From the NCBI RefSeq assembly GCF_000369065.1, contig NZ_KB849800.1, forward strand, positions 303,973 to 367,972: a stretch of 64,000 nucleotides of DNA, in the 5' to 3' direction. This DNA is from Acinetobacter haemolyticus CIP 64.3 = MTCC 9819. Lineage in GTDB: Bacteria > Pseudomonadota > Gammaproteobacteria > Pseudomonadales > Moraxellaceae. Positions 1 to 64,000 of the stretch are shown piece after piece. A program made the position numbers and the translations under genes. The stretch's first letter is position 1; each line of letters begins with the position of its first letter. The notes below the pieces were generated by a model that saw only the letters and a program-made list of their open reading frames with translations, was not told the DNA's origin and ran no database searches.

Positions 1-362
1 CACCCTTTACGATCGATACGATAGGTTACCAAGAGATAGGTGACATTCCTCGTTTTACAAGATTAAGTATTTTTAGGGTTTACGAGGTTTATGACTCTTT
101 GGGATATTATGCTCCACGTATTGTTGCTAAATTAGAGCAAGGAGAATTCCGTAATATTTTAGCCATTATCCCTTCATGGCGAGAACATGTTGTTAATCCA
201 GTTACGGGTAGATCGGCCACAATGGATGGAACTAGTGCTATTATGACTAAATCATTATGGTTTACAGGGTTTGATACTATTGATATTCCAAGAAAGGTGT
301 TTAGTAGATCAGATGTAAATAAAATTAAGTTTAATCCTGAATATCTAAAAAAGTGTGATTGA
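1..362 (+). CDS. Small lipoprotein paralogue, copy 1 (5' end outside window)
   Basis: This is the C-terminal part of a protein nearly identical to the complete gene directly downstream. The frame is open from base 3, so the ATG at 99 is internal and not the real start. From base 1 it aligns with position 639 onward of the second copy, with only scattered substitutions until the last codons. There a small indel in the poly-A run changes the ending from EYLKNVIE to EYLKKCD and brings the stop forward. The function is unknown. Tandem duplication of a small secreted lipoprotein is the simplest reading. Confidence 0.7.
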   Translation, partial: PFTIDTIGYQEIGDIPRFTRLSIFRVYEVYDSLGYYAPRIVAKLEQGEFRNILAIIPSWREHVVNPVTGRSATMDGTSAIMTKSLWFTGFDTIDIPRKVFSRSDVNKIKFNPEYLKKCD

Positions 363-437
363 GTGAAAATCCAAGTTTTTAAAGTTGGTTATCAATTCTG
401 AATGGAATTAAATTCTCCTGAGTGTAATGAGTAATAC

Positions 438-1004
438 ATGAATATTAAAAACTTGATAAGATGTTTTGGGCTTTTATTAGCTCTTTCAACTCTTACCGCT
501 TGTGCTACACCTAGAATCTTATCGCATGATATAGATGGATTATGCCTGATTACACAACAAGATATGGTATTGTCTAGAAAAAAATTTAAAGATTACGGTA
601 CAACGAATTATAGCTTACGAACAACCAAAAATTGGCATCCACCCTTTACGATCGATACGATAGGTTACCAAGAGATAGGTGACATTCCTCGTTTTACAAG
701 ATTAAGTATTTTTAGGGTTTACGAGGTTTATGACCCCGTGGGATATTATGCTCCACGTATTGTTGCTAAGTTAGAGCAAGGGGAATTTCGTAATACTTTA
801 GCCATTATCCCCTCATGGCGAGAACATGTTGTTGATCCTGTTACGGGTAGATCTGTCATAATGGATGGAAGTAGTGTTAACGTGACTAAATCATTATGGT
901 TTACAGGGTTTGATAGGGTTGATGTTCCTGGAAAAAGGCTCAGAAGGTCGGATGTAAATAAAATTAAGTTTAATCCTGAATATCTAAAAAATGTAATTGA
1001 ATAA
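438..1004 (+). CDS. Hypothetical lipoprotein, copy 2
   Basis: This 188-residue protein begins with a basic n-region (MNIKNLIR), a hydrophobic stretch and a lipobox LTAC near residues 19-22, so it should be lipidated at Cys22 and carried to the periplasmic face of a membrane. I do not recognise the mature domain. It is rich in aromatic and basic residues and contains a segment around IIPSWREHV that is also present in copy 1. It lies 75 bases after copy 1 on the same strand, which supports tandem duplication. A strong hairpin terminator follows. No function can be assigned from sequence alone. Confidence 0.75.
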   Translation: MNIKNLIRCFGLLLALSTLTACATPRILSHDIDGLCLITQQDMVLSRKKFKDYGTTNYSLRTTKNWHPPFTIDTIGYQEIGDIPRFTRLSIFRVYEVYDPVGYYAPRIVAKLEQGEFRNTLAIIPSWREHVVDPVTGRSVIMDGSSVNVTKSLWFTGFDRVDVPGKRLRRSDVNKIKFNPEYLKNVIE

Positions 1005-1079
1005 ACTCAATGTTTTAAGTTTTTGATGGTTTGAATAATTATATGAATGGTGGGCTTAAACACTAAAGTAATTTAAACA

Positions 1080-1105
1080 AAAAAGGTCGCCGAAGCGACC
1101 TTTTT
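1080..1105. terminator. Bidirectional terminator between lipoprotein gene and pckG
   Basis: A perfect 11-bp stem (AAAAAGGTCGC paired with GCGACCTTTTT) encloses a CGAA tetraloop and is flanked by A and T runs. It can end both the + strand lipoprotein gene and the - strand pckG gene, which converge here. Confidence 0.9.
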
Positions 1106-1119
1106 ATATCATTTAATTA

Positions 1120-2949
1120 TTAAGCAGATTTAACCGCATTTAATAACTCATTTTGACGATCTTTAAGTGCTTGAGGTAAACGATCACCGAGTTTAGTAAA
1201 TAACTCAGTGTGGCTTTCAAGCTCTTTGATCCATTGGTCTTTGTCTTGTGCTGTAACAGTTTCGAATTGCTCTTTAGAGAAGTCGATACCTGTCCAGTTC
1301 AATTGTTCGTAAGTTGGAACAAGGCCGATTGGAGTTTCAGTCGCTTCAGCACGACCTTCACAACGATCAATGATCCACTCAAGAACACGCATGTTTTGAC
1401 CGAAACCAGGCCATACAAAGTTACCTTCAGCATCACGACGGAACCAGTTTACATTGAAGATTTTTGGTAATTTATTACCAGCAGCTTCTGCTTTAGCGCC
1501 AACTTCTTGACCAAGTTGTAACCAGTGACCGAAGTAATCAGCCATGTTATAACCTGCGAAAGGAAGCATCGCAAAAGGATCACGACGAACGATACCTTGT
1601 TGACCAACAGCAGCAGCAGTTGTCTCAGAGCCCATAGTTGCAGCTTTATAAACGCCATCAACCCAGTCAAAAGCTTCAGAAACTAAAGGCACTGTATCTG
1701 CACGGCGACCACCGAAGATAAATGCAGAGATCGGCACACCTGCTGGATTTTCCCAGTCAGCGTCGATAGAAGGGCATTGACCTGCTGAAACTGTGAAACG
1801 CGCATTTGGATGAGCAGCTTTGTCTTCACCAGTATGCGGTTGACCTTTCCAGTTGGTAAGGTTCGCTGGAACTTCTTTAGAAAGACCTTCCCACCATACC
1901 TCGCCGTTATCAGTTACAGCAACGTTGGTATAGATCACATCTTTGTGAAGTGTTGCCATACAGTTCGGATTAGTCTTGGTATTTGTACCAGGCGCAACAC
2001 CGAAGAAACCAGCTTCTGGGTTGATTGCATATAAACGACCATCTTCACCTGGTTTGATCCAAGCAATATCGTCACCTACAGTTTCAATCTTCCAACCTTC
2101 GTAACCTGCTGGTGGAATCAACATTGCAAAGTTGGTTTTACCACATGCAGAAGGGAATGCCGCTGCGATATAGTGTTTTTCACCTTGTGGGTTTGTTACA
2201 CCCAAAATCAGCATGTGCTCAGCTAACCAGCCTTGTTCACGACCCATTGCAGATGCAATACGTAAAGCTAAGCATTTTTTACCAAGTAAAGCGTTACCAC
2301 CATAACCAGAACCGTAAGACCAGATTTCACGAGTTTCTGGGTAATGCACGATATATTTTTCGCTGTTGCAAGGCCAAGCAACATCTTTTTGACCGTCTTT
2401 TAACGGCGCTGCAACTGTATGTACGCAAGGAATGAATTCGCCATCAGTGCCTAGAACGTCATAAACTGCTTTGCCCATACGTGCCATTTTGGTCATGCTA
2501 ACCGCAACATATGGAGAATCAGTTAATTCGATACCGATGTGCGCGATATGGCTACCTAAAGGACCCATTGAGAATGGAACCACGTACATGGTACGGCCTT
2601 CCATTGCGCCATCAAATAAGCCATTTAATTTTGCACGCATTTCAGCAGGTTCAACCCAGTTATTGGTTGCACCAGCATCTTCTTGGTTTTGTGAACAGAT
2701 ATAAGTACGGTCTTCAACACGAGCAACGTCAGAAGGATCAGAATTTGCAAGATAAGAACCAGGATGTTTTTCTTGGTTAAGTTTTTGCATGGTGCCGTTA
2801 GCGATCATCAAGTCGATAAGACGTTGATATTCTTCTTCGCTTCCGTCACACCATTCGATTTTTGCTGGTTTGGTTAATTTTGCAATTTCTTCCACCCATG
2901 CAATTAGCTTAGGGTGACGAACGAATTCTGGTGCGTTCACTTGGGTCAT
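1120..2949 (-). CDS. pckG: Phosphoenolpyruvate carboxykinase (GTP)
   Basis: The enzyme converts oxaloacetate and GTP to phosphoenolpyruvate and CO2 in the cytosol, the entry step of gluconeogenesis from TCA intermediates. At 609 residues it has the usual length of the GTP-dependent class. Visible signatures are the P-loop [12 protein letters not shown] around residues 265-276, including the active-site loop Cys269, the metal and substrate segment GDDIAW near 292-297, and [10 protein letters not shown] further on. The start has an AAGG ribosome site seven bases upstream. It is transcribed alone and diverges from the lipid kinase gene across a 396-base AT-rich gap. Acinetobacter lives mainly on organic acids, so a gluconeogenic PEPCK is expected. 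Confidence 0.97.
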
Positions 2950-3085
2950 GGTGATGCCTTTTTAAAGTGTGTACGACGTACAAATTCTATCTACTGGGTG
3001 ACAGTAAAATAGATGAAGTAAAAAAAGTGGCTGTATTAAAGCATAAAATCCAAAAAAAAATAAGTGCAATGAATGTTGTAGTGTA

Positions 3086-3113
3086 TTGACTCTAAACGAG
3101 TTGTTTGTATCTA
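3086..3113 (+). promoter_or_regulatory. Possible sigma-70 promoter upstream of the lipid kinase gene
   Basis: TTGACT and TATCTA are separated by 16 bases and point toward the lipid kinase gene about 230 bases away. The boxes are good, but the long leader makes the assignment tentative. Confidence 0.35.
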
Positions 3114-3250
3114 AGTATTTGTTTTTATTGGCTGTGATATTTTTATTTATCTTTATTTGAATTTTTTATATGTGTTATTTTTATCAAAAATTATATTAAT
3201 AAACAATAGGTTGTGTTATTCGTAATACTTGAGAATTATTATTGATTAAA

Positions 3251-3267
3251 TGAATGATGTTCATTCA
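3251..3267. promoter_or_regulatory. Perfect 17-bp inverted repeat, operator-like
   Basis: TGAATGA and TCATTCA are perfect inverted half sites around a TGT centre. The size and symmetry resemble operators of TetR-type dimeric repressors. No regulator gene is adjacent, so the cognate protein is unknown. Confidence 0.4.
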
Positions 3268-3345
3268 AAAATTACATAAACAAGCTTTTATTTGTTGATT
3301 TAGTAAACAAAAATAGGGCTATTAATCGCCCTAAGTTTGATCTCC

Positions 3346-4284
3346 ATGAGCTTAAAATTACGACCTCTTTCGATCATTTATAATCAGAAGTCAGGATTCC
3401 ACGCTGCACAACAAAGTGAAGAGTACGAACAACTGCTGACTTATTGGACGCAACATGGTTTTGAAATTCAAGTGTTTGAGTTAAGTCAACACGCCAGTTT
3501 TGATGACATGATGTCGGAGATTTTAGTGAGACATCAACAAACTGATTTTCGCGGTGTAGTGGTCGCAGCAGGTGGTGATGGAACATTGAATGCTGTTGCT
3601 CAGCGATTAATGCATACGGATATTCCGATGGGTATTATGCCACTAGGGACATTTAATTATGTTGCTCGTGCTTTGCATATCCCGATTGATGTCGTTCAAG
3701 CGGCGGAAGTCATTGCAACTGGGAAGGTACATGAAGTACATGTTGCCAAAATCAATGATCATATTTATTTAAATAATGCGAGTTTGGGGTTATATCCTTT
3801 ATTTATTAAAAAACGTGAATTATATAATCAACGTTTAGGTCGTATTCCTTTACATGCCTACACATCAGGATTGGATGTGCTCCTGCGTGAGCACAAGTCA
3901 CTCAAGCTTTCAGTTACTGTAGATGGTCAGAAATATCCAGTGACTACACCACTAATTTTCTTCGGTAATAATCAGCTTCAGCTCAGTGATATGAAATTAA
4001 GAATTGCTGAGTGCGCAGCAAATGGAAAACTTGCTGGTGTTGTTGTTGCGAAAAGCGACCGTCTCAGTTTATTAAAAATGTTATGGAAATTGATTCAAGG
4101 TAAAATTGATCAGGCTTCTGACGTCTATTCATTTTGTGCTGAGAAAATCGAGGTGGGGTGTAAAAAAATGCAGTTAACGGTTGCCATCGATGGGGAACTG
4201 GTAGAAATGCAAAGCCCCTTAAAATTCTCAGTAGAAAAGTCCGCATTGAAAGTGATGGTTCCAAATGTTACTACATCTATCTGA
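3346..4284 (+). CDS. Diacylglycerol/lipid kinase family protein (DagK/YegS-like)
   Basis: This 312-residue protein has the catalytic-domain signature GGDGTLN at residues 76-82 and the following MPLGTFNYVARAL segment, both typical of the DAGK/YegS/sphingosine kinase fold that phosphorylates lipids with ATP at the membrane surface. The actual lipid substrate cannot be read from sequence. An upstream TTG at 3337 is in frame, but the ATG at 3346 gives the family-like N-terminus. Its 3' end overlaps the next gene by 20 bases, so the two are almost certainly translated from one mRNA. Paired with a phosphoesterase, it may belong to phospholipid turnover. Confidence 0.85.
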   Translation: MSLKLRPLSIIYNQKSGFHAAQQSEEYEQLLTYWTQHGFEIQVFELSQHASFDDMMSEILVRHQQTDFRGVVVAAGGDGTLNAVAQRLMHTDIPMGIMPLGTFNYVARALHIPIDVVQAAEVIATGKVHEVHVAKINDHIYLNNASLGLYPLFIKKRELYNQRLGRIPLHAYTSGLDVLLREHKSLKLSVTVDGQKYPVTTPLIFFGNNQLQLSDMKLRIAECAANGKLAGVVVAKSDRLSLLKMLWKLIQGKIDQASDVYSFCAEKIEVGCKKMQLTVAIDGELVEMQSPLKFSVEKSALKVMVPNVTTSI

Positions 4285-5017
4285 TCTGCATTTTGGAACA
4301 GAGCGAGAGGTGTGTATTGAGGCAATTCACCAATTTTGTCAGCAATATCGCCCTGAAGTGGTGGTGGTAAGTGGTGATTTAACCCAGCGAGCACGTTATC
4401 AACAGTTTTATGCATGTGTGCAGTTTTTAAATTCGCTATCTATTCCTTATTTGGTGGTACCTGGGAATCATGATATTCCGCTATACCACGTCTGGAATCG
4501 TTTTTTTTCTCCATTTTTACGTTATCAAATGTTTTTTGGCAGTTTGGAGACGACTTTAGAGACAGAGCACTTCTATATTGTTGGAATGAATAGTATTCGT
4601 AGGCGATATCATACGCGAGGACACATTTCGGTTGACCAGATCAATGAAACCTATGAAAAGTTAAAAAATGCACCATCAGGCAAGATTAAGTTAGGGGTTT
4701 TTCATCAACCTTTTTATACTTTTCCAGATGATCATGGTGGTAAGGATTGTCCTGTTTTAGGGAAAATTGCATTACAGAAATGGGGTGAAACTGGATTATT
4801 TGGTTTGTTGCATGGGCATTTACACAAAGTTGCAGTGCATGATCTAAATCAAATTTTCGATTTAGGATTTGATCATCCGATTCTCGATATTCATGCAGGT
4901 ACAGCGATATCCAATCGTGTACGTTTTGGATTGCCGAATAGTTTTAATGTGATTTTGAGCAATGGTGTGATTGAGCATTATTATTTTAATGAAGATAAAA
5001 AACAGTTTGAAAAGTAG
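4265..5017 (+). CDS. Calcineurin-like metallophosphoesterase
   Basis: This 250-residue cytosolic enzyme shows the ordered metal-binding motifs of the family: LSDLHFG (Asp7, His9), GDLT (Asp38), PGNHD (Asn68, His69, Asp70), an FHQPF segment and GHLH near the C-terminus. Such enzymes hydrolyse phosphomonoesters or diesters, including cyclic nucleotides and lipid head groups, with two metal ions. The substrate here is unknown. The gene starts inside the end of the lipid kinase gene (20-base overlap), suggesting coupled translation and a shared pathway. A gap of about 190 bases follows, before the groES promoter. Confidence 0.9.
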   Translation: MLLHLSDLHFGTEREVCIEAIHQFCQQYRPEVVVVSGDLTQRARYQQFYACVQFLNSLSIPYLVVPGNHDIPLYHVWNRFFSPFLRYQMFFGSLETTLETEHFYIVGMNSIRRRYHTRGHISVDQINETYEKLKNAPSGKIKLGVFHQPFYTFPDDHGGKDCPVLGKIALQKWGETGLFGLLHGHLHKVAVHDLNQIFDLGFDHPILDIHAGTAISNRVRFGLPNSFNVILSNGVIEHYYFNEDKKQFEK

Positions 5018-5097
5018 CGTAAATAGACTGAATTTAAGATTCGTGTTCGTGATGTTTGAAAAAAGAACAAAAAGTCGAATTTTTTTTTAATTTTCCC

Positions 5098-5125
5098 CTT
5101 GAAGCCTTTTTTTTTAACCCCACAA
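5098..5125 (+). promoter_or_regulatory. Sigma-32 (heat shock) type promoter of groESL
   Basis: CTTGAA at 5098-5103 and CCCCACAA at 5118-5125 are separated by 14 bases, close to the E. coli sigma-32 consensus (CTTGAA, 13-15 bases, CCCCATNT). It lies about 85 bases before groES. I found no CIRCE inverted repeat, so control by RpoH rather than HrcA is inferred. Confidence 0.85.
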
Positions 5126-5208
5126 AAGTGGCATATCAAAATTTTGTTGATTGCTACTGGAGTAGCAATGCAAATTAATCAAAAAGACTAAGTCTGATGG
5201 AGTTAAAT

Positions 5209-5499
5209 ATGAGCAACATTCGTCCATTACATGATCGCGTAGTGATTCGTCGCGTAGAAGAAGAAACCAAAACGGCTGGTGGTATTTTACTTCCAGGCTC
5301 TGCTGCTGAAAAACCATCTCAAGGTGAGGTGATTGCAGTAGGTAATGGTCAGATCACTGACAATGGCGTTCGTGCTTTAGACGTTAAAGTTGGAGACAAG
5401 GTATTGTTCGGTACTTATGCAGGGACAACTGTGAAAGTAAGTGGTGAAGAACTTTTAATCATGAAAGAGTCGGATATCTTAGCTGTGCTTGAAGGCTAA
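5209..5499 (+). CDS. groES: Co-chaperonin GroES
   Basis: This 96-residue co-chaperonin forms the heptameric lid of the GroEL folding chamber in the cytosol. The sequence from [13 protein letters not shown] through the mobile loop ([14 protein letters not shown]) to the final DILAVLEG is typical. An in-frame ATG at 5197 exists, but a GGAG ribosome site at 5199-5202 places the true start at 5209. groEL follows after 57 bases in the same operon, and the sigma-32 type promoter upstream explains heat induction. Confidence 0.98.
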
Positions 5500-5538
5500 T
5501 CGACCTATAACTCACACATTATCAGATACAGTATTTAA

Positions 5539-7191
<1,653 letters not shown>

Positions 7192-7210
7192 TTACATCTA
7201 CGTCTAGATC

Positions 7211-7240
7211 AAAAAAACCCTGCTTATGCAGGGTTTTTTT
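7211..7240 (+). terminator. groESL terminator
   Basis: A perfect 13-bp stem (seven A, CCCTGC, loop TTAT, GCAGGG, seven T) starts 20 bases after the groEL stop. Confidence 0.95.
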
Positions 7241-7342
7241 ACGTTTGTTGAATAGTAAAAGTGAAAAAAAAGCGTTATTAATCATTCTATTCATTTTTAT
7301 TAAATTAAAAATCTATTAGAACAGTAATTATTGGAGTCACTT

Positions 7343-8080
7343 ATGTATAAATCATATTGTTTAATATTGAGTTGTACTTTGTTGAGTTTTCAAACTTATG
7401 CTGAAAGTATCAAAGATTCCTTTGCAGGGGAAACCAAAGTATTTTTAAATATTTATGGATTTGCGGCTGATATCGATGGTGTAATTGGTTATCAAGGTTT
7501 GAATTATCAGGTAGATCAACCATTCAAAGATACGCTGGAATCTTTAGATAAGGCAGTTATGGGGCATATTGAAATTAGTAAAGGGAAATGGGGTGCTTTC
7601 TCAGATATTCAATATGTAAAAACTGCCGACAAAAAAGAAGTTCATTCTTTTCCCGTCGCTCTATCAACCAAAGTAAATCTGAGCAATTTGGGAATTTACT
7701 ATCGCGCCTATGAGCAATTTCCTCAAGGCAAAGGTCTGGTGATCGAACCAACTCTAGGGGTGAATTATACTGACCTAGAAGGAACTCTAGAAGCGTTGGG
7801 TAAACATCTTACAGTTGAAAAGCATTGGTCTGAATATTTCGGTGGCGCTCGTGTTCGTTACAATAGCGACTCGCCTTGGAATTTAGCAGCGCAATATACA
7901 TATGGCACAGAACAAACTCAAGTTGCACAGGCCTATTTAGGATATCGTCAAAAAATATTAACGGCTCCCGTGAACTTTAGAGTCGGATATCGTTATGTGT
8001 CACAAGATTATAAAAATAGCAGTTTTAAATGGGATACCGTACAACAAGGGCCAATACTTGGAGTTGGGTTTGGTTTTTAA
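7343..8080 (+). CDS. Outer membrane beta-barrel protein
   Basis: This 245-residue precursor has a signal peptide (MYKSYCLILSCTLLSFQTYA, cleavage before ES). The mature part alternates polar and hydrophobic residues and ends in GVGFGF with a terminal Phe, as in barrel proteins assembled by BAM. Segments such as HIEISKGKWGAFSDIQY and NLAAQYTYG look like membrane strands. The function is not recognised. The start at 7343 has a GGAG site seven bases upstream; a TTG at 7331 is not needed. It converges with dgkA over a shared terminator. Confidence 0.75.
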   Translation: MYKSYCLILSCTLLSFQTYAESIKDSFAGETKVFLNIYGFAADIDGVIGYQGLNYQVDQPFKDTLESLDKAVMGHIEISKGKWGAFSDIQYVKTADKKEVHSFPVALSTKVNLSNLGIYYRAYEQFPQGKGLVIEPTLGVNYTDLEGTLEALGKHLTVEKHWSEYFGGARVRYNSDSPWNLAAQYTYGTEQTQVAQAYLGYRQKILTAPVNFRVGYRYVSQDYKNSSFKWDTVQQGPILGVGFGF

Positions 8081-8097
8081 AAAATAATATAGAAAAT

Positions 8098-8127
8098 AGA
8101 AGAAACAAGCGCTTTGTTGTTTCTTCT
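8098..8127. terminator. Bidirectional terminator
   Basis: AGAAGAAACAA and TTGTTTCTTCT form a perfect 11-bp stem with an 8-base loop, between convergent genes. Confidence 0.8.
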
Positions 8128-8135
8128 TTAAATCA

Positions 8136-8510
8136 TTATTTAAGTAAAATAATCATCCAAGTAAAAAAGATAATAGCTAAAGAAACGAACTGGGCTGCGC
8201 TTCCCATATCTTTTGCATTCTTAGACAATTCATGTTTTTCAAGTGAAATACGGTCAACAACCGCTTCAATGGCTGAATTAAATAATTCGACAATAATTGC
8301 CAACAAACAGACAGCAACCATAAGTGCCTGCTCCAAGGCAGATACATGGATAAAAAAGCTGGCAGGAATCAAAATTAAATTAAGCAAAATAATTTGTCTA
8401 AAAGCAGCTTCATGGTTAAATGCAGCTTTAAAACCAGCAAGCGAATAGCCTGTGGCATTTAGGATGCGTTTGATACCATTTTTGCCTTTATAGGGAGAAT
8501 AAGGCGTCAT
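8136..8510 (-). CDS. dgkA: Diacylglycerol kinase (prokaryotic DgkA type)
   Basis: This small integral inner-membrane enzyme of 124 residues phosphorylates diacylglycerol with ATP to phosphatidic acid, recycling lipid released during envelope synthesis. The key motif ELFNSAIEAVVDR, near the middle, carries the catalytic and metal-binding Glu and Asn residues, and three hydrophobic segments match the family topology. The open frame extends 39 codons further upstream, but the ATG at 8510 (MTPYSPYKGKNG) gives the usual DgkA length and N-terminus. Confidence 0.92.
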   Translation of the reverse strand: MTPYSPYKGKNGIKRILNATGYSLAGFKAAFNHEAAFRQIILLNLILIPASFFIHVSALEQALMVAVCLLAIIVELFNSAIEAVVDRISLEKHELSKNAKDMGSAAQFVSLAIIFFTWMIILLK

Positions 8511-8701
8511 AATTGAACTTACAGAAAATAATATGCTGACATTATAAAAGTAAAAAAACGATCTAGAATTGGCAAGAAGTTGCATGAGCATTTCAAAATC
8601 GTTGTCTTTCGCACCAATTTTACTCAAACATTCAGATTTGATTTGTTAATTTCTTTGATGCTTAGGATAATGAGCCCAGAGAAAATTATGGAATTGACTG
8701 C

Positions 8702-9769
8702 ATGAAAATTATCGCAGATGAAAACTTGGCATTTACCGATTATTTCTTTGCGGAATTTGCAGAAATACAGCATCGAGCAGGACGTACGTTAACGCATGCA
8801 GATGTTCGGGATGCGGACGCTTTATTGGTTCGCTCAGTGACGAAGGTCAATCATGCTTTAATTGATCAAACTAAAATTCAATTTGTGGGTAGTGCCACGA
8901 TTGGAACAGACCATCTAGATATTCAAACTTTAGAAAATCAAAATATCTCATGGAGCAATGCTGCTGGTTGTAATGCTCAGGCTGTTGCAGAATATGTCAT
9001 TACCGCCTTATTGCACTTAGATATTGAATTATTAGAAAAAGATGCCGATTTTACTTTAGGGATTGTTGGTTTAGGTAATGTGGGTAGTCGACTGGCGGTG
9101 ATGGCACAACTGCTGGGGTGGAATGTGATCGGTTACGATCCTTATGTGCAACTTAATGACATTGAAAATGTTTCTTTTGATACGTTGTTAGCGCGTGCAG
9201 ATGCGATTTCAATTCATGTCCCTTTAACTTTAACTGGTGAATATCCAACGCAGCACTTGTTCAATCAAGCGACTTTAGCAGCAATGAAACCCTCAGCCAT
9301 TCTAATCAACAGCGCGCGTGGTCCTGTGATTCAGCAATCGGCATTGATGGCAGATATGATGAAAACCAAACGTCAAGTCGTGCTGGATGTATTTGAGTTT
9401 GAACCTGAGATTCCTCAAGATTTATTAGATCTATTGGCTTTAGCAACGCCTCATATTGCTGGCTATAGTTTAGAAGGGAAGGCACGAGGTACACAGATGA
9501 TTTATGATGCTTTTTGCCAGAAGTTTGGTTATACCGCATCGAAGCGCTTTGAAAGTCAGTTACCAAGCGTTGAACAATATTTTGAACAACACGACTTGAA
9601 AGAAGTATTAAAGCAACGTCTTCCCCAAATTTATAATATTAGCGAAGATGACCGACAATTAAGAGCTTGTGTGAAACATGGTAAAGTTGATCAGCAGGCC
9701 TTTGATTTACTGAGAAAAAATTATCCATTACGCCGTGAATGGGCTGCACATGGTGGACCAAAGGCATGA
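8702..9769 (+). CDS. pdxB: Erythronate-4-phosphate dehydrogenase
   Basis: This enzyme oxidises 4-phosphoerythronate in the DXP-dependent pyridoxal phosphate pathway. At 355 residues it is slightly shorter than the E. coli protein. It shows the D-2-hydroxyacid dehydrogenase layout: a Rossmann motif GLGNVG at 123-128, then NSARGPVIQ, a catalytic Glu region (EFEPEIP) and TPHIAGYS with the catalytic His, followed by a C-terminal PdxB-type extension. The stop overlaps the epmA start by four bases (ATGA), so the two are cotranscribed. Confidence 0.95.
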   Translation: MKIIADENLAFTDYFFAEFAEIQHRAGRTLTHADVRDADALLVRSVTKVNHALIDQTKIQFVGSATIGTDHLDIQTLENQNISWSNAAGCNAQAVAEYVITALLHLDIELLEKDADFTLGIVGLGNVGSRLAVMAQLLGWNVIGYDPYVQLNDIENVSFDTLLARADAISIHVPLTLTGEYPTQHLFNQATLAAMKPSAILINSARGPVIQQSALMADMMKTKRQVVLDVFEFEPEIPQDLLDLLALATPHIAGYSLEGKARGTQMIYDAFCQKFGYTASKRFESQLPSVEQYFEQHDLKEVLKQRLPQIYNISEDDRQLRACVKHGKVDQQAFDLLRKNYPLRREWAAHGGPKA

Positions 9770-10752
9770 GTCAAGATGAAATGAAAAGCTATCAACCGAC
9801 GTGTTCTATCGAAGCTCTAAAAGCGCGTGCCGAGATGTATAAAAAAATTCGCCAGTTTTTTGCAGAACGGAATGTTTTAGAAGTCGAAACACCTATTTTG
9901 TCCCAAGCAGGGGTCACTGATGTACATTTGGCATCGGTACAAGTACAGCGCCATATTCATGGAAAATTAAATACCCAATATTTACAGACTTCTCCTGAAT
10001 TTCCAATGAAGCGTCTGTTGGCAAGTGGAAGTGGGCCAATCTACCAAATCTGTAAAGTATTTCGTGATGATGAACATGGGCGTAAGCACAATAGTGAATT
10101 TACCATGTTGGAGTGGTATAGACCTGCAATGGATTTAACAGCCTTGATGCATGAGACAGCCGATCTGTTAGAAAGCTGTTTGGCACATCGTTTTGGTGAT
10201 ATTCGTCCCATTGTTTTGAGTTATAAGCATGCATTTCAAGACCGCTTAGATATCAATCCATTGCAAGCATCACTCAAGCAGCTCAAAGAAACGGCTCATC
10301 GTGTTGGGCTTAATTTAGATTTGGGTGATGACCGTTTAGCGTACATGGATTTATTATTCTCTCATTTTGTAGAGCCGAGTTTGGGATTTGATAAGCCTGT
10401 ATTTTTGACGGATTTCCCGCCTGAAATGGCTTCACTAGCAAAAGTCAAACAGGATGAAGATGGTGAGTTAGTTGCAGCACGCTTTGAGGTCTATATAGAG
10501 GGCTTAGAGCTGGCAAATGCCTATGATGAATTGTTGGATGCGGATGTGTTAGCTTCACGTTTTGAAGCAGATAATAGGCAACGTGCTGAACAAGGTTTGC
10601 CTGTGATTCCAACTGATCAGTATTTATTGGCAGCACTTCCCAATATGCCTGAATGTTCTGGGATTGCATTAGGTATTGATCGTTTATTGATGGTGGCGAT
10701 GAATCAAATGAATATTGATAAAGTCATCGCCTTTCCAGCAGAGATCGCTTGA
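9766..10752 (+). CDS. epmA: EF-P--(R)-beta-lysine ligase
   Basis: This 328-residue protein is a short class II lysyl-tRNA synthetase-like enzyme (PoxA/GenX) lacking the anticodon-binding domain. It attaches beta-lysine to a conserved lysine of elongation factor P, which helps ribosomes through polyproline stretches. Class II motifs are visible: motif 2 (FRDDEHGRKHNSEFTMLEWY) and motif 3 (GIALGIDRLLM). The start at 9766 overlaps the pdxB stop; an earlier ATG at 9739 lies inside pdxB and is unlikely. A terminator hairpin follows. Confidence 0.95.
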   Translation: MSQDEMKSYQPTCSIEALKARAEMYKKIRQFFAERNVLEVETPILSQAGVTDVHLASVQVQRHIHGKLNTQYLQTSPEFPMKRLLASGSGPIYQICKVFRDDEHGRKHNSEFTMLEWYRPAMDLTALMHETADLLESCLAHRFGDIRPIVLSYKHAFQDRLDINPLQASLKQLKETAHRVGLNLDLGDDRLAYMDLLFSHFVEPSLGFDKPVFLTDFPPEMASLAKVKQDEDGELVAARFEVYIEGLELANAYDELLDADVLASRFEADNRQRAEQGLPVIPTDQYLLAALPNMPECSGIALGIDRLLMVAMNQMNIDKVIAFPAEIA

Positions 10753-10756
10753 ACTT

Positions 10757-10792
10757 AAAAGCGCCTAGATGCACATCATTTAGACGCTTTTA
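10757..10792. terminator. Terminator after epmA, shared with the small lipoprotein gene
   Basis: AAAAGCG and CGCTTTT enclose an imperfect inner stem. It lies between convergent genes. Confidence 0.7.
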
Positions 10793-10797
10793 AATGA

Positions 10798-10977
10798 TTA
10801 GCAACGCCCTTGTTTTGCTAGTCCTGGTGGGCAGAAATCTCCCTTACCGCCTTGACGATGGTATCTGTGGTCATAGCCATCTGGGTCAATCACCACGCTG
10901 CCACGTGGGGTGTGTACTGCACATGCAGATAGGCTGAGACAGAATAAAATACTTAAGCTCAATAAAATTATTTTCAT
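10798..10977 (-). CDS. Small lipoprotein, hypothetical
   Basis: From the ATG at 10977 this encodes 59 residues: MKIILLSLSILFCLSLSAC with a lipobox LSAC, then a short mature part rich in His, Gly and Arg (GYDHRYHRQGGKGDFC) ending in a Cys. The open frame extends further upstream, but the lipoprotein signal fixes the start. Probably lipidated at Cys19. Two further Cys residues near the C-terminus could form a disulphide. Function unknown. Confidence 0.75.
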   Translation of the reverse strand: MKIILLSLSILFCLSLSACAVHTPRGSVVIDPDGYDHRYHRQGGKGDFCPPGLAKQGRC

Positions 10978-11158
10978 ATTTATACATCCTTTGTATTTGA
11001 TCTGATTAAATTTTAAGCTTATCTCATCTTTTTTACGAGTTGATTTTTTATACAATAACATGCTTTGGTTAAATTTGGCTGATGATGATAGGAGTGAAAT
11101 CGATCAAAGTAATGATAATAAGAAGGTCAGATCAAATTTGATGTGTATATTTGAAAAA

Positions 11159-11186
11159 CAAGCCTCATTTGGAGGCTTGCTTTTTT
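11159..11186. terminator. Terminator after the rhomboid gene
   Basis: CAAGCCTC and GAGGCTTG form a perfect 8-bp stem flanked by A and T runs. It lies just past the - strand rhomboid stop. Confidence 0.75.
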
Positions 11187-11191
11187 ATTGT

Positions 11192-11809
11192 TTAAAATGG
11201 CAATTTGGTCAGTTGATTGAGGAAATGCGAAACCACTCTAGGCTCTAAGATGATCGTCACTACAATACCATAGGCAGCTCCCCAAAGGTGGGCGCTGTGA
11301 TTAATGTTACTATTGCCACGTTTGCCAGACCATACACTATATGCCACATATAAAATGGCAAAAATAATGGCAGGAACAGGGATAAAGAAGACGAAAATCA
11401 AGTTCCAAGGTTGGAACAAGATATAAGCAAAGAGTACTGCTGAAACAGCACCAGATGCTCCTAGGCTTGCCCAACGTGCATCATGTCGATGTTTTAGATA
11501 GCTTGGTAAAATTGCAACAATGAGACCACCCAAATAAAATAAGACAAACCCCATGTCATAGAAAAACTGGCGATAAAAACTTTCAATGATATTGCCAAAG
11601 AAGAAAAGGGTGATCATATTGAATAGTAAATGCATACCATCAGCATGAACAAAACCATGTGTAATAAAACGATCATATTGACCACGTTGCATTGCTGGTG
11701 GCCAGAAAATAAGTCTGTTCATTACACGTTGATTGGAGAATGCGAGTAAAGAAATCGCGACTGTGATCAAAATCAGGGTCACAGTATGATTAAAGGGTAG
11801 ATGTAACAT
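11192..11809 (-). CDS. Rhomboid family intramembrane serine protease
   Basis: This 205-residue polytopic inner-membrane protein carries the rhomboid catalytic dyad: Ser119 in the GASGA motif and His174 in NHSAHLWGA. The HLLFN motif in the second membrane segment forms the oxyanion site. Rhomboids cut single-span substrates within the membrane; the substrate is unknown. The stop lies against a hairpin terminator. A second, longer rhomboid gene is encoded at 22933-23736, so this strain has at least two. Confidence 0.92.
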   Translation of the reverse strand: MLHLPFNHTVTLILITVAISLLAFSNQRVMNRLIFWPPAMQRGQYDRFITHGFVHADGMHLLFNMITLFFFGNIIESFYRQFFYDMGFVLFYLGGLIVAILPSYLKHRHDARWASLGASGAVSAVLFAYILFQPWNLIFVFFIPVPAIIFAILYVAYSVWSGKRGNSNINHSAHLWGAAYGIVVTIILEPRVVSHFLNQLTKLPF

Positions 11810-11962
11810 AAACGTTTCAAATTGATCAGTGTCTAAGCAATAATGCCATTAAAAACTTAATAAACAATGATCTTGCATAGAATTCCTACAAAAATGGTTG
11901 ATTTTTTTTCATTACCCTCCATCTTCAGTTAATATAACGACATCAGCTTGAGGATTATTGTT

Positions 11963-12601
11963 ATGTCGACTGAGAACACCAACACTGCTGTCGCAGAAGA
12001 AATTCCAAACCTTTTGATTACTCCCTCTGCACAAGAGTATTTAAGTGATTTATTAGCAAAACAAAATACTCCAGGGATTGGCGTTCGTGTTTTTGTAGAA
12101 AATCCGGGTACTCCACGTGCTGAATGTTGTATGGCATATAGTGCACCAGAAGAAGTTATACCAACGGATTATAAACAGGACTATCCTGATTTCCCTGCTT
12201 ATGTAGATGCACCATCGATTCCATATTTGGTTGATGCGGTGATTGATTACAATAAAGATCGTTTTGGTGGTCAATTAACGTTCCGTGCACCAAACTCCAA
12301 GGTGCCTCGTGTAGGGCCAGATGCTTCTATTGAAGAGCGCATTACTTATATCTTGCAATCTGAGATTAACCCAGGTCTAGCAGGGCACGGCGGTAACTGT
12401 AGCCTCGTCGAAGTTCAAGAAGATGCTGAGCATGGGCTTACTGCTGTATTGAAGTTTGGTGGTGGTTGCCAAGGTTGTTCTGCGATTGATGTAACCTTGA
12501 AACAAGGTGTAGAGACAACGCTGCGTCAACATATTCCTGAGTTACAACGTGTGGTTGACCAAACAGACCATACACAAGCAGAAGGTGCTTATTTTAAGTA
12601 A
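11963..12601 (+). CDS. nfuA: Fe-S biogenesis protein NfuA
   Basis: This 212-residue scaffold carries a 4Fe-4S cluster to client proteins, especially under oxidative stress or low iron. The N-terminal part is a degenerate A-type (IscA/HesB-like) domain. The C-terminal Nfu domain has the cluster-binding CxxC (Cys169, Cys172 in GGGCQGCSAID). The ATG at 11963 is preferred to the in-frame TTG at 11948. It is transcribed alone, with a terminator at 12623. Confidence 0.96.
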   Translation: MSTENTNTAVAEEIPNLLITPSAQEYLSDLLAKQNTPGIGVRVFVENPGTPRAECCMAYSAPEEVIPTDYKQDYPDFPAYVDAPSIPYLVDAVIDYNKDRFGGQLTFRAPNSKVPRVGPDASIEERITYILQSEINPGLAGHGGNCSLVEVQEDAEHGLTAVLKFGGGCQGCSAIDVTLKQGVETTLRQHIPELQRVVDQTDHTQAEGAYFK

Positions 12602-12622
12602 GCCTAGCATGTAGAAAATTTG

Positions 12623-12653
12623 AAATAGCTTCATATCTTGAGGCTATTTTTTT
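12623..12653 (+). terminator. nfuA terminator
   Basis: AAATAGC and GCTATTT form a stem followed by a T run. Confidence 0.7.
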
Positions 12654-12668
12654 GTAAATTACAATCCA

Positions 12669-12693
12669 ATTAATGATAGTAATTATCATTAAT
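12669..12693. promoter_or_regulatory. Fur box upstream of TonB-dependent receptor
   Basis: ATTAATGATA and TATCATTAAT are perfect 10-base inverted half sites around a 5-base spacer, closely matching the GATAATGAT-type Fur consensus. The site lies about 80 bases before the receptor start, where it would cover the promoter, so iron repression is inferred. Confidence 0.85.
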
Positions 12694-12774
12694 ATTTACA
12701 ATTATATCCAATATTGTTACCATGATGTGTGAAATATCCACTTTTAAATCACATGTTAATTTATTGGAATTTGT

Positions 12775-14814
12775 ATGTATAAACAATCAACTCTCTCACT
12801 GCTATCTTTATCAGTTCTTGTCTGTATGTCTTCAATCGGTAATGCTTCAGCAAATGAGATTGAGGGAAATGCACGTAGTAAAGGTGAAAATTACAATAAA
12901 AATGTGACCCAATTAGATAAGATTGTTGTTACTGCGAGTGGATTTGAACAAGACATTAAAAAAGCTGCGGCATCTATTTCCGTTCTCACACAAGAAGAAA
13001 TTAATAAAAAAGCTTATCGTGATGTGACAGATGCATTGAAAGATGTTCCAGGAGTCGTGGTCACGGGTGGTGGTAGCTCAAGTGATATTAGTATTCGGGG
13101 AATGGGCAGTGCCTATACCGTTATCATGGTCGATGGTAAAAAAGTAAATACGCGTTCAGTACGACCAAATAGCGATAATTCAGGAATTGAACAAGGATGG
13201 CTACCTAATATTGGAGCGATTGAACGTATCGAAGTGATTCGAGGACCAATGTCAGGTTTATACGGTTCAGATGCTATGGGGGGTGTAATTAATATCATTA
13301 CTAAAAAAAATACGACTGAATGGACTGGATCTATCAAATTAGATACGACATTACAAGAAAATTCTGATTCAGGTAATCTTTATCAAACTAACGCTTATAT
13401 AGCAGGCCCTTTAATTGCTAATCTCTTATCGTTTAAAGCCAATGGACTATATTCTCAGCGTGATGAAGATGATATCTATGGCGGTTACAGCAAACAAAAA
13501 ATTCGTGCGGGAGGTGCTGCATTTAGTTTGACACCAAATGATGATCATACAATTGATTTGGAATATCAGCGCTCTATTCAAGCTCGTAATGCGACGGTTG
13601 GGAAAAGTATTTCTCCTGTACAAACAGGTCGAAACCCTCCAGTAAATTCGTTAGTTGATTATTATCGTACAGAGTACAGTTTAACGCATCGTGGTCAGCT
13701 TGGTGCTGTAGAGACACATTCATATATTCAACGTGAGGAGAACGAAAATCCTTCACGTAATATGGAAGCAATTAATACGACTTTTAATACCATCAATAAA
13801 ATTAATTTTGACCAACATAGTTTGAGCTTTGGTGGGATGTACTTAAAAGAAGAGTTAGATGATCAAGGTAATCAATTGAGTGTGGGTGGTGCTAAACCAG
13901 TTTCACATCTAGATCGTTATAGTTGGGCATTATTTGCCGAAAATGCATGGAACATTGTGGATGATTTCACTTTGACTAGTTCGCTTCGCCTAGATAAAGA
14001 TGAGAAGTTTGGCGATCACTGGAGTCCAAAAGTCTATGGTGTTTGGGGAGTAAATGATAATTGGGTAATCAAAGGTGGTGTGTCAACAGGCTATAAAACC
14101 CCAGCACTTCGTGCAACGGTTGCAGAATGGGGACAAGCGACAGGGGGAAGCCAAAGTAGTGGTGTGATTGTTGGGAATCCTAACCTGAAACCCGAAAAAA
14201 GTGTGAACTATGAAGTTTCATTTAATTGGGACAATTTAGATGATCTTACTGCTGGACTAACACTTTTTAATAGTGAATTTAAGGATAAAATTACTGAGAT
14301 TAGAACATGTCAAAGCGATTCTGGTACCAGAGGCTGTGATTGGTTAGGGGAAAAGTTTGACTTTGTTAGCCTGCGAGAAAATGTTGATAAAGCCAATATG
14401 CGTGGTGCGGAAGCAACGTTTGGCTGGAAAGTTTTACCCAATGTAAACTTAAGTGCTAACTATACTTTTACGGATACCGAACAAAAAAGCGGTATCAATA
14501 AAGGTAAACCGTTAAATGAAATGCCAAAACATATGTTTAATACCACCGCAGACTGGGAGATTAATGATCAGTTCTCAAGTTGGGGGCGTGTTAATTATCG
14601 TAGTAAAACCTCGGATTATTTGAGTCGTACAGCGATGGCAAAAGGTAAACCAGCCTATACGATGGTTGATATTGGATTGAACTACAAACCAACACAGAAC
14701 ATCGCTGTTGCAGCAGGAATCTATAACTTATTAGACAAAGAGATTGATACAGCAACTTATAATTATGTATTAGATGGACGTCGTTATAATCTAGGTGTGA
14801 CTTATAGTTTCTAA
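12775..14814 (+). CDS. TonB-dependent outer membrane receptor (probable siderophore uptake)
   Basis: This 679-residue precursor has a signal peptide ending around GNASA. A TonB box-like segment follows (DKIVVTASG, near residues 49-57), then a plug domain (DALKDVPGVVVTG, IRGMGSAYTVIMVDG, IERIEVIRGP, GSDAMGGVINIITK), and a 22-strand barrel closing with the terminal aromatic YSF. The plug resembles the FepA/CirA catecholate group, but the ligand cannot be told from sequence. A near-perfect Fur box upstream indicates expression under iron limitation. No siderophore synthesis genes are nearby, so it may use siderophores made elsewhere. Confidence 0.93.
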   Translation: MYKQSTLSLLSLSVLVCMSSIGNASANEIEGNARSKGENYNKNVTQLDKIVVTASGFEQDIKKAAASISVLTQEEINKKAYRDVTDALKDVPGVVVTGGGSSSDISIRGMGSAYTVIMVDGKKVNTRSVRPNSDNSGIEQGWLPNIGAIERIEVIRGPMSGLYGSDAMGGVINIITKKNTTEWTGSIKLDTTLQENSDSGNLYQTNAYIAGPLIANLLSFKANGLYSQRDEDDIYGGYSKQKIRAGGAAFSLTPNDDHTIDLEYQRSIQARNATVGKSISPVQTGRNPPVNSLVDYYRTEYSLTHRGQLGAVETHSYIQREENENPSRNMEAINTTFNTINKINFDQHSLSFGGMYLKEELDDQGNQLSVGGAKPVSHLDRYSWALFAENAWNIVDDFTLTSSLRLDKDEKFGDHWSPKVYGVWGVNDNWVIKGGVSTGYKTPALRATVAEWGQATGGSQSSGVIVGNPNLKPEKSVNYEVSFNWDNLDDLTAGLTLFNSEFKDKITEIRTCQSDSGTRGCDWLGEKFDFVSLRENVDKANMRGAEATFGWKVLPNVNLSANYTFTDTEQKSGINKGKPLNEMPKHMFNTTADWEINDQFSSWGRVNYRSKTSDYLSRTAMAKGKPAYTMVDIGLNYKPTQNIAVAAGIYNLLDKEIDTATYNYVLDGRRYNLGVTYSF

Positions 14815-14825
14815 GATATAAATTC

Positions 14826-14856
14826 AAGGATAGGGCTGTTGTAGTGCCTTATCCTT
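14826..14856. terminator. Terminator between TonB receptor and convergent gene
   Basis: AAGGATAGGGC pairs with GCCTTATCCTT at 10 of 11 positions around a 9-base loop. It overlaps the stop of the convergent gene. Confidence 0.8.
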
Positions 14857-15856
14857 GTAATTTAAAAATCTCAGAAACTTGCTCTGAATAATAAAACTTT
14901 TCTAGATAAGTGCGCGCACGTTGTCTTAAATAGCCTGTCTGGATCACTTGTTCTAAAACAGGCACTAACAAATCATTTAATTCATTCTGAATCAAATCTT
15001 CATCAATATTGAGATCACGAAGTAGCAGATCAAAAGTTCGTTCTTGATTTCGTGCATACCATGCATAAACGCCATCATGGACTTGTTGTTTCAAATAGTC
15101 GCTTTGACGAATATGATCCCAAATCTCATGTCCCATAGCCACAGTACGAGGTAAATCTTGTACTTCAATATAGTTGCGTAAAACCGACAATGGCATTACT
15201 TTGATTTTATGCCAAATATTCGCTTGAAAGTGATAGAGCTTGTCATCGTTGAAGTGTTGATTTAACACTTTCTCGCTCATTTGACTGATTTTTAAAATAT
15301 TCTTCTGTAAGTAGTGCCCAATGGTGTTGTTGAGGTTTGAATCGGTCACGGTTTCCAAAACAGATTTTCCCATTTTCATAAACTGCCCCACACCAGGGAC
15401 ACGTTTAGACATCACTGAGTTGTCTAAATAATCTTGAATAGAGTGTTGGATGAGTTGTGTAATCAGTGCAGAAAACGCTGGATTATTCACAACAGTTTTG
15501 ATTAATCGTTGGCGGTGTCCGCTTTTACTTGCGATGTATTGTGCGATGGAATCAATGGTTAAAACCGGGATAACATCCTCAATTGGAGTTTCATCATTGA
15601 TCGGATGAATTAGTGCAAAACGGATATGCTCTGCAATCTGCTCAATTAAAAATGAACTTGCAGGTGTGGCTAAGATCTGTTTTTCGATTAAATCAAAGAT
15701 TTGTTCAAATGACCAAATGTGCTGTAACTGCTGTAAGCGTAACCAATGATAGAACTGTTTAAACTCATGTTGAACAGTTTCTGTTTGAGCAAACTCATGG
15801 TCGAGAAAATCAAGTTGTGCATCAATCAATTGTTCTATCATTGGATGTTTTTGCAT
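14849..15856 (-). CDS. Hypothetical protein, mostly alpha-helical
   Basis: I do not recognise this 335-residue protein. It has no signal peptide or clear membrane segment and is predicted by eye to be almost wholly helical, with many Leu, Ile, Gln and His residues. A central glycine-containing stretch (KRVPGVGQFMKMGKSV) interrupts the helices. It is encoded 24 bases downstream of the secreted alpha/beta hydrolase gene on the same strand and is probably cotranscribed. A role linked to lipid or envelope metabolism is only a guess from that neighbour. Confidence 0.75.
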   Translation of the reverse strand: MQKHPMIEQLIDAQLDFLDHEFAQTETVQHEFKQFYHWLRLQQLQHIWSFEQIFDLIEKQILATPASSFLIEQIAEHIRFALIHPINDETPIEDVIPVLTIDSIAQYIASKSGHRQRLIKTVVNNPAFSALITQLIQHSIQDYLDNSVMSKRVPGVGQFMKMGKSVLETVTDSNLNNTIGHYLQKNILKISQMSEKVLNQHFNDDKLYHFQANIWHKIKVMPLSVLRNYIEVQDLPRTVAMGHEIWDHIRQSDYLKQQVHDGVYAWYARNQERTFDLLLRDLNIDEDLIQNELNDLLVPVLEQVIQTGYLRQRARTYLEKFYYSEQVSEIFKLQG

Positions 15857-15880
15857 AGGGTTTAAATTACACCTCTGAGT

Positions 15881-16888
15881 TTATGGTGATGAAGCGGCTG
15901 CAGGCTTTTGCGCCTGAATTTTGCTCAAAAATGGTAGATACTGTTGAACAACCAATTGATCGGCTTCAAGAATTGGCATGTGCCCCACATTTTCTAAAAT
16001 CACAGGCGCTTGCGCATTTTTCAATAATGACTTTAATTCTGGTGCAACTTCAACATTGATAATTTTATCTTGTTTGCCCCATAAAATAAGCGTTGGAGCA
16101 TCGATAGCGCGTGCGAGCAAAGCAAAAGAGTCAGGCGTGTATAATTTATTTAGCGCAATCACTTGATCGACCATTCTTTTGGTTTGTTCAACTTGGCCGA
16201 TCATCATGCGTTCTTGAGCTTGTGCAATTTCTTTTGGAATAAAAGGTGGGGCATACATCGCTTGCTGCATCAGGAAATTAAAATCTCCTTTTTTACTCAC
16301 CACCATATTTCTCAGTTGATTTGGATCTTTTAGATAAGGCGTGTTTGCTGAACGATAAACGCCCGCGGCATTGACGAGAAACAAGCTCTTAGTTTCAAAA
16401 GGATATTGACCTGCATAGAGCATGGCGACTGATCCACCGAGTGAGTGACCCGCAATATGTGCTGGCCCAGTTAGGTTGGCTGCCTCAATAAAACGACGTA
16501 ACTTTTCTGTTACGTTCGGAACAGAATAGTCAAAATCTTTGGGAACTTGTGTTTCACCGCTGGCTGGTAAGTCAGGAATGATGACATGATAGTTTGCGGT
16601 TAATGCATGAGCAACACGATTCCAGTTATCACGACTACCTGCCAAACCATGAATTAAAACAATAATTGGTTTATCACTTTGTCCACCTTCACTGTATGAC
16701 CAAGTGATATCACCTACTTTTAGGGTTTTGGTTTGTAGACCAGCCCATGAGCGTTCTTGTTGGAGTAGGTTTTGGAAACTCATTTCAATTTCAGCAGCAT
16801 GTGTTGTATTTATGGTTGCTGTTAAACTAAGTGCCAATAGTGCGGCAGTGAATGTCTTAGCTATGGGTAACGAAAATGGGATATTCAT
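15881..16888 (-). CDS. Secreted alpha/beta hydrolase (lipase/esterase-like)
   Basis: This 335-residue precursor has a signal peptide ending near THAA, so the enzyme acts outside the cytosol. The fold signatures are VLIHGLAGSRDNW (oxyanion region), the nucleophile elbow GHSLGGS with catalytic Ser, a late Asp segment (LILWGKQDKII) and the catalytic His in NVGHMP. It resembles monoacylglycerol lipase or small-ester hydrolases, but the substrate is not determined. It heads a likely two-gene unit with the helical hypothetical gene. Confidence 0.9.
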   Translation of the reverse strand: MNIPFSLPIAKTFTAALLALSLTATINTTHAAEIEMSFQNLLQQERSWAGLQTKTLKVGDITWSYSEGGQSDKPIIVLIHGLAGSRDNWNRVAHALTANYHVIIPDLPASGETQVPKDFDYSVPNVTEKLRRFIEAANLTGPAHIAGHSLGGSVAMLYAGQYPFETKSLFLVNAAGVYRSANTPYLKDPNQLRNMVVSKKGDFNFLMQQAMYAPPFIPKEIAQAQERMMIGQVEQTKRMVDQVIALNKLYTPDSFALLARAIDAPTLILWGKQDKIINVEVAPELKSLLKNAQAPVILENVGHMPILEADQLVVQQYLPFLSKIQAQKPAAASSP

Positions 16889-17093
16889 CTTTGCTCAGTC
16901 CTTGATCTATTTTAAACCAATTGATTATTGAGGATGTTGCTCAGTGAGTCATTTGCATAATCTACAGGTGTATGGAAATTCTTGCCAATGAAATCAGTAT
17001 TTTTAAGCTATTTTTATGATCAAAGGTATGTTCCTTAGTCGATGTAGTTTCTATTTTTGTCAGTGACATTCAACTTAGCGCAGATTAAACTTA

Positions 17094-17117
17094 AGGGGCT
17101 GTTGATTTTCAGCCCCT
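17094..17117 (+). promoter_or_regulatory. Hairpin in the leader of the carbonic anhydrase gene
   Basis: AGGGGCTG and CAGCCCCT form a perfect 8-bp stem with an 8-base AT-rich loop, 32 bases before the carbonic anhydrase start. No clean T run follows, so it may be a leader structure rather than a terminator. Confidence 0.45.
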
Positions 17118-17149
17118 ATTTCTCATGTTTACCATAGATGGATATCCAC

Positions 17150-17764
17150 ATGCTCACTGCCAAAGAAACTCTAGAACGTTTAAAAGCTGGTAATGCTCGT
17201 TTTGTGAAAGGGGAAGCAACCCAACAAAAATTGCTCACTCATCAAGAGCGTGCCGAGATGGCAAGTGAACAAAATCCTTTTGCGATTATTTTGGGTTGTT
17301 CAGATTCACGCGTGCCTGCTGAAATGGTGTTTGACCAAGGCTTAGGTGATTTATTTGTGATACGTGTTGCGGGTAATATTGTTGCACCGTCGCAAGTCGG
17401 CAGTGTTGAGTTTGCCGCTGAACGATATGATTGCGCCGTGGTTGTGGTTTTGGGGCATAGCCATTGTGGTGCAATCCAAGCAACTATTGATACTCTAAAG
17501 AATCCAGATCAACCGCCATCATCAAACCTGATGTCAATTGTGAATCGTGTGCGTCCTTCGGTAGAAATTTTGATGCAAACTGAGTTAAAGGACGATTTGA
17601 AAAAACTGTGTGCTCATGCTGTTCGTTCAAATGTTTTCGCGTCTGTAAACCAGTTACGACATGGTTCTGCTGTATTAGAGAGCCTAATTGAAAAAGGTAA
17701 AATGATTGTTGTGGGTGCTGAATACTCACTAGAAACAGGTGAAGTCACATTCTTTGATTTTTAA
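17150..17764 (+). CDS. can: Beta-carbonic anhydrase
   Basis: This enzyme reversibly hydrates CO2 to bicarbonate in the cytosol, supplying carboxylases and buffering pH. The 204-residue form starting at 17150 has the complete zinc site: Cys50, Asp52 and Arg54 in CSDSR, plus His103 and Cys106 in HSHCG. An in-frame ATG at 17138 would add four residues. The GGA at 17140-17142 sits at ribosome-binding distance from 17150, so I prefer the latter. It is a single-gene unit with a terminator at 17774. Confidence 0.94.
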   Translation: MLTAKETLERLKAGNARFVKGEATQQKLLTHQERAEMASEQNPFAIILGCSDSRVPAEMVFDQGLGDLFVIRVAGNIVAPSQVGSVEFAAERYDCAVVVVLGHSHCGAIQATIDTLKNPDQPPSSNLMSIVNRVRPSVEILMQTELKDDLKKLCAHAVRSNVFASVNQLRHGSAVLESLIEKGKMIVVGAEYSLETGEVTFFDF

Positions 17765-17773
17765 ATCATATCC

Positions 17774-17798
17774 ATGGCTAACTTTTTAAGTTAGCCAT
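17774..17798 (+). terminator. Carbonic anhydrase terminator
   Basis: ATGGCTAACTT and AAGTTAGCCAT form a perfect 11-bp stem with a 3-base loop, followed by a short T-rich tract. Confidence 0.8.
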
Positions 17799-17848
17799 AT
17801 TTCAGCTGTTATTTTCAGGATGTTGATGAGCATAGTGGTGGTTATCTC

Positions 17849-18286
17849 ATGAATATTAAACCTGCATCAGAAGCTTCACTCAAAGATTGGTTAGAATTAA
17901 GAAATAAATTGTGGAGTGATTCGGAAGCTTCTCATTTACAAGAGATGCATCAATTATTAGCCGAAAAATATGCCCTACAATTATTGGCCTATTCCGATCA
18001 CCAAGCTATTGCGATGTTAGAAGCCTCAATTCGGTTTGAATATGTGAATGGGACTGAGACTTCTCCTGTGGGTTTTTTGGAAGGTATTTACGTACTTCCG
18101 GCACATCGTCGCTCGGGCGTTGCAACGATGCTTATTCGACAGGCCGAAGTGTGGGCAAAACAATTTTCTTGCACTGAATTTGCATCTGATGCTGCATTGG
18201 ACAATGTAATTAGTCATGCTATGCATCGTTCATTAGGTTTTCAAGAAACTGAAAAAGTCGTTTATTTTAGTAAAAAAATAGATTAA
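17849..18286 (+). CDS. aac(6')-Ig: Aminoglycoside 6'-N-acetyltransferase, AAC(6')-I family
   Basis: This 145-residue GNAT enzyme transfers acetyl from acetyl-CoA to the 6'-amino group of aminoglycosides such as tobramycin and amikacin. The acetyl-CoA loop is visible as PAHRRSGVATML, preceded by the FLEGIYV strand. The N-terminus MNIKPASEASLKDWLELR and the overall length match the chromosomal AAC(6')-I enzymes of Acinetobacter. From memory it is closest to AAC(6')-Ig, the species-linked form of A. haemolyticus. There is no integron, IS or attC site nearby, which supports an intrinsic chromosomal gene. The exact subtype needs alignment. Confidence 0.85.
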   Translation: MNIKPASEASLKDWLELRNKLWSDSEASHLQEMHQLLAEKYALQLLAYSDHQAIAMLEASIRFEYVNGTETSPVGFLEGIYVLPAHRRSGVATMLIRQAEVWAKQFSCTEFASDAALDNVISHAMHRSLGFQETEKVVYFSKKID

Positions 18287-18307
18287 TCCAACTTGAGATG
18301 CAGTTAT

Positions 18308-18976
18308 TTACAACGCCCCTCGAATATAAGGATAAGCCAAGTTAAGCATGATTGGTTGTGCTTTGGCATTTGGATGAATTTGATCGTTCTGCATCAAACT
18401 TTTATTGCCCGCTACACCTTCAAGAAAAAACGGTAGTAGTTTAATACGGTATTGTTGACTTACAACTTTATAATTATTTTCAAAAGCACGGCTATAGGCT
18501 GTACCATAATTTGGTGGTATTTTCATACCAAACAGTAAAACAGTGGCCTTTTGTTTCTGACTCAGTTGCACCAATTGAGCTAAATTTTTTTGAATCAATT
18601 GTGGTGGTTGCCCACGTAACCCATCATTTCCACCCAGCTCAATGACGACAACTTCAGGTTGATAGGTTTGCAAAAGTTTGGGTAGCCGTGCGAGCGCACC
18701 ACTGGTAGTTTCTCCACTTACGCTTGCATTGACCACCTTATGCTGTTTCGGATAGTGTTGGTCTAAACGTTGTTGTAGTAAGTGAACCCAACCTTGTTTG
18801 GTTTCAATACCATAACCTGCGCTCAGACTGTCGCCCAATATTAAAATCGTCTTTGCAGAAGCCAGCGTCGGAGATAGAAAAACGCCGATAATTATCAATG
18901 GTTTCGATATCGACAAAATCACTCTAGAAATTTGCATAACCGTAATTAATTTGCTCAACAGGATACGTGACATCAT
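18308..18976 (-). CDS. tesA: Periplasmic multifunctional esterase/thioesterase TesA (GDSL/SGNH)
   Basis: This SGNH hydrolase acts on acyl thioesters, lysophospholipids and aryl esters in the periplasm. The four family blocks are visible: GDSLSAGYG with nucleophile Ser50 (numbered from the first Met), a Gly block, GGNDGLRG, and DQIHPNAKA with catalytic Asp and His. A signal peptide ends at PTLASA. The long form starts at 18976; an internal Met at 18937 would also keep the signal peptide. The 5' end overlaps the divergent ABC gene start. The tesA/ybbA/ybbP arrangement is the same as in E. coli. Confidence 0.93.
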   Translation of the reverse strand: MMSRILLSKLITVMQISRVILSISKPLIIIGVFLSPTLASAKTILILGDSLSAGYGIETKQGWVHLLQQRLDQHYPKQHKVVNASVSGETTSGALARLPKLLQTYQPEVVVIELGGNDGLRGQPPQLIQKNLAQLVQLSQKQKATVLLFGMKIPPNYGTAYSRAFENNYKVVSQQYRIKLLPFFLEGVAGNKSLMQNDQIHPNAKAQPIMLNLAYPYIRGAL

Positions 18977-19679
18977 GCCACAACCGATTATTTCTGCTCA
19001 AAAAGTTACACAAAATATTCAAATTAATCAGCAAAGTTTAACGATCTTAAGAGAGATTGATCTTGAGATTTATCAAGGTGAGCAAATTGCGATTACGGGG
19101 CGATCAGGTTCGGGTAAGTCCACACTGTTAGGTATTTTAGCAACACTGGATCGACCAAGTAGTGGTGAGTTATGGGTATGTGGACAAGCCGTTCATACGC
19201 TGACCGAAGAGCAACGTGCGCAGGTACGATTAGAGAATATTGGTTTTGTATTTCAGTCCTTTCAATTATTGCCCCAGTTGAGCGCTTTAGAAAATGTGAT
19301 GTTGCCGTTACGTTTACAGCCAAACTTTAATTTTAAGCAAGCAGAACAAAAAGCTTTGGCATGGTTAGAGCGTGTTGGGCTCGTGCGTCAAGCTCAACAA
19401 ACACCGAAAGTGTTATCGGGTGGCGAACAACAACGAGTTGCGATTGCTCGTGCTTTGATCGCAGAACCGAAGATTATTTTTGCCGATGAACCAACAGGCA
19501 ATCTTGATGGTCAAACTGCGGAAGAGATTGAGCAGCTTTTGTTTGATTTGAATAAGGCGCTTGGAACGACTTTAGTTTTAGTCACACATGATCAAAATCT
19601 AGCCGCAATGTGTCAACGACATGTACGACTCGTCGATGGACAAGTTCAGGATGTGATCAAAGTTGGGGAAGGGGTATGA
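18975..19679 (+). CDS. ybbA: ABC transporter ATP-binding protein (YbbA/LolD-like)
   Basis: This 234-residue ATPase has Walker [10 protein letters not shown] (residues 42-50), Q-loop FQSFQL, signature LSGGEQQR, Walker [10 protein letters not shown] and the switch His in VTHD. It belongs to the MacB/LolD clade that powers mechanotransmission rather than classical transport. It overlaps the following permease gene by four bases (ATGA). Its start lies within the 5' end of the divergent tesA gene, and an AGGA ribosome site is present at 18960-18963. Confidence 0.93.
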
Positions 19680-22162
19680 ATTCAATTGTAAAACCCTTAC
19701 TTCTACAGAGCTTTCGTACAGGTGGATTGTATCTGTTGATCATTGCTTTATCTCTCGCGATCAGCGCTACGACTGCATTAAAATTTAGCAATACACAAGT
19801 ACAAAATGCAGTCACTCTACAAGCAGCAGAAATGCTTGGCGCTGATTTGGTGTTATCTGACCATGAACCTATCCAAGCTGATTGGCATCAGCAGGCTGAA
19901 AAACTAGATCTGAAGCAGTCTGCTGTAATGGTTTTTGGTTCTATGGCACATACGGATGATCAGTTTGTGATGGTGAATGTTAAAGCCGTCGATGAAAATT
20001 TTCCTTTACGAGGGAAATTAGAGATTTCACCAGTGGCACAGACGATTCAGTCGGGACAAGTGTGGTTAAGTCCTCGAGCAATGGACTTATTACAGGTAAA
20101 GATCGGGGATCAGGTTGCGATTGCAGATGGCCAGTTTAAGGTCACAGGGCAGATTGAACACGATTCGAATCAAGAACTTGGTTTTTCTGGTTTTTCACCG
20201 ACTGTGATCATTCATCAAACTGATATTGCTAAAACCAATGCTGTTCAAGTGGGAAGCCGCATAGAATATCGTTTGCTTATGGCTGGAACACCGACACAGG
20301 TCAACACATTTCAACAACAGTTTGAACTGCAAAACAAGCAAGATCATCCTGAGGTTCAAACAGATGATCTTAGCATGTCGAACCAAGAGACGAGTTCTCT
20401 AAAATTGCGAGATGCGAGTCAATCCAATACACGATTGATGAAACCAATTGAAAATTTGGATACCTTCTTGCAGCTTGCCAATTTGTTGACGATTTTATTG
20501 TGCGGCATTGCCATTGCCTTAACCAGTCAACGTTATGTACAACAAAACCAAGATCATATTGCATTGTTACGTTGTATGGGTGCAAGTAAGAAACAAATCA
20601 TTGTGGCTTATTGTGTGTTACTCGCAGTGGTCAGTGCCTTATCGATTATGGTCGGAAGTCTGATTGGTATCGGTTTAGGCTATGGTTTGTTGCAGTTAAT
20701 GTTGCAGTTGATACCGCAATTACAATTGAGTTTTGCTATAGGTGATTTGTTTTATGCCTTACCGGTCGCTATTTTTACCAGTGTAATGGTGCTGATTGGT
20801 TTTATTTTGCCAAGTATTTGGGAATTGCTAAACACACCTCCAATTCGAGTGATTCGACAGCAAGAACGTTCGCGTAAATCTTATGTTGCAATGTTTGCAG
20901 TGGGGGTGACGAGTTTAATGGTTTTCAGTCTGGTATTGAGCGATAACCTGTCACTCAGTATGTTAGTGTTAGCTGCAATCTTGTTCTTGTGTGCTGTACT
21001 TTATGTACTGATTTGGCTGTTATTAAAAGCGATCAAACAGCTTAAACATCCAATCTCTGCCTATGTACGGATTCCTCATCAAACCGCTTTGCAAATTACA
21101 GCTTTGGCCTTGGGGTTAAGTTTAATAACAGTGCTCAGTGTTTTAAGAACCGATTTATTACAACGATGGCAACAGCAATTGCCTGAAGGTACACCCAATC
21201 AGTTTGTTTATGGTTTACCACCTTTTGATATGCCTCTGCTAAAACAGCAAATTGAACAAAATGGTTGGCAATCCACACCACTTTATCCAAATATTCGGGG
21301 ACGATTGATCGCAAAAAATGGTGAGGCATTTTCTCCGGAATTGGTTGAGCAAAATAACTCATTACGCCGTGAACTCAATTTAACTCAAACGACAGATTTT
21401 CCGGATGACAATGTCATTACAAGTGGTGAGCATGTTTTTACGAAAACACATCAAGTTTCTGTCGAAGAAAAGCTAGCTGCTGAATTAGGTATCCAGATCG
21501 GCGATGAACTCAGTTTTAATTTGCCTGAAGGAACGTTGCAAGCCACAGTAATCAACCTCAGATCGGTTGAGTGGGAGAGCTTTAGCCCAAATTTCTTCTT
21601 TATTTTTTCGCCAAATAGCATGGATGAAAATGCAGGTAGTTATCTGGGGAGTTTTTACGTTCCTCCTACGGATCAAGCCAAAATGGTGTCCTTAATTCAA
21701 CAGTTTTCAAATACCGTGTTTATTGATGTGGGACGTGTTTTGGATGAAGTGAAAAGACTTATGAATGTACTGGTGCAAATCGTCACAGTATTGGCAATGC
21801 TGGTTGGACTATCTGGTTTACTGGTATTGATTGCCTGTCTAAATGTATTGATGGATGAACGACGTAAAGAAGTCGCGTTAATGCGCTCATTTGGAATTGC
21901 TAAAAATAAATTGAAACGGATGCTCAGTTTAGAGATCGGTTTTATTGGTGCATTGGCTGGTGTGGTAGCCTGTCTTTTTGCTGAGGTGATTAGTGCGATT
22001 GCCAGTTATAAAATGCAAATGGCAATCCAATGGCACCCTGAGATTTGGTTAATTCTGCCGTTGAGTATGCTGTTGGTTTGTACCTTGATTGGACGTTATC
22101 GCCTAAGCTATTTATGTGATATTCCACCCTTGCAGAGCTTGAGGGAAATCAACCAATCTTAA
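19676..22162 (+). CDS. ybbP: ABC transporter permease, FtsX/MacB-like (YbbP)
   Basis: This 828-residue inner-membrane protein has an N-terminal membrane segment, a large periplasmic domain and clusters of hydrophobic segments around residues 265-420 and near the C-terminus, typical of FtsX-like permeases with two repeated modules. It forms a complex with the overlapping ATPase encoded just upstream. The E. coli counterpart sits next to tesA too, which suggests a role in handling lipophilic or acylated molecules at the periplasmic face. The actual substrate is not established. The ATG at 19676 shares bases with the preceding stop. Confidence 0.92.
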   Translation: MNSIVKPLLLQSFRTGGLYLLIIALSLAISATTALKFSNTQVQNAVTLQAAEMLGADLVLSDHEPIQADWHQQAEKLDLKQSAVMVFGSMAHTDDQFVMVNVKAVDENFPLRGKLEISPVAQTIQSGQVWLSPRAMDLLQVKIGDQVAIADGQFKVTGQIEHDSNQELGFSGFSPTVIIHQTDIAKTNAVQVGSRIEYRLLMAGTPTQVNTFQQQFELQNKQDHPEVQTDDLSMSNQETSSLKLRDASQSNTRLMKPIENLDTFLQLANLLTILLCGIAIALTSQRYVQQNQDHIALLRCMGASKKQIIVAYCVLLAVVSALSIMVGSLIGIGLGYGLLQLMLQLIPQLQLSFAIGDLFYALPVAIFTSVMVLIGFILPSIWELLNTPPIRVIRQQERSRKSYVAMFAVGVTSLMVFSLVLSDNLSLSMLVLAAILFLCAVLYVLIWLLLKAIKQLKHPISAYVRIPHQTALQITALALGLSLITVLSVLRTDLLQRWQQQLPEGTPNQFVYGLPPFDMPLLKQQIEQNGWQSTPLYPNIRGRLIAKNGEAFSPELVEQNNSLRRELNLTQTTDFPDDNVITSGEHVFTKTHQVSVEEKLAAELGIQIGDELSFNLPEGTLQATVINLRSVEWESFSPNFFFIFSPNSMDENAGSYLGSFYVPPTDQAKMVSLIQQFSNTVFIDVGRVLDEVKRLMNVLVQIVTVLAMLVGLSGLLVLIACLNVLMDERRKEVALMRSFGIAKNKLKRMLSLEIGFIGALAGVVACLFAEVISAIASYKMQMAIQWHPEIWLILPLSMLLVCTLIGRYRLSYLCDIPPLQSLREINQS

Positions 22163-22174
22163 AAATCATGTAAT

Positions 22175-22214
22175 GATTTAGATGCAAGATATTCTGTTAT
22201 TTTGCATCTAAATC
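22175..22214. terminator. Terminator between ybbP and the VOC gene
   Basis: GATTTAGATGCAA and TTGCATCTAAATC form a perfect 13-bp stem with a 14-base loop between convergent genes. Confidence 0.8.
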
Positions 22215-22242
22215 CTACTATGCTTTAAAAAACTTCGTTTGA

Positions 22243-22671
22243 TCAACAATCCGAGGGTGGCATAATTTGTGGATTCCAGACGATTTCCCAAAGATGGCCA
22301 TTCGGATCAAGAAAGTATCCTGCGTAACCGCCATAAAAAGTATTCTGGGCTTGTTTCACGATGACAGCACCTGCTTTTTTCGCAGTTTCCATAATTTCAT
22401 CAACTTCATTTTTATTGCTGACATTATGTCCAATCGACATGGCGGTTGAACTAATGGGTTGCTGAATTAATCCTGCATCAATCGCGAGATCTTCTTGAGC
22501 AAAGATTGCGAGTTTTAGTCCGCGTTGAAGATCAAAGAAAGCAACAGCGCCATGTTCAAACTCCTGACCTACAATACCTTCTGTTTGTAGCCCAAGACCA
22601 TCACGGTAGAAAATAAGCGATTGTTCTAGATCGGTAACGCCAAGCGTTAAAATGGAAATATGTGGTTTCAT
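22243..22671 (-). CDS. VOC (glyoxalase/bleomycin resistance) family protein
   Basis: This 142-residue protein has the paired beta-alpha-beta-beta-beta modules of the vicinal oxygen chelate fold: ISILTLGVTDLEQSLIFYRDGLGL at the N-terminus and YGGYAGYFLDPNGHLWEIVWNP at the C-terminus. The terminal Glu and an N-terminal His could bind a metal. The reaction is unknown. The ATG at 22671 has a strong GAGGGG ribosome site; the frame upstream is the leader. That roughly 140-base leader is highly structured and is reported separately as a possible cis-regulatory RNA. Confidence 0.85.
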   Translation of the reverse strand: MKPHISILTLGVTDLEQSLIFYRDGLGLQTEGIVGQEFEHGAVAFFDLQRGLKLAIFAQEDLAIDAGLIQQPISSTAMSIGHNVSNKNEVDEIMETAKKAGAVIVKQAQNTFYGGYAGYFLDPNGHLWEIVWNPQIMPPSDC

Positions 22672-22810
22672 CTTTGTGCCCCTCTTGATGTCATAGATGT
22701 ACCTACATGAAGTGAGTACATTATTCGTCATGGGCCGTTAGTCGAATAACGGAAGAACTCGTATCAACGAGGGAATGGGCCAACCGTCCCAAACCTAATC
22801 TGTTTTTGAC
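22672..22810 (-). ncRNA. Structured 5' leader of the VOC gene, candidate cis-regulatory RNA
   Basis: Between the predicted promoter and the VOC start the sequence can form several perfect hairpins: CCGTTA/TAACGG (22735-22740 with 22747-22752), CTCGT/ACGAG (22758-22762 with 22767-22771) and ATGTAC/GTACAT (22697-22702 with 22716-22721) close to the ribosome site. A TGGGCC hexamer is repeated at 22731 and 22776. The G+C content is higher than in other gaps here. I could not match it to a riboswitch class I know. Confidence 0.45.
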
Positions 22811-22816
22811 AAAAAA

Positions 22817-22845
22817 AGCATAATAAATGGATGGATTTTAGTCAA
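22817..22845 (-). promoter_or_regulatory. Promoter of the VOC gene
   Basis: Read on the - strand, TTGACT (22845-22840) and TATGCT (22822-22817) are separated by exactly 17 bases. Transcription would start near 22810, giving a leader of about 140 bases. Confidence 0.7.
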
Positions 22846-22932
22846 TATTGAAAGGATAGTATGCGCATGAATGGATTAAATTGGGCGGTGATTTGTTTGA
22901 GATGATCGCCCAATTTAATTGTTTAAGCGATT

Positions 22933-23736
22933 TTAATTGAGTTTATTTTGAATCAAAATCTCATACCATAACGGATGTAGTGTTTGACCTAATGCTGTGC
23001 AGTAAACGTAAAATCCATATAGCAATAGTGTTGCAATCAGAACAGCTCCAAGTTGGAACATTATTTTTTTCCCAGTTTTTTGGCTGAGATACCATGCGGT
23101 TGCTAAAACAGCCCCCATGAGCATCCCACCGATATGGGCAGCATTATTAATCCCTGAAACTGTAAAGCCGAATATGAGGTTAATTGCCATAATCAATAGC
23201 AAAGACTTCTTATCTAAGAGGAAACGTTGTCGTGGCAACATCGGTAAGACGGAAATAATGGTAAGGGCTGCACCTAATCCCATCACTGCACCAGAAGCAC
23301 CAGCACTGATTTTAGGTAAGTATTTTGGATCAAAATGCTGTAGCAATTGATAGCCATCTAGGATACTGAGATAGCTTGATAGAACACTCCCCATCAACCC
23401 AGCAAGGAAATAAAGTGCAATATAGTAGCGACGGCCAAACAGTTGCTCAGCGATACTGCCAAAAATGTATAATGCCCACATATTCAGCATGAGATGGATC
23501 ATTCCGAAATGGAAAAACATGCTGCTGAAAAGCCGTTCTGGCTGACCTAAAAAGGTCAGTGGTGTGAAATCTGCACCCCAAGCAATTGCATCAACAGGGG
23601 AAGGGTCGGTAATATCGACGCCTGTGAGGATTTGCCAGCCAAATAGGCTCACGTTGATAGCAATCAAAGCTGCAGTAAACCACCAAGTATGTACGTGTAA
23701 TTTTTGAGTAATTTGTGGTGGTGTTGTTTCAGTCAT
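22933..23736 (-). CDS. Rhomboid family intramembrane serine protease (second copy)
   Basis: This 267-residue polytopic protein carries the catalytic Ser148 in SAGASGA and His201 in NNAAHIGG, with the HLMLNMWALY oxyanion helix. The N-terminal segment before the first core helix is longer than in the 205-residue rhomboid at 11192, and an extra C-terminal membrane segment (LGAVLIATLLLYGFYVY) gives the 6+1 topology. The substrate is unknown. It is transcribed alone, divergently from mtgA. Confidence 0.93.
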   Translation of the reverse strand: MTETTPPQITQKLHVHTWWFTAALIAINVSLFGWQILTGVDITDPSPVDAIAWGADFTPLTFLGQPERLFSSMFFHFGMIHLMLNMWALYIFGSIAEQLFGRRYYIALYFLAGLMGSVLSSYLSILDGYQLLQHFDPKYLPKISAGASGAVMGLGAALTIISVLPMLPRQRFLLDKKSLLLIMAINLIFGFTVSGINNAAHIGGMLMGAVLATAWYLSQKTGKKIMFQLGAVLIATLLLYGFYVYCTALGQTLHPLWYEILIQNKLN

Positions 23737-23834
23737 GTACTTAAATGAGTTGCTGCAATGAAAAATAGCTTAGCATGAATCGAAGGTTTGTAGATACGAC
23801 GCAGACTTTTTGCACCTAGGAGTGATGCATTTAA

Positions 23835-24506
23835 ATGAAAGCCTTATTCGCGCGTATAGTGATGCTGATCATCGGCGTGATCTTACTGATTCAGTTGTGG
23901 ATTTTTAGTAGTCTCGTTTGGTGGCGCACTCATCCCGTCAATACCACCATGTTTATGCGTTTGGACTACTGGTCTGATCTAAAACCGATTCAACATCATT
24001 GGCGTGACTATGATGAAATTAGTGATAATTTCAAACATGCAGTTCTGGCAGGTGAGGATGCTAAATTTATTCATCATCATGGTTTCGACTGGGCTGGGAT
24101 TCAGCATGCTTTAGAGCGTAATAATAAAAAAGGTGAAGTTGTGGCGGGTGGTTCGACGATTTCACAACAATTAGCGAAAAATTTATTTCTCTACAATAAA
24201 CGTTCATTTGTGCGCAAAGGACAAGAAGCCATCGCGACATGGATGATGGAGCGTATGTGGTCAAAACGTAGAATTTTAGAAGTGTATATGAACTCTGTTG
24301 AGTTCGGACAAAATATTTACGGTGTAGAAGCTGCTGCGCAATTTTATTATGGCAAAAGTGCGAAAAGCTTAACGCGCGAACAGGCCGCCTTTCTCGCTGC
24401 ATTGCTACCAAACCCTAAATATTATCAAAACAACCGTAATGATCGAAAGTTGCAATACCGTAAGCGTGTTATTTTGAAATATATGAACGGGACGCAAAAA
24501 CCTTAA
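23835..24506 (+). CDS. mtgA: Monofunctional biosynthetic peptidoglycan transglycosylase
   Basis: This 223-residue GT51 enzyme polymerises lipid II into glycan strands at the inner membrane. A single N-terminal membrane anchor (residues 5-30) is followed by the transglycosylase domain with the catalytic Glu in [14 protein letters not shown], then [29 protein letters not shown] and [12 protein letters not shown]. No transpeptidase domain is present, which separates it from class A PBPs. A hairpin follows at 24565. Confidence 0.96.
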
Positions 24507-24564
24507 ATGTTCATTTGGTAGTTGATGAATAAGAACTCCGCAGATTGGAATTATTTTATAAAAG

Positions 24565-24592
24565 AAAAGCTCAATATTTTTGGGCTTTTTTA
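24565..24592 (+). terminator. mtgA terminator
   Basis: AAAAGCTC pairs with GGGCTTTT (one G-T wobble) and ends in a T run. Confidence 0.6.
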
Positions 24593-24661
24593 CCAAATTG
24601 ACATAATTTTGCAGCATACTTAAATCATCACTTGATAAATGATAATGCGACAAGGTTCGGT

Positions 24662-26740
24662 ATGAATACTGCAGTGACGACAACAGCGCCAATAGAATAC
24701 AGTTACAACGATCGTTATATTAATCGTGAACTTTCAATTCTTGATTTCCATCTTCGTGTATTGGAACAAGCAGTTGATCCACTTCATCCCTTGTTAGAGC
24801 GGATGAACTTTTTGCTGATCTTTTCACGTAACCTCGATGAGTTTTTTGAAATTCGTGTCGCAGGGGTTATGGAGCAACTAACATTAGGTAATGAAAGCCG
24901 TACTCCTGATGGCTTAACCCCAAAGCAAGTGTTGGAACAAATTTCCAAAACAGCACATGCTGCGATCGAGCGCCAGTATCGTATTCTTAACCAAGAAATT
25001 TTGCCGAAGTTACGCGAAGAAGATATTTGCTTTTTACGTCGTGGTGAATTAACACCAGCCCAATCGGCATGGATTAAGAAATATTTCCAAGAACAAGTTG
25101 CACCTGTACTGACACCTATTAGCCTTGATCCTGCTCATCCATTTCCACGCTTAGTGAATAAAAGTTTAAACTTTATCGTGACTTTAGAAGGTAAGGATGC
25201 GTTTGGTCGTCAAATTGATCTAGCGGTTGTGCCTGCTCCACGTTCATTACCTCGTGTTGTTCGATTACCTGATGAATTAACAGATGGTAAGGAACATCAT
25301 GTGATGTTATCTGCCATCATCCATGAGCACGTATCAGATTTGTTCCCTGGCATGACTGCGACAGGATGTTATCAGTTCCGCGTCACGCGAAATGCTGACT
25401 TGGCACTGAATGAGGACGTTGAAGATTTAGCGAAAGCTTTGAAAGGTGAGTTGAGTTCACGTCGTTTTGGTCGAGCGGTGCGTTTAGAAGTCACACATAA
25501 CTGTCCACAGCATATCTATAAATATTTGTTAGATGAATTTGATCTAAATGAAGAGCAGCTTTACCGTGTGGATGGACCGGTAAATTTAGCGCGTCTACTT
25601 TCTAATTTTAAACGTCCTCATCTACGTTATGACTCACATACGCCTATCTTGCCTAGAGCGTTTAAAAAGTCTGAGAATATTTTTGCGGCGATGCAAAAGC
25701 AGGACATTCTCCTACACCATCCTTTTGAGTCATTTGCACCAGTGATTCAATTATTACGCGAAGCGGCACGTGATCCTCAAGTTTTGGCGATCAAACAAAC
25801 CCTTTATCGTAGTGGCGCTGACTCAGAAATCGTGCAAGTGCTTGCTGAAGCGGCACGCAATGGTAAAGAAGTGACGGCTGTGATTGAGCTTCGTGCACGA
25901 TTTGATGAAGAGTCAAATATCGAAGTGGCAAACGTTTTACAAGAAGCGGGGGCGGTAGTTGTATACGGTATCGTTGGTTATAAGACTCACGCCAAAATGA
26001 TTCTGGTTGTGCGCCGTGAAAATAATAAACTGATTCGTTATGTTCATTTAGGTACGGGTAATTACCATGCAGGCAATGCACGTATTTATACTGATTATGG
26101 TTTGATGACCACTGACAAAGATATTTGTGAAGATGTGCATCGGATTTTCCAAGAGCTCACTGGAATGGGCAAAATGGCAAAACCGAAAAAGCTTTTGCAT
26201 GCACCATTTACTTTGCACGCGCAGTTGATCAACTTTATTGATGATGAAATTGCAAATGTAAAAGCGGGAAAAGCGGCCCAAATTATCATTAAAGTAAATG
26301 CATTGACGGAAGTACAGTTGATCAACAAACTGTATGAAGCTTCTCAGGCGGGTGTACAAATTGATTTAATTATTCGTTCTATCTGCTGCTTACGTCCAGG
26401 TTTACCAAATCTGTCAGAAAACATTCGTGTGCGTTCGATCGTCGGTCGTTTCTTAGAACATACTCGTGTTTATTATTTCAGCAATAATGGCAATCCGGGT
26501 ATTTATTGCTCAAGCGCAGACTGGATGGATCGTAATCTGTTTAATCGTGTTGAAGCTTGCTTCCCGATTGAAGATCCTGCGTTGAAAAAGTCGATTTATC
26601 AACTGGGTCTGTTAAATTATCTTAAAGACAATCAACAAGCATGGTTGCTACAAGGTGATGGTGTTTGGGTACGTGCCCAGCTTGCTGAAGGAGAAACTCC
26701 TCATAATGCACAGCAGAAGTTATTAGAAGCGATTAAATGA
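24662..26740 (+). CDS. ppk: Polyphosphate kinase 1
   Basis: This 692-residue enzyme reversibly transfers the terminal phosphate of ATP to polyphosphate at the membrane. The N-terminal domain begins at [12 protein letters not shown]. Catalytic segments include IKQTLYRSG, the phosphorylated His region [13 protein letters not shown], and [19 protein letters not shown]. The C-terminal domain contains [17 protein letters not shown]. An in-frame TTG at 24632 exists, but the ATG at 24662 with an AAGG site seven bases upstream is the better start. It is a single-gene unit ended by a strong hairpin. Confidence 0.97.
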
Positions 26741-26747
26741 TTGAGTT

Positions 26748-26780
26748 AAAAAAATCGGCCTAATTAGGTCGATTTTTTTT
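26748..26780. terminator. Bidirectional terminator after ppk
   Basis: An AAAAATCGGCCTAA/TTAGGTCGATTTTT stem with one G-T wobble, flanked by A and T runs, lies between convergent genes. Confidence 0.85.
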
Positions 26781-26787
26781 CGAAAAT

Positions 26788-27831
26788 TTAGCGTGTAGTC
26801 ATTTCTACAATCAGTTGATTGACTAAATCGGCTGCTTCTAATTCGCGAATCTGTGACACATTACTGCCTGCCCAAAATGCACCATAACTATAATCTTGAT
26901 GCTGACTTGCGATGCTCATTAATTGTTTCGCCAAATCATAAGTATATGGATAAGCAGGGACCGTTGGTCGATTCGGTGCATCGATTTGCGTATGCCATGT
27001 GCCCAATAAACCACGTGCTGGGCGACCAGATAAACTTGCACTTATTTGTGTAATACTTTGGCTAAACAGCGCTTTACGGTAGGCAGCATTGGCACTTGAA
27101 CTTTTACATTGTACAAATGCTGTCCCCAGTTGTACTGCACTTGCGCCATGTTTTAACATATTTTTTGCCTGATCACCATTCATGATGCCGCCAGCAGCAA
27201 TGATTGGTCGTGAACAGTGTTGAGTGAGTAATTCGACCAAATCACTGGTTTTGATTGCCGCATCAAAATGTTGATTAAAAATACCACGATGTCCACCAGC
27301 TTCAATGCCTTGCGCAATGATTAAATCAATACCAGCAGCTTCTATGGCTTGGGCTTCTATCAAATTTGTTGCAGACACCATCGTAATAATACCTGCATTT
27401 TTGAGCGCTTTAATTTTATGAGCATGAGGAATCCCAAAATGAAAACTGACAGCTTTAGGTTTGGTCTCTAATACCACATTTAAAAAATCGTCATTTTCTA
27501 GAAAGCTGGGGTAAATACACTTGAGTTCAGTTGGTGGCTGAGCATCAAATTTTTTGAATGCTGGGGTTAAATATTCAATCCACTGTTGTTCATGTTGTGG
27601 ATTTAATGGTTCTGGTTGATGACAAAAGAAATTGACCTGAAATGGATGGTCACTGAGCTGTTGAGTTTTTAAGATGAGTTCTTTTGCTGATTCTGGTGTA
27701 TTGGCACCAAGACCCAAAGAACCGAGTGCACCTTGATTGGAAACTTCAGCTGCAAGTTCAGGAGTAGACACACCTGCCATAGGTGCTAGAAAAATAGGAT
27801 GTTTTATTTCTAGTAATTCTAAAATTGACAT
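26788..27831 (-). CDS. Nitronate monooxygenase family protein (2-nitropropane dioxygenase-like)
   Basis: This 347-residue FMN-dependent TIM-barrel enzyme would oxidise alkyl nitronates or the natural toxin propionate-3-nitronate. It opens with LEIKHPIFLAPMAGVSTPEL and shows the flavin and substrate loop IIAQGIEAGGHRG with the conserved His, followed by the phosphate-binding AAGGIMNGDQ and ASAVQLGTAF. The class resembles the NMO I group, but related fatty acid and toluate reductases share this fold, so the substrate is inferred. It is a single gene on the - strand. Confidence 0.9.
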   Translation of the reverse strand: MSILELLEIKHPIFLAPMAGVSTPELAAEVSNQGALGSLGLGANTPESAKELILKTQQLSDHPFQVNFFCHQPEPLNPQHEQQWIEYLTPAFKKFDAQPPTELKCIYPSFLENDDFLNVVLETKPKAVSFHFGIPHAHKIKALKNAGIITMVSATNLIEAQAIEAAGIDLIIAQGIEAGGHRGIFNQHFDAAIKTSDLVELLTQHCSRPIIAAGGIMNGDQAKNMLKHGASAVQLGTAFVQCKSSSANAAYRKALFSQSITQISASLSGRPARGLLGTWHTQIDAPNRPTVPAYPYTYDLAKQLMSIASQHQDYSYGAFWAGSNVSQIRELEAADLVNQLIVEMTTR

Positions 27832-27935
27832 GTATTAGTACCTCATCTCTTTTCATCCAACATAGCTTAGATTTAAAAAAAATAGCAAATAATAGTGGTT
27901 ATTTACTTGAGGAATGAACTATTAAGGAATGATGT

Positions 27936-27969
27936 AAAAAGGTGTTTGACTCATGACTAGTCAAACACC
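27936..27969 (-). terminator. Terminator of the cytochrome bd operon
   Basis: GGTGTTTGACT and AGTCAAACACC form a perfect 11-bp stem with a 7-base loop. On the - strand it is followed by five T, just past the small-subunit stop. Confidence 0.9.
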
Positions 27970-27985
27970 CAAAAGAGCTTAGAGG

Positions 27986-28096
27986 TTATTGATAAGCCAA
28001 CATGAGCAAAGCCTTAAAGAGACCTGCGATAATTGCCAAACCTAAAAAACCAACTAACCATAATCCGATAAACCATTTGATTTGTGATTTTTTCAT
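27986..28096 (-). CDS. cydX: Small membrane subunit of cytochrome bd oxidase (CydX / DUF2474-like)
   Basis: This 36-residue reading frame starts MKKSQIKWFIGLWLVGFLG and consists of a short basic start and a single membrane helix. It begins 11 bases after the cydB stop and is followed at once by the operon terminator, so it is the third gene of the operon. Position and shape match the tiny CydX or CioZ-type subunits that stabilise the haem site of cytochrome bd. By sequence it looks closer to the DUF2474 type found with CIO-like oxidases. It is short enough to be missed by standard gene calling. Confidence 0.8.
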   Translation of the reverse strand: MKKSQIKWFIGLWLVGFLGLAIIAGLFKALLMLAYQ

Positions 28097-28107
28097 TGGA
28101 TTTCACC

Positions 28108-29112
28108 TCAATGATAGCCTTCGTCACCGATACGTACTTTATCTCTAAAGATCCAGTATCCCCAGAAGGTGTAGACCAAAATGATTGGGATCATGATTGC
28201 AGCACCGACTAAAGCAAAGATTTGGCTTTCTTTTGGCGCAGCGGCATCCCAAATCGTGACAGATGGTGGAATAATGTATGGCCATAAGCTAATGACAAAG
28301 CCAGAGTAGGCAAGAAACATCAGCATTAAAGTATAAATAAAAGGTTTATATTCACTTCTATTTACACAAGCGCGCCATGCCAAATAGCTAAAAATCAATA
28401 CTAAAATTGGAACAGGGCTAAAGTAGATTAGTTGTGGCACAGTAAACCATTTCTCTGCAATGGCAGGTTGACTATATGGGGTATACAAGCTCACTGCAAT
28501 GAAAATTGCCAATAGTGTGAAGATCAGTTTTGGCATCAGATCATACATTCTGTTTTGTAGTGCTTGGTCAGTTTTTAGAATTAACCAGCCACATCCCAAC
28601 GCTGCATACATCACGACCACACCTAGACCAGTAAATAGAGCAAAAGGTGTCAACCAGTCCAAACTTCCCCCAACATAGATACCATTTTCAGTTTTTAAAC
28701 CTTGAATATAGGCACCTAAAATCACGCCTTGCAGGAAGCTGGCAAGTGTTGACCCCCAAATAAAAGCCATATCCCAAAGTGCTTTGGAGCGATTCGCTTT
28801 AAAGCGGAACTCAAAAGCAACACCCCTAAAAATGAGGGCAATCACCATTAGGGTAATCGGCATATAGAGAGCAGATAATACGGTTGCGTAGACGATTGGG
28901 AAGGCAGCAAACAAACCAGCGCCGCCAAGCACCATCCATGTTTCATTGCCATCCCATACGGGTGCAACGGTATTCATCATCACATCACGCTCTTGCTGAC
29001 CTTTGATGAAGGGAAATAGAATCCCGATGCCGAGATCAAAACCATCAAGTACGACATAAATTAATACGCCTAAGGCAATAATCATTGCCCAAATAAGAGG
29101 AATATCGAACAT
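28108..29112 (-). CDS. cydB: Cytochrome bd-type ubiquinol oxidase subunit II
   Basis: This 334-residue polytopic inner-membrane subunit pairs with CydA to oxidise ubiquinol and reduce oxygen to water. Typical segments are MFDIPLIWAMIIALGVLIYVVLDGFDLG and the WDGNETWMVLGGAGLFAAFP motif. The frame could be extended 17 codons upstream, but the ATG at 29112 gives the usual N-terminus and lies one base after the cydA stop. It forms an operon with cydA and the small subunit. Confidence 0.96.
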   Translation of the reverse strand: MFDIPLIWAMIIALGVLIYVVLDGFDLGIGILFPFIKGQQERDVMMNTVAPVWDGNETWMVLGGAGLFAAFPIVYATVLSALYMPITLMVIALIFRGVAFEFRFKANRSKALWDMAFIWGSTLASFLQGVILGAYIQGLKTENGIYVGGSLDWLTPFALFTGLGVVVMYAALGCGWLILKTDQALQNRMYDLMPKLIFTLLAIFIAVSLYTPYSQPAIAEKWFTVPQLIYFSPVPILVLIFSYLAWRACVNRSEYKPFIYTLMLMFLAYSGFVISLWPYIIPPSVTIWDAAAPKESQIFALVGAAIMIPIILVYTFWGYWIFRDKVRIGDEGYH

Positions 29113-29113
29113 G

Positions 29114-30547
29114 TTATTCTCCTTTCTTCTGGTCGTTGTTATCGAGGCTTTCATCAACAGCACTCAGCGGACGCATTGGCGTTTTAAAATGACCAACGCC
29201 GCCAGAATCTTGGACTGGGGTATGAATGAATTGCGGACCTTTGTACATGAGCTTGAGAATGTAATAAATCCCAGTACCAAATACGATGGTGTATACCACC
29301 ACGAAGATGATTAGGGTAAGGCCAACTTGACTTGCAGAAACACTTGATAATGCATCTTCTGTGCGTAATACACCATAGACCACCCAAGGTTGACGACCTA
29401 ATTCAGTTGTAAACCAACCTGCGAGTAAGGCGATATAACCTGTCGGTCCCATGATAAGGGCAAATTTATGGAACCATTTTTTCTCATAAATTTGATCTTT
29501 CTTGCGGAGGATTAACCCGATCACGGCAAGTAAAACCATGAGTGTGCCTAGACCCACCATGATGCGAAAACTCCAAAATACCAGCGTTGAATTTGGACGA
29601 TCTTTGGGTGCAAACTCTTTCAATCCTTTAACTTCGCCATCAAGACTATGGGTAAGGATCAAGCTTCCAAGATATGGAATACCTACTGCATATTTGGTGG
29701 TTTCAGCTTGCATATCGGGAATACCAAATAGATAAAGCGGCATAGGTTCGTTAACATTGGTTTCCCAATGTCCTTCCATTGCGGCTAGTTTGGCAGGCTG
29801 ATATTTTAAAGTGTTCAAACCGTGATGATCGCCTATGATGACTTGGGCTGGTGCAGCGAATAAGATCATCCACATTGCCATGGAAAATGATTTCTTAACC
29901 AATGCGTCTCGACGACCACGTAATAAATGCCATGCTGCTGTTGCGGCAACGACTAAAGCAGAAACTAAAAATGCAGCGACAGCCATGTGTGCAAAGCGAT
30001 AAGGGAATGACGGATTAAATACGATGGCAAACCAGTCTTTAGGGACAATAATGCCATTTTCTATTGCAAAGCCTTGAGGAGTCTGCATCCAACTATTGGA
30101 TGATAAAATCCAAAACATGGAAATACAGGTACCGATTGCGACCATTAAGGTGGCAAAGAAATGGGCTCTTTCGCTTACACGCCCCCAGCCAAATAGCATG
30201 ATACCTAGAAACCCAGCTTCCAAGAAAAAGGCAGACAGCACTTCATAGGTCAGCAGGGGACCAGTGACACTTCCTGCAATGCGTGAAAATTCACTCCAGT
30301 TTGTACCGAACTGATAGCTCATCACTACACCTGAAACAACCCCCATCCCGAAGGTCACAGCAAAGATTTTGAGCCAATATTTATAGAGATCTTGATAAAT
30401 CGGATCATGGCTTTTTAGCCATTTCCATTCTAAAACGGCAAGAAAACATGCCAGTCCAATCGATGTCGCTGGAAAAATAATATGGAATGAAACAGTAAAT
30501 GCGAATTGGATACGTGCCAATTCTAATGCGGTTAAACCTAAATCCAT
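29114..30547 (-). CDS. cydA: Cytochrome bd-type ubiquinol oxidase subunit I
   Basis: This 477-residue subunit binds haems b558, b595 and d. The conserved stretch GWFTTELGRQPWVVYGVLRT and the N-terminal LARIQFAFTVSFHIIFPA with the axial His are clear. The protein is shorter than E. coli CydA, mainly between the quinol-site helices, so it is likely a short Q-loop, cyanide-insensitive (CIO-like) form. A GGAGG site seven bases upstream selects the ATG at 30547 over the adjacent GTG. It is the first gene of the cydAB-small subunit operon. Confidence 0.95.
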   Translation of the reverse strand: MDLGLTALELARIQFAFTVSFHIIFPATSIGLACFLAVLEWKWLKSHDPIYQDLYKYWLKIFAVTFGMGVVSGVVMSYQFGTNWSEFSRIAGSVTGPLLTYEVLSAFFLEAGFLGIMLFGWGRVSERAHFFATLMVAIGTCISMFWILSSNSWMQTPQGFAIENGIIVPKDWFAIVFNPSFPYRFAHMAVAAFLVSALVVAATAAWHLLRGRRDALVKKSFSMAMWMILFAAPAQVIIGDHHGLNTLKYQPAKLAAMEGHWETNVNEPMPLYLFGIPDMQAETTKYAVGIPYLGSLILTHSLDGEVKGLKEFAPKDRPNSTLVFWSFRIMVGLGTLMVLLAVIGLILRKKDQIYEKKWFHKFALIMGPTGYIALLAGWFTTELGRQPWVVYGVLRTEDALSSVSASQVGLTLIIFVVVYTIVFGTGIYYILKLMYKGPQFIHTPVQDSGGVGHFKTPMRPLSAVDESLDNNDQKKGE

Positions 30548-30700
30548 CACGAAGCCTCCGATACCGATCGAAACGGTTGTTGAAGAACATTGAGATACAG
30601 AGATTTATTTGCGATAAAAATCGCCAGTTTTTGCTGCCAAACAACAAAACAAGTTTGAAAAAACATGGATTACTCACTTTTCAATAAATAGTTCTAAACG

Positions 30701-31159
30701 CTAATTAATTGAAAAATAGAGTGGTGGAGCTCGACCTTGGGGCAGAAGGAAAAGACGTTGTAAATCAAAAAAGAAGCTAAGGAAAAGCTGTTGCAAGTGA
30801 ACATAACGCACTTGTATACGGACAAAGACTTCTTGAATACCTAATGTCGGCGGTACAACCAATTGTCCATAGAAAAAACAGAATGGGCATTGATGGTTAA
30901 TATCATGCTGATGGGTATGATCGATGGCATCAGATGTGACATGATCAACTGTGCTGGCATGATGATGCTCAGAATGAGATCGAGAAACGATGGATGAGTT
31001 TTGTGTACCGTGATGATGTCGAGATTGGGATGACAGATGCACAACAGTCTCACAAGCTGGAGAAATTTGAAACTTCTCTGGCAAAAGAGGCTGCAGAAAA
31101 ACAGCAAGTTGTAGTGTGATGGTTGCAAAAGCAAACCATATCCCAAGTCGATGTATCAA
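30701..31159 (-). CDS. Histidine-rich DUF2946-like protein
   Basis: This 152-residue protein has an N-terminal membrane or signal segment (LGIWFAFATITLQLAVFLQPLL). A His-rich middle part follows (SRHHHGTQ, SHSEHHHAS, DHTHQHDINHQ), then a CPFC motif and a hydrophobic C-terminal half. This arrangement resembles DUF2946 proteins, often found near copper or metal handling genes, and suggests periplasmic metal binding. It sits between cydA and the VIT1-like transporter gene on the same strand, but more than 150 bases from each, so an operon is not shown. Confidence 0.6.
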   Translation of the reverse strand: MIHRLGIWFAFATITLQLAVFLQPLLPEKFQISPACETVVHLSSQSRHHHGTQNSSIVSRSHSEHHHASTVDHVTSDAIDHTHQHDINHQCPFCFFYGQLVVPPTLGIQEVFVRIQVRYVHLQQLFLSFFFDLQRLFLLPQGRAPPLYFSIN

Positions 31160-31365
31160 AACCGCTCTCTACATTGGATATTTACTGACCCTGTTCATAA
31201 ATTGGCTTTTGAGCTTGGTTTATGAGTGTAAGTTCTCTTTGATCATACATCCAAATGATAAAAAAAGCTTTAGACTGTGAGGAATATTTTGCTTTTATAT
31301 TTTTATGTCAAATAATTAACGTTATCTAATAAGTGTTTGAACAGAAAAGTGATCTAAGTGCGTAA

Positions 31366-32067
31366 TCAAAGTGGATGAACATTAAATAGTGAACCGATCC
31401 AACTTGAGAACAGCATGGCTAAAATCCCCCAGATGGTAATCCTTAAGCTGCTTTTCAACATCGATGTTCTTGCAACATAACCTGAAAGTGCACCTAACAA
31501 TGCTAAAGACAAAATACCTGTGAACATAACGGTTTGCGAGACATAATTTTCAGCGCTGAGTAAAATAGCGAGCATCGGTAATGCTGCACCACACGAAAAG
31601 GCAGCGGCAGAAGACAGTGCAGCCTGAATAGGATTTGCAGCAGTATTTTCATGAATACCGATTTCATCTCTTGCGTGTGCAGCAAGTGCATCATGTGCAG
31701 TGAGTTGAGTTGCAACTTGTAATGCTAACTGTGTGTCTAATCCTCTAGCAATATAAATTTGGGTCAGTTCATTTAATTCAGCTTGTGGGTTTTTCTTGAG
31801 TTCTCTTGCTTCAAACTTTAAATCAGCCTTTTCAATATCCTCTTGAGATTTTACAGAAACATATTCGCCAGCAGCCATTGATGTTGCACCAGCAATTAAG
31901 CCTGCTATGCAAGTGACTAATAATGTCTGGTTATGTGCACCACTCGCTGCCATTCCCATAACTAAACTGGTGACGGAAATAATGCCATCATTTGCACCCA
32001 AGACGGCAGCTCTTAACCAACCTGATCGTTGAATCACATGAGGTTCTGTATGATGTGAAAATGACAT
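31366..32067 (-). CDS. VIT1/CCC1-family iron/manganese transporter
   Basis: This 233-residue inner-membrane protein begins with RSGWLRAAVLGANDGIISVTSLVMGMAA, the hallmark first helix of the CCC1/VIT1 family. A cytosolic metal-binding region rich in Glu follows (SQEDIEKADLKFEARELKKN), and three more helices complete the usual five-helix fold. Family members move Fe2+ or Mn2+ out of the cytosol in exchange for protons. Direction and metal here are inferred from the family. Confidence 0.9.
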   Translation of the reverse strand: MSFSHHTEPHVIQRSGWLRAAVLGANDGIISVTSLVMGMAASGAHNQTLLVTCIAGLIAGATSMAAGEYVSVKSQEDIEKADLKFEARELKKNPQAELNELTQIYIARGLDTQLALQVATQLTAHDALAAHARDEIGIHENTAANPIQAALSSAAAFSCGAALPMLAILLSAENYVSQTVMFTGILSLALLGALSGYVARTSMLKSSLRITIWGILAMLFSSWIGSLFNVHPL

Positions 32068-32275
32068 AGTTGTGCTCTTTGATGAAAAGTTAAAAAGTGT
32101 TTGTTTTCTTATGCGGCATACTATTTTTATCTATGATTCATATGCTGAATCGATTTATAAAATAACGTATTTTAACGACATGATAACAATGATTTAGTTA
32201 TAATGTGTGAATAAATTAACATTTTAAATTGATTTAAGCTGACGATTATATCCACTTATAACTGGCAATATTTAC

Positions 32276-33502
32276 TTGAGATATGTGATGAAAAAATCAA
32301 AAAAACAATTACTCAGTCATACCTTGTTTACGTTAAGCCTTTTGTTTCCATTACAAGCGGTTATGAGTGCTGAAGCTGATTTCGTAAAAGAAGGTGATGC
32401 AGCTTATAAACCTGGCAATCCAATTTATGATCGATGGGATCAGTTTTATAAATTAGAACAACAGCAGCCAGAGCAGGCGGAAAAAATTCTGCTCGAACTT
32501 GCAGCACTTACCCCACAAGATATTAAAGTGTGGAAAAGTCTGACTTATTTACAAATTCGTTTGAATAAACAAGATCAGGCTTTACACAGCGTTCGTAAAG
32601 CATCGCAACTTGCACCTCAGGATGATCAACTTAAGCTACAAGAAGCATATTTGTTGAATCAACTGAAGAGAGATAGAGAAGCTTTACCAATATTCAAAAT
32701 GCTGGCTCAGTCAAATGATGTAGAAATCGCAACTAAAGCGCAGCAAGCAGTACAGAATTTAAGTGGTGGGACAGTCAAACCTGTATTCAAAGATATTTAT
32801 TTTGCACCGTCTTATGAGTCGCGTTACGACGATTTTATTTTTCCGTTAAAAATGCGTTATGGACGTAATTTGGACAATGGTCGTGCACAGGTTTATGGCT
32901 TTATGAATCTAAATCGTGATACTAAATCACGTGGTGGCGTTCGACCTGAAATCATTGATGAGAATGCGGTGACGGTTGGTGTAGGGGCAAATTATCAGCC
33001 TTGGCTAAGTATACCGGTTAGAGCCTATTTAGAATTAGGTGGTAGTTATGACTTAATTGATCGTAATCGAGATAAGTTCCGTGAGAGTGTTGTTGGCGGT
33101 GTAACAGGTTATCAAGAATGGTACGCAAATCCGAGTGTAGAAAATCGCACGGTTTGGAATGATTATTTCACCGACCTGTATGGTAACGTGGCTAGTTATT
33201 CACGTGAAGATTATAACGTCATTGCAGATTTAAGATTACGCTCAGGTTTTAATGTTTACCGAGGTGAAACGGGAACTGTACAAGCCTATGCCAAATTACA
33301 TGCTTTGGCAGATTCTGAAGGTGAGAATTATAATAATTTATTTGAATACGGTGCTGGTGTTGCGTGGCAACCGTTTAATTATGTGCCTGTAAAAGTACGT
33401 GTAGAGCGTTTATATGGCCACTATTTCAAAGATGCATTGGCGAATGGACAAGATCGTTATAACAACACTCGAACGGAACTGGTATTTTATAAGAGTTTCT
33501 AA
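32276..33502 (+). CDS. TPR-beta-barrel outer membrane protein, NfrA/BcsC-like exopolysaccharide exporter
   Basis: This precursor of about 408 residues (404 if the ATG at 32288, MKKSKKQLL, is used) has a signal peptide ending near VMSA. Three TPR-like helical pairs follow (residues about 45-150, LLELAALTPQDIKVWKSL and related repeats). The C-terminal beta-barrel begins around IYFAPSYESRYDDF and ends with a terminal Phe (ELVFYKSF). This layout resembles BcsC, PgaA and the C-terminal part of NfrA, which pass polymer through the outer membrane. It faces the - strand synthase operon across a shared terminator, so it is the likely export pore of that locus. It is much shorter than BcsC. Confidence 0.7.
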   Translation: MRYVMKKSKKQLLSHTLFTLSLLFPLQAVMSAEADFVKEGDAAYKPGNPIYDRWDQFYKLEQQQPEQAEKILLELAALTPQDIKVWKSLTYLQIRLNKQDQALHSVRKASQLAPQDDQLKLQEAYLLNQLKRDREALPIFKMLAQSNDVEIATKAQQAVQNLSGGTVKPVFKDIYFAPSYESRYDDFIFPLKMRYGRNLDNGRAQVYGFMNLNRDTKSRGGVRPEIIDENAVTVGVGANYQPWLSIPVRAYLELGGSYDLIDRNRDKFRESVVGGVTGYQEWYANPSVENRTVWNDYFTDLYGNVASYSREDYNVIADLRLRSGFNVYRGETGTVQAYAKLHALADSEGENYNNLFEYGAGVAWQPFNYVPVKVRVERLYGHYFKDALANGQDRYNNTRTELVFYKSF

Positions 33503-33507
33503 GATCT

Positions 33508-33538
33508 AGGCTGTCTTAGTGAAGAAACAGCCTTGTTT
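33508..33538. terminator. Bidirectional terminator between exporter gene and synthase operon
   Basis: AGGCTGT and ACAGCCT form a 7-bp stem with a 12-base loop between convergent genes. Confidence 0.6.
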
Positions 33539-34419
33539 TATGAGCGATATTTAAGCTTATACCATAAGGCAATCATATAGACATTGATACGGCTCATATA
33601 GTGGGGGCCATCAAAGATATAAACTTTTTGTCCCTCGTACGCTTTCAATTGTTGGATAATTTCCCAAGGATATGCAGCTCGAAAGTGTCCATTTTTGGTT
33701 GCTCGAAATGCTTCTAAAACAATAGTAATTTTATCTTTACCAAATTCATGTTGCAGCTCATCTAATATGATCCTTGCTTGTTCAGGTGAACGAGTGCCAA
33801 CACCAACGCCATCTTGAAAAAAAACATTGGTCTGCTCAGGCAACCAACTTTTTAACCATACATCGTAATGTGTTGGCATTTCATCTGCGCTATAAATGCT
33901 CACCCATAAAGGTTTTGGAAGTTGCGTTAAAGCTTGACCTAATATTCCTACACCTAACCAAGTTGGATCGGCCTCAACTGGAAAATAATATCCTTTGAGT
34001 GGGATCGATTGAGTATGTGCAATCAGTTGTTTAGAGTTTTGAGCAAGCAACATGACTTGAGAGCGCGCCAGCTTTTCATCATATTCGCCTGCTAAACCTA
34101 GAATAATCTCCGATGCCCACGCATTTTGGTTTAGCTGTTGAAGATTTATATTTTTATCCCACTTTACAAAGCCAGTATCATGATCAAACCAAGATTTGGA
34201 TTGAACAATTGACCATTGTGGAACAAATGTAGAAACCCCGAGTAGGTTCCAGTTGCCTTTGGGTGGGGTGGTAGCTAAATCTGGTTGCCAAAAAATTCCT
34301 TCAATATGAGCAGGCTGCATTTCAGATTGAGAAAAATGTATGCAGCCGCCCAAAAAAATTATGGTTGAAAAAAAGAAAATAATAATGAGTTTGAAATTAT
34401 TCTGCCTTATTTTTAGCAT
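33538..34419 (-). CDS. DUF4434-like TIM-barrel lipoprotein (putative glycosidase)
   Basis: This 293-residue protein has a lipoprotein signal (IIIFFFSTIIFLGGC, Cys26), so it is probably membrane anchored in the periplasm. The mature part begins GIFWQPDLA and includes LKGYYFPVEADP and IFFQDGVGVG, with Asp and Glu residues placed as in glycosidase-like TIM barrels of the DUF4434 type. By analogy with BcsZ or PslG it might trim the polymer made by the linked synthase. The gene overlaps the end of the BcsB-like gene by 23 bases and is the last of the operon. Confidence 0.65.
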   Translation of the reverse strand: MLKIRQNNFKLIIIFFFSTIIFLGGCIHFSQSEMQPAHIEGIFWQPDLATTPPKGNWNLLGVSTFVPQWSIVQSKSWFDHDTGFVKWDKNINLQQLNQNAWASEIILGLAGEYDEKLARSQVMLLAQNSKQLIAHTQSIPLKGYYFPVEADPTWLGVGILGQALTQLPKPLWVSIYSADEMPTHYDVWLKSWLPEQTNVFFQDGVGVGTRSPEQARIILDELQHEFGKDKITIVLEAFRATKNGHFRAAYPWEIIQQLKAYEGQKVYIFDGPHYMSRINVYMIALWYKLKYRS

Positions 34420-36190
34420 TCGGTTTTTTTCGCCAGTACCAAAGCAAGATTGCCAAAATCATAATAGCAGAAATGATAAGCACCAAGATAAAGAAAGATG
34501 ACTGCTGAACCAGAGGTGCTTTTTGATTACCGACAATAATTTTTTGTAAAGTAAAGACTTGACCGTTCTGTGTCACCAAGATTTTACTGGCGTTATTGGG
34601 AATATTTTGTTGAATTTTCTCCCAAAACTTCGTGAAGTTTTGAGCGCCATCAATGGAGTCCGTCAAAACATCAAAACGTTGTTCATGAAAACGCACTAAA
34701 AAACCCTTAGCCGCAGCAGGTGCATAAACAGTATCTCGATGCATAGAGACTTGCTGGCGATAAATATTAGGATTGACTTGAACATTAATTAATTCGGGCT
34801 TTGCTGGGTCAAATTTGACGAAATTCAATGGCAATGGATCATTGGTCAGTAGCATTCGTTTTGCTGTTTGACTCAAAATTAGCGCAATTTCTAAACTACC
34901 AGGTTCGCCATCAATCGCAATGGTTGGATGTGTGGCAAATGCCATCGATAGTGATGCCACACCATTTTTGAGTTTATGTGGTAATTTGACCGTGGATTTC
35001 TCAGTATCAATCCATAAAGAGCCTTTTGCTGTAGGTAAACATTGTGAGTTTACGATCACAGAATTTTCGAGTTTTAAGTGAAATGATGTGCTATTTGAAA
35101 TGGTTTTTGCGAAATAGTTAAATTGACGATTTACAGGGTCAGAATCTAATTCTGCAGTTTTCAGACTACCTGCCAATCCACCATCAATCCAAGTGGTGAT
35201 ATTAGAGCCTTCTAATAAGCCACTCTGGACGCGTAACGCAATTTGTCCTTGCAAAATATCTGTAGGTTGCCAAACAGCAGGGAAGTTGAGGAACAGGTTT
35301 CTTTCAGCTTGGTTGAGTCGAAAATCACTGATGCCTAAATCCGCCAATGTTTTAATCTGTTTGATTTTTGCCCATGTTGGTGCTGCAAGTTTATCGGGTA
35401 GAAACGTGGCAGAAGTATTGAGTTGCTCTAAGTAATTTGGATTGAGTAATCCGTTAATTGCTGAGACTAGTTTTTGAGGGTGATCATATTTAATTTGCAA
35501 AGTTGGCACATTATTTTCAGAACTAATCTGAACTAAAGTACCTTGAGATAGCGGTGTAGGCGATTTTGAAATTTCAATTAAGAAATCGGCGGCTTGGCCA
35601 GTTGGTGGATTTTGTTCATACCATTGGACAGGGGTAACAGATCCCCATGCGTTCATGAGACGACCGAGCATCGATGCTTCATTGACATTGGCAGGGTTGA
35701 ATTTGAGTACGCCTACGAATGGTGTAGGTCTGACAATTTGTGGATTAAATAAGGCATCGGGCAGATCTTTTAAACGATAGACTGGTCGATGTCGTGCATA
35801 GTCAATTTTTGAGTTACTTAAATACGTGACTTGATCAATATCTTCGCTACAGAAGGTTGTACGATCAGCAGCTGGCGAGGTTCGGGGTGAATATTGCTGT
35901 AAAATAAAGTCTAAGCGATGAAAACCACTATCAGCAGCGGGAATATTAAATTCCAGTTTACCATCACCGTTTAACACAGTGTTATAAATCAACTTATCAT
36001 CATATTTCACCAGTAAAGTAGTGAAATGTTCAGTCGAATAATCGCTGCTAAAACGAATACTTTGCCACTCAGAACCCTTACCTACATAGAAGTAGTGTGG
36101 CTCGATCGTGTATTTGTTTGACGTATTAATATTATCAAATTTCCATGTATTCCAAGAATCTGCTAGAGCAAATACGGGCAAAGAGAGAGT
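34397..36190 (-). pseudogene. BcsB-like periplasmic polysaccharide synthase partner, 3' part, split by IS66
   Basis: This is about 600 residues of a protein resembling the cellulose synthase partner BcsB: a large periplasmic beta-rich region, then a C-terminal membrane anchor (FFILVLIISAIMILAILLWYW) with a basic tail. The reading frame has no ATG here. It continues in frame across the IS66 element to an ATG at 38743. The insertion separates the first 18 codons of the signal peptide from the rest, so export is probably lost. A TTG at 36181 could start a signal-less protein. The 3' end overlaps the DUF4434-like gene. Confidence 0.75.
36183..36190. repeat. IS66 target site duplication, left copy
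   Basis: GAGAGAGT directly before the left end of the IS66 element; the same octamer follows the right end at 38682. Confidence 0.95.
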
Positions 36191-36221
36191 GTAAGCGTCC
36201 GCTGAATCCCATACCTATTTT

Positions 36222-37805
36222 TTAATTCGATTTAGGTTTCCAGCAGTGCGGCAGCAATTCTTCAATTTGGGTCACTTTGTGTGTCGGTAACCTTTTCAGC
36301 ACATCACTTAAATAGGCATACGGATCCAAGCCATTCAGCTTTGCTGACTGGATTAAAGTCATGATGTTTGCCGCTCGCTGACCACTGCGCAGCGAACCTG
36401 CAAACAGCCAGTTCTTGCGTCCCAACGCCCAGGGACGCATCTGATTCTCTACCCAATTGTTGCATATCGGTAGATTGCCATCATCCAGATAGCGGCTTAA
36501 GGCTGGCCAACGCTTCAGAGTGTAATTGATAGCCTTGGCGGTGGGAGAACTCGATGGCACTGTCAGATGATGTTGGTTGAGCCATTCATATAGTTGTTGC
36601 ATCACTGGTTGACTATGCTGTTGTCGGTATTCGCGGCGGTCTTCCGCTGTACCATCGGTCTTTTTCCTGAGTTCTGCTTCTATCGCATACAGTTTCTGAA
36701 TCAGCACTAAGGCCTGTTCAGCAACCTGACTTTTCCCAGTTACATGCAGTTCATGGAATTTACGACGTGCATGGGCCATGCACCCCACCTCAATCACCTG
36801 GCCTGATTTAAAACGTGCTTTATAACCACTGTAATCATCACAGACTAGATAGCCCTGCCAGCCTTTCAAGAACTCTTCAGCATGCTGGCCTGAACGACTA
36901 TCCTGAAAGTCATAGATCACCGCCTGAACTGGATTATACTGTGTGGTGGCATAGGCCCAGACATAACCTTTCTTCGGTTTTTTATTATTCTCACCCATCC
37001 GCATGATGGTGACCGGTGTTTCATCTGCATGCAGCACCCGCTGTTGCAGCACCACCTCTTTTAAGGCATTGGCCAGAGGTTCCAGTTCTACACCGCAGCG
37101 ACCTATCCAGTCAGATAAAGTGGATCTGGACAGATCAATGCCAGCCCGCTGATAGATCAGGCGCTGACGGTACAGCGGCAAATGATCGGCATACTTCGAT
37201 ACCAGCACATGGCTGAGCAATTCAGGTGAAGCAATGCCTTTATCAATCACATAGGCGGGCATCGCTTGCTGAGTTAGAGTGTCACACTGATCACAGACCC
37301 ATTTACCACGCACATGCTGTTCCTTATAGAACTGTGCCGGTCTGAAATGCAGTTTTTCACTGACATCTTCGCCGATACGACGGAGTTGGCAGCCACAAGC
37401 ACATTGGGTTGATGCAGGTTCATGCTCAATACGGATGGTGTGTAGATGATCTGGCAGTGGTCGACGTTTAGGTTTATTGGTTTTGGCTTTCTGTGTCGCT
37501 GCATTGGTTTTATCTGCATTTAGCCGTTCCAGTTCTAGATCAACCGCGGCAATATCTTCTTCAACCGCTTCATCCCACAGATGGATTTGTTTTGCCGTTA
37601 AGTGTTCATTCTTTTGGGCGAATTTGTGCTTTTTAAACAGCGCCAGTTCATGCTCGTATTTTTGATTGAGAATAGAAAGATGTTGAACTTTGGCATCCAA
37701 TTGTTGGTTTGATTGTGCTAGAGACTGATGCTGCAGCGCCAACTGCCTGGTGAATTCCAGCAGTTGTTCATGGGTCAGTTGGCTTAAGTCAGGCAGCGTA
37801 TTCAT
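36222..37805 (-). CDS. tnpC: IS66 transposase TnpC
   Basis: This 527-residue DDE transposase has an N-terminal coiled-coil-like leader (QHQSLAQSNQQLDAKVQHLS) and a zinc-finger-like region with paired Cys (CACGC, VCDQC). The catalytic core has an Asp in LHADETPV, an Asp in VCDDYSGY and a Glu in NNWVENQMRPW. It is intact and of normal length for IS66, so the element should be able to move. Confidence 0.95.
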   Translation of the reverse strand: MNTLPDLSQLTHEQLLEFTRQLALQHQSLAQSNQQLDAKVQHLSILNQKYEHELALFKKHKFAQKNEHLTAKQIHLWDEAVEEDIAAVDLELERLNADKTNAATQKAKTNKPKRRPLPDHLHTIRIEHEPASTQCACGCQLRRIGEDVSEKLHFRPAQFYKEQHVRGKWVCDQCDTLTQQAMPAYVIDKGIASPELLSHVLVSKYADHLPLYRQRLIYQRAGIDLSRSTLSDWIGRCGVELEPLANALKEVVLQQRVLHADETPVTIMRMGENNKKPKKGYVWAYATTQYNPVQAVIYDFQDSRSGQHAEEFLKGWQGYLVCDDYSGYKARFKSGQVIEVGCMAHARRKFHELHVTGKSQVAEQALVLIQKLYAIEAELRKKTDGTAEDRREYRQQHSQPVMQQLYEWLNQHHLTVPSSSPTAKAINYTLKRWPALSRYLDDGNLPICNNWVENQMRPWALGRKNWLFAGSLRSGQRAANIMTLIQSAKLNGLDPYAYLSDVLKRLPTHKVTQIEELLPHCWKPKSN

Positions 37806-37879
37806 GACCGCAGTATGCCTGAGGTCATGAGAAGAATGAAATAGAACGTTTGGAGAATAGCAGAATGGTCGAGCCTGGT

Positions 37880-38215
37880 TTAAAGCATCGTCACCACCTG
37901 CTGTCGTCCAATGCGCTGCCAGGGCAAACCTTGGATCAGTGCCTGTAACTGTTCCGGGCTGAGGGCCACGGTTTCACCTTGGTGAACTTGAGCCCAGTGA
38001 AATTTGCCCTGTTCCAGCCGCCGGGCACACAGCCAGATGCCCAATCCATCATGTACCAGCACTTTCATGCGATGGCCACGTTTATTACAGAACAGGTAAG
38101 CACAATGCGGTTTGATGTAGCCAAAGGCTCTCACCACCTGAGCCATGGTCGTATCCATACCTGCACGCATGTCCATGGGCTGAGTAGACAACCAGATTTC
38201 ATCAATGCGGATCAT
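37880..38215 (-). CDS. tnpB: IS66 accessory protein TnpB
   Basis: This 111-residue protein starts at MIRIDEIWLSTQPMDMRAG and continues with CNKRGHRMKVLVHDGLGIWLCARRLE, the standard signature of IS66 Orf2. It overlaps the tnpA stop by four bases. The longer frame upstream runs into tnpA and is not needed. Confidence 0.93.
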   Translation of the reverse strand: MIRIDEIWLSTQPMDMRAGMDTTMAQVVRAFGYIKPHCAYLFCNKRGHRMKVLVHDGLGIWLCARRLEQGKFHWAQVHQGETVALSPEQLQALIQGLPWQRIGRQQVVTML

Positions 38216-38595
38216 GTTGCAAGTGCCTTGAGTAATTCTGCCAAGGCAGGTATTTCTGATGTCTGCCATTTTAGCTGAATATCATTATTCGTATGAGGCA
38301 CGGTGATACACAACGTGATCCTCTCATCAATAGGTTGGCTGATTGCAGCAGTGTAAGGCAAAGCAATAAATGCTGGATTCACATGAGTAGGATCCTGCAC
38401 GGCACCCTCATGATGGCTGAAGATCCTGATCCAACGACTGACAAGGTTGGCATTAATACTATGTTGCAGTGCGACCGAAGCGATCGAGGTATTAGGATTT
38501 TTGCAGGCATTGACAATACTGAGTTTGAATTCTTTGCTGTATTTTCGGCGTTTTTTAGCAACAGGAGGTGTTGCTGAATATATATCCATGTTCAT
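38212..38595 (-). CDS. tnpA: IS66 accessory protein TnpA
   Basis: This 127-residue protein has a helix-turn-helix region (KRRKYSKEFKLSIVNACKN, then SIASVALQHSINANLVSRWIRIF), as in IS66 Orf1 proteins that recognise the element ends. It is the first gene of the tnpABC unit and is repeated identically at 41921-42304. Confidence 0.93.
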   Translation of the reverse strand: MNMDIYSATPPVAKKRRKYSKEFKLSIVNACKNPNTSIASVALQHSINANLVSRWIRIFSHHEGAVQDPTHVNPAFIALPYTAAISQPIDERITLCITVPHTNNDIQLKWQTSEIPALAELLKALAT

Positions 38596-38681
38596 GGATT
38601 AAGTCCCCACTTGTTTTTAGGTGGGAACTAAATTAAGGCTTATAGGATCGCTTGGTAAGGCTGTGTTAGCCGGATGCTTAC

Positions 38682-38743
38682 GAGAGAGTCGCACTTGCTA
38701 ACAGAATTTTGAAAACAGGATGGTTGAGTCGATTTTTTTTCAT
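38682..38743 (-). pseudogene. BcsB-like gene, 5' fragment with start codon and signal-peptide n-region
   Basis: From the ATG at 38743, directly after the synthase stop, the - strand reads MKKNRLNHPVFKILLASA and then enters the 8-bp duplication. Joining it to the 3' part after deleting the IS and one duplication gives ...LLASATLSLPVFALADSW, a normal signal peptide, in frame. Positions 38682-38689 are the right copy of the target duplication. Confidence 0.9.
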
Positions 38744-39994
38744 TTATTTTCTCTCTTTGCTACGTTCAGTTTTGTACCACTGTAGTGAATTCCCTTGTAT
38801 CTTATTTTTCAACATGTCGTAGGCTGCTTTAAATACGATGAATAAAAAGATCTGTGAATATGTGATGTAAGATAAAACTGAAAAGAAATAAAGTTGGGGT
38901 TTAACTCTTTCAAGCGATAGGGTGAACCACATTTGTGCGACATATAAACAAAATGATAATGCCCATAACACTGTAAATGGTCCGGGTAAGGTGATCCCCG
39001 CTATGCCAAGTAAGCCAAGTGTTAGAGTGATATGACTCCAAATCAGCGCAGGTACGAATAGGACATAACACATTATGTTGTTGAAAATTTCGATACCAAT
39101 TGGAAAAGGTTTTCTTAATGCAATCGGTAGATATTTACTGGTCACATAGAAATTACCTTGAGTCCAACGTGATCGTTGTTTGACAAAAACACTCAGTGAT
39201 GGCGGGTCTTGTTGCCAACCTACGGCATAAGGTACCCATTTGATTCGCTTTTGCCCTAGAAAGATTCTGAAGCTCATTTCAGTGTCATCAACCAATGATT
39301 TTTCATCAAATCCTCCCAATGTTTCTAGTGCATCCCGCCATATGACATAGTTGGTTCCCATCAAGGTCGATAATTCAAAACGTTGCCATCGGCCTCCTTG
39401 GAAGATCCATTGAAAGAAAATAAACTCGATGGCAATAAAGCGAGTCAAAATACTATCGCGCCAATTTCGGGTGCGGACTTTGCCATTGACGGCAACCAGT
39501 TTTTTATCTGCCAATAAGGTTTGAGCCAATAGTCGAACGCAGTCTGGTTCGGGCGTACTATCGGCATCATAGACAATAATTAACTCACCTTTGGCATGAG
39601 GTAGACCATTGTTTAAGGTCCGAGATTTACCTTTACCTCCCATACCTTTCGGGACATTCACAATTTTAATGCACGGATAAATCTCCGCCATGCGTTCAGC
39701 GATCTCAAGAGTATTGTCTTTAGAGCCGTCATTGATTAATAACACTTCATAGGCATGTGCAGGGTAGTCTTGTTGCGCAATGGCATGGAGCGTATCTTCA
39801 ATCACTACACCTTCGTTATAGGCTGGGATCAAGACACTGAGCATTGGCCACTCAGCGGGCACAGGCAAATTTTCTAACTCTTTGGCTGCATTTTTCGAGT
39901 ATTTCCATGCCTGATAACTTAACCACGCCCAAAAAGCTTGTGGAATCCAAATACCAAGAAAACCAAACAAAAATAGAATATCAATCGCGGGCAT
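38744..39994 (-). CDS. Processive family 2 glycosyltransferase (exopolysaccharide synthase)
   Basis: This 416-residue inner-membrane enzyme has N-terminal and C-terminal membrane helices around a GT2 core. The full processive motif set is present: nucleotide-sugar Asp in INDGSKDNT, DxD in YDADSTPE, acceptor-binding DDTE (LVDDTEMS) and the terminal QxxRW as KQRSRWTQG. It therefore polymerises and extrudes a glycan like BcsA, PgaC or hyaluronan synthase. There is no PilZ domain. The sugar is unknown. It overlaps the preceding gene by 14 bases, and the BcsB-like start follows its stop directly. Confidence 0.88.
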   Translation of the reverse strand: MPAIDILFLFGFLGIWIPQAFWAWLSYQAWKYSKNAAKELENLPVPAEWPMLSVLIPAYNEGVVIEDTLHAIAQQDYPAHAYEVLLINDGSKDNTLEIAERMAEIYPCIKIVNVPKGMGGKGKSRTLNNGLPHAKGELIIVYDADSTPEPDCVRLLAQTLLADKKLVAVNGKVRTRNWRDSILTRFIAIEFIFFQWIFQGGRWQRFELSTLMGTNYVIWRDALETLGGFDEKSLVDDTEMSFRIFLGQKRIKWVPYAVGWQQDPPSLSVFVKQRSRWTQGNFYVTSKYLPIALRKPFPIGIEIFNNIMCYVLFVPALIWSHITLTLGLLGIAGITLPGPFTVLWALSFCLYVAQMWFTLSLERVKPQLYFFSVLSYITYSQIFLFIVFKAAYDMLKNKIQGNSLQWYKTERSKERK

Positions 39995-40886
39995 TGAGTC
40001 TTCTCCTACGAATGATAGAGATGATTAAAATCAAAAGTAATGACCCACCAAGCAACAGCGAAATCCAAGAAACTGAACTACCAAAACTACTTAATAAACT
40101 AGGAAAATGGGTTGAAAAAAGATAGTCAAATGGAATCACAACAGTACTGATTGCAATTAAGAAATAACCAAATAGATTGGTTTCAACTCCGTCAGGGGTA
40201 CTGGTGTAATCAACACGACCAAAACGCCATGATATTCCCAATTGGGGATATTCTATGCTGTTCACAGGCAAGTGTGCTGGAGGATTAATTAAAATTTGAT
40301 AGCCAGAGTTTTGAGCATAGTTATGATTGGCTTGATAAAAGAAGTGCTGATGATGTTGGATCTTACGTGCGGGTATTGGTAGGTTTTGTTTATTATCCGA
40401 TTGAATGATATAGCTACCCGCAGGTTGTGAGATGAGGTTTTCATCCCAGCCTGTTTCAATCAATGTCGCTAATGGTCTCAGACCAATTGCGGTAGAAAAA
40501 GTGGCTTTGGCAGAAAAGTACTTCGAATGTTCCATGTGAAAGAGCGCGATAGGAATTGCGCCGTCATTGACAGCTTTTTTTATCCGATAGTAGGTTAAAA
40601 AACTAAAATACTCATCTGGTAAAATAACGCCTGGTTTTACACCTTTATCAATAAGCTCTTTAAAACTATTCGATTGGAGTTGATCTGCTGTAAAAACGGG
40701 CCACCATGTTGCAGGCTGAGAAAAGATCTCTGAAACCATTTCAGAAGATTGAATATGTGGACTTGACTCTGATTTTGCTGGTTGAATTGAGCAGTGATAA
40801 TACTGCTGATAAAGTTGTTGTAAAGTCATGTCTGGGTAATGTTCGGTTGCAACCAGCAGACCACAAATATTAAGAAGTACTGACAT
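39981..40886 (-). CDS. Unknown membrane protein of the exopolysaccharide operon
   Basis: I do not recognise this 301-residue protein. A soluble region of about 220 residues (PGVILPDEYFSFLTYYRIKKA, PIALFHMEHSKYF) is followed by two C-terminal hydrophobic segments, about residues 232-250 and 272-290, and a strongly basic end (IIRRRRLNARD). The N-terminus (MSVLLNICGLLVATEH) is weakly hydrophobic. It starts one base inside the stop of the upstream gene (TGATG) and overlaps the synthase gene, so its product is made with the synthase. It may be a synthase-associated periplasmic or membrane factor; no function is claimed. Confidence 0.7.
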   Translation of the reverse strand: MSVLLNICGLLVATEHYPDMTLQQLYQQYYHCSIQPAKSESSPHIQSSEMVSEIFSQPATWWPVFTADQLQSNSFKELIDKGVKPGVILPDEYFSFLTYYRIKKAVNDGAIPIALFHMEHSKYFSAKATFSTAIGLRPLATLIETGWDENLISQPAGSYIIQSDNKQNLPIPARKIQHHQHFFYQANHNYAQNSGYQILINPPAHLPVNSIEYPQLGISWRFGRVDYTSTPDGVETNLFGYFLIAISTVVIPFDYLFSTHFPSLLSSFGSSVSWISLLLGGSLLLILIISIIRRRRLNARD

Positions 40887-41635
40887 CAGTGCACCTCTCG
40901 GTCTACTTGTGACAGGTATTCTGTATGTTGTTCGACTTTAAGTTTTAAAACATTCAGCTCTTGTAGTTGTTGTAGGAAATGTGACGTAGGGTGTTGCTCA
41001 TCCATTTGATTTTCATGAATTACGATACTTTTTATTTCACTCAACTCTTCATTGATGAAATGATAGATAATACTATCACCCTCAGTGGATAAGATCGTCA
41101 TAATCTTATTTTGAGTTTCTTTCCAAATATCTTCACCAAGCATTTCTCGAATGAGCACGGTGTTGGTAATTTGAATACTGATCACTTCATAATGATTTTT
41201 ATGAGTCAACTGTAATAGTTTTTTTAGCTGGTCCTGAAAGTGCTTGAGTGCAGTAAGCGGTAAAATATCATGTTGATAATTTCTGTCATAACTTTGAATA
41301 GCTCGATAAGAGGCCAAGGCATTTTTAATATTGTGACGGATCGCACTAAGAAAAACTGGCGCGAGCGGCGCTACAAATAATAGGAGCAGTTGACGCTCGA
41401 TATAAGTTTGATTGGCGAGATCAAGAAAGAAATAGAACGCAATACCGACAAATGCCACCAAACCGAGTATTAATGCCATACCAATATTTAAGTATGCACC
41501 TGCGATGACCAACAATAGCAAGAAAATCCAACTGCCTCGATAAGTTGCTGGCAGCCATTCATAAGCCACTACACCCATGAAGATATGAGCCGAAATGATC
41601 CATAAGACGAGTGCGGGAGCAGGATTTTTTTGCAT
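40886..41635 (-). CDS. Membrane protein with degenerate GGDEF-like domain, first gene of exopolysaccharide operon
   Basis: From the ATG at 41635 this is 249 residues. Four hydrophobic segments lie in the first 115 residues (PALVLWIISAHIFMGVVAY, IFLLLLVIAGAYLNIG, and others). A cytosolic domain follows whose helix and strand pattern (LKHFQDQLKKLLQLTHKNHYEVISIQITN, IREMLGEDIWKETQNKI) resembles diguanylate cyclase domains but lacks the GGDEF signature. A c-di-GMP or protein-interaction role like that of PelD or similar regulators is only inferred. The frame upstream of 41635 lies in IS66 sequence and is artificial. The ribosome site was probably altered by the insertion. Confidence 0.6.
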   Translation of the reverse strand: MQKNPAPALVLWIISAHIFMGVVAYEWLPATYRGSWIFLLLLVIAGAYLNIGMALILGLVAFVGIAFYFFLDLANQTYIERQLLLLFVAPLAPVFLSAIRHNIKNALASYRAIQSYDRNYQHDILPLTALKHFQDQLKKLLQLTHKNHYEVISIQITNTVLIREMLGEDIWKETQNKIMTILSTEGDSIIYHFINEELSEIKSIVIHENQMDEQHPTSHFLQQLQELNVLKLKVEQHTEYLSQVDREVH

Positions 41636-41645
41636 AGTAATTTTA

Positions 41646-41653
41646 GTTTTAAT
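41646..41653. repeat. Target site duplication of the 737-bp IS66 derivative, left copy
   Basis: GTTTTAAT occurs here and again directly after the right end at 42391-42398, the 8-bp size typical of IS66. Confidence 0.9.
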
Positions 41654-41924
41654 GTAACTGTTCCGGGCTGAGGGCCACGGTTTCACCTTGGTGAACTTGA
41701 GCCCAGTGAAATTTGCCCTGTTCCAGCCGCCGGGCACACAGCCAGATGCCCAATCCATCATGTACCAGCACTTTCATGCGATGGCCACGTTTATTACAGA
41801 ACAGGTAAGCACAATGCGGTTTGATGTAGCCAAAGGCTCTCACCACCTGAGCCATGGTCGTATCCATACCTGCACGCATGTCCATGGGCTGAGTAGACAA
41901 CCAGATTTCATCAATGCGGATCAT
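41649..41924 (-). pseudogene. tnpB: Truncated IS66 tnpB
   Basis: The first 90 or so residues of TnpB (from MIRIDEIWLS) are identical to the complete copy. After SPEQL the frame leaves the element and stops within the flanking duplication, losing about 20 C-terminal residues. Confidence 0.9.
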
Positions 41925-42390
41925 GTTGCAAGTGCCTTGAGTAATTCTGCCAAGGCAGGTATTTCTGATGTCTGCCATTTTAGCTGAATATCATTATTCG
42001 TATGAGGCACGGTGATACACAACGTGATCCTCTCATCAATAGGTTGGCTGATTGCAGCAGTGTAAGGCAAAGCAATAAATGCTGGATTCACATGAGTAGG
42101 ATCCTGCACGGCACCCTCATGATGGCTGAAGATCCTGATCCAACGACTGACAAGGTTGGCATTAATACTATGTTGCAGTGCGACCGAAGCGATCGAGGTA
42201 TTAGGATTTTTGCAGGCATTGACAATACTGAGTTTGAATTCTTTGCTGTATTTTCGGCGTTTTTTAGCAACAGGAGGTGTTGCTGAATATATATCCATGT
42301 TCATGGATTAAGTCCCCACTTGTTTTTAGGTGGGAACTAAATTAAGGCTTATAGGATCGCTTGGTAAGGCTGTGTTAGCCGGATGCTTAC
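41654..42390 (-). mobile_element. 737-bp internally deleted IS66 derivative
   Basis: It is identical to positions 37945-38681 of the complete element and keeps the authentic right end. Its left end is GTAACTGTTCC instead of GTAAGCGTCC. Both the real left end and this internal site begin GTAA, so a 1754-bp deletion between two GTAA repeats of a full copy would create it exactly. Alternatively the internal GTAAC was used as a substitute end. It carries intact tnpA and a shortened tnpB and lies about 18 bases or less before the first gene of the exopolysaccharide operon. Confidence 0.92.
41921..42304 (-). CDS. tnpA: IS66 accessory protein TnpA (copy in the 737-bp derivative)
   Basis: This 127-residue protein is identical to the copy in the complete element. 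It could still bind IS66 ends, and the derivative may be moved in trans by the complete element 3 kb away. Confidence 0.9.
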   Translation of the reverse strand: MNMDIYSATPPVAKKRRKYSKEFKLSIVNACKNPNTSIASVALQHSINANLVSRWIRIFSHHEGAVQDPTHVNPAFIALPYTAAISQPIDERITLCITVPHTNNDIQLKWQTSEIPALAELLKALAT

Positions 42391-42481
42391 GTTTTAATAT
42401 TGTCTTTTGTGATAAAAGTAGCACTATTTTATAGTGATTGCGATAGTTTTATGTTGTTGACTTTGTCAAGTAATTTATAGT

Positions 42482-42513
42482 CAGTAACATGTAGTGTTGT
42501 CTATATGTTACTG
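42482..42513 (-). terminator. Possible terminator after the photolyase gene
   Basis: CAGTAACAT and ATGTTACTG form a perfect 9-bp stem with a 14-base loop, but no strong T run follows. The region 42399-42481 probably also holds the original promoter of the exopolysaccharide operon. Confidence 0.35.
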
Positions 42514-42537
42514 AGTCGGTTGATAAATAATCCAAAT

Positions 42538-43968
42538 CTATTCTTTAAAAGCGGCGATAGCCCGTGCTCGGCTACTTTTTAAATCAACGATTGGTATTGG
42601 ATAGTTAAGACTAGAATTCATTTTGTAAGCGTAAGGCTCATGGATGGATTTAGCATCTAAATGAGCAAGTTCGGGAATCCATTGTCGTAAATAGTCGCCA
42701 TTTGGATCAAATTTTTGTGATTGGCTAATTGGATTAAATATACGGAAATACGGTGCAGCATCGGTACCTGTTGAAGCACACCATTGCCAGCCACCATTGT
42801 TTGCAGCTAGATCACCATCTATAAGGTGCTGCATAAACCATTGTTCCCCTTTTCGCCAATCAATCAAAAGATTTTTACTCAGAAACATGGCGCAAATCAT
42901 ACGTACTCGATTGTGCATCCAACCTGTTGCAAGGAGTTGTCGCATACCTGCATCGACGATTGGAATACCGGTATGACCCTGTTGCCATTGTTGCAGCGCA
43001 ACTGGATCATCACACCAGTTGATTTTTTGGGTTGAAAGCTGAAATGGTAAGTGTTTTGAAACACGTGGGTAGTCGAACAAAATATGCTGATAAAATTCTC
43101 GCCAGAGTAGTTCATCCAGCCATGTTTGCTGGCCTTCAGACTCAATCACAAAATCGCCATGTTGTTTACGGAATAGTGCCTGTAGACATTGACGGATAGA
43201 GAGAATGCCAATATTTAAATAAGCAGATAGTTGGCTGGTGCCTGCTTGTGCAGGGAAGTCGCGGGCATTTTTATAATCGTCCAATCTGTCATGGATAAAT
43301 TGATCGAGTAATGTTAATGCATAGGATTCGCCTACTGGCCATTGTTGTGTTAGATGATTAAGTTGCTGAGTATATTTAAGTTGTAGCTCTTTGAAATCTT
43401 CAAGTGAGGGGTACGGATCGATGTTGATCGGCTGCTGCCCTTCAGGTACTGGATAGCATTGGGGTAAGCTTTGTTGCAAGCGTTGATAACAGACTTTTTT
43501 AAAAGCACTAAAAACTTGATAGGGCTGATGGCTCTGATTACGAATCGACGCTACTGGAAAAAGTGTACGGTCATGAAAAAGTACCAGTTCTTTGTTTTGT
43601 TGGTTTAATAATTTTTGTACCTCGTTATCTCGTTTTAGTTCATTAACCCCTAGTTCAATATTGGCATATACCTGCTGAATTGGGATATTTTGCATTAAAT
43701 CTGCAAAGAGCTGTGTTATATCTTTCCAAAGTGGTAAATGCTGAACAATTAAAGGAATATTGAGAGATTGCAACGCAATTTGTAATTGTTGTAGTTGACG
43801 AAGATAGAAGTCGATTTTTATGGGTGCATCATCATGTAGTTGCCATTGTTCAGGTGACAAGATCACTAGCGCAACTGTAGGCCCTGTTTGTGTTGCATGC
43901 CAAAGGGCGGCATGGTCATGGATTCTGAGATCTTGGCGAAACCAAATCAGTTGATAATCGCTTTGCAT
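42538..43968 (-). CDS. phrB: Deoxyribodipyrimidine photolyase (CPD photolyase)
   Basis: This 476-residue flavoenzyme repairs cyclobutane pyrimidine dimers with blue light. The N-terminal antenna domain begins with QLIWFRQDLRIHDH. The FAD domain shows LDELLWREFYQHILFDYP, DAGMRQLLATGWMHNRVRM and the tryptophan-rich NGGWQWCASTGTDAAPYFRIFNP, the photolyase signature. The ATG at 43968 is preferred over one six codons upstream because it gives the standard N-terminus. It is transcribed away from the FKBP gene region, alone. Confidence 0.95.
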   Translation of the reverse strand: MQSDYQLIWFRQDLRIHDHAALWHATQTGPTVALVILSPEQWQLHDDAPIKIDFYLRQLQQLQIALQSLNIPLIVQHLPLWKDITQLFADLMQNIPIQQVYANIELGVNELKRDNEVQKLLNQQNKELVLFHDRTLFPVASIRNQSHQPYQVFSAFKKVCYQRLQQSLPQCYPVPEGQQPINIDPYPSLEDFKELQLKYTQQLNHLTQQWPVGESYALTLLDQFIHDRLDDYKNARDFPAQAGTSQLSAYLNIGILSIRQCLQALFRKQHGDFVIESEGQQTWLDELLWREFYQHILFDYPRVSKHLPFQLSTQKINWCDDPVALQQWQQGHTGIPIVDAGMRQLLATGWMHNRVRMICAMFLSKNLLIDWRKGEQWFMQHLIDGDLAANNGGWQWCASTGTDAAPYFRIFNPISQSQKFDPNGDYLRQWIPELAHLDAKSIHEPYAYKMNSSLNYPIPIVDLKSSRARAIAAFKE

Positions 43969-44035
43969 AAAGTAAGAACCACTCAATTTATTCGAAGTAA
44001 GGTATCTTTCTTATTTTATAAAAGTGAATGTGAAG

Positions 44036-44063
44036 AAAAAGCAAAGCCGAAGCTTTGCTTTTT
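44036..44063. terminator. Terminator of the FKBP isomerase gene
   Basis: A perfect 12-bp stem (AAAAAGCAAAGC with GCTTTGCTTTTT) encloses a CGAA tetraloop. Confidence 0.9.
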
Positions 44064-44085
44064 AGTTGTGCTAATTCTAAAAGAA

Positions 44086-44568
44086 TTAGTGGTGGTGACC
44101 ACCTGCACCGTGTACGTGACCGTGATCTAACTCTTCTTGAGAAGCATCACGAATTTCAACGATTTCTACTTCAAAAGTAAGATCTTGACCAGCAAGTGGG
44201 AAGTTTGCATCAACAACAACGTTGTCGCCTTCGATTGCTTTAACAGTTACGATTTGTACACCATCATCAGTTTGCGCTTGGAATTGCATACCAGGTTGAA
44301 TGTTGTCTACACCTTGGAACATTTGAGCTGGAACTTCTTGAACAAGTTCAGGGTTGTATTCACCGTAACCTTCTGCTGCAGGAACATTTACAGTGAATTT
44401 CTCACCTACAGTTTTACCTGTAAGTGCGTTTTCTAAACCAGGAATGATGTTCCCTGCGCCGTGCAAATATGCAAGTGGTTCACCTTGAGATTTATCAAGT
44501 GTTTCACCCTCAGCGTTTGTTAAAGTGTAGTGGAATGAAACCACGTGGTTATTTGCAATAGCAGTCAT
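44086..44568 (-). CDS. FKBP-type peptidyl-prolyl isomerase, SlyD-like
   Basis: This 160-residue cytosolic protein has an FKBP domain (VVSFHYTLTNAEGETLDKS) with an inserted IF/chaperone flap (EYNPELVQEVPAQMF). The short His-rich tail (HGHVHGAGGHHH) could bind nickel or zinc, as in SlyD. It catalyses cis-trans isomerisation of proline peptide bonds and may help metal protein folding. The tail is shorter than in E. coli SlyD. It is a single-gene unit. Confidence 0.92.
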   Translation of the reverse strand: MTAIANNHVVSFHYTLTNAEGETLDKSQGEPLAYLHGAGNIIPGLENALTGKTVGEKFTVNVPAAEGYGEYNPELVQEVPAQMFQGVDNIQPGMQFQAQTDDGVQIVTVKAIEGDNVVVDANFPLAGQDLTFEVEIVEIRDASQEELDHGHVHGAGGHHH

Positions 44569-44607
44569 GTTGTTAATCCATTCAAAGAGTTCAGGTGTAC
44601 ATCATAA

Positions 44608-44643
44608 AGTGAAAAGTCGATTTTGTTGACTATTTTCCACTTT
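44608..44643 (-). terminator. Hairpin after the NADH dehydrogenase gene
   Basis: An imperfect long stem (AAAGTGAAAAGTC against GACTATTTTCCACTTT, with bulges) lies between the ndh stop and the FKBP start. The terminator role is tentative. Confidence 0.4.
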
Positions 44644-44689
44644 TTGAAACGATTTCGTTATAAATGGGAACGAAATTTATGTTTTCAAC

Positions 44690-45976
44690 TCAGTACAGTT
44701 TAATTTTTGGGCGAACACGACGGGTAAGCAAATCTTTCATGGTTAACATTCCTGCCTGTGTATAACCATGAATGTTGGCTTGATGCAGTCGATACAAAGA
44801 TACATACATCGTTTTGGCAATAAAACCTTGCACACTCACGTCACCCAATAACTCACCTACAGCCTGATTTCGGCTTAATGAAACCAATGAGCCTTTATCA
44901 TTAAAGACAAACATCGGTTGTGGTGAGTGGTTTAAACGTGCTGCCATCGCATCAACTAAAAAACTCGCTTGCTGGCTGGCAACTTGTGCACGAGGTCCGA
45001 GAGGTGGTTGACGTGCATCCAGTTGGCAATGGGCGCAATCTCCAAATGCAAAAACATTCGGATCCGAATAAGTTTGTAAGGTCGCATATACCATTAAACG
45101 ATTGATTTTATCGCGTTTAAAATCATTTAAAGCTTCTAATATCTTAGGTGCTTTAACGCCTGCTGCCCAAACTGTAATATCAGAATGGATGACATTGCCG
45201 TTACTAAAATAGACATTGGAATCATCAACTTTTTGCACTTTGTGCTGGGTTAGAATTTCAATTCCCATTTTTTGCAATTGCTTGGCACTATGTGCTGCTG
45301 TTTTCTCATTGAGTGCTGGTAAGATGCGATCAGAAGCTTCAATGAGGGTAATTTTGACTTGTTTCGGATTGATTTTCTTTAACCCATAGCGATAAAAATT
45401 CTTGGTAGTTTCAATCAACTCTGCTGCAAGTTCAACACCTGTTGCACCAGCACCAACAATCCCGATATTTAAAGCACGTTCAGTCGATTGATTTTGTGCC
45501 TCAATATAAAGATGAAATAAATCTTGTTGGAAAATATCAGCTTGTTGACGACTGTCTAGGAAATGACAATGTTCGCGTACACCTTCTGTACCAAAGTCAT
45601 TTGATACAGAGCCAACTGCGATCACCAATGTGTCATAGTTTAAACTTTGAATAGCAGGGGTGTGTTCTTTAGAAAGCTGTGGAGGAGAAAGTGTAATTTG
45701 TTTTTGATCTTTATTGACAGCAATCAGGGTACCGAGGACGAACTCAAAATGATGCTTTTCTGCGTGGGCGAAATAATTGGTTTGTTCTTCGTGGGGGTTA
45801 AGTGAGCCTGCGGCAATTTCGTGTAGGAGAGGTTTCCAAATGTGGGTGAGGTTCTGATCGACTAAGGTGATTTTGGCTTTTTTATGTTTACCAAAACGTT
45901 CGCCTAGTTGTGTCGCAAGTTCTAAACCACCTGCGCCACCACCCACAATCACGATATGATGTAAGGTTTTGCTCAT
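44690..45976 (-). CDS. ndh: Type II NADH:quinone oxidoreductase (NDH-2)
   Basis: This 428-residue FAD enzyme passes electrons from NADH to quinone at the inner membrane without pumping protons. The FAD motif IVIVGGGAGGLELATQLG is at residues 8-25. A second dinucleotide motif, IGIVGAGATGVELAAEL, is present, as is FAFGDCAHC. The C-terminal region (MYVSLYRLHQANIHGYTQ) contains the amphipathic membrane-binding part. It is encoded alone. Confidence 0.94.
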   Translation of the reverse strand: MSKTLHHIVIVGGGAGGLELATQLGERFGKHKKAKITLVDQNLTHIWKPLLHEIAAGSLNPHEEQTNYFAHAEKHHFEFVLGTLIAVNKDQKQITLSPPQLSKEHTPAIQSLNYDTLVIAVGSVSNDFGTEGVREHCHFLDSRQQADIFQQDLFHLYIEAQNQSTERALNIGIVGAGATGVELAAELIETTKNFYRYGLKKINPKQVKITLIEASDRILPALNEKTAAHSAKQLQKMGIEILTQHKVQKVDDSNVYFSNGNVIHSDITVWAAGVKAPKILEALNDFKRDKINRLMVYATLQTYSDPNVFAFGDCAHCQLDARQPPLGPRAQVASQQASFLVDAMAARLNHSPQPMFVFNDKGSLVSLSRNQAVGELLGDVSVQGFIAKTMYVSLYRLHQANIHGYTQAGMLTMKDLLTRRVRPKIKLY

Positions 45977-45998
45977 GATTAACCTAATTGTTTTTGTG

Positions 45999-46030
45999 AA
46001 AGGATGGTTGGATTATGCCATCCTTTTTTC
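45999..46030. terminator. Terminator between dacC and ndh
   Basis: AAAGGATGG and CCATCCTTT form a perfect 9-bp stem followed by a T run. Confidence 0.65.
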
Positions 46031-46069
46031 AATCTTGTATGGTTAATCTTGAGAAAAATAGTTGGTTTT

Positions 46070-47386
46070 TTACCCTTGATTTAAAGGATAAAGTTTGGCA
46101 GCTTTTGTATCATTTGTTGAGAAGAATGAAAATAAGTTAGAAAACCACAACATAATTTTCTGGAAAATATTTGCTTCTTCAATCTGTACTTCATTTTCAA
46201 TCTGTAGACTACGAAGTAATTGATTATTTTGATAAATAGATACAGTCGCTAAATTCATTGCTTGGGTGAGTGGTGCCGTTAAGCGTTGCTCATTGAGTTC
46301 AATATTAACCCGCGTATGCGTGTTTTGGAGTGGCTCAATGATTTTTACACCATTTTCATCCACAACTTGAAGACGTTGGGTCAGTGCATCAAACTGATTT
46401 AAATCGATTGGTGTGGCTTGGTCATATAGTGAAGTCGTCACAATTGTCGGTTGCTGTGTCTCAACTTTGAAGATTTTGAGGGTTGAACGAATGACTGGCA
46501 ACTCCGCGATCAGTTGATGTTTTGGGATCACTTCTTCGTCACGGGTATAAGCATAAGCCAAGTTCATTAACTTGTTCGCGACCTCTGCACGTTTGATGGC
46601 ATTTGGTGTGCCAAGTACGATGACGATTAAGCGGCGTTTATCGATATGTGGATTTAAGGTTGGGCGTTCTGCTGTTAGAGCCAAGTTATAACCAGCAGCT
46701 TTGGTAAAACCTGTTTTTAGACCATCTGCTGTTGGGTCCATTTTTAGAGCAAGATTCGTTGCGCGATGGAAACGTTGGTTGTAACTAAAACTTGGCATTT
46801 TTGAATAATAAAGATATTCAGGTGTTTTGGTTACAATCGCTTGTGCTAATAAGCCCAAATCTGCTGCTGTTGAGTAATGATCTGGCATCGTGATACCCGC
46901 AGGATTGCTAAAATGAGTATCTTTCATGCCTAAGGCTTGAGCTTCTTGGTTCATACGTATGATGAACTGAGGCACGCTACCCGAAATTTTCTCAGCAAGC
47001 GTCAATGCGGCATCATTGGCAGACATGACAATTAAACCTGCTAAAAGTTGATCAACAGAAATCTGTTCACCTTCTTTTAAATACATTTGTGATTCGTCCC
47101 ACATTACTGTATTTACTACAGGCGTTGCTGTGAGCACATCCTCTTTACGTAATTTTCCAGCTTTAATTTCCTTCAATGCCACATATGCCACCATCATTTT
47201 TGTCAAAGATGCTGGAGCACGTTGCACATGGCTATTATGCTCGGCGATGATTTGTCCTGATTGTGCATCGACAATAGACCATGCTTGAGCTTCGACAGTT
47301 TCAGGGGAGATATTAAGTAAAGTCGCATGTGCAAGATTTGCACAAAATAAACTTAATAAGGTAAAGAGCGATAGGAAAAATTTCAC
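46070..47386 (-). CDS. dacC: D-alanyl-D-alanine carboxypeptidase (PBP5/6 type)
   Basis: This 438-residue low-molecular-mass penicillin-binding protein trims the terminal D-Ala of peptidoglycan side chains in the periplasm. Catalytic motifs are SLTK (Ser60, Lys63), SAN in VMSANDAAL and KTG in GLKTGFTKAAG. A signal peptide ends at ANLAHA, and the C-terminus carries an amphipathic anchor region (IFQKIMLWFSNLFSFF). The frame opens at a TTG at 47407, but a GTG at 47386 with AAGG at the right distance gives the normal N-terminus. Confidence 0.93.
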   Translation of the reverse strand: MKFFLSLFTLLSLFCANLAHATLLNISPETVEAQAWSIVDAQSGQIIAEHNSHVQRAPASLTKMMVAYVALKEIKAGKLRKEDVLTATPVVNTVMWDESQMYLKEGEQISVDQLLAGLIVMSANDAALTLAEKISGSVPQFIIRMNQEAQALGMKDTHFSNPAGITMPDHYSTAADLGLLAQAIVTKTPEYLYYSKMPSFSYNQRFHRATNLALKMDPTADGLKTGFTKAAGYNLALTAERPTLNPHIDKRRLIVIVLGTPNAIKRAEVANKLMNLAYAYTRDEEVIPKHQLIAELPVIRSTLKIFKVETQQPTIVTTSLYDQATPIDLNQFDALTQRLQVVDENGVKIIEPLQNTHTRVNIELNEQRLTAPLTQAMNLATVSIYQNNQLLRSLQIENEVQIEEANIFQKIMLWFSNLFSFFSTNDTKAAKLYPLNQG

Positions 47387-47552
47387 GAGAACACCTTGTG
47401 CAGCCAATCCATGGGCATGGAATGCGAAAAAAGCATGCTATGACTTTTTCGTAGAAGAATCTAGCAACTTTTGCTGACATTTAAGACATCTACGCATGAG
47501 TTTGTAAAAAAATGCTAAGCTGTGGGAAATTTTTTATTTTTTAGTTTGAACT

Positions 47553-49256
47553 ATGCTGCATTATCAAATTGAATTCGACGATTATCGCCAACACCTTATT
47601 CATGTCACGCTTCGTTTTCTTGCAAATCCAAATCAAGAGCTTTGGCTACCGACGTGGATTCCGGGCAGTTATTTAATTCGAGAGTTCTCTAAGCATATTG
47701 AATCTGTGAAAGCATCTGATGAAGCCGGACGTTTGCTCAGTATTAAAAAAACAGAGAAGAATCGTTGGCGTTTATTCAATACCGACCATGAGTTGATTAC
47801 GGTTGAATATGATGTCTATGCTTATGATCTATCTGTACGTGGTGCTTATGTTGATCAAACACGACTCTATGTCAATCCAGCCTGTGTTTGTTTGGGACTT
47901 CAGGATCAGGAGCAAGCCCCATGTGAAGTTGAGCTGTTCTTGCCAGATGAGTTGAAGCATTTTCAGATTGCTACGGGCTTAACTTCTAAAAGTTTAGTCA
48001 AAGGACGTTTTACCTTAAAAGCGGATAATTATGATCAATTGATTGACAGTCCTTTTGAGCTAGCAGAACAAAGTCGTTTTAGTTTTGAAAGTCATGGCAT
48101 TCCACATGAGTTTGTGATTTCTGGAAAACACAATACCAATTTAGAGCGTATGCAAGCAGATATTGAAAAAATCTGTCGAACTGAAATAGAGATGTTTGGT
48201 TCTGCGCCATTTCAAAACTATACCTTTATGACGATGGCGACAGGCAATAGCTATGGTGGTTTGGAACATTGCAATAGCACCAGTTTGATTACACCACGAG
48301 ATGATTTGCCTAAGCTTGACGAAGCTGAAGAACCTTCAAAGGACTATCAACGTTTCTTAGGTCTATGCAGCCATGAATATTTTCACTCATGGTTAGTGAA
48401 GTTTATTCGACCAGATAACTTTGCCAATTATGATTTACACAAAGAAGGTTACACTAGCCTATTGTGGATCTTTGAAGGTTTCACTTCTTATTATGATGAT
48501 TTGATTTTATTACGTAGTGGTGTGATTTCTCAGAAATCGTATTTAGATTTATTGAAAGGGCAAATTGATCGTTATTTGCAAAATCCAGGACGTTTCATTC
48601 AAACGGTTTCTGAGTCAAGTTTTGATGCTTGGATTAAATTTTACCGCCAAGATGAAAATTCTAATAATGCAGGTACTAGTTACTACAATAAAGGTAGTCT
48701 AGTTGCGCTGTGTTTAGACTTTGGGCTTCGTTTACGTGGTTCTAGCTTGGATGCGTTAATGCGCCGTTTGTACGAAAATACTCAGCAGGGTATTCAAGTC
48801 AATGAGCATACAATCTTTGATTTGTGCAAAGCGCTGACAGGCGATGATTGGATTGAGCAGATTAATCACTTGATCAATACCACTGACGAACTGCCATTAG
48901 ACCAATTATTACCTGAGTTTGGTTTAAGTTACGTGCTTAAAAACGAAAAAGCCTTGCCTTTTGGTTTGAAATTGCTCGATAAAACTGAAGGTGTTGTTGT
49001 GCAACAAGTACGTCGTGAAGGTGTGGCAGCTCAAGCTGGTTTATCAGCAAATGATGTCATTATTGCGATTGATGGTGTTAAGGCTTCGGAAAAGCTTCTG
49101 GCGAAATATGCAAAACAGCAAGGTACATATACGGTTTATGCTTTCCGCCGAGATGAGCTATTAACATTTGAGTTGAATGGTGGGGAAAATCCATTGACTA
49201 CAGTTGATTTAAATGTTGAAGACCAAGCCAAACTTGATACTTGGTTAGCATCTTGA
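47553..49256 (+). CDS. M61 family metallopeptidase with PDZ domain (glycyl aminopeptidase-like)
   Basis: This 567-residue protein has an N-terminal beta-sandwich (LHYQIEFDDYRQHLIHVTLRF) and a thermolysin-like zinc domain with HEYFHSW, in which His274, Glu275 and His278 are the metal and catalytic residues, and EGFTSYYDD supplies the third ligand. A PDZ domain follows (GVVVQQVRREGVAAQAGLSANDVIIAIDG). No signal peptide is seen, so it is probably cytosolic. Family members prefer N-terminal Gly or Ala. Confidence 0.93.
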   Translation: MLHYQIEFDDYRQHLIHVTLRFLANPNQELWLPTWIPGSYLIREFSKHIESVKASDEAGRLLSIKKTEKNRWRLFNTDHELITVEYDVYAYDLSVRGAYVDQTRLYVNPACVCLGLQDQEQAPCEVELFLPDELKHFQIATGLTSKSLVKGRFTLKADNYDQLIDSPFELAEQSRFSFESHGIPHEFVISGKHNTNLERMQADIEKICRTEIEMFGSAPFQNYTFMTMATGNSYGGLEHCNSTSLITPRDDLPKLDEAEEPSKDYQRFLGLCSHEYFHSWLVKFIRPDNFANYDLHKEGYTSLLWIFEGFTSYYDDLILLRSGVISQKSYLDLLKGQIDRYLQNPGRFIQTVSESSFDAWIKFYRQDENSNNAGTSYYNKGSLVALCLDFGLRLRGSSLDALMRRLYENTQQGIQVNEHTIFDLCKALTGDDWIEQINHLINTTDELPLDQLLPEFGLSYVLKNEKALPFGLKLLDKTEGVVVQQVRREGVAAQAGLSANDVIIAIDGVKASEKLLAKYAKQQGTYTVYAFRRDELLTFELNGGENPLTTVDLNVEDQAKLDTWLAS

Positions 49257-49326
49257 TCAAAGGATCGTAGACACAACTTCCGATGAAGTATTCGTAATTC
49301 TATTATTTCAGGAAAAATCTAGATTA

Positions 49327-49372
49327 CAGCCTTCAGGTTAGATACATCGTCTAATTTGAAGGCTGCTTTTCT
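49327..49372. terminator. Bidirectional terminator
   Basis: CAGCCTTCA..TTAGA pairs with TCTAA..TGAAGGCTG over 16 bases with two central mismatches, between convergent genes. Confidence 0.8.
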
Positions 49373-49412
49373 ATGATTCAATCTTCGCAAATATATATAG
49401 ATTAGGATGAGG

Positions 49413-49811
49413 TTAATTACCACGATAAGTTGAATAACCATAAGGGCTAATTAAAAGTGGAATATGGTAATGTTCAAGTTTTCCATCTATAGAGAAAATG
49501 ACTGGCACTTCTGGAAAAAATGAACTCTGCTTGTGCTGTTCAAACCATTCTCCTGTTTTGAACGTGACTTTATAAATCCCTTTTTGAAGTGGTGAGTCTT
49601 TGGGATATAAATCCGTAATACGTCCTTGCTGATTAGTTATATTGTTATTGAGCACTTTCCATTGATTATTTTCTTGTTTTTCCAGAATAACCTTAACCCC
49701 AGCAGAAGGGAGCCCATTTTCTAAGTTGAGCACATGTACACTTAGTGGATTTTGAGCAAAGCTAAAAGAAGAAAGAGTCATAGCGACTAATGGAACGAAA
49801 ACTTTCATCAT
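49413..49811 (-). CDS. Secreted 5-hydroxyisourate hydrolase-like (transthyretin-like) protein
   Basis: This precursor of about 132 residues starts at MMKVFVPLVAMTLSSFSFAQ, a signal peptide, so the protein is periplasmic. The mature domain, from NPLSVHVLNLENGLPSAGVKV to HYHIPLLISPYGYSTYRGN, matches 5-hydroxyisourate hydrolases of urate breakdown. The catalytic His residues (HVLN, HYHIPLL) and the Arg of YRG are present, but the usual final Ser of YRGS is Asn. No other purine genes are nearby. A frame extension upstream to 49850 is not needed. Confidence 0.88.
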   Translation of the reverse strand: MMKVFVPLVAMTLSSFSFAQNPLSVHVLNLENGLPSAGVKVILEKQENNQWKVLNNNITNQQGRITDLYPKDSPLQKGIYKVTFKTGEWFEQHKQSSFFPEVPVIFSIDGKLEHYHIPLLISPYGYSTYRGN

Positions 49812-50005
49812 TTGATCTATCCTGAAATAAAAAAAACTAATTTTAATCATTTGGTAAAAAATAAGTTTAAAAAGTGTAAATAAAACTAGAGTCGAATATT
49901 CAGATTGATTTCGATCACTTATGATCGGAAGTCGTTCTAAATAAAATGTTGAGCTGAAACTCTCATCAATCTAAGTCTTGAACCCGAACAAATAATATTC
50001 GTTTT

Positions 50006-50075
50006 GTAGTATTTCGTATTGAAATGTCGTTATCTCGATATATTGCATTGACTGAGAAGTGATCAGTACTGATAC
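50006..50075 (+). repeat. Promoter repeat, unit A (left part, interrupted by IS3)
   Basis: Together with 51387 to about 51418 this forms a unit of about 100 bases that is related to unit B at 51442-51545. It contains the hairpin ATTTC/GAAAT and the stretch GAAATGTCGTTATC also found in unit B. Confidence 0.75.
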
Positions 50076-50076
50076 T
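50048..50076 (+). promoter_or_regulatory. Upstream promoter of monomeric isocitrate dehydrogenase (P1), cut by IS
   Basis: TTGACT (50048-50053) and GATACT (50071-50076) are separated by exactly 17 bases. The final T of the -10 box is now the first base of the IS3-family element, so the box is rebuilt but its native downstream sequence is 1.3 kb away. Confidence 0.7.
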
Positions 50077-50113
50077 GAACCGTACCGGGTTTGTCGGAGA
50101 CTTTTTATTTAAG

Positions 50114-51016
50114 TTAGGCCACCTGACCTAACGGATTAATTTTATCATAGTACATTGCTTCAAAATCAAAAGGTGGCACATAACCTAGTGCACTATGTAC
50201 ACGCTCTTTATTGAACCAATCTACCCAATTTAATGTCGCAAGTTGTACATCCGCTAAACCTTGCCAATCTGCTTTTAAATATTCAATCACCTCTGTTTTG
50301 TATAAGCCATTCACTGTTTCAGCCAAAGCATTATCGTATGAATCACCGGTCGTACCGACTGATGCTCGTAAATTTGCTGCTTCTAAACGATTGGTATAGC
50401 GAATGGAAAGATATTGAACCCCTCTGTCACTATGGTGAATCACATTCTTTGGCATGTCTCGAGCATGTAACGCTTGCTCAAGTGCATCGAGCACCATATC
50501 TGTATTCATCCGTGTCGATACTTTCCATCCAACAATTGCTCGTGAGAAGACATCAATAATAAATGCAGTATAAACCCAGCCTGAATTTGTTTGAATATAC
50601 GTGAAGTCAGCGACCCATAGCTGGTCAGGATGATCAGCACTAAAATTGCGTTTCACCAAGTCATCTGCTCGTTTTTGATCCTCTCGGCTACGGGTAGTTT
50701 GTTTATTCTTACCACGCCAAACACCTTGTATACCTAGTTTTTGCATCAATCGAGCAACTGTACAGCGAGCAATAACATAGCCTTCACGTTTCAATTTTTG
50801 CCAAACTTTACGCACACCATATCGACCTGAACTTTCCTTCCAAATTCGTTTAATTTGTTCAGCATGATGCAAGTCATGTAGATCTCGCTTTGCTCGATGT
50901 TCTGGGTTTTCAACGAAATCTAGTGTTCGATAATAGGTAGAAGCCGCGATCGGTAAAATCCTGCAAATCGCCTCAACACCATATAACGCCTTATTGTTAT
51001 GGATGAAATCTACCAT
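50114..51016 (-). CDS. IS3-family transposase OrfB
   Basis: This 300-residue integrase-core protein has an N-terminal HTH-like region (KESSGRYGVRKVWQKLKREGY) and the DDE core: Asp in WVADFTYIQ, Asp in HHSDRGVQYLS and Glu in ALAETVNGLYKTE. The start overlaps the orfA stop by one base. The active enzyme is usually an OrfAB fusion made by -1 frameshifting at the TTTTTTC tract near 51049-51055. Confidence 0.93.
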   Translation of the reverse strand: MVDFIHNNKALYGVEAICRILPIAASTYYRTLDFVENPEHRAKRDLHDLHHAEQIKRIWKESSGRYGVRKVWQKLKREGYVIARCTVARLMQKLGIQGVWRGKNKQTTRSREDQKRADDLVKRNFSADHPDQLWVADFTYIQTNSGWVYTAFIIDVFSRAIVGWKVSTRMNTDMVLDALEQALHARDMPKNVIHHSDRGVQYLSIRYTNRLEAANLRASVGTTGDSYDNALAETVNGLYKTEVIEYLKADWQGLADVQLATLNWVDWFNKERVHSALGYVPPFDFEAMYYDKINPLGQVA

Positions 51017-51333
51017 TATTTGTGTGGGCGGTCGAGCTCCGCCTGGGCGAAAAAAGCGGCTGCTTTACGTAGAATTTCGTTAGCACGTTGCAGTTCTTTA
51101 TTTTCACGTTCGAGTTGTTTAATACGTTCTTGATCTGAAAGTTGCTGTACTTTAATTGGGTTTTGTTTATCTAAATATTTTTGATACCAAACACGTAGAG
51201 TTTCAGGAGTACAACCTATCTTGGGAGCAATAGCGGTGATCGCAGCCCAATTCGATGGATAATCTTTCTCGGATTCAATCAATAATTGAACCGCTCTTTC
51301 TCTGATTTCAGGGGTATATTTTACTTTTTTCAT
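51016..51333 (-). CDS. IS3-family transposase OrfA
   Basis: This 105-residue DNA-binding protein starts MKKVKYTPEIRERAVQLL and contains a helix-turn-helix (IAPKIGCTPETLRVWYQKY) and a leucine-zipper-like coiled coil (IKQLERENKELQRANEILRKAA) for oligomerisation. Confidence 0.93.
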   Translation of the reverse strand: MKKVKYTPEIRERAVQLLIESEKDYPSNWAAITAIAPKIGCTPETLRVWYQKYLDKQNPIKVQQLSDQERIKQLERENKELQRANEILRKAAAFFAQAELDRPHK

Positions 51334-51441
51334 CGGGACATTCTCTCAGAAAGCTTGGTCTCCGACAAACCCGGTACGGTTCATACTCTCATGTTTTACT
51401 TAAGCTAACCGATTTGCAGGAGATAAAACTCCAACTTGCTA

Positions 51442-51545
51442 CTACTATTTCGTAGCGAAATGTCGTTATCACTGGATATTGCGTTGACTGAGATGCGATC
51501 AGGGCTGATACTCTCAGGGTTTTATTTAAGCACATCGGTTCTTAG
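51442..51545 (+). repeat. Promoter repeat, unit B
   Basis: About 100 bases related to the unit that begins at 50006. It contains a perfect ATTTCG/CGAAAT hairpin, the shared GAAATGTCGTTATC stretch, a promoter and the TACTCTCA box after it. Unit A and unit B would have been adjacent before the IS3-family insertion. Confidence 0.75.
51484..51512 (+). promoter_or_regulatory. Downstream promoter of monomeric isocitrate dehydrogenase (P2)
   Basis: TTGACT (51484-51489) and GATACT (51507-51512) are separated by 17 bases, giving a transcript start about 80 bases before the gene. It was not touched by the IS. Confidence 0.8.
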
Positions 51546-51599
51546 GGGTTGGGCCACAAGTTCGACCCTCAAAACTCAATCCAACACAAGGGGCTATAT

Positions 51600-53831
51600 A
51601 TGGCTAGTGGGAAGTCAACAATCATTTACACACTGACTGATGAGGCGCCACTGTTGGCGACCTATTCGCTACTGCCAATCATTGAGACTTTTACTAAGCC
51701 TGCAGGCATCGAGATCGTTAAAAGTGATATCTCTGTTGCTGCACGGGTACTTGCAGAGTTTTCGGATTACCTAAATGACGAACAGAAGGTAACGAATAAT
51801 CTTGCAGAACTTGGTCGTCGTACTCAGGATCCTGATACAAATATTATCAAACTTCCAAATATCAGTGCTTCTGTAGCGCAGTTAACCTCATGCATAAAAG
51901 AGCTGCAGTCTAAGGGCTATGCAATTCCTGATTATCCTGAAAATCCAACAACTGAGGAAGAAAAGGAAATCAAGGCGCGTTATGGTAAATGTCTTGGTTC
52001 AGCGGTAAATCCAGTTTTACGCGAAGGTAACTCTGATCGTCGTGCGCCTGCGGCTGTTAAAAACTATGCGAAAAAACACCCGCACTCAATGAGCGAGTGG
52101 AAGCAATGGTCACAAACTCACGTTTCTCATATGGATGAAGGCGACTTTTACCACGGTGAAAAGTCGATGACACTTGACCGTGCACGTAATGTAAAAATGG
52201 AACTCATCACCAAAAGTGGTGAAACCATCGTGCTTAAGCCAAAAGTTGCGTTACAAGATGGTGAAATCATTGATTCAATGTTCATGAGCAAAAAGGCGCT
52301 TTGCGACTTTTATGAAAAAGAACTTGAAGATTGTCGTGAAGCGGGCATTTTGTTCTCTTTACACGTAAAAGCGACCATGATGAAGGTGTCACACCCAATC
52401 GTATTTGGTCACTGCGTGAAAATTTACTACAAAGATGCGTTTGAAAAGCACGGCAAATTATTCGATGAGTTAGGCATTAACGTGAATAACGGTATGGCTG
52501 GTCTTTATGAAAAGATTGAGACATTGCCGACTTCTTTGCGTGAAGAAATCATCGAAGACTTACATGCTTGCCAAGAGCACCGTCCTGCACTTGCAATGGT
52601 TGATTCTGCAAAAGGTATTACCAATTTCCATTCACCAAATGATGTGATTGTGGATGCATCTATGCCTGCAATGATTCGTGGTGGCGGTAAAATGTGGGGT
52701 GCTGATGGTAAACCGTACGATTGTAAAGCAGTAATGCCTGAGTCAACGTTCGCACGTATCTACCAAGAAATGATCAATTTCTGTAAGTGGAATGGTAACT
52801 TTGATCCACGTACGATGGGTACTGTGCCAAACGTCGGTTTGATGGCGCAAAAGGCAGAAGAATACGGTTCACACGATAAAACGTTTGAAATTGCAGAAGC
52901 GGGTGTTGCCAACATCACTGATCTTGAAACAGGTGAAGTGTTGATGTCTCAAAATGTTGAGGAAGGTGATATCTGGCGCATGTGTCAGGTGAAAGACGCA
53001 CCAATTCGTGATTGGGTGAAACTTGCAGTAACACGTGCACGTAACTCTGGTATGCCTGCGATTTTCTGGCTTGACCCATACCGCCCACACGAAAATGAAC
53101 TGATCAAGAAAGTTGAAAAATACTTGAAAGATCATGACACTGAAGGTTTAGATATTCAAATCATGTCGCAAGTACGTGCAATGCGTTATACGCTTGAGCG
53201 TGTAGCGCGTGGTTTGGATACGATTTCTGTGACGGGTAATATTCTTCGTGATTACTTAACTGATTTATTCCCAATCATGGAATTGGGTACTTCTGCGAAA
53301 ATGTTGTCTATCGTGCCGTTAATGGCGGGTGGTGGCATGTATGAAACAGGTGCGGGTGGTTCAGCACCGAAACATGTACAGCAGTTAGTTGAAGAAAACC
53401 ACTTACGTTGGGATTCCCTTGGTGAGTTCCTTGCATTGGCTGTGTCTTTAGAAGAACTTGGTATCAAAGAAGACAATAACCGTGCAAAATTGCTTGCCAA
53501 GACACTTGATCAAGCGACAGGAAAATTGTTGGATAACGACAAGTCTCCATCACGTCGTACAGGTGAACTTGATAACCGTGGTAGTCATTTCTATTTAGCG
53601 TTGTATTGGTCAGAAGCATTAGCTGCTCAAGATGAAGATGCTGAGTTAAAAGCGAAGTTTGCTCCTCTAGCAAAAGCACTCGCTGAAAATGAACAAAAAA
53701 TTCTTGCTGAATTAAGTGAAGTGCAGGGTAAAGCTGCTGATATCGGTGGTTACTATGCAGTTGATCCAGCGAAAGTAAGTGCTGTAATGCGTCCAAGTGC
53801 AACACTTAATGCTACGCTTGAAATAGTTTAA
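51600..53831 (+). CDS. icd2: Isocitrate dehydrogenase (NADP), monomeric type
   Basis: This 743-residue enzyme oxidises isocitrate to 2-oxoglutarate in the TCA cycle. It belongs to the monomeric class, recognised by [20 protein letters not shown] at the start, [18 protein letters not shown] (substrate site), and NPRT-like [34 protein letters not shown] at 51588-51593 selects the ATG at 51600; the frame upstream belongs to the leader. It is transcribed from P2 (and formerly P1) and ends at a strong hairpin. The dimeric isozyme is encoded 2.5 kb downstream. Confidence 0.97.
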
Positions 53832-53869
53832 GACAGACTACAGAACTGACAAATTTGTTGGTGAAGTTG

Positions 53870-53898
53870 AAAAACCGATACGAAAGTATCGGTTTTTT
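53870..53898 (+). terminator. icd2 terminator
   Basis: AAAAACCGATAC and GTATCGGTTTTT form a perfect 12-bp stem with a GAAA tetraloop and a T run. Confidence 0.93.
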
Positions 53899-54032
53899 AT
53901 TAAGATGGATCAAATTTTTAGATTGTTTAGGTTTTAAAGTAAAAGATGGAACAAACTCGGGCTGATGCACATTTCTATGCTTTGATAGCTGCTTTTTTCT
54001 TGCTCCATCTAGCCTATTTTATGGTTTCGGAA

Positions 54033-55071
54033 GGCTTTGTTGCACAAACCTATCTGTAAAAGCTTTTTCAGCGATATAATTTTCAAATGAAGAAGCCTAC
54101 ACACAAAATCTACCGCACAACCAATTGGCCCGCATATAACCGAGCACTCATGAGTCGCGGAAATATTGCCATTTGGTTTGATCCTGCTACGCAATGGTAT
54201 GCTCCATCAAAAGGCAAACAAGGGCGAAATCAAACCTACTCCGACGCAGCTATCCAATGCTGCTTAATGATTAAATCCTTATTCCGTCTATCTTTACGTA
54301 TGGTCACTGGCTTTGTGCAAAGTCTGATTAAACTTTGTGGATTAAATTGGACCGCACCAGATTACAGTACGCTTTGTAGAAGACAAAAGCATATTGATAT
54401 TGCAATCAGCTACCAAAAAAGTAGCGATGGGCTGCATCTACTCATAGACTCTACAGGCATGAAGTTTCTAGGTGAGGGCGAATGGAAACGCAAGAAACAT
54501 GGACCTGAATATCGTCGCCAATGGCGTAAACTACATATTGGTATAGATGCTGAAACCCTTCAAATACGCGCTATTCAACTCACTACAAATAATGTCAGTG
54601 ATTCACAAGTGCTTGGTGATTTACTCGATCAGATTCCACAAGATGAGCAGATTGACTCTGTTTATACCGATGGAGCTTATGACACCAAGCAATGCCGTCA
54701 GGTCATTGCAGATCGGCAAGCGCATGCGGTGATTCCACCTAGAAAAAATGCGAAACCATGGAAAGATACAAAGATCAGCTCGCTAGAACGAAATGAATTA
54801 CTTCGAACAGTTAAACGTTTAGGCAGGAGACTATGGAAAAAATGGTCAGGCTATCATCGACGAAGTTTGGTGGAAACCAAGATGCATTGCATTAAATTAT
54901 TAGGCGATAAATTAATGGCAAGAAGCTTTCCTAGTCAGGTGAATGAAATTCATGCACGTGTAGCAGTCCTCAACAGGTTTACGGAATTAGGTCGACCACT
55001 TACCCAAGTTACGCCTTAAATTTGGCTCAATTAGGGGCGCTTTGCATTTCAAATCTTTGTGCAACAAAACC
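54033..55071 (+). mobile_element. IS5-family insertion sequence (about 1039 bp)
   Basis: The left end starts GGCTTTGTTGCACAAA and the right end, read inward, is GGTTTTGTTGCACAAA (15 of 16 identical). It holds one complete transposase gene. I cannot find a target duplication at these borders, so the element may be old or its flank rearranged. It lies between the two isocitrate dehydrogenase genes, after the terminator of the first, and breaks no gene. Confidence 0.88.
54087..55019 (+). CDS. IS5-family transposase
   Basis: This 310-residue DDE transposase starts MKKPTHKIYRTTNWPAYNRAL. It has the catalytic Asp in HLLIDSTGMKFLGEGEW, an Asp in VYTDGAYDTKQC and a Glu in RSLVETKMHCIKLLG. The C-terminal region matches the IS903/ISL-type branches of IS5. 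It is intact. Confidence 0.94.
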   Translation: MKKPTHKIYRTTNWPAYNRALMSRGNIAIWFDPATQWYAPSKGKQGRNQTYSDAAIQCCLMIKSLFRLSLRMVTGFVQSLIKLCGLNWTAPDYSTLCRRQKHIDIAISYQKSSDGLHLLIDSTGMKFLGEGEWKRKKHGPEYRRQWRKLHIGIDAETLQIRAIQLTTNNVSDSQVLGDLLDQIPQDEQIDSVYTDGAYDTKQCRQVIADRQAHAVIPPRKNAKPWKDTKISSLERNELLRTVKRLGRRLWKKWSGYHRRSLVETKMHCIKLLGDKLMARSFPSQVNEIHARVAVLNRFTELGRPLTQVTP

Positions 55072-55260
55072 ACTCTCTGTAAATTTTTCGATCCTGATTT
55101 ATTGGTATAAAATTTTTCAAGAAAGACAGGTAAATAAATATAAATATGATTACTTGATAATTTATGGTTCTCCCTTACTTATGTTTGGTTATTTCATAAA
55201 ATGCATTTTTGATATTTATTCTTTTGTATTATGAATCTTTAGTTGTTTATTAGATGTTTT

Positions 55261-55283
55261 AAAGCCCACATTCATGGGCTTTA
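55261..55283. terminator. Terminator of the pseudouridine synthase gene
   Basis: AAAGCCCA and TGGGCTTT form a perfect 8-bp stem just past the - strand stop. Confidence 0.7.
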
Positions 55284-55296
55284 ACTTAATTAGAGA

Positions 55297-56100
55297 TTAA
55301 CGGCTATTACGACTACGTCCACGCGGTGCTTTAGTATTTGGTCGAGTTGTACCATTGGTCTTGCGACGTGGCTTTTCACTTTCATCCATTTGCCAAATAC
55401 GCTTGGTGCCTGATTTTTTCTTATTCGGGTCTTTCTTGTCGCCTTCTTTTTTCTTTTGATGCATAGGCTTGCCGCCAGTCCCGCCTGGTTTCTTCACATA
55501 AGAGCGAGAACGGTAAGGCTTGTCCTCAGGCAGGTCTTTAAAATCAGGGAAAAGCAACGGCTCGATTTCAGTTTGTTCGCCCGGTTGTAAACCTAGACGG
55601 ATCAAATTGATTGAACCAATTTGAGTACGGATAAGACGTAAGGTAGGGAACCCAACAGCGGCAGTCATACGGCGAACTTGACGATTACGACCTTCACAAA
55701 TTTGCAGTTCTATCCAGCTCGTCGGAATGCTTGCGCGATAGCGGACAGGAGGATCACGATCCCATAACCATTCTGGTTCATCAACTTTCATCGCTTTAGC
55801 AGGTAAGGTCATACCATCCGCAAGTTCGACACCATTACGAAGTTGCTCCAAAGCTTCTTCGGTAACATCGCCATCAACTTGGGCTAAATAAGTTTTATAT
55901 TTTTTATTGCTTGGATGAGTGATGAACTGATTTAAACCTCCATGATCGGTCAGAAACATCAAACCTTCAGAATCTAAATCTAAACGACCTGCAATTCGCA
56001 ACTCAGGATCTTTGATAAAACTTGAAACCGTTAGATGTGCTTCATCTTCCCGAAACTGTGACAAGACATCATAAGGTTTGTTGAAGACAACTATTTTCAT
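55297..56100 (-). CDS. rluE: 23S rRNA pseudouridine synthase, RluE-like
   Basis: This 267-residue enzyme would isomerise a uridine of 23S rRNA (position 2457 in E. coli numbering, by family). The catalytic block GRLDLDSEGLMFLTDHG with the nucleophile Asp is near residues 38-54, followed by KKYKTYLAQV and CEGRNRQVRRM of the RsuA/RluE class. A long Lys/Arg/Gly-rich tail of about 75 residues (KKKEGDKKDPNKKKSG and onward) is unusual and may help RNA binding. It is divergent from icd. Confidence 0.9.
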   Translation of the reverse strand: MKIVVFNKPYDVLSQFREDEAHLTVSSFIKDPELRIAGRLDLDSEGLMFLTDHGGLNQFITHPSNKKYKTYLAQVDGDVTEEALEQLRNGVELADGMTLPAKAMKVDEPEWLWDRDPPVRYRASIPTSWIELQICEGRNRQVRRMTAAVGFPTLRLIRTQIGSINLIRLGLQPGEQTEIEPLLFPDFKDLPEDKPYRSRSYVKKPGGTGGKPMHQKKKEGDKKDPNKKKSGTKRIWQMDESEKPRRKTNGTTRPNTKAPRGRSRNSR

Positions 56101-56293
56101 AGAGAAATACTACTTTTGGATTATGGGGTATTTGGTGAATATATGCTTTTATTTTATCGGGAAATGCGGTTATTTCTCATATAAATCAAAAAACATATTG
56201 GATTGGATTAAACTAATTCACAGTATAAAAAATAAAGTATGCCATAAGAAGGTATACATTTACTCGCAAGTTACATGAGGGAGAGCCTATACA

Positions 56294-57550
56294 ATGGGTT
56301 ATCAGAAGATCGTGGTTCCTGCAGATGGCGATAAAATTACCGTAAATGCAGACCTGTCACTGAATGTTCCAAATCATCCAATCATTCCTTTCATCGAAGG
56401 CGACGGTATTGGTGTAGATATTACACCAGCAATGAAAGCAGTTGTAGATGCTGCTGTTCTAAAAGCGTACGGTGGCAAACGTTCGATTGAATGGATGGAA
56501 GTCTATTGTGGTGAAAAGGCCGATAAGATTTACGGTAATTATATGCCAGAAGAGACATTTGATGCACTACGTGAATTCATTGTTTCGATCAAAGGTCCTT
56601 TAACGACACCTGTTGGTGGTGGCATTCGCTCTTTAAATGTTGCCTTGCGTCAAGAACTAGATTTGTATGTATGTGTGCGACCTGTACGCTGGTTTGAGGG
56701 CGTTCCTTCACCAGTACAGCATCCTGAATTAACAGATATGGTGATTTTCCGTGAAAACTCGGAAGATATTTATGCTGGGATTGAATGGAAAGCCGACTCT
56801 CCTGAAGCGAAGAAAGTGATTAAGTTTCTCAAAGAAGAAATGGGTGTGACCAAAATTCGTTTCCCTGAGGGTTGTGGTATTGGTATCAAACCTGTCTCAA
56901 AAGAGGGGACGCAACGCTTGGTTCGAAAAGCAATTCAGTTTGCGATCGATAATGATAAGCCTTCTGTGACTTTGGTGCATAAAGGCAACATCATGAAGTA
57001 TACCGAAGGTGCGTTTAAAGAGTGGGGCTATGAGCTTGCAATCGAGCGTTTTGGCGGTGAACTGCTGGATGGTGGTCCTTGGGTTAAAATTAAAAACCCT
57101 AAAACGGGCAAAGACATTATTATTAAAGACGTGATTGCTGATGCATTCTTACAACAAATCCTGATGCGTCCAGCGGATTATTCAGTCATTGCCACATTAA
57201 ACCTGAATGGTGACTATATTTCTGATGCTCTGGCGGCAGAAGTTGGCGGGATAGGTATAGCGCCCGGTGCAAATATTGGTGGCGCGATTGCAGTTTATGA
57301 AGCAACACATGGAACTGCGCCAAAGTATGCTGGACAAGATAAAGTCAATCCGGGTTCGATTATTCTTTCTGCTGAAATGATGTTACGAGATATGGGCTGG
57401 ACCGAAGCCGCTGATTTAATTATCAAAGGTGTTTCAGGAGCAATTGCGGCAAAAACCGTAACTTATGATTTTGAGCGTCTAATGCCAAATGCAACCTTAT
57501 TACGCTGCTCAGAGTTTGGTCGAGCCATTATTGAGCATATGGAAGAGTAA
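56294..57550 (+). CDS. icd: Isocitrate dehydrogenase (NADP), homodimeric type
   Basis: This 418-residue TCA enzyme belongs to the dimeric class found in E. coli. Visible parts are [15 protein letters not shown], the regulatory loop [13 protein letters not shown] whose Ser is the site that AceK phosphorylates in relatives, the signature [23 protein letters not shown], and [13 protein letters not shown]. The start at 56294 has a GGGAG site. No aceK gene is in the window. With the monomeric enzyme encoded upstream, the cell has both isozymes. Confidence 0.97.
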
Positions 57551-57566
57551 ATATCCAGTGAACAAG

Positions 57567-57590
57567 AGGATGGTGCACCATCCTTTTTAT
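57567..57590 (+). terminator. icd terminator
   Basis: AGGATGGTGCACCATCCT is a perfect 18-base palindrome followed by a T run. Confidence 0.8.
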
Positions 57591-57696
57591 TTTTATGGGT
57601 TGTCTTTATTGAGTCTACGTTTATTTGACTTAGACAATGTCGAGCACTCTTGAGCAATGTTATGTTATTTGCTCATTCACCTAATATCATACTCAC

Positions 57697-58206
57697 ATGA
57701 CTAATATAATTACATCGGTTCTCAATCAAGTAAAAAAGAAAGTTACTCGTCAAGAAAACTATGTGCTAGCTGCTTATGAATGGTTAAAACCTGTTCCGGG
57801 CGGATTAAGACTACTTTCTAAAGTTGTAAGTCGAAAAGCACCATATTTTCAAACAGTTGATCCCATTATTCAGAAATTAGAGCGTAATTATTGCGAAGCA
57901 ATAATGTCTAAAAATAGAACTGTCGAAAATCATATTGGAACGGTTCATGTGATTGCAATCTGTAATGGTTTAGAGTTTGTGATGGGAGTATTAACAGAAG
58001 CATCTATTCCAGCCCATCTCAGATGGTTGCCAAAAGGGATGCAGGTCAACTATGTCGCTAAATCTAATTCAGATATTAAACTGATTGCGCGTGTTGAAGA
58101 TGAATGGAAAGCTGGTGATCTGAATGTTACGATTGAAGCTTATCGTGAAGACGGAACTATAGTTGTACAAGGTACAATCATGTTATGGGTCACTGAAAAG
58201 AAGTAA
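57697..58206 (+). CDS. Hotdog-fold protein, DUF4442-like
   Basis: This 169-residue cytosolic protein shows the central helix and strand pattern of thioesterase-like hotdog folds: NYCEAIMSKNRTVENHIGTVHVIAICNGLEFVMGVLTEA, then KGMQVNYVAKSNSDIKLIARVED and a final strand IVVQGTIMLWVTEKK. It resembles DUF4442/YiiD C-terminal domains, which may act on acyl-CoA or acyl carrier thioesters. No catalytic residue can be assigned with confidence. It stands alone between icd and the PhzF-like gene. Confidence 0.78.
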   Translation: MTNIITSVLNQVKKKVTRQENYVLAAYEWLKPVPGGLRLLSKVVSRKAPYFQTVDPIIQKLERNYCEAIMSKNRTVENHIGTVHVIAICNGLEFVMGVLTEASIPAHLRWLPKGMQVNYVAKSNSDIKLIARVEDEWKAGDLNVTIEAYREDGTIVVQGTIMLWVTEKK

Positions 58207-58431
58207 AACTTCAACACCCAAACAACACCCAAAATCTGTAAGTTAGAAACTCGTTGAGTCGTGTTAAGACTTTGGGTTTCTAAGTCATAACTTAAAAAAA
58301 CGATGCTGTTTGCAAATAAAGTTGTTTATCGCTAAAAGTTTAGATGTGTATTGTAAATTTAGAAAAATCTGTATCTATAATTCATCAACCATTTGTTCAA
58401 AATAATTGAAAAAGTTTGAGAGTTTAAATTT
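58207..58431. other. Intergenic region with short repeats
   Basis: No gene seen. AACACCCAAA occurs twice near 58213-58232, and TTAGAAAC at 58243-58250 is complementary to GTTTCTAA at 58276-58283. This may be a hairpin, but nothing more can be supported. Confidence 0.4.
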
Positions 58432-59250
58432 ATGAAAATGTACCAAGTTGATGCTTTTACCAAAGAACCTTTTAAAGGTAATCCAGCGGCTGTAATCGTT
58501 GTGAATGAGTGGTTAGATGAAGCGCTGATGCAAAATATTGCTTTAGAAAACAATTTGTCTGAAACTGCTTTTGTCAAAAGACAAGATGATGCGAATTATG
58601 AAATTCGTTGGTTTTCGCCAACAGATGAGGTTGCCTTCTGTGGACATGCGACTTTAGCCAGTGCTTTTGTTTTATTTAAAGATTTCACTACTGTAAAGAC
58701 GATTCAATTTCATGTGAAAGATTTAGGAATTTTTATCGTTACTCAAGATGAAGACGGTAAAATTAAAATGAATTTCCCGATTCGTAGAGCCGAGTTGATC
58801 ACTGACTACCCACAAGTGTTGCGTGATGGCTTAACGAAACCGTTTAAGGCTGTGTACCTAAATGCTCAGGCGTATATTGTTGAGTACGAAACTGTGCAAG
58901 ATGTATTGGATGAGCAACCCAATCTGGAAAAGCTAAAACAGCTTGGCAAAGTGCGTACAGCGATTACTGCCTCTCAACCAGATGTGGCAATTACAGCAAG
59001 AGGTGAAGGACAGTTTGATTGTGTGTCACGTTATTTCGCGCCTGCGATTGGCATAGATGAGGATCCGGTGACAGGTTCAATCCATACAGCTATTGTTCCA
59101 CTTTGGGCAGATAAACTGAATCAAAAGCAATTGGTTGCTTTTCAAGCTTCGAAACGAGGCGGTATTTTAGATTGCGTTATTCAATCTGAAGATCGAATTG
59201 AGATTTCGGGCTATGCAAAACTCTATATGCAAGCTGAGCTTAATCTCTAA
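58432..59250 (+). CDS. PhzF family isomerase
   Basis: This 272-residue protein has two related diaminopimelate-epimerase-like domains. It starts MKMYQVDAFTKEPFKGNPAAVIVV and shows NNLSETAFV with the conserved catalytic Glu, CGHATLASAFVLF in the first half and FDCVSRYFAPAIGIDEDPVTGSIHTAIVPLW in the second. Apart from phenazine synthesis, most members act on unknown substrates; no phenazine genes are here. A large palindromic terminator follows. Confidence 0.93.
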   Translation: MKMYQVDAFTKEPFKGNPAAVIVVNEWLDEALMQNIALENNLSETAFVKRQDDANYEIRWFSPTDEVAFCGHATLASAFVLFKDFTTVKTIQFHVKDLGIFIVTQDEDGKIKMNFPIRRAELITDYPQVLRDGLTKPFKAVYLNAQAYIVEYETVQDVLDEQPNLEKLKQLGKVRTAITASQPDVAITARGEGQFDCVSRYFAPAIGIDEDPVTGSIHTAIVPLWADKLNQKQLVAFQASKRGGILDCVIQSEDRIEISGYAKLYMQAELNL

Positions 59251-59277
59251 AATTTACGTAATCTTAAAACAAATAAA

Positions 59278-59309
59278 GAAAAAAGCTGTTTAATTAAACA
59301 GCTTTTTTC
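59278..59309 (+). terminator. Terminator, 32-base perfect palindrome
   Basis: GAAAAAAGCTGTTTAA and its exact complement lie back to back and end in a run of six T. It can work on both strands. Confidence 0.85.
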
Positions 59310-59389
59310 AAAACATAACTATTAAAAATGCGAATCGTTCTCTACTATAGTTTTTTTATTTAAATCACCAAAAAATACTTGGATAAATT

Positions 59390-62158
59390 ATGTTAACGCG
59401 GTTTAAGCAGCTTACTCTCTCTCTTTGTTTGATCGGGTTGAGTGCGACGTCTTGGTCTCAAGCGGTACTCGTAAAAAGTGAAAGAAATATTGAAGAATAT
59501 AAATTAGATAACGGTTTTAGAGTTATTCTGGCACCAAATGAAAAAGAAAATAAAGTCTATGTAAACACAGTTTATTTGACGGGTTCATTGAACGATCCTA
59601 AGGGCAAGGGCGGTCTTGCACACTTATTAGAGCATTTGGCATTTAAAGGTACGGTCAATGTTAAAGGCGATGAGTTTCAGCGCCGTTTGGATCAATACAC
59701 GCTAATGACTAATGCCAGCACTGATTATTATTCAACCAAGTATATTAATATTGTTCGTCCTGAGAAAAATGCGCTGAATGAAATTCTATACCTCGAAGCT
59801 GAGCGTATGGATAAGTTGGTTCTACAGGAAAAATTTGTTCCAGCCGAAATTGAGATTGTAAAGCGTGAACGTGAGATCCGTATGGATCAACCTTTTGCGG
59901 TGTTGATGGATCAAATGTTGAAAGCAGCTTACGGCAATCAATATCTTGGGCGTTTGCCAATTGGTGATCTTGCTGAGTTGAAATCAATCAATATGAGTGA
60001 GTTGAATCAGTTTTACAGAACGTGGTATGCACCGAATAATGCAATCATGGTGATTTCTGGAAAATTTGATAAAGCCGAAGTGCTGAAAAAAATTGACCAG
60101 CATTTTAGCCCAATTCCAGCGAGACCCGTGCCTGCACCAGTGCAAGTTCCAGTATTAGATAGTACCAAGATCAAACAACGTCAGTTCAGTGTAGAAAAGG
60201 GAAGTGACCTCGCCAAGTTTCATATTTACATGAATGGAAAAAATAGCGATATCGCACCTGCTTTAGCGCTTGCACCAGGATTATTTACTTTACAGCCAAG
60301 CGGTAGTCTATATAAAAGTATGGTTGAAACAGGGATAAGTACTGCTGTTCAATCAACAACATGGCTGGATCAGGATTTCAATCTTGTGTTTATGGGGGCA
60401 ATTTATGCGCCGAATCATGACGAGAAGCAAGTGAGTGAAGCCTTAACAACGGGTGTTGAGAAAAAACAAGCTTTTAGAGAAGTCGAACTACAGCGTCTCA
60501 AAAATATCACCCAGAATGCAGCCGATACCATTGCCAATGATGCGGTCGCATTAGGTTCGCGTTTAAGCGATTATGCAGTAACTTCGCATGGCCAGTGGGA
60601 TCGTTATTTTAAAGATTTACAAGCGATTCAAGCACTCAAAGTTGATGAATTAAATACGACTCTCAAACAGTTTTTAGTGCCTGAACATCGTGTTTCTGGT
60701 GATATCCGACCTACGCCAGAAGATCAGAAAAAGGCAATGACGCTGAGCGAGGAAAAGCAGCCCAAAACTTTAGATCAGACGAATGAAGTGGCTGAACCAC
60801 TTAAGGACGTGAAAGTTTATCAGCAAGAAGTGGCACAGTTTGTTGAACAGTCAGCACAGCAATTGCAGAAAAACGAACAGAAGATTCAACGTGGTCAGTT
60901 GAAAAATGGCATTCGTTACGCACTTTATCCAACGTCAACACGTGATGATAAAACCTATGCCACGATTAGTTTAGATTTTGGTGATGAAAAGGCGCTATTT
61001 GGAAAGGCAACAACCTTAGATTTAGCGAGTTATTTGATGTTACGTGGTTCTGAAAAACATACTTTGCAGGAAATTACGGATAAGGCGATTGCTGCGAGTG
61101 GCGGGGCATCCGTGAGTTCAAATGGCAACGGTTTAACCATCGTTATACAGGCGAAAAAAGATAAATTTGAAGATTTCTTCAGTTTTATCGTGGATGTGTT
61201 AAAGCAGCCAAAGTTTGCCCAAACAGAGTTTGATCTAGCTAAGAATCAAAGTTTATCGGCATTGGATCGTCCGTATACTGAACCCGCAGTCGTGGCATCG
61301 ATGACTTTATCTCGTGTGTTAGAAATCTATCAGCCGGGAGATTTACGTTACCACTTTGAGCCTGAACTTGCGAAGAAGCAGTTGAATGAAGCGACACAAG
61401 CACAAGTTAAGCAGTTTTACGATCAGTTCTTTGAAACGAACTACGCTCAAATTGCGATCACAGGTGACTTTGATGCAAAGAAAATGAAAAAGACTTTGCA
61501 GAAAACCTTTGGGTCTTGGAAAGCAAAACAACCTTTCCGTAAAGTTACTGGACAATATACGGAATATAAAGCACAGAAAATTCATGCGCTATCTGAACAG
61601 CGTGAATTTGGAAGCTATCAAAGTATTTTAGCGATTCCGGTTGGTTCTTATCATCCAGATGCACCTGCTTTAATTGTGCTTAGTCATATTTTAGGTAACT
61701 CGCAACTTTCTTCGCGTTTAGCGCAAGAATTACGAGAGAAAAATGCATTGGTCTATGGATTTGGGAGTGGTTTAGACCTAGATCCTGATATCGATGATGG
61801 TACTTTAAGTATCACCGCCAACTATACGGCAGGTCGTTCTGGCCAAGTCTCTCAGTCAGTTCACAAAGTACTGAATGATTTACTCAGCAAAGGTGTAACA
61901 GCGCAAGAAGTGGAAGCAGCTAAGGCTGATATCATGAAAAAACGAGTGACTGCACTAGAAGATGAACGCCGTATTCACGGTATGTTGACTTCGCAATTAG
62001 AACGTAATAAAACGCTATTGGATCGAGCGGTGCGTGACCAAGAATTTGCCAAGCTAAGTAAAGATGATGTAGATCGTGTCATTAAAAAATACATTAAACT
62101 TGAGCATTTCGTTGAGGTGATGGCTGATCAATATGGTCAGGCTCAAGATCCTCGTTGA
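59390..62158 (+). CDS. M16 family zinc metallopeptidase (pitrilysin type)
   Basis: This 922-residue exported peptidase has a signal peptide ending near SWSQA and two M16 halves of about 450 residues. The first contains the inverted zinc motif HLLEH (His78, Glu81, His82) followed by a downstream Glu. The second half (LKNGIRYALYPTSTRDDKTYA onward) lacks the motif, as is normal for the non-catalytic partner half. Such enzymes degrade peptides in the periplasm. It is transcribed alone. Confidence 0.94.
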   Translation: MLTRFKQLTLSLCLIGLSATSWSQAVLVKSERNIEEYKLDNGFRVILAPNEKENKVYVNTVYLTGSLNDPKGKGGLAHLLEHLAFKGTVNVKGDEFQRRLDQYTLMTNASTDYYSTKYINIVRPEKNALNEILYLEAERMDKLVLQEKFVPAEIEIVKREREIRMDQPFAVLMDQMLKAAYGNQYLGRLPIGDLAELKSINMSELNQFYRTWYAPNNAIMVISGKFDKAEVLKKIDQHFSPIPARPVPAPVQVPVLDSTKIKQRQFSVEKGSDLAKFHIYMNGKNSDIAPALALAPGLFTLQPSGSLYKSMVETGISTAVQSTTWLDQDFNLVFMGAIYAPNHDEKQVSEALTTGVEKKQAFREVELQRLKNITQNAADTIANDAVALGSRLSDYAVTSHGQWDRYFKDLQAIQALKVDELNTTLKQFLVPEHRVSGDIRPTPEDQKKAMTLSEEKQPKTLDQTNEVAEPLKDVKVYQQEVAQFVEQSAQQLQKNEQKIQRGQLKNGIRYALYPTSTRDDKTYATISLDFGDEKALFGKATTLDLASYLMLRGSEKHTLQEITDKAIAASGGASVSSNGNGLTIVIQAKKDKFEDFFSFIVDVLKQPKFAQTEFDLAKNQSLSALDRPYTEPAVVASMTLSRVLEIYQPGDLRYHFEPELAKKQLNEATQAQVKQFYDQFFETNYAQIAITGDFDAKKMKKTLQKTFGSWKAKQPFRKVTGQYTEYKAQKIHALSEQREFGSYQSILAIPVGSYHPDAPALIVLSHILGNSQLSSRLAQELREKNALVYGFGSGLDLDPDIDDGTLSITANYTAGRSGQVSQSVHKVLNDLLSKGVTAQEVEAAKADIMKKRVTALEDERRIHGMLTSQLERNKTLLDRAVRDQEFAKLSKDDVDRVIKKYIKLEHFVEVMADQYGQAQDPR

Positions 62159-62323
62159 TAGGGATCTCCTCACTTTGATGGTGGTTTTTTAAAAAATCTG
62201 TGCTTTCATGGTTGAAGTTAGATTTAAATTCACATGCTTGAATTCTTGTTGCTCGTCATATTAGAAGACAAGCTAATCCAATGCATGTGAAGTGTTTTCA
62301 TTGATAAGGAAAAGGGGAGTAGC

Positions 62324-63289
62324 ATGGCTTTTGCTGTGATCGCGGTGATTGTTGGACTGATTTTATTGGTCTGGAGTGCTGATAAGTTTATTGATGGTGC
62401 TTCAGCCACTGCGGGTCACTTAGGTATGCCGCCCTTGCTAGTTGGGATGATTATTGTCGGATTTGGTACATCAGCACCCGAAATTGTTGTCTCGGTTATG
62501 GCTGCTATTGATGGAAACCCAGGGCTAGCATTGGGGAATGCTTATGGTTCAAATATTGCAAATATTGCTTTGATTCTTGGGGTGACTGCATTAATTCATC
62601 CGATTATGGTGCAATCTGCGGTTGTACGTAAAGAATTGCCAATATTATTGTTAGTCACCGCAATCTGTATCTTACAAATTTTTGATGAGATGCTCAGCCG
62701 AATTGATGCAGTGTTAATGCTTTTGATGCTGGTCTTATATATGGGCTGGTCGATTTGGCAAGGCATGCGAAGTCAAAGTGATGTATTGAGTCATGAGTTC
62801 AACACCGATCTACAAAGCAAACAAACACCATTAAAGACTTCGATTTTTCAGCTTTTATTTGGTTTGATTATCTTAGTGATTAGTTCACGCTTATTGGTTT
62901 GGGGGGCGGTAGAAATTGCACAAGCCTTTGGTGTGAGTGATTTGATTATAGGCTTAACCGTGGTTGCAATTGGTACTTCTTTACCAGAGCTGGCTTCTTC
63001 GATCGCAGCAGCACGCAAAGGTGAGTTAGATATTGCGATAGGTAATGTGATCGGTTCCAATATGTTTAACACGCTTGCTGTTGTCGGTTTAGCAGGGGTG
63101 ATTCATCCTACAGTCGTGCCACAAGAGGTGTTACATCGTGACATGGTGGTAATGGGTGCACTGACTCTAAGCCTATTGATATTTACACTGAGCTTTAAAG
63201 GAAGAGGGCGAATCGGACGTGTTAAGGGCGGAGTGTGGTTATTCAGCTTCGTTGCTTATACCGCATATTTGGTGAATACCGCATTCTAA
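62324..63289 (+). CDS. Calcium/sodium antiporter, CaCA family (YrbG-like)
   Basis: This 321-residue inner-membrane protein has the two alpha repeats of the exchanger family: GFGTSAPEIVVSVMAA with GNAYGSNIANI in the first half, and AIGTSLPELASSIAAA with GNVIGSNMFNTLA in the second. Glu in PE of each repeat binds the cation. It has about ten membrane segments. It probably exports Ca2+ in exchange for Na+ or H+. GGGGAG sits upstream of the ATG. Confidence 0.94.
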   Translation: MAFAVIAVIVGLILLVWSADKFIDGASATAGHLGMPPLLVGMIIVGFGTSAPEIVVSVMAAIDGNPGLALGNAYGSNIANIALILGVTALIHPIMVQSAVVRKELPILLLVTAICILQIFDEMLSRIDAVLMLLMLVLYMGWSIWQGMRSQSDVLSHEFNTDLQSKQTPLKTSIFQLLFGLIILVISSRLLVWGAVEIAQAFGVSDLIIGLTVVAIGTSLPELASSIAAARKGELDIAIGNVIGSNMFNTLAVVGLAGVIHPTVVPQEVLHRDMVVMGALTLSLLIFTLSFKGRGRIGRVKGGVWLFSFVAYTAYLVNTAF

Positions 63290-63296
63290 TTAAAAA

Positions 63297-63331
63297 AGAT
63301 AAAGGCATTGAGATACTCAATGCCTTTTATC
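63297..63331. terminator. Bidirectional terminator
   Basis: AAAGGCATTGAG and CTCAATGCCTTT form a perfect 12-bp stem (one mismatch further out) between convergent genes. Confidence 0.85.
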
Positions 63332-63349
63332 GATTCGACCTACAAAGGA

Positions 63350-63736
63350 TTATTTGTGGTCATGTTTATGAGTGTGGAAATCTTCGTTTTTGCGGAAACG
63401 TAAATAGTTATCAAACTGCTCACAATATTCGTCAAAGTTATCTTCTAACATCATTTGAAATTGTTGCAGTAAATATGACATGACTTGCTCTTTCGCTTCT
63501 TGCATTTCATTGCCATCTTTAAAATTATTTGCTGCGACCCATGTGTTAAAACGGGCAGTGGCAAATAGCATTGCTGCACTCACTTGACCACGTAACTCTT
63601 CTGGTTTTGCTGTTTGTCCTTTTGGTGGACGGCAAAATTCATTGGCGAGTTTAATAAATTCATCTGCACGCTCAAAAAATACCGCATTTAAAGCTTCTTC
63701 TTCAGTTACATCAGTCGCATTAATTTTTTGAGACAT
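63350..63736 (-). CDS. DUF3144 family protein
   Basis: This 128-residue protein starting at MSQKINATDVTEEEALNAVFFERADEF resembles DUF3144 proteins, small acidic helical proteins of unknown function found in many Gammaproteobacteria. The C-terminus is His/Asp/Lys-rich (HTHKHDHK). The open frame extends 34 codons upstream, but the ATG at 63736 is the likely start. It faces the antiporter gene. Confidence 0.85.
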   Translation of the reverse strand: MSQKINATDVTEEEALNAVFFERADEFIKLANEFCRPPKGQTAKPEELRGQVSAAMLFATARFNTWVAANNFKDGNEMQEAKEQVMSYLLQQFQMMLEDNFDEYCEQFDNYLRFRKNEDFHTHKHDHK

Positions 63737-63839
63737 GTTCTTTTCCAACAAAACTAGATTAGACATTATAGACAAAGCCTTGCATAAACAAAACCGTTGT
63801 CTTAATCTAAAATAGCCTAAGTAAATTAGAATAATCAAA

Positions 63840-64000
63840 ATGTCAGATGCAATCGAGATTCAAAGTCTAAAAACCGATATTGCTTTACTGCGTCAGCATA
63901 TTCATCCACCTCAACATTTGCAGCATGTAGAAGGGTTGCCGATATATTACGGCTTAAAAGAGGAAGTGGATGCATATTATCGTCAATGGCAACCTTTGAT
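63840..64000 (+). CDS. Hypothetical protein, N-terminal part (runs off window)
   Basis: From the ATG at 63840 the frame reads MSDAIEIQSLKTDIALLRQH and continues open to the window edge (53 codons). The start shows an amphipathic helix; the family is not recognised. It diverges from the DUF3144 gene. Confidence 0.6.
   Translation, partial: MSDAIEIQSLKTDIALLRQHIHPPQHLQHVEGLPIYYGLKEEVDAYYRQWQPL

What the first reader, a model, noticed from the sequence alone, without database searches (positions are those of the whole stretch)
32276..41635. Unusual synthase-dependent exopolysaccharide locus
A processive GT2 synthase, a BcsB-like periplasmic protein, a DUF4434-like lipoprotein, a degenerate GGDEF-like membrane protein and an unknown two-helix membrane protein are translationally coupled. 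A short TPR/beta-barrel exporter is encoded convergently. The parts correspond to those of cellulose, PNAG, Pel or the N4 phage receptor glycan systems, but this combination matches none I know: there is no PilZ domain, no deacetylase, and the outer membrane protein is far smaller than BcsC or PgaA. It could make a polymer not yet described.
Basis: inference. Interest (0 to 1): 0.75.

Follow-up and report, generated by a model that had tools for sequence, protein, structure and literature searches.

The report
Broken Acinetobacter phage-receptor glycan locus
This is an Acinetobacter haemolyticus-group copy, lacking one gene, of a gene cluster (PGR) named in 2025 and proposed to make a surface sugar chain that broad-range phages use as their receptor; here two jumping-gene insertions sit inside it and are predicted to switch it off, and intact relatives that lack the same gene likely borrow the missing sugar-making enzyme from their capsule genes.

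Summary
The genes are real, but the combination is known: it is the Acinetobacter PGR locus (PMC12507263, 2025), required for adsorption of phage StAb3. The finding does not mention that this copy carries two IS66 insertions. A full IS66 (8-bp target duplication) splits the BcsB-like gene pgrD after about 20 codons; a 737-bp mini-IS66 (another 8-bp duplication) lies 18 bp upstream of pgrA. A near relative is intact.

The copy also lacks pgrF, the WecB epimerase gene of the published seven-gene locus, as do 12 of 42 named relatives with pgrD. Of 45 PGR-bearing genomes, all 13 without pgrF carry a WecB-type epimerase elsewhere, against 12 of 32 with pgrF and 37 of 104 without PGR. The tree needs at least seven changes of pgrF state. 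This supports, without proving, UDP-ManNAc as precursor. PgrE's nearest relative among 13 E. coli exopolysaccharide proteins is YbcH of the N4-receptor operon, which the PGR paper's main text does not mention.

The polymer's structure is unknown. Whether the insertions reflect phage selection or an IS66 burst is open: the genome has 14 near-identical full copies.

The parts
32288..33502 (+). pgrG: short TPR plus beta-barrel outer membrane protein (404 aa), convergent to pgrE
   Evidence: weak TPR hits; model with TPR helices and about 12 strands, pLDDT 81, pTM 0.56; best Foldseek match BcsC 9b8a, E 2.2e-8, TM 0.28; found at 42 of 43 named loci
33538..34419 (-). pgrE: YbcH/DUF4434-like periplasmic lipoprotein
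   Evidence: PF14488 and PRK09936 below cut-off; E. coli YbcH is a PRK09936 protein; hhalign to YbcH 95.9%; six invariant acidic residues in 19 sequences
34397..36182 (-). pgrD, part 3' of the IS66 insertion (BcsB-like)
   Evidence: 594-aa frame against 615 aa intact in relatives; PF03170 in 6 of 24 family members
36183..36190 (.). 8-bp target duplication (ACTCTCTC), copy 1
36191..38681 (-). full-length IS66-family element (tnpA, tnpB, tnpC) inside pgrD
   Evidence: PF03050 2.9e-105; 14 near-identical full copies in the genome, this one included
38682..38743 (-). pgrD, 5' fragment of about 20 codons, ending in target duplication copy 2 (38682-38689)
38744..39994 (-). pgrC: processive GT2 polysaccharide synthase
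   Evidence: PF13641 1.5e-31; hhalign to PgaC 99.7%, BcsA 98.1%, NfrB 62.1%; catalytic motifs in 40 of 40 relatives scanned
39981..40886 (-). pgrB: unassigned membrane protein, extracytoplasmic domain plus two C-terminal helices
   Evidence: AlphaFold2 pLDDT 83, pTM 0.76; no credible Pfam match
40886..41635 (-). pgrA: multi-helix membrane protein with a cytoplasmic domain, no GGDEF motif
41646..41653 (.). 8-bp target duplication (ATTAAAAC) of the mini-IS66, pgrA side
41654..42390 (-). mini-IS66 (737 bp), identical to one end of the full element, 18 bp upstream of the pgrA ATG
42391..42398 (.). 8-bp target duplication (ATTAAAAC) of the mini-IS66, far side

Best explanation
The locus is an A. 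haemolyticus-group copy of the Acinetobacter PGR locus that lacks pgrF and carries two IS66 insertions, so that it would be predicted to make no glycan in this strain, while intact copies likely make and export a ManNAc-containing surface polymer used by StAb3-like phages as receptor. Inferred mechanism of an intact copy: a non-hydrolysing UDP-GlcNAc 2-epimerase makes UDP-ManNAc. In this genome the only PF02350 protein is the one in the capsule (K) locus, so the sugar donor would be shared with capsule synthesis, as the N4 receptor of E. coli borrows WecB from the ECA cluster. PgrC polymerises the sugar and moves the chain across the inner membrane together with the BcsB-like PgrD. PgrE, the YbcH/DUF4434 protein, probably handles or trims the chain in the periplasm. 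PgrG passes it through the outer membrane. PgrA and PgrB are membrane proteins whose role (control or assembly) is not known. Shown here: gene content and order, both insertions with their target duplications, intact relatives, and the repeated absence of pgrF together with an epimerase elsewhere. Shown in print for A. baumannii: pgrD is needed for StAb3 adsorption. Inferred: the sugar, the export route, the loss of function in this strain.
For: pgrA-E with pgrG in the same order in named relatives: of 43 loci, pgrA-C in 43, pgrD in 42, pgrE in 41, pgrG in 42, matching the published set. Both IS66 copies have 8-bp duplications and the relative L022 is collinear without them. All 13 of 45 PGR genomes lacking pgrF have an epimerase elsewhere, against 12 of 32 with pgrF and 37 of 104 without PGR; all 13 match the wecB model TIGR00236; pgrF state needs at least 7 changes on the PgrD tree, and in 7 independent pairs a high-scoring epimerase elsewhere goes with pgrF absence in 6.2 on average and against it in 0. 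A. tjernbergiae (L038) keeps a 38-residue pgrF remnant, so at least there the change is a loss. The own epimerase lies beside a tviB-type dehydrogenase gene and wza. PgrE is related to YbcH of the N4-receptor operon.
Against: No sugar or phage assay. pgrF, part of the published locus, is absent. With 'any other epimerase' instead of the high-scoring class (a line drawn after seeing the list) the pair test is weaker (4.6 with, 0 against, median p 0.06). Fisher p values ignore kinship. PgrD's own sequence has no BcsB hit, and its family profile matches neither E. coli BcsB nor a PDB chain. PgrG's profile does not match NfrA, PgaA or BcsC by hmmsearch. In G083 the epimerase has neither wza nor a dehydrogenase gene beside it. 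The shared-donor idea cannot hold for this strain while pgrD is interrupted.
Confidence: 0.75

Rival explanations
1. One reading: a synthase-dependent system making a polymer that is not ManNAc-based (for example of GlcNAc or glucose), with pgrF an optional helper.
For: PgrC is nearest to PgaC among the E. coli synthases compared, whose product is PNAG; pgrF is absent in 12 of 42 named loci with pgrD; no structure of the glycan is known.
Against: An epimerase elsewhere accompanies pgrF absence in 13 of 13; in print, a pgrF point mutation gives StAb3 resistance, restored by complementation, and wecB alone of the ECA cluster is needed for N4 in E. coli (passages).
Confidence: 0.2
2. The two insertions are by-products of an IS66 burst and say nothing about phage selection.
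For: 14 near-identical full IS66 copies in this genome.
Against: Two insertions in one locus of about 9 kb; laboratory StAb3 escape mutants of A. baumannii MC47.2 carry IS4-family insertions in pgrD, and some natural A. baumannii loci carry transposases; pgrD is also split in two other genomes of the 45 (G100, G110).
Confidence: 0.45
3. pgrF-less loci are decaying: pgrF loss is a first step of pseudogenisation, not a hand-over to another epimerase.
For: 6 of 43 named loci have at least one broken pgr gene; L038 has both a pgrF remnant and a pgrD frameshift; the window's pgrF-less copy is interrupted too.
Against: 11 of the 12 pgrF-less named loci that carry pgrD have all six other genes as single full-length frames (L022, L026-L030, L033, L035, L037, L049, L063); decay does not predict an epimerase elsewhere in 13 of 13.
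Confidence: 0.12

Closest known systems
Acinetobacter PGR locus (pgrA-G; PMC12507263, PLoS Pathog 2025)
   Same: Gene set and order pgrA-E with a convergent pgrG; A. nosocomialis loci L046 and L048 have all seven genes in the same photolyase-VIT1 interval.
   Different: No pgrF in the locus; full IS66 in pgrD and mini-IS66 before pgrA. The paper's main text mentions neither haemolyticus nor YbcH nor PgrB.
E. coli N4 glycan receptor system (nfrB-nfrA-ybcH plus wecB)
   Same: GT2 synthase, TPR/barrel exporter, YbcH-type periplasmic protein (PgrE), epimerase encoded outside the operon, proposed ManNAc polymer used as phage receptor.
   Different: [quoted passage not shown] NfrA 990 aa against PgrG 404; the nfr operon has no BcsB-like, PgrA-like or PgrB-like gene.
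PNAG system (pgaABCD)
   Same: PgrC is nearest to PgaC (hhalign 99.7%); the PGR paper reports PgrE to resemble the C-terminus of PgaB in structure.
   Different: No deacetylase family hit, no sequence match of PgrE to PgaB or of PgrG to PgaA in the comparison made; PgaA is 807 aa.
Cellulose system (bcsABZC)
   Same: BcsB family in distant PgrD relatives; PgrG's best structural match is BcsC.
   Different: No PilZ hit; no BcsZ-like gene; PgrD profile gives no match to E. coli BcsB.

Membership tests
PGR locus | pgrA-pgrB-pgrC-pgrD-pgrE in one direction with convergent pgrG | tested here: met
   pgrD split by IS66
PGR locus | pgrF (WecB homologue) in the locus | tested here: not met
   35 bp between pgrE and pgrG; absent also in 12 of 42 named loci with pgrD. 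Hence filed as a variant.
PGR locus | intact reading frames | tested here: not met
   IS66 in pgrD, mini-IS66 before pgrA
PGR locus | needed for adsorption of StAb3-like phages | not testable with these tools
   shown in print for A. baumannii
E. coli N4 receptor (Nfr/NGR) system | MshEN c-di-GMP domain on the synthase | tested here: not met
   PgrC 416 aa, only GT2-type domains in Pfam; NfrB 745 aa
E. coli N4 receptor (Nfr/NGR) system | YbcH-type periplasmic protein | tested here: met
   hhalign 95.9%, hmmsearch 1.9e-4; both match PRK09936, PgrE below its cut-off
E. coli N4 receptor (Nfr/NGR) system | dependence on a WecB epimerase | tested here: inconclusive
   co-occurrence supports it; no experiment
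PNAG system | CE4 deacetylase (PgaB N-terminus) | tested here: inconclusive
   [not shown]
Cellulose system | PilZ domain on the synthase | tested here: not met
   no PilZ hit
Cellulose system | BcsB-family periplasmic subunit | tested here: inconclusive
   6 of 24 family members hit PF03170, best 1.8e-6; the window protein does not
Diguanylate-cyclase-like regulator (PgrA) | GGDEF motif or family hit | tested here: not met
   motif in 0 of 22; no GGDEF family among hits of 22 members; fold not tested here

The most novel reading that the evidence does not exclude
In pgrF-less Acinetobacter species the phage-receptor glycan runs on UDP-ManNAc made by the capsule locus, so that exchanging the capsule locus for one without wecB would remove the receptor of capsule-independent, broad-range phages at the same stroke: capsule type would decide susceptibility to phages thought to ignore capsule.
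Probability: 0.35. Interest if true: 0.68.

Novelty: new variant of a known kind. Interest (0 to 1): 0.45.

Why it matters
PGR is the receptor of phages noted for crossing capsule types. A comparison across species that supports ManNAc as its building block independently of mutants, together with a sequence link (PgrE-YbcH) to the E. coli N4-receptor operon, turns two unknown glycans into one testable problem. The copy in the window is a natural case, outside the A. baumannii complex, of an IS insertion in pgrD, the kind of hit seen in laboratory escape mutants.

Tried and rejected
Deletion upstream of pgrA: I first took the truncated IS66 for the scar of a deletion; the 8-bp duplication and the collinear flanks against L022 show an insertion of a mini-element instead.

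Higher breakage of pgr genes than of neighbours: 6 of 43 named loci have a broken pgr gene (L038, L044, L051, L052, L053, L062). In six flanking genes the script flagged 6 rows; I discounted five by hand (L060 photolyase and L023-L025 PBP5, which have full-length frames, the stop lying in an N-terminal extension of the query; L053 PBP5, a 37%-identical distant protein) and kept one (L040 photolyase, 1 of 32); the other flanking genes had 0 of 31 to 33. Not tested statistically and not used as evidence of selection. L053's pgrE also fell just under the 85% line.

Literature: searches. One paper uses the PGR/pgr names; DUF4434 occurs in none of the held papers. For PMC12507263 I read sections 11, 12 and 33 whole and passages elsewhere; figures and supplements were not seen, so its 20 locus compositions in A. 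baumannii may include pgrF-less ones. For PMC8669469 and PMC8669472 I saw passages only. PMC8669469 already states for nfrB that every species found without a separate wecB pathway has wecB beside nfrB; the rule tested here is the same logic in PGR.
Full report
What is there. The window lies in a 3.5-Mb Acinetobacter genome (G000:C3); the window's PgrD is 99% identical to an A. haemolyticus protein. On the minus strand, between a photolyase gene (42538-43986) and a convergent gene at 32288-33502, lie five genes in the order pgrA, pgrB, pgrC, pgrD, pgrE. Neighbouring frames overlap or abut: pgrA-B at 40886, pgrB-C by 14 bp, pgrC-D as TAAATG before the insertion, pgrD-E by 23 bp. Beyond pgrG lie a VIT1-family gene and cytochrome bd-type genes (the last named from sequence by recall). 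Named relatives share this interval: a photolyase gene is found at 32 of 43 and VIT1 at 31 of 43 loci.

What it is. PMC12507263 (sections 11, 12 and 33 read) describes the PGR locus of A. baumannii: PgrA like diguanylate cyclases without the GGDEF motif, PgrC like NfrB, BcsA and PgaC, PgrD like BcsB, PgrE like the C-terminus of PgaB, PgrF a WecB homologue, PgrG a putative porin. StAb3 escape mutants carry IS4-family insertions in pgrD or a pgrF point mutation, a pgrD deletion abolishes adsorption, and complementation restores infection. The authors propose an uncharacterised ManNAc-containing exopolysaccharide. The relatives found here reproduce the set: A. nosocomialis (L046, L048) has pgrA-E, pgrF and pgrG in the same interval, and its PgrD is 93% identical, over half its length, to a 555-aa A. 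baumannii protein and 63% identical to the A. haemolyticus protein. I did not hold the paper's own A. baumannii locus, so identity with it rests on this gene set. The finding is therefore a known kind of locus, in a variant form.

What this copy lacks. First, pgrF: 35 bp separate pgrE and pgrG. Of 43 named loci, 30 have a pgrF gene (one, L051, with an internal stop) and 13 do not: 11 loci with all other genes (L022, L026-L030, L033, L035, L037, L049, L063), L038 with a 38-residue remnant, and L062, in which nothing after pgrC was found. Second, integrity: a 2491-bp IS66 element sits in pgrD with duplication ACTCTCTC (36183-36190 and 38682-38689), and a 737-bp derivative of the same element sits at 41654-42390 with duplication ATTAAAAC. 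The relative L022 (88-94% identical DNA) is collinear across both points without either insertion. The genome holds 14 near-identical full copies, the one in pgrD included, and one mini copy.

Where the sugar could come from. Of 149 genomes in the genus sample, one per species, 45 have PgrD. All 45 have a PF02350 epimerase; of the other 104, 37 do (82 of 149 in all). By position, 32 of the 45 have it beside pgrD (one, G044, with an internal stop) and 13 have it only elsewhere. Of the 32, 12 have a further copy over the cut-off elsewhere. Counting only a high-scoring class (E<=1e-116, a line drawn after seeing the list) the figures are 13 of 13, 5 of 32 (G044 among them) and 19 of 104. Fisher tests are (1e-4 for 13 of 13 against 12 of 32) and ignore kinship. 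On a PgrD tree (quick method, with long branches) pgrF absence needs 8 changes, at least 7 on starred branches; a change may be a gain or a loss. In 7 independent pairs the high-scoring class goes with pgrF absence in 6.2 on average and against it in 0 (median p 0.03); 'any other epimerase' goes with it in 4.6 and against in 0 (median p 0.06). All 13 epimerases match the non-hydrolysing wecB model, as do all 10 pgrF proteins scanned. Within about 1.5 kb, 12 of 13 have a nucleotide-sugar-dehydrogenase-like gene and 9 of 13 a Wza-like gene; G083 has neither. In this genome the epimerase (TIGR00236, 519 bits against a cut-off of 210) lies between a tviB-type gene and wza, in what looks like the capsule locus. 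PMC8669469 (passages) states the same rule for nfrB, and PMC8669472 (passages) reports that wecB alone of the ECA cluster is needed for N4.

How the parts would work. PgrC has the motifs of processive GT2 enzymes in 40 of 40 relatives scanned; the three loci with a shortened pgrC frame were left out of that set. PgrE's only relative among 13 E. coli proteins of the nfr, pga and bcs clusters is YbcH (hmmsearch 1.9e-4, hhalign 95.9%), itself the PRK09936/DUF4434 protein; PgaB gave no match there, while the paper reports structural likeness. Six acidic residues are invariant in 19 PgrE sequences, which fits but does not show a hydrolase; in E. coli YbcH is dispensable for N4 infection. PgrG models as TPR helices plus about 12 strands (pTM 0.56), with BcsC as best match at a low TM-score of 0.28. 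PgrD is BcsB-like only through its distant relatives. PgrA and PgrB remain without an assigned function.

Verdict. New, as far as the searches and the parts of the papers read show, are the repeated absence of pgrF together with an epimerase elsewhere, the YbcH link of PgrE, and the double insertion. Open are the structure of the glycan, whether intact pgrF-less copies work, and why the insertions arose.

Noticed in passing
window 41654-42390: A 737-bp mini-IS66 with one true end and an internal sequence (ending GTTAC) used as the other end, bounded by an 8-bp duplication: it seems to have moved as a unit using a pseudo-end. One copy in the genome.
   Followed up: partly
L053 (Lampropedia hyalina DSM 16112): A PGR-like locus outside Acinetobacter with PgrC 76-78% identical, in the order pgrG-pgrF-pgrA-E all on one strand, its pgrC frame broken.
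   Followed up: no
L057 and L058 (contig JAUXVU010000018.1, Moraxellaceae MAG): Two PGR-like loci about 16 kb apart on one contig, the second without a detectable pgrE.
   Followed up: no
L044 (A. seifertii NIPH 973): pgrD split by an insert of about 2.4 kb that reads mostly N: a second species with an interrupted pgrD.
   Followed up: no
window 30701-31159 (minus): A His-rich 152-aa frame between the cytochrome bd-type genes and the VIT1-family gene; not examined.
   Followed up: no
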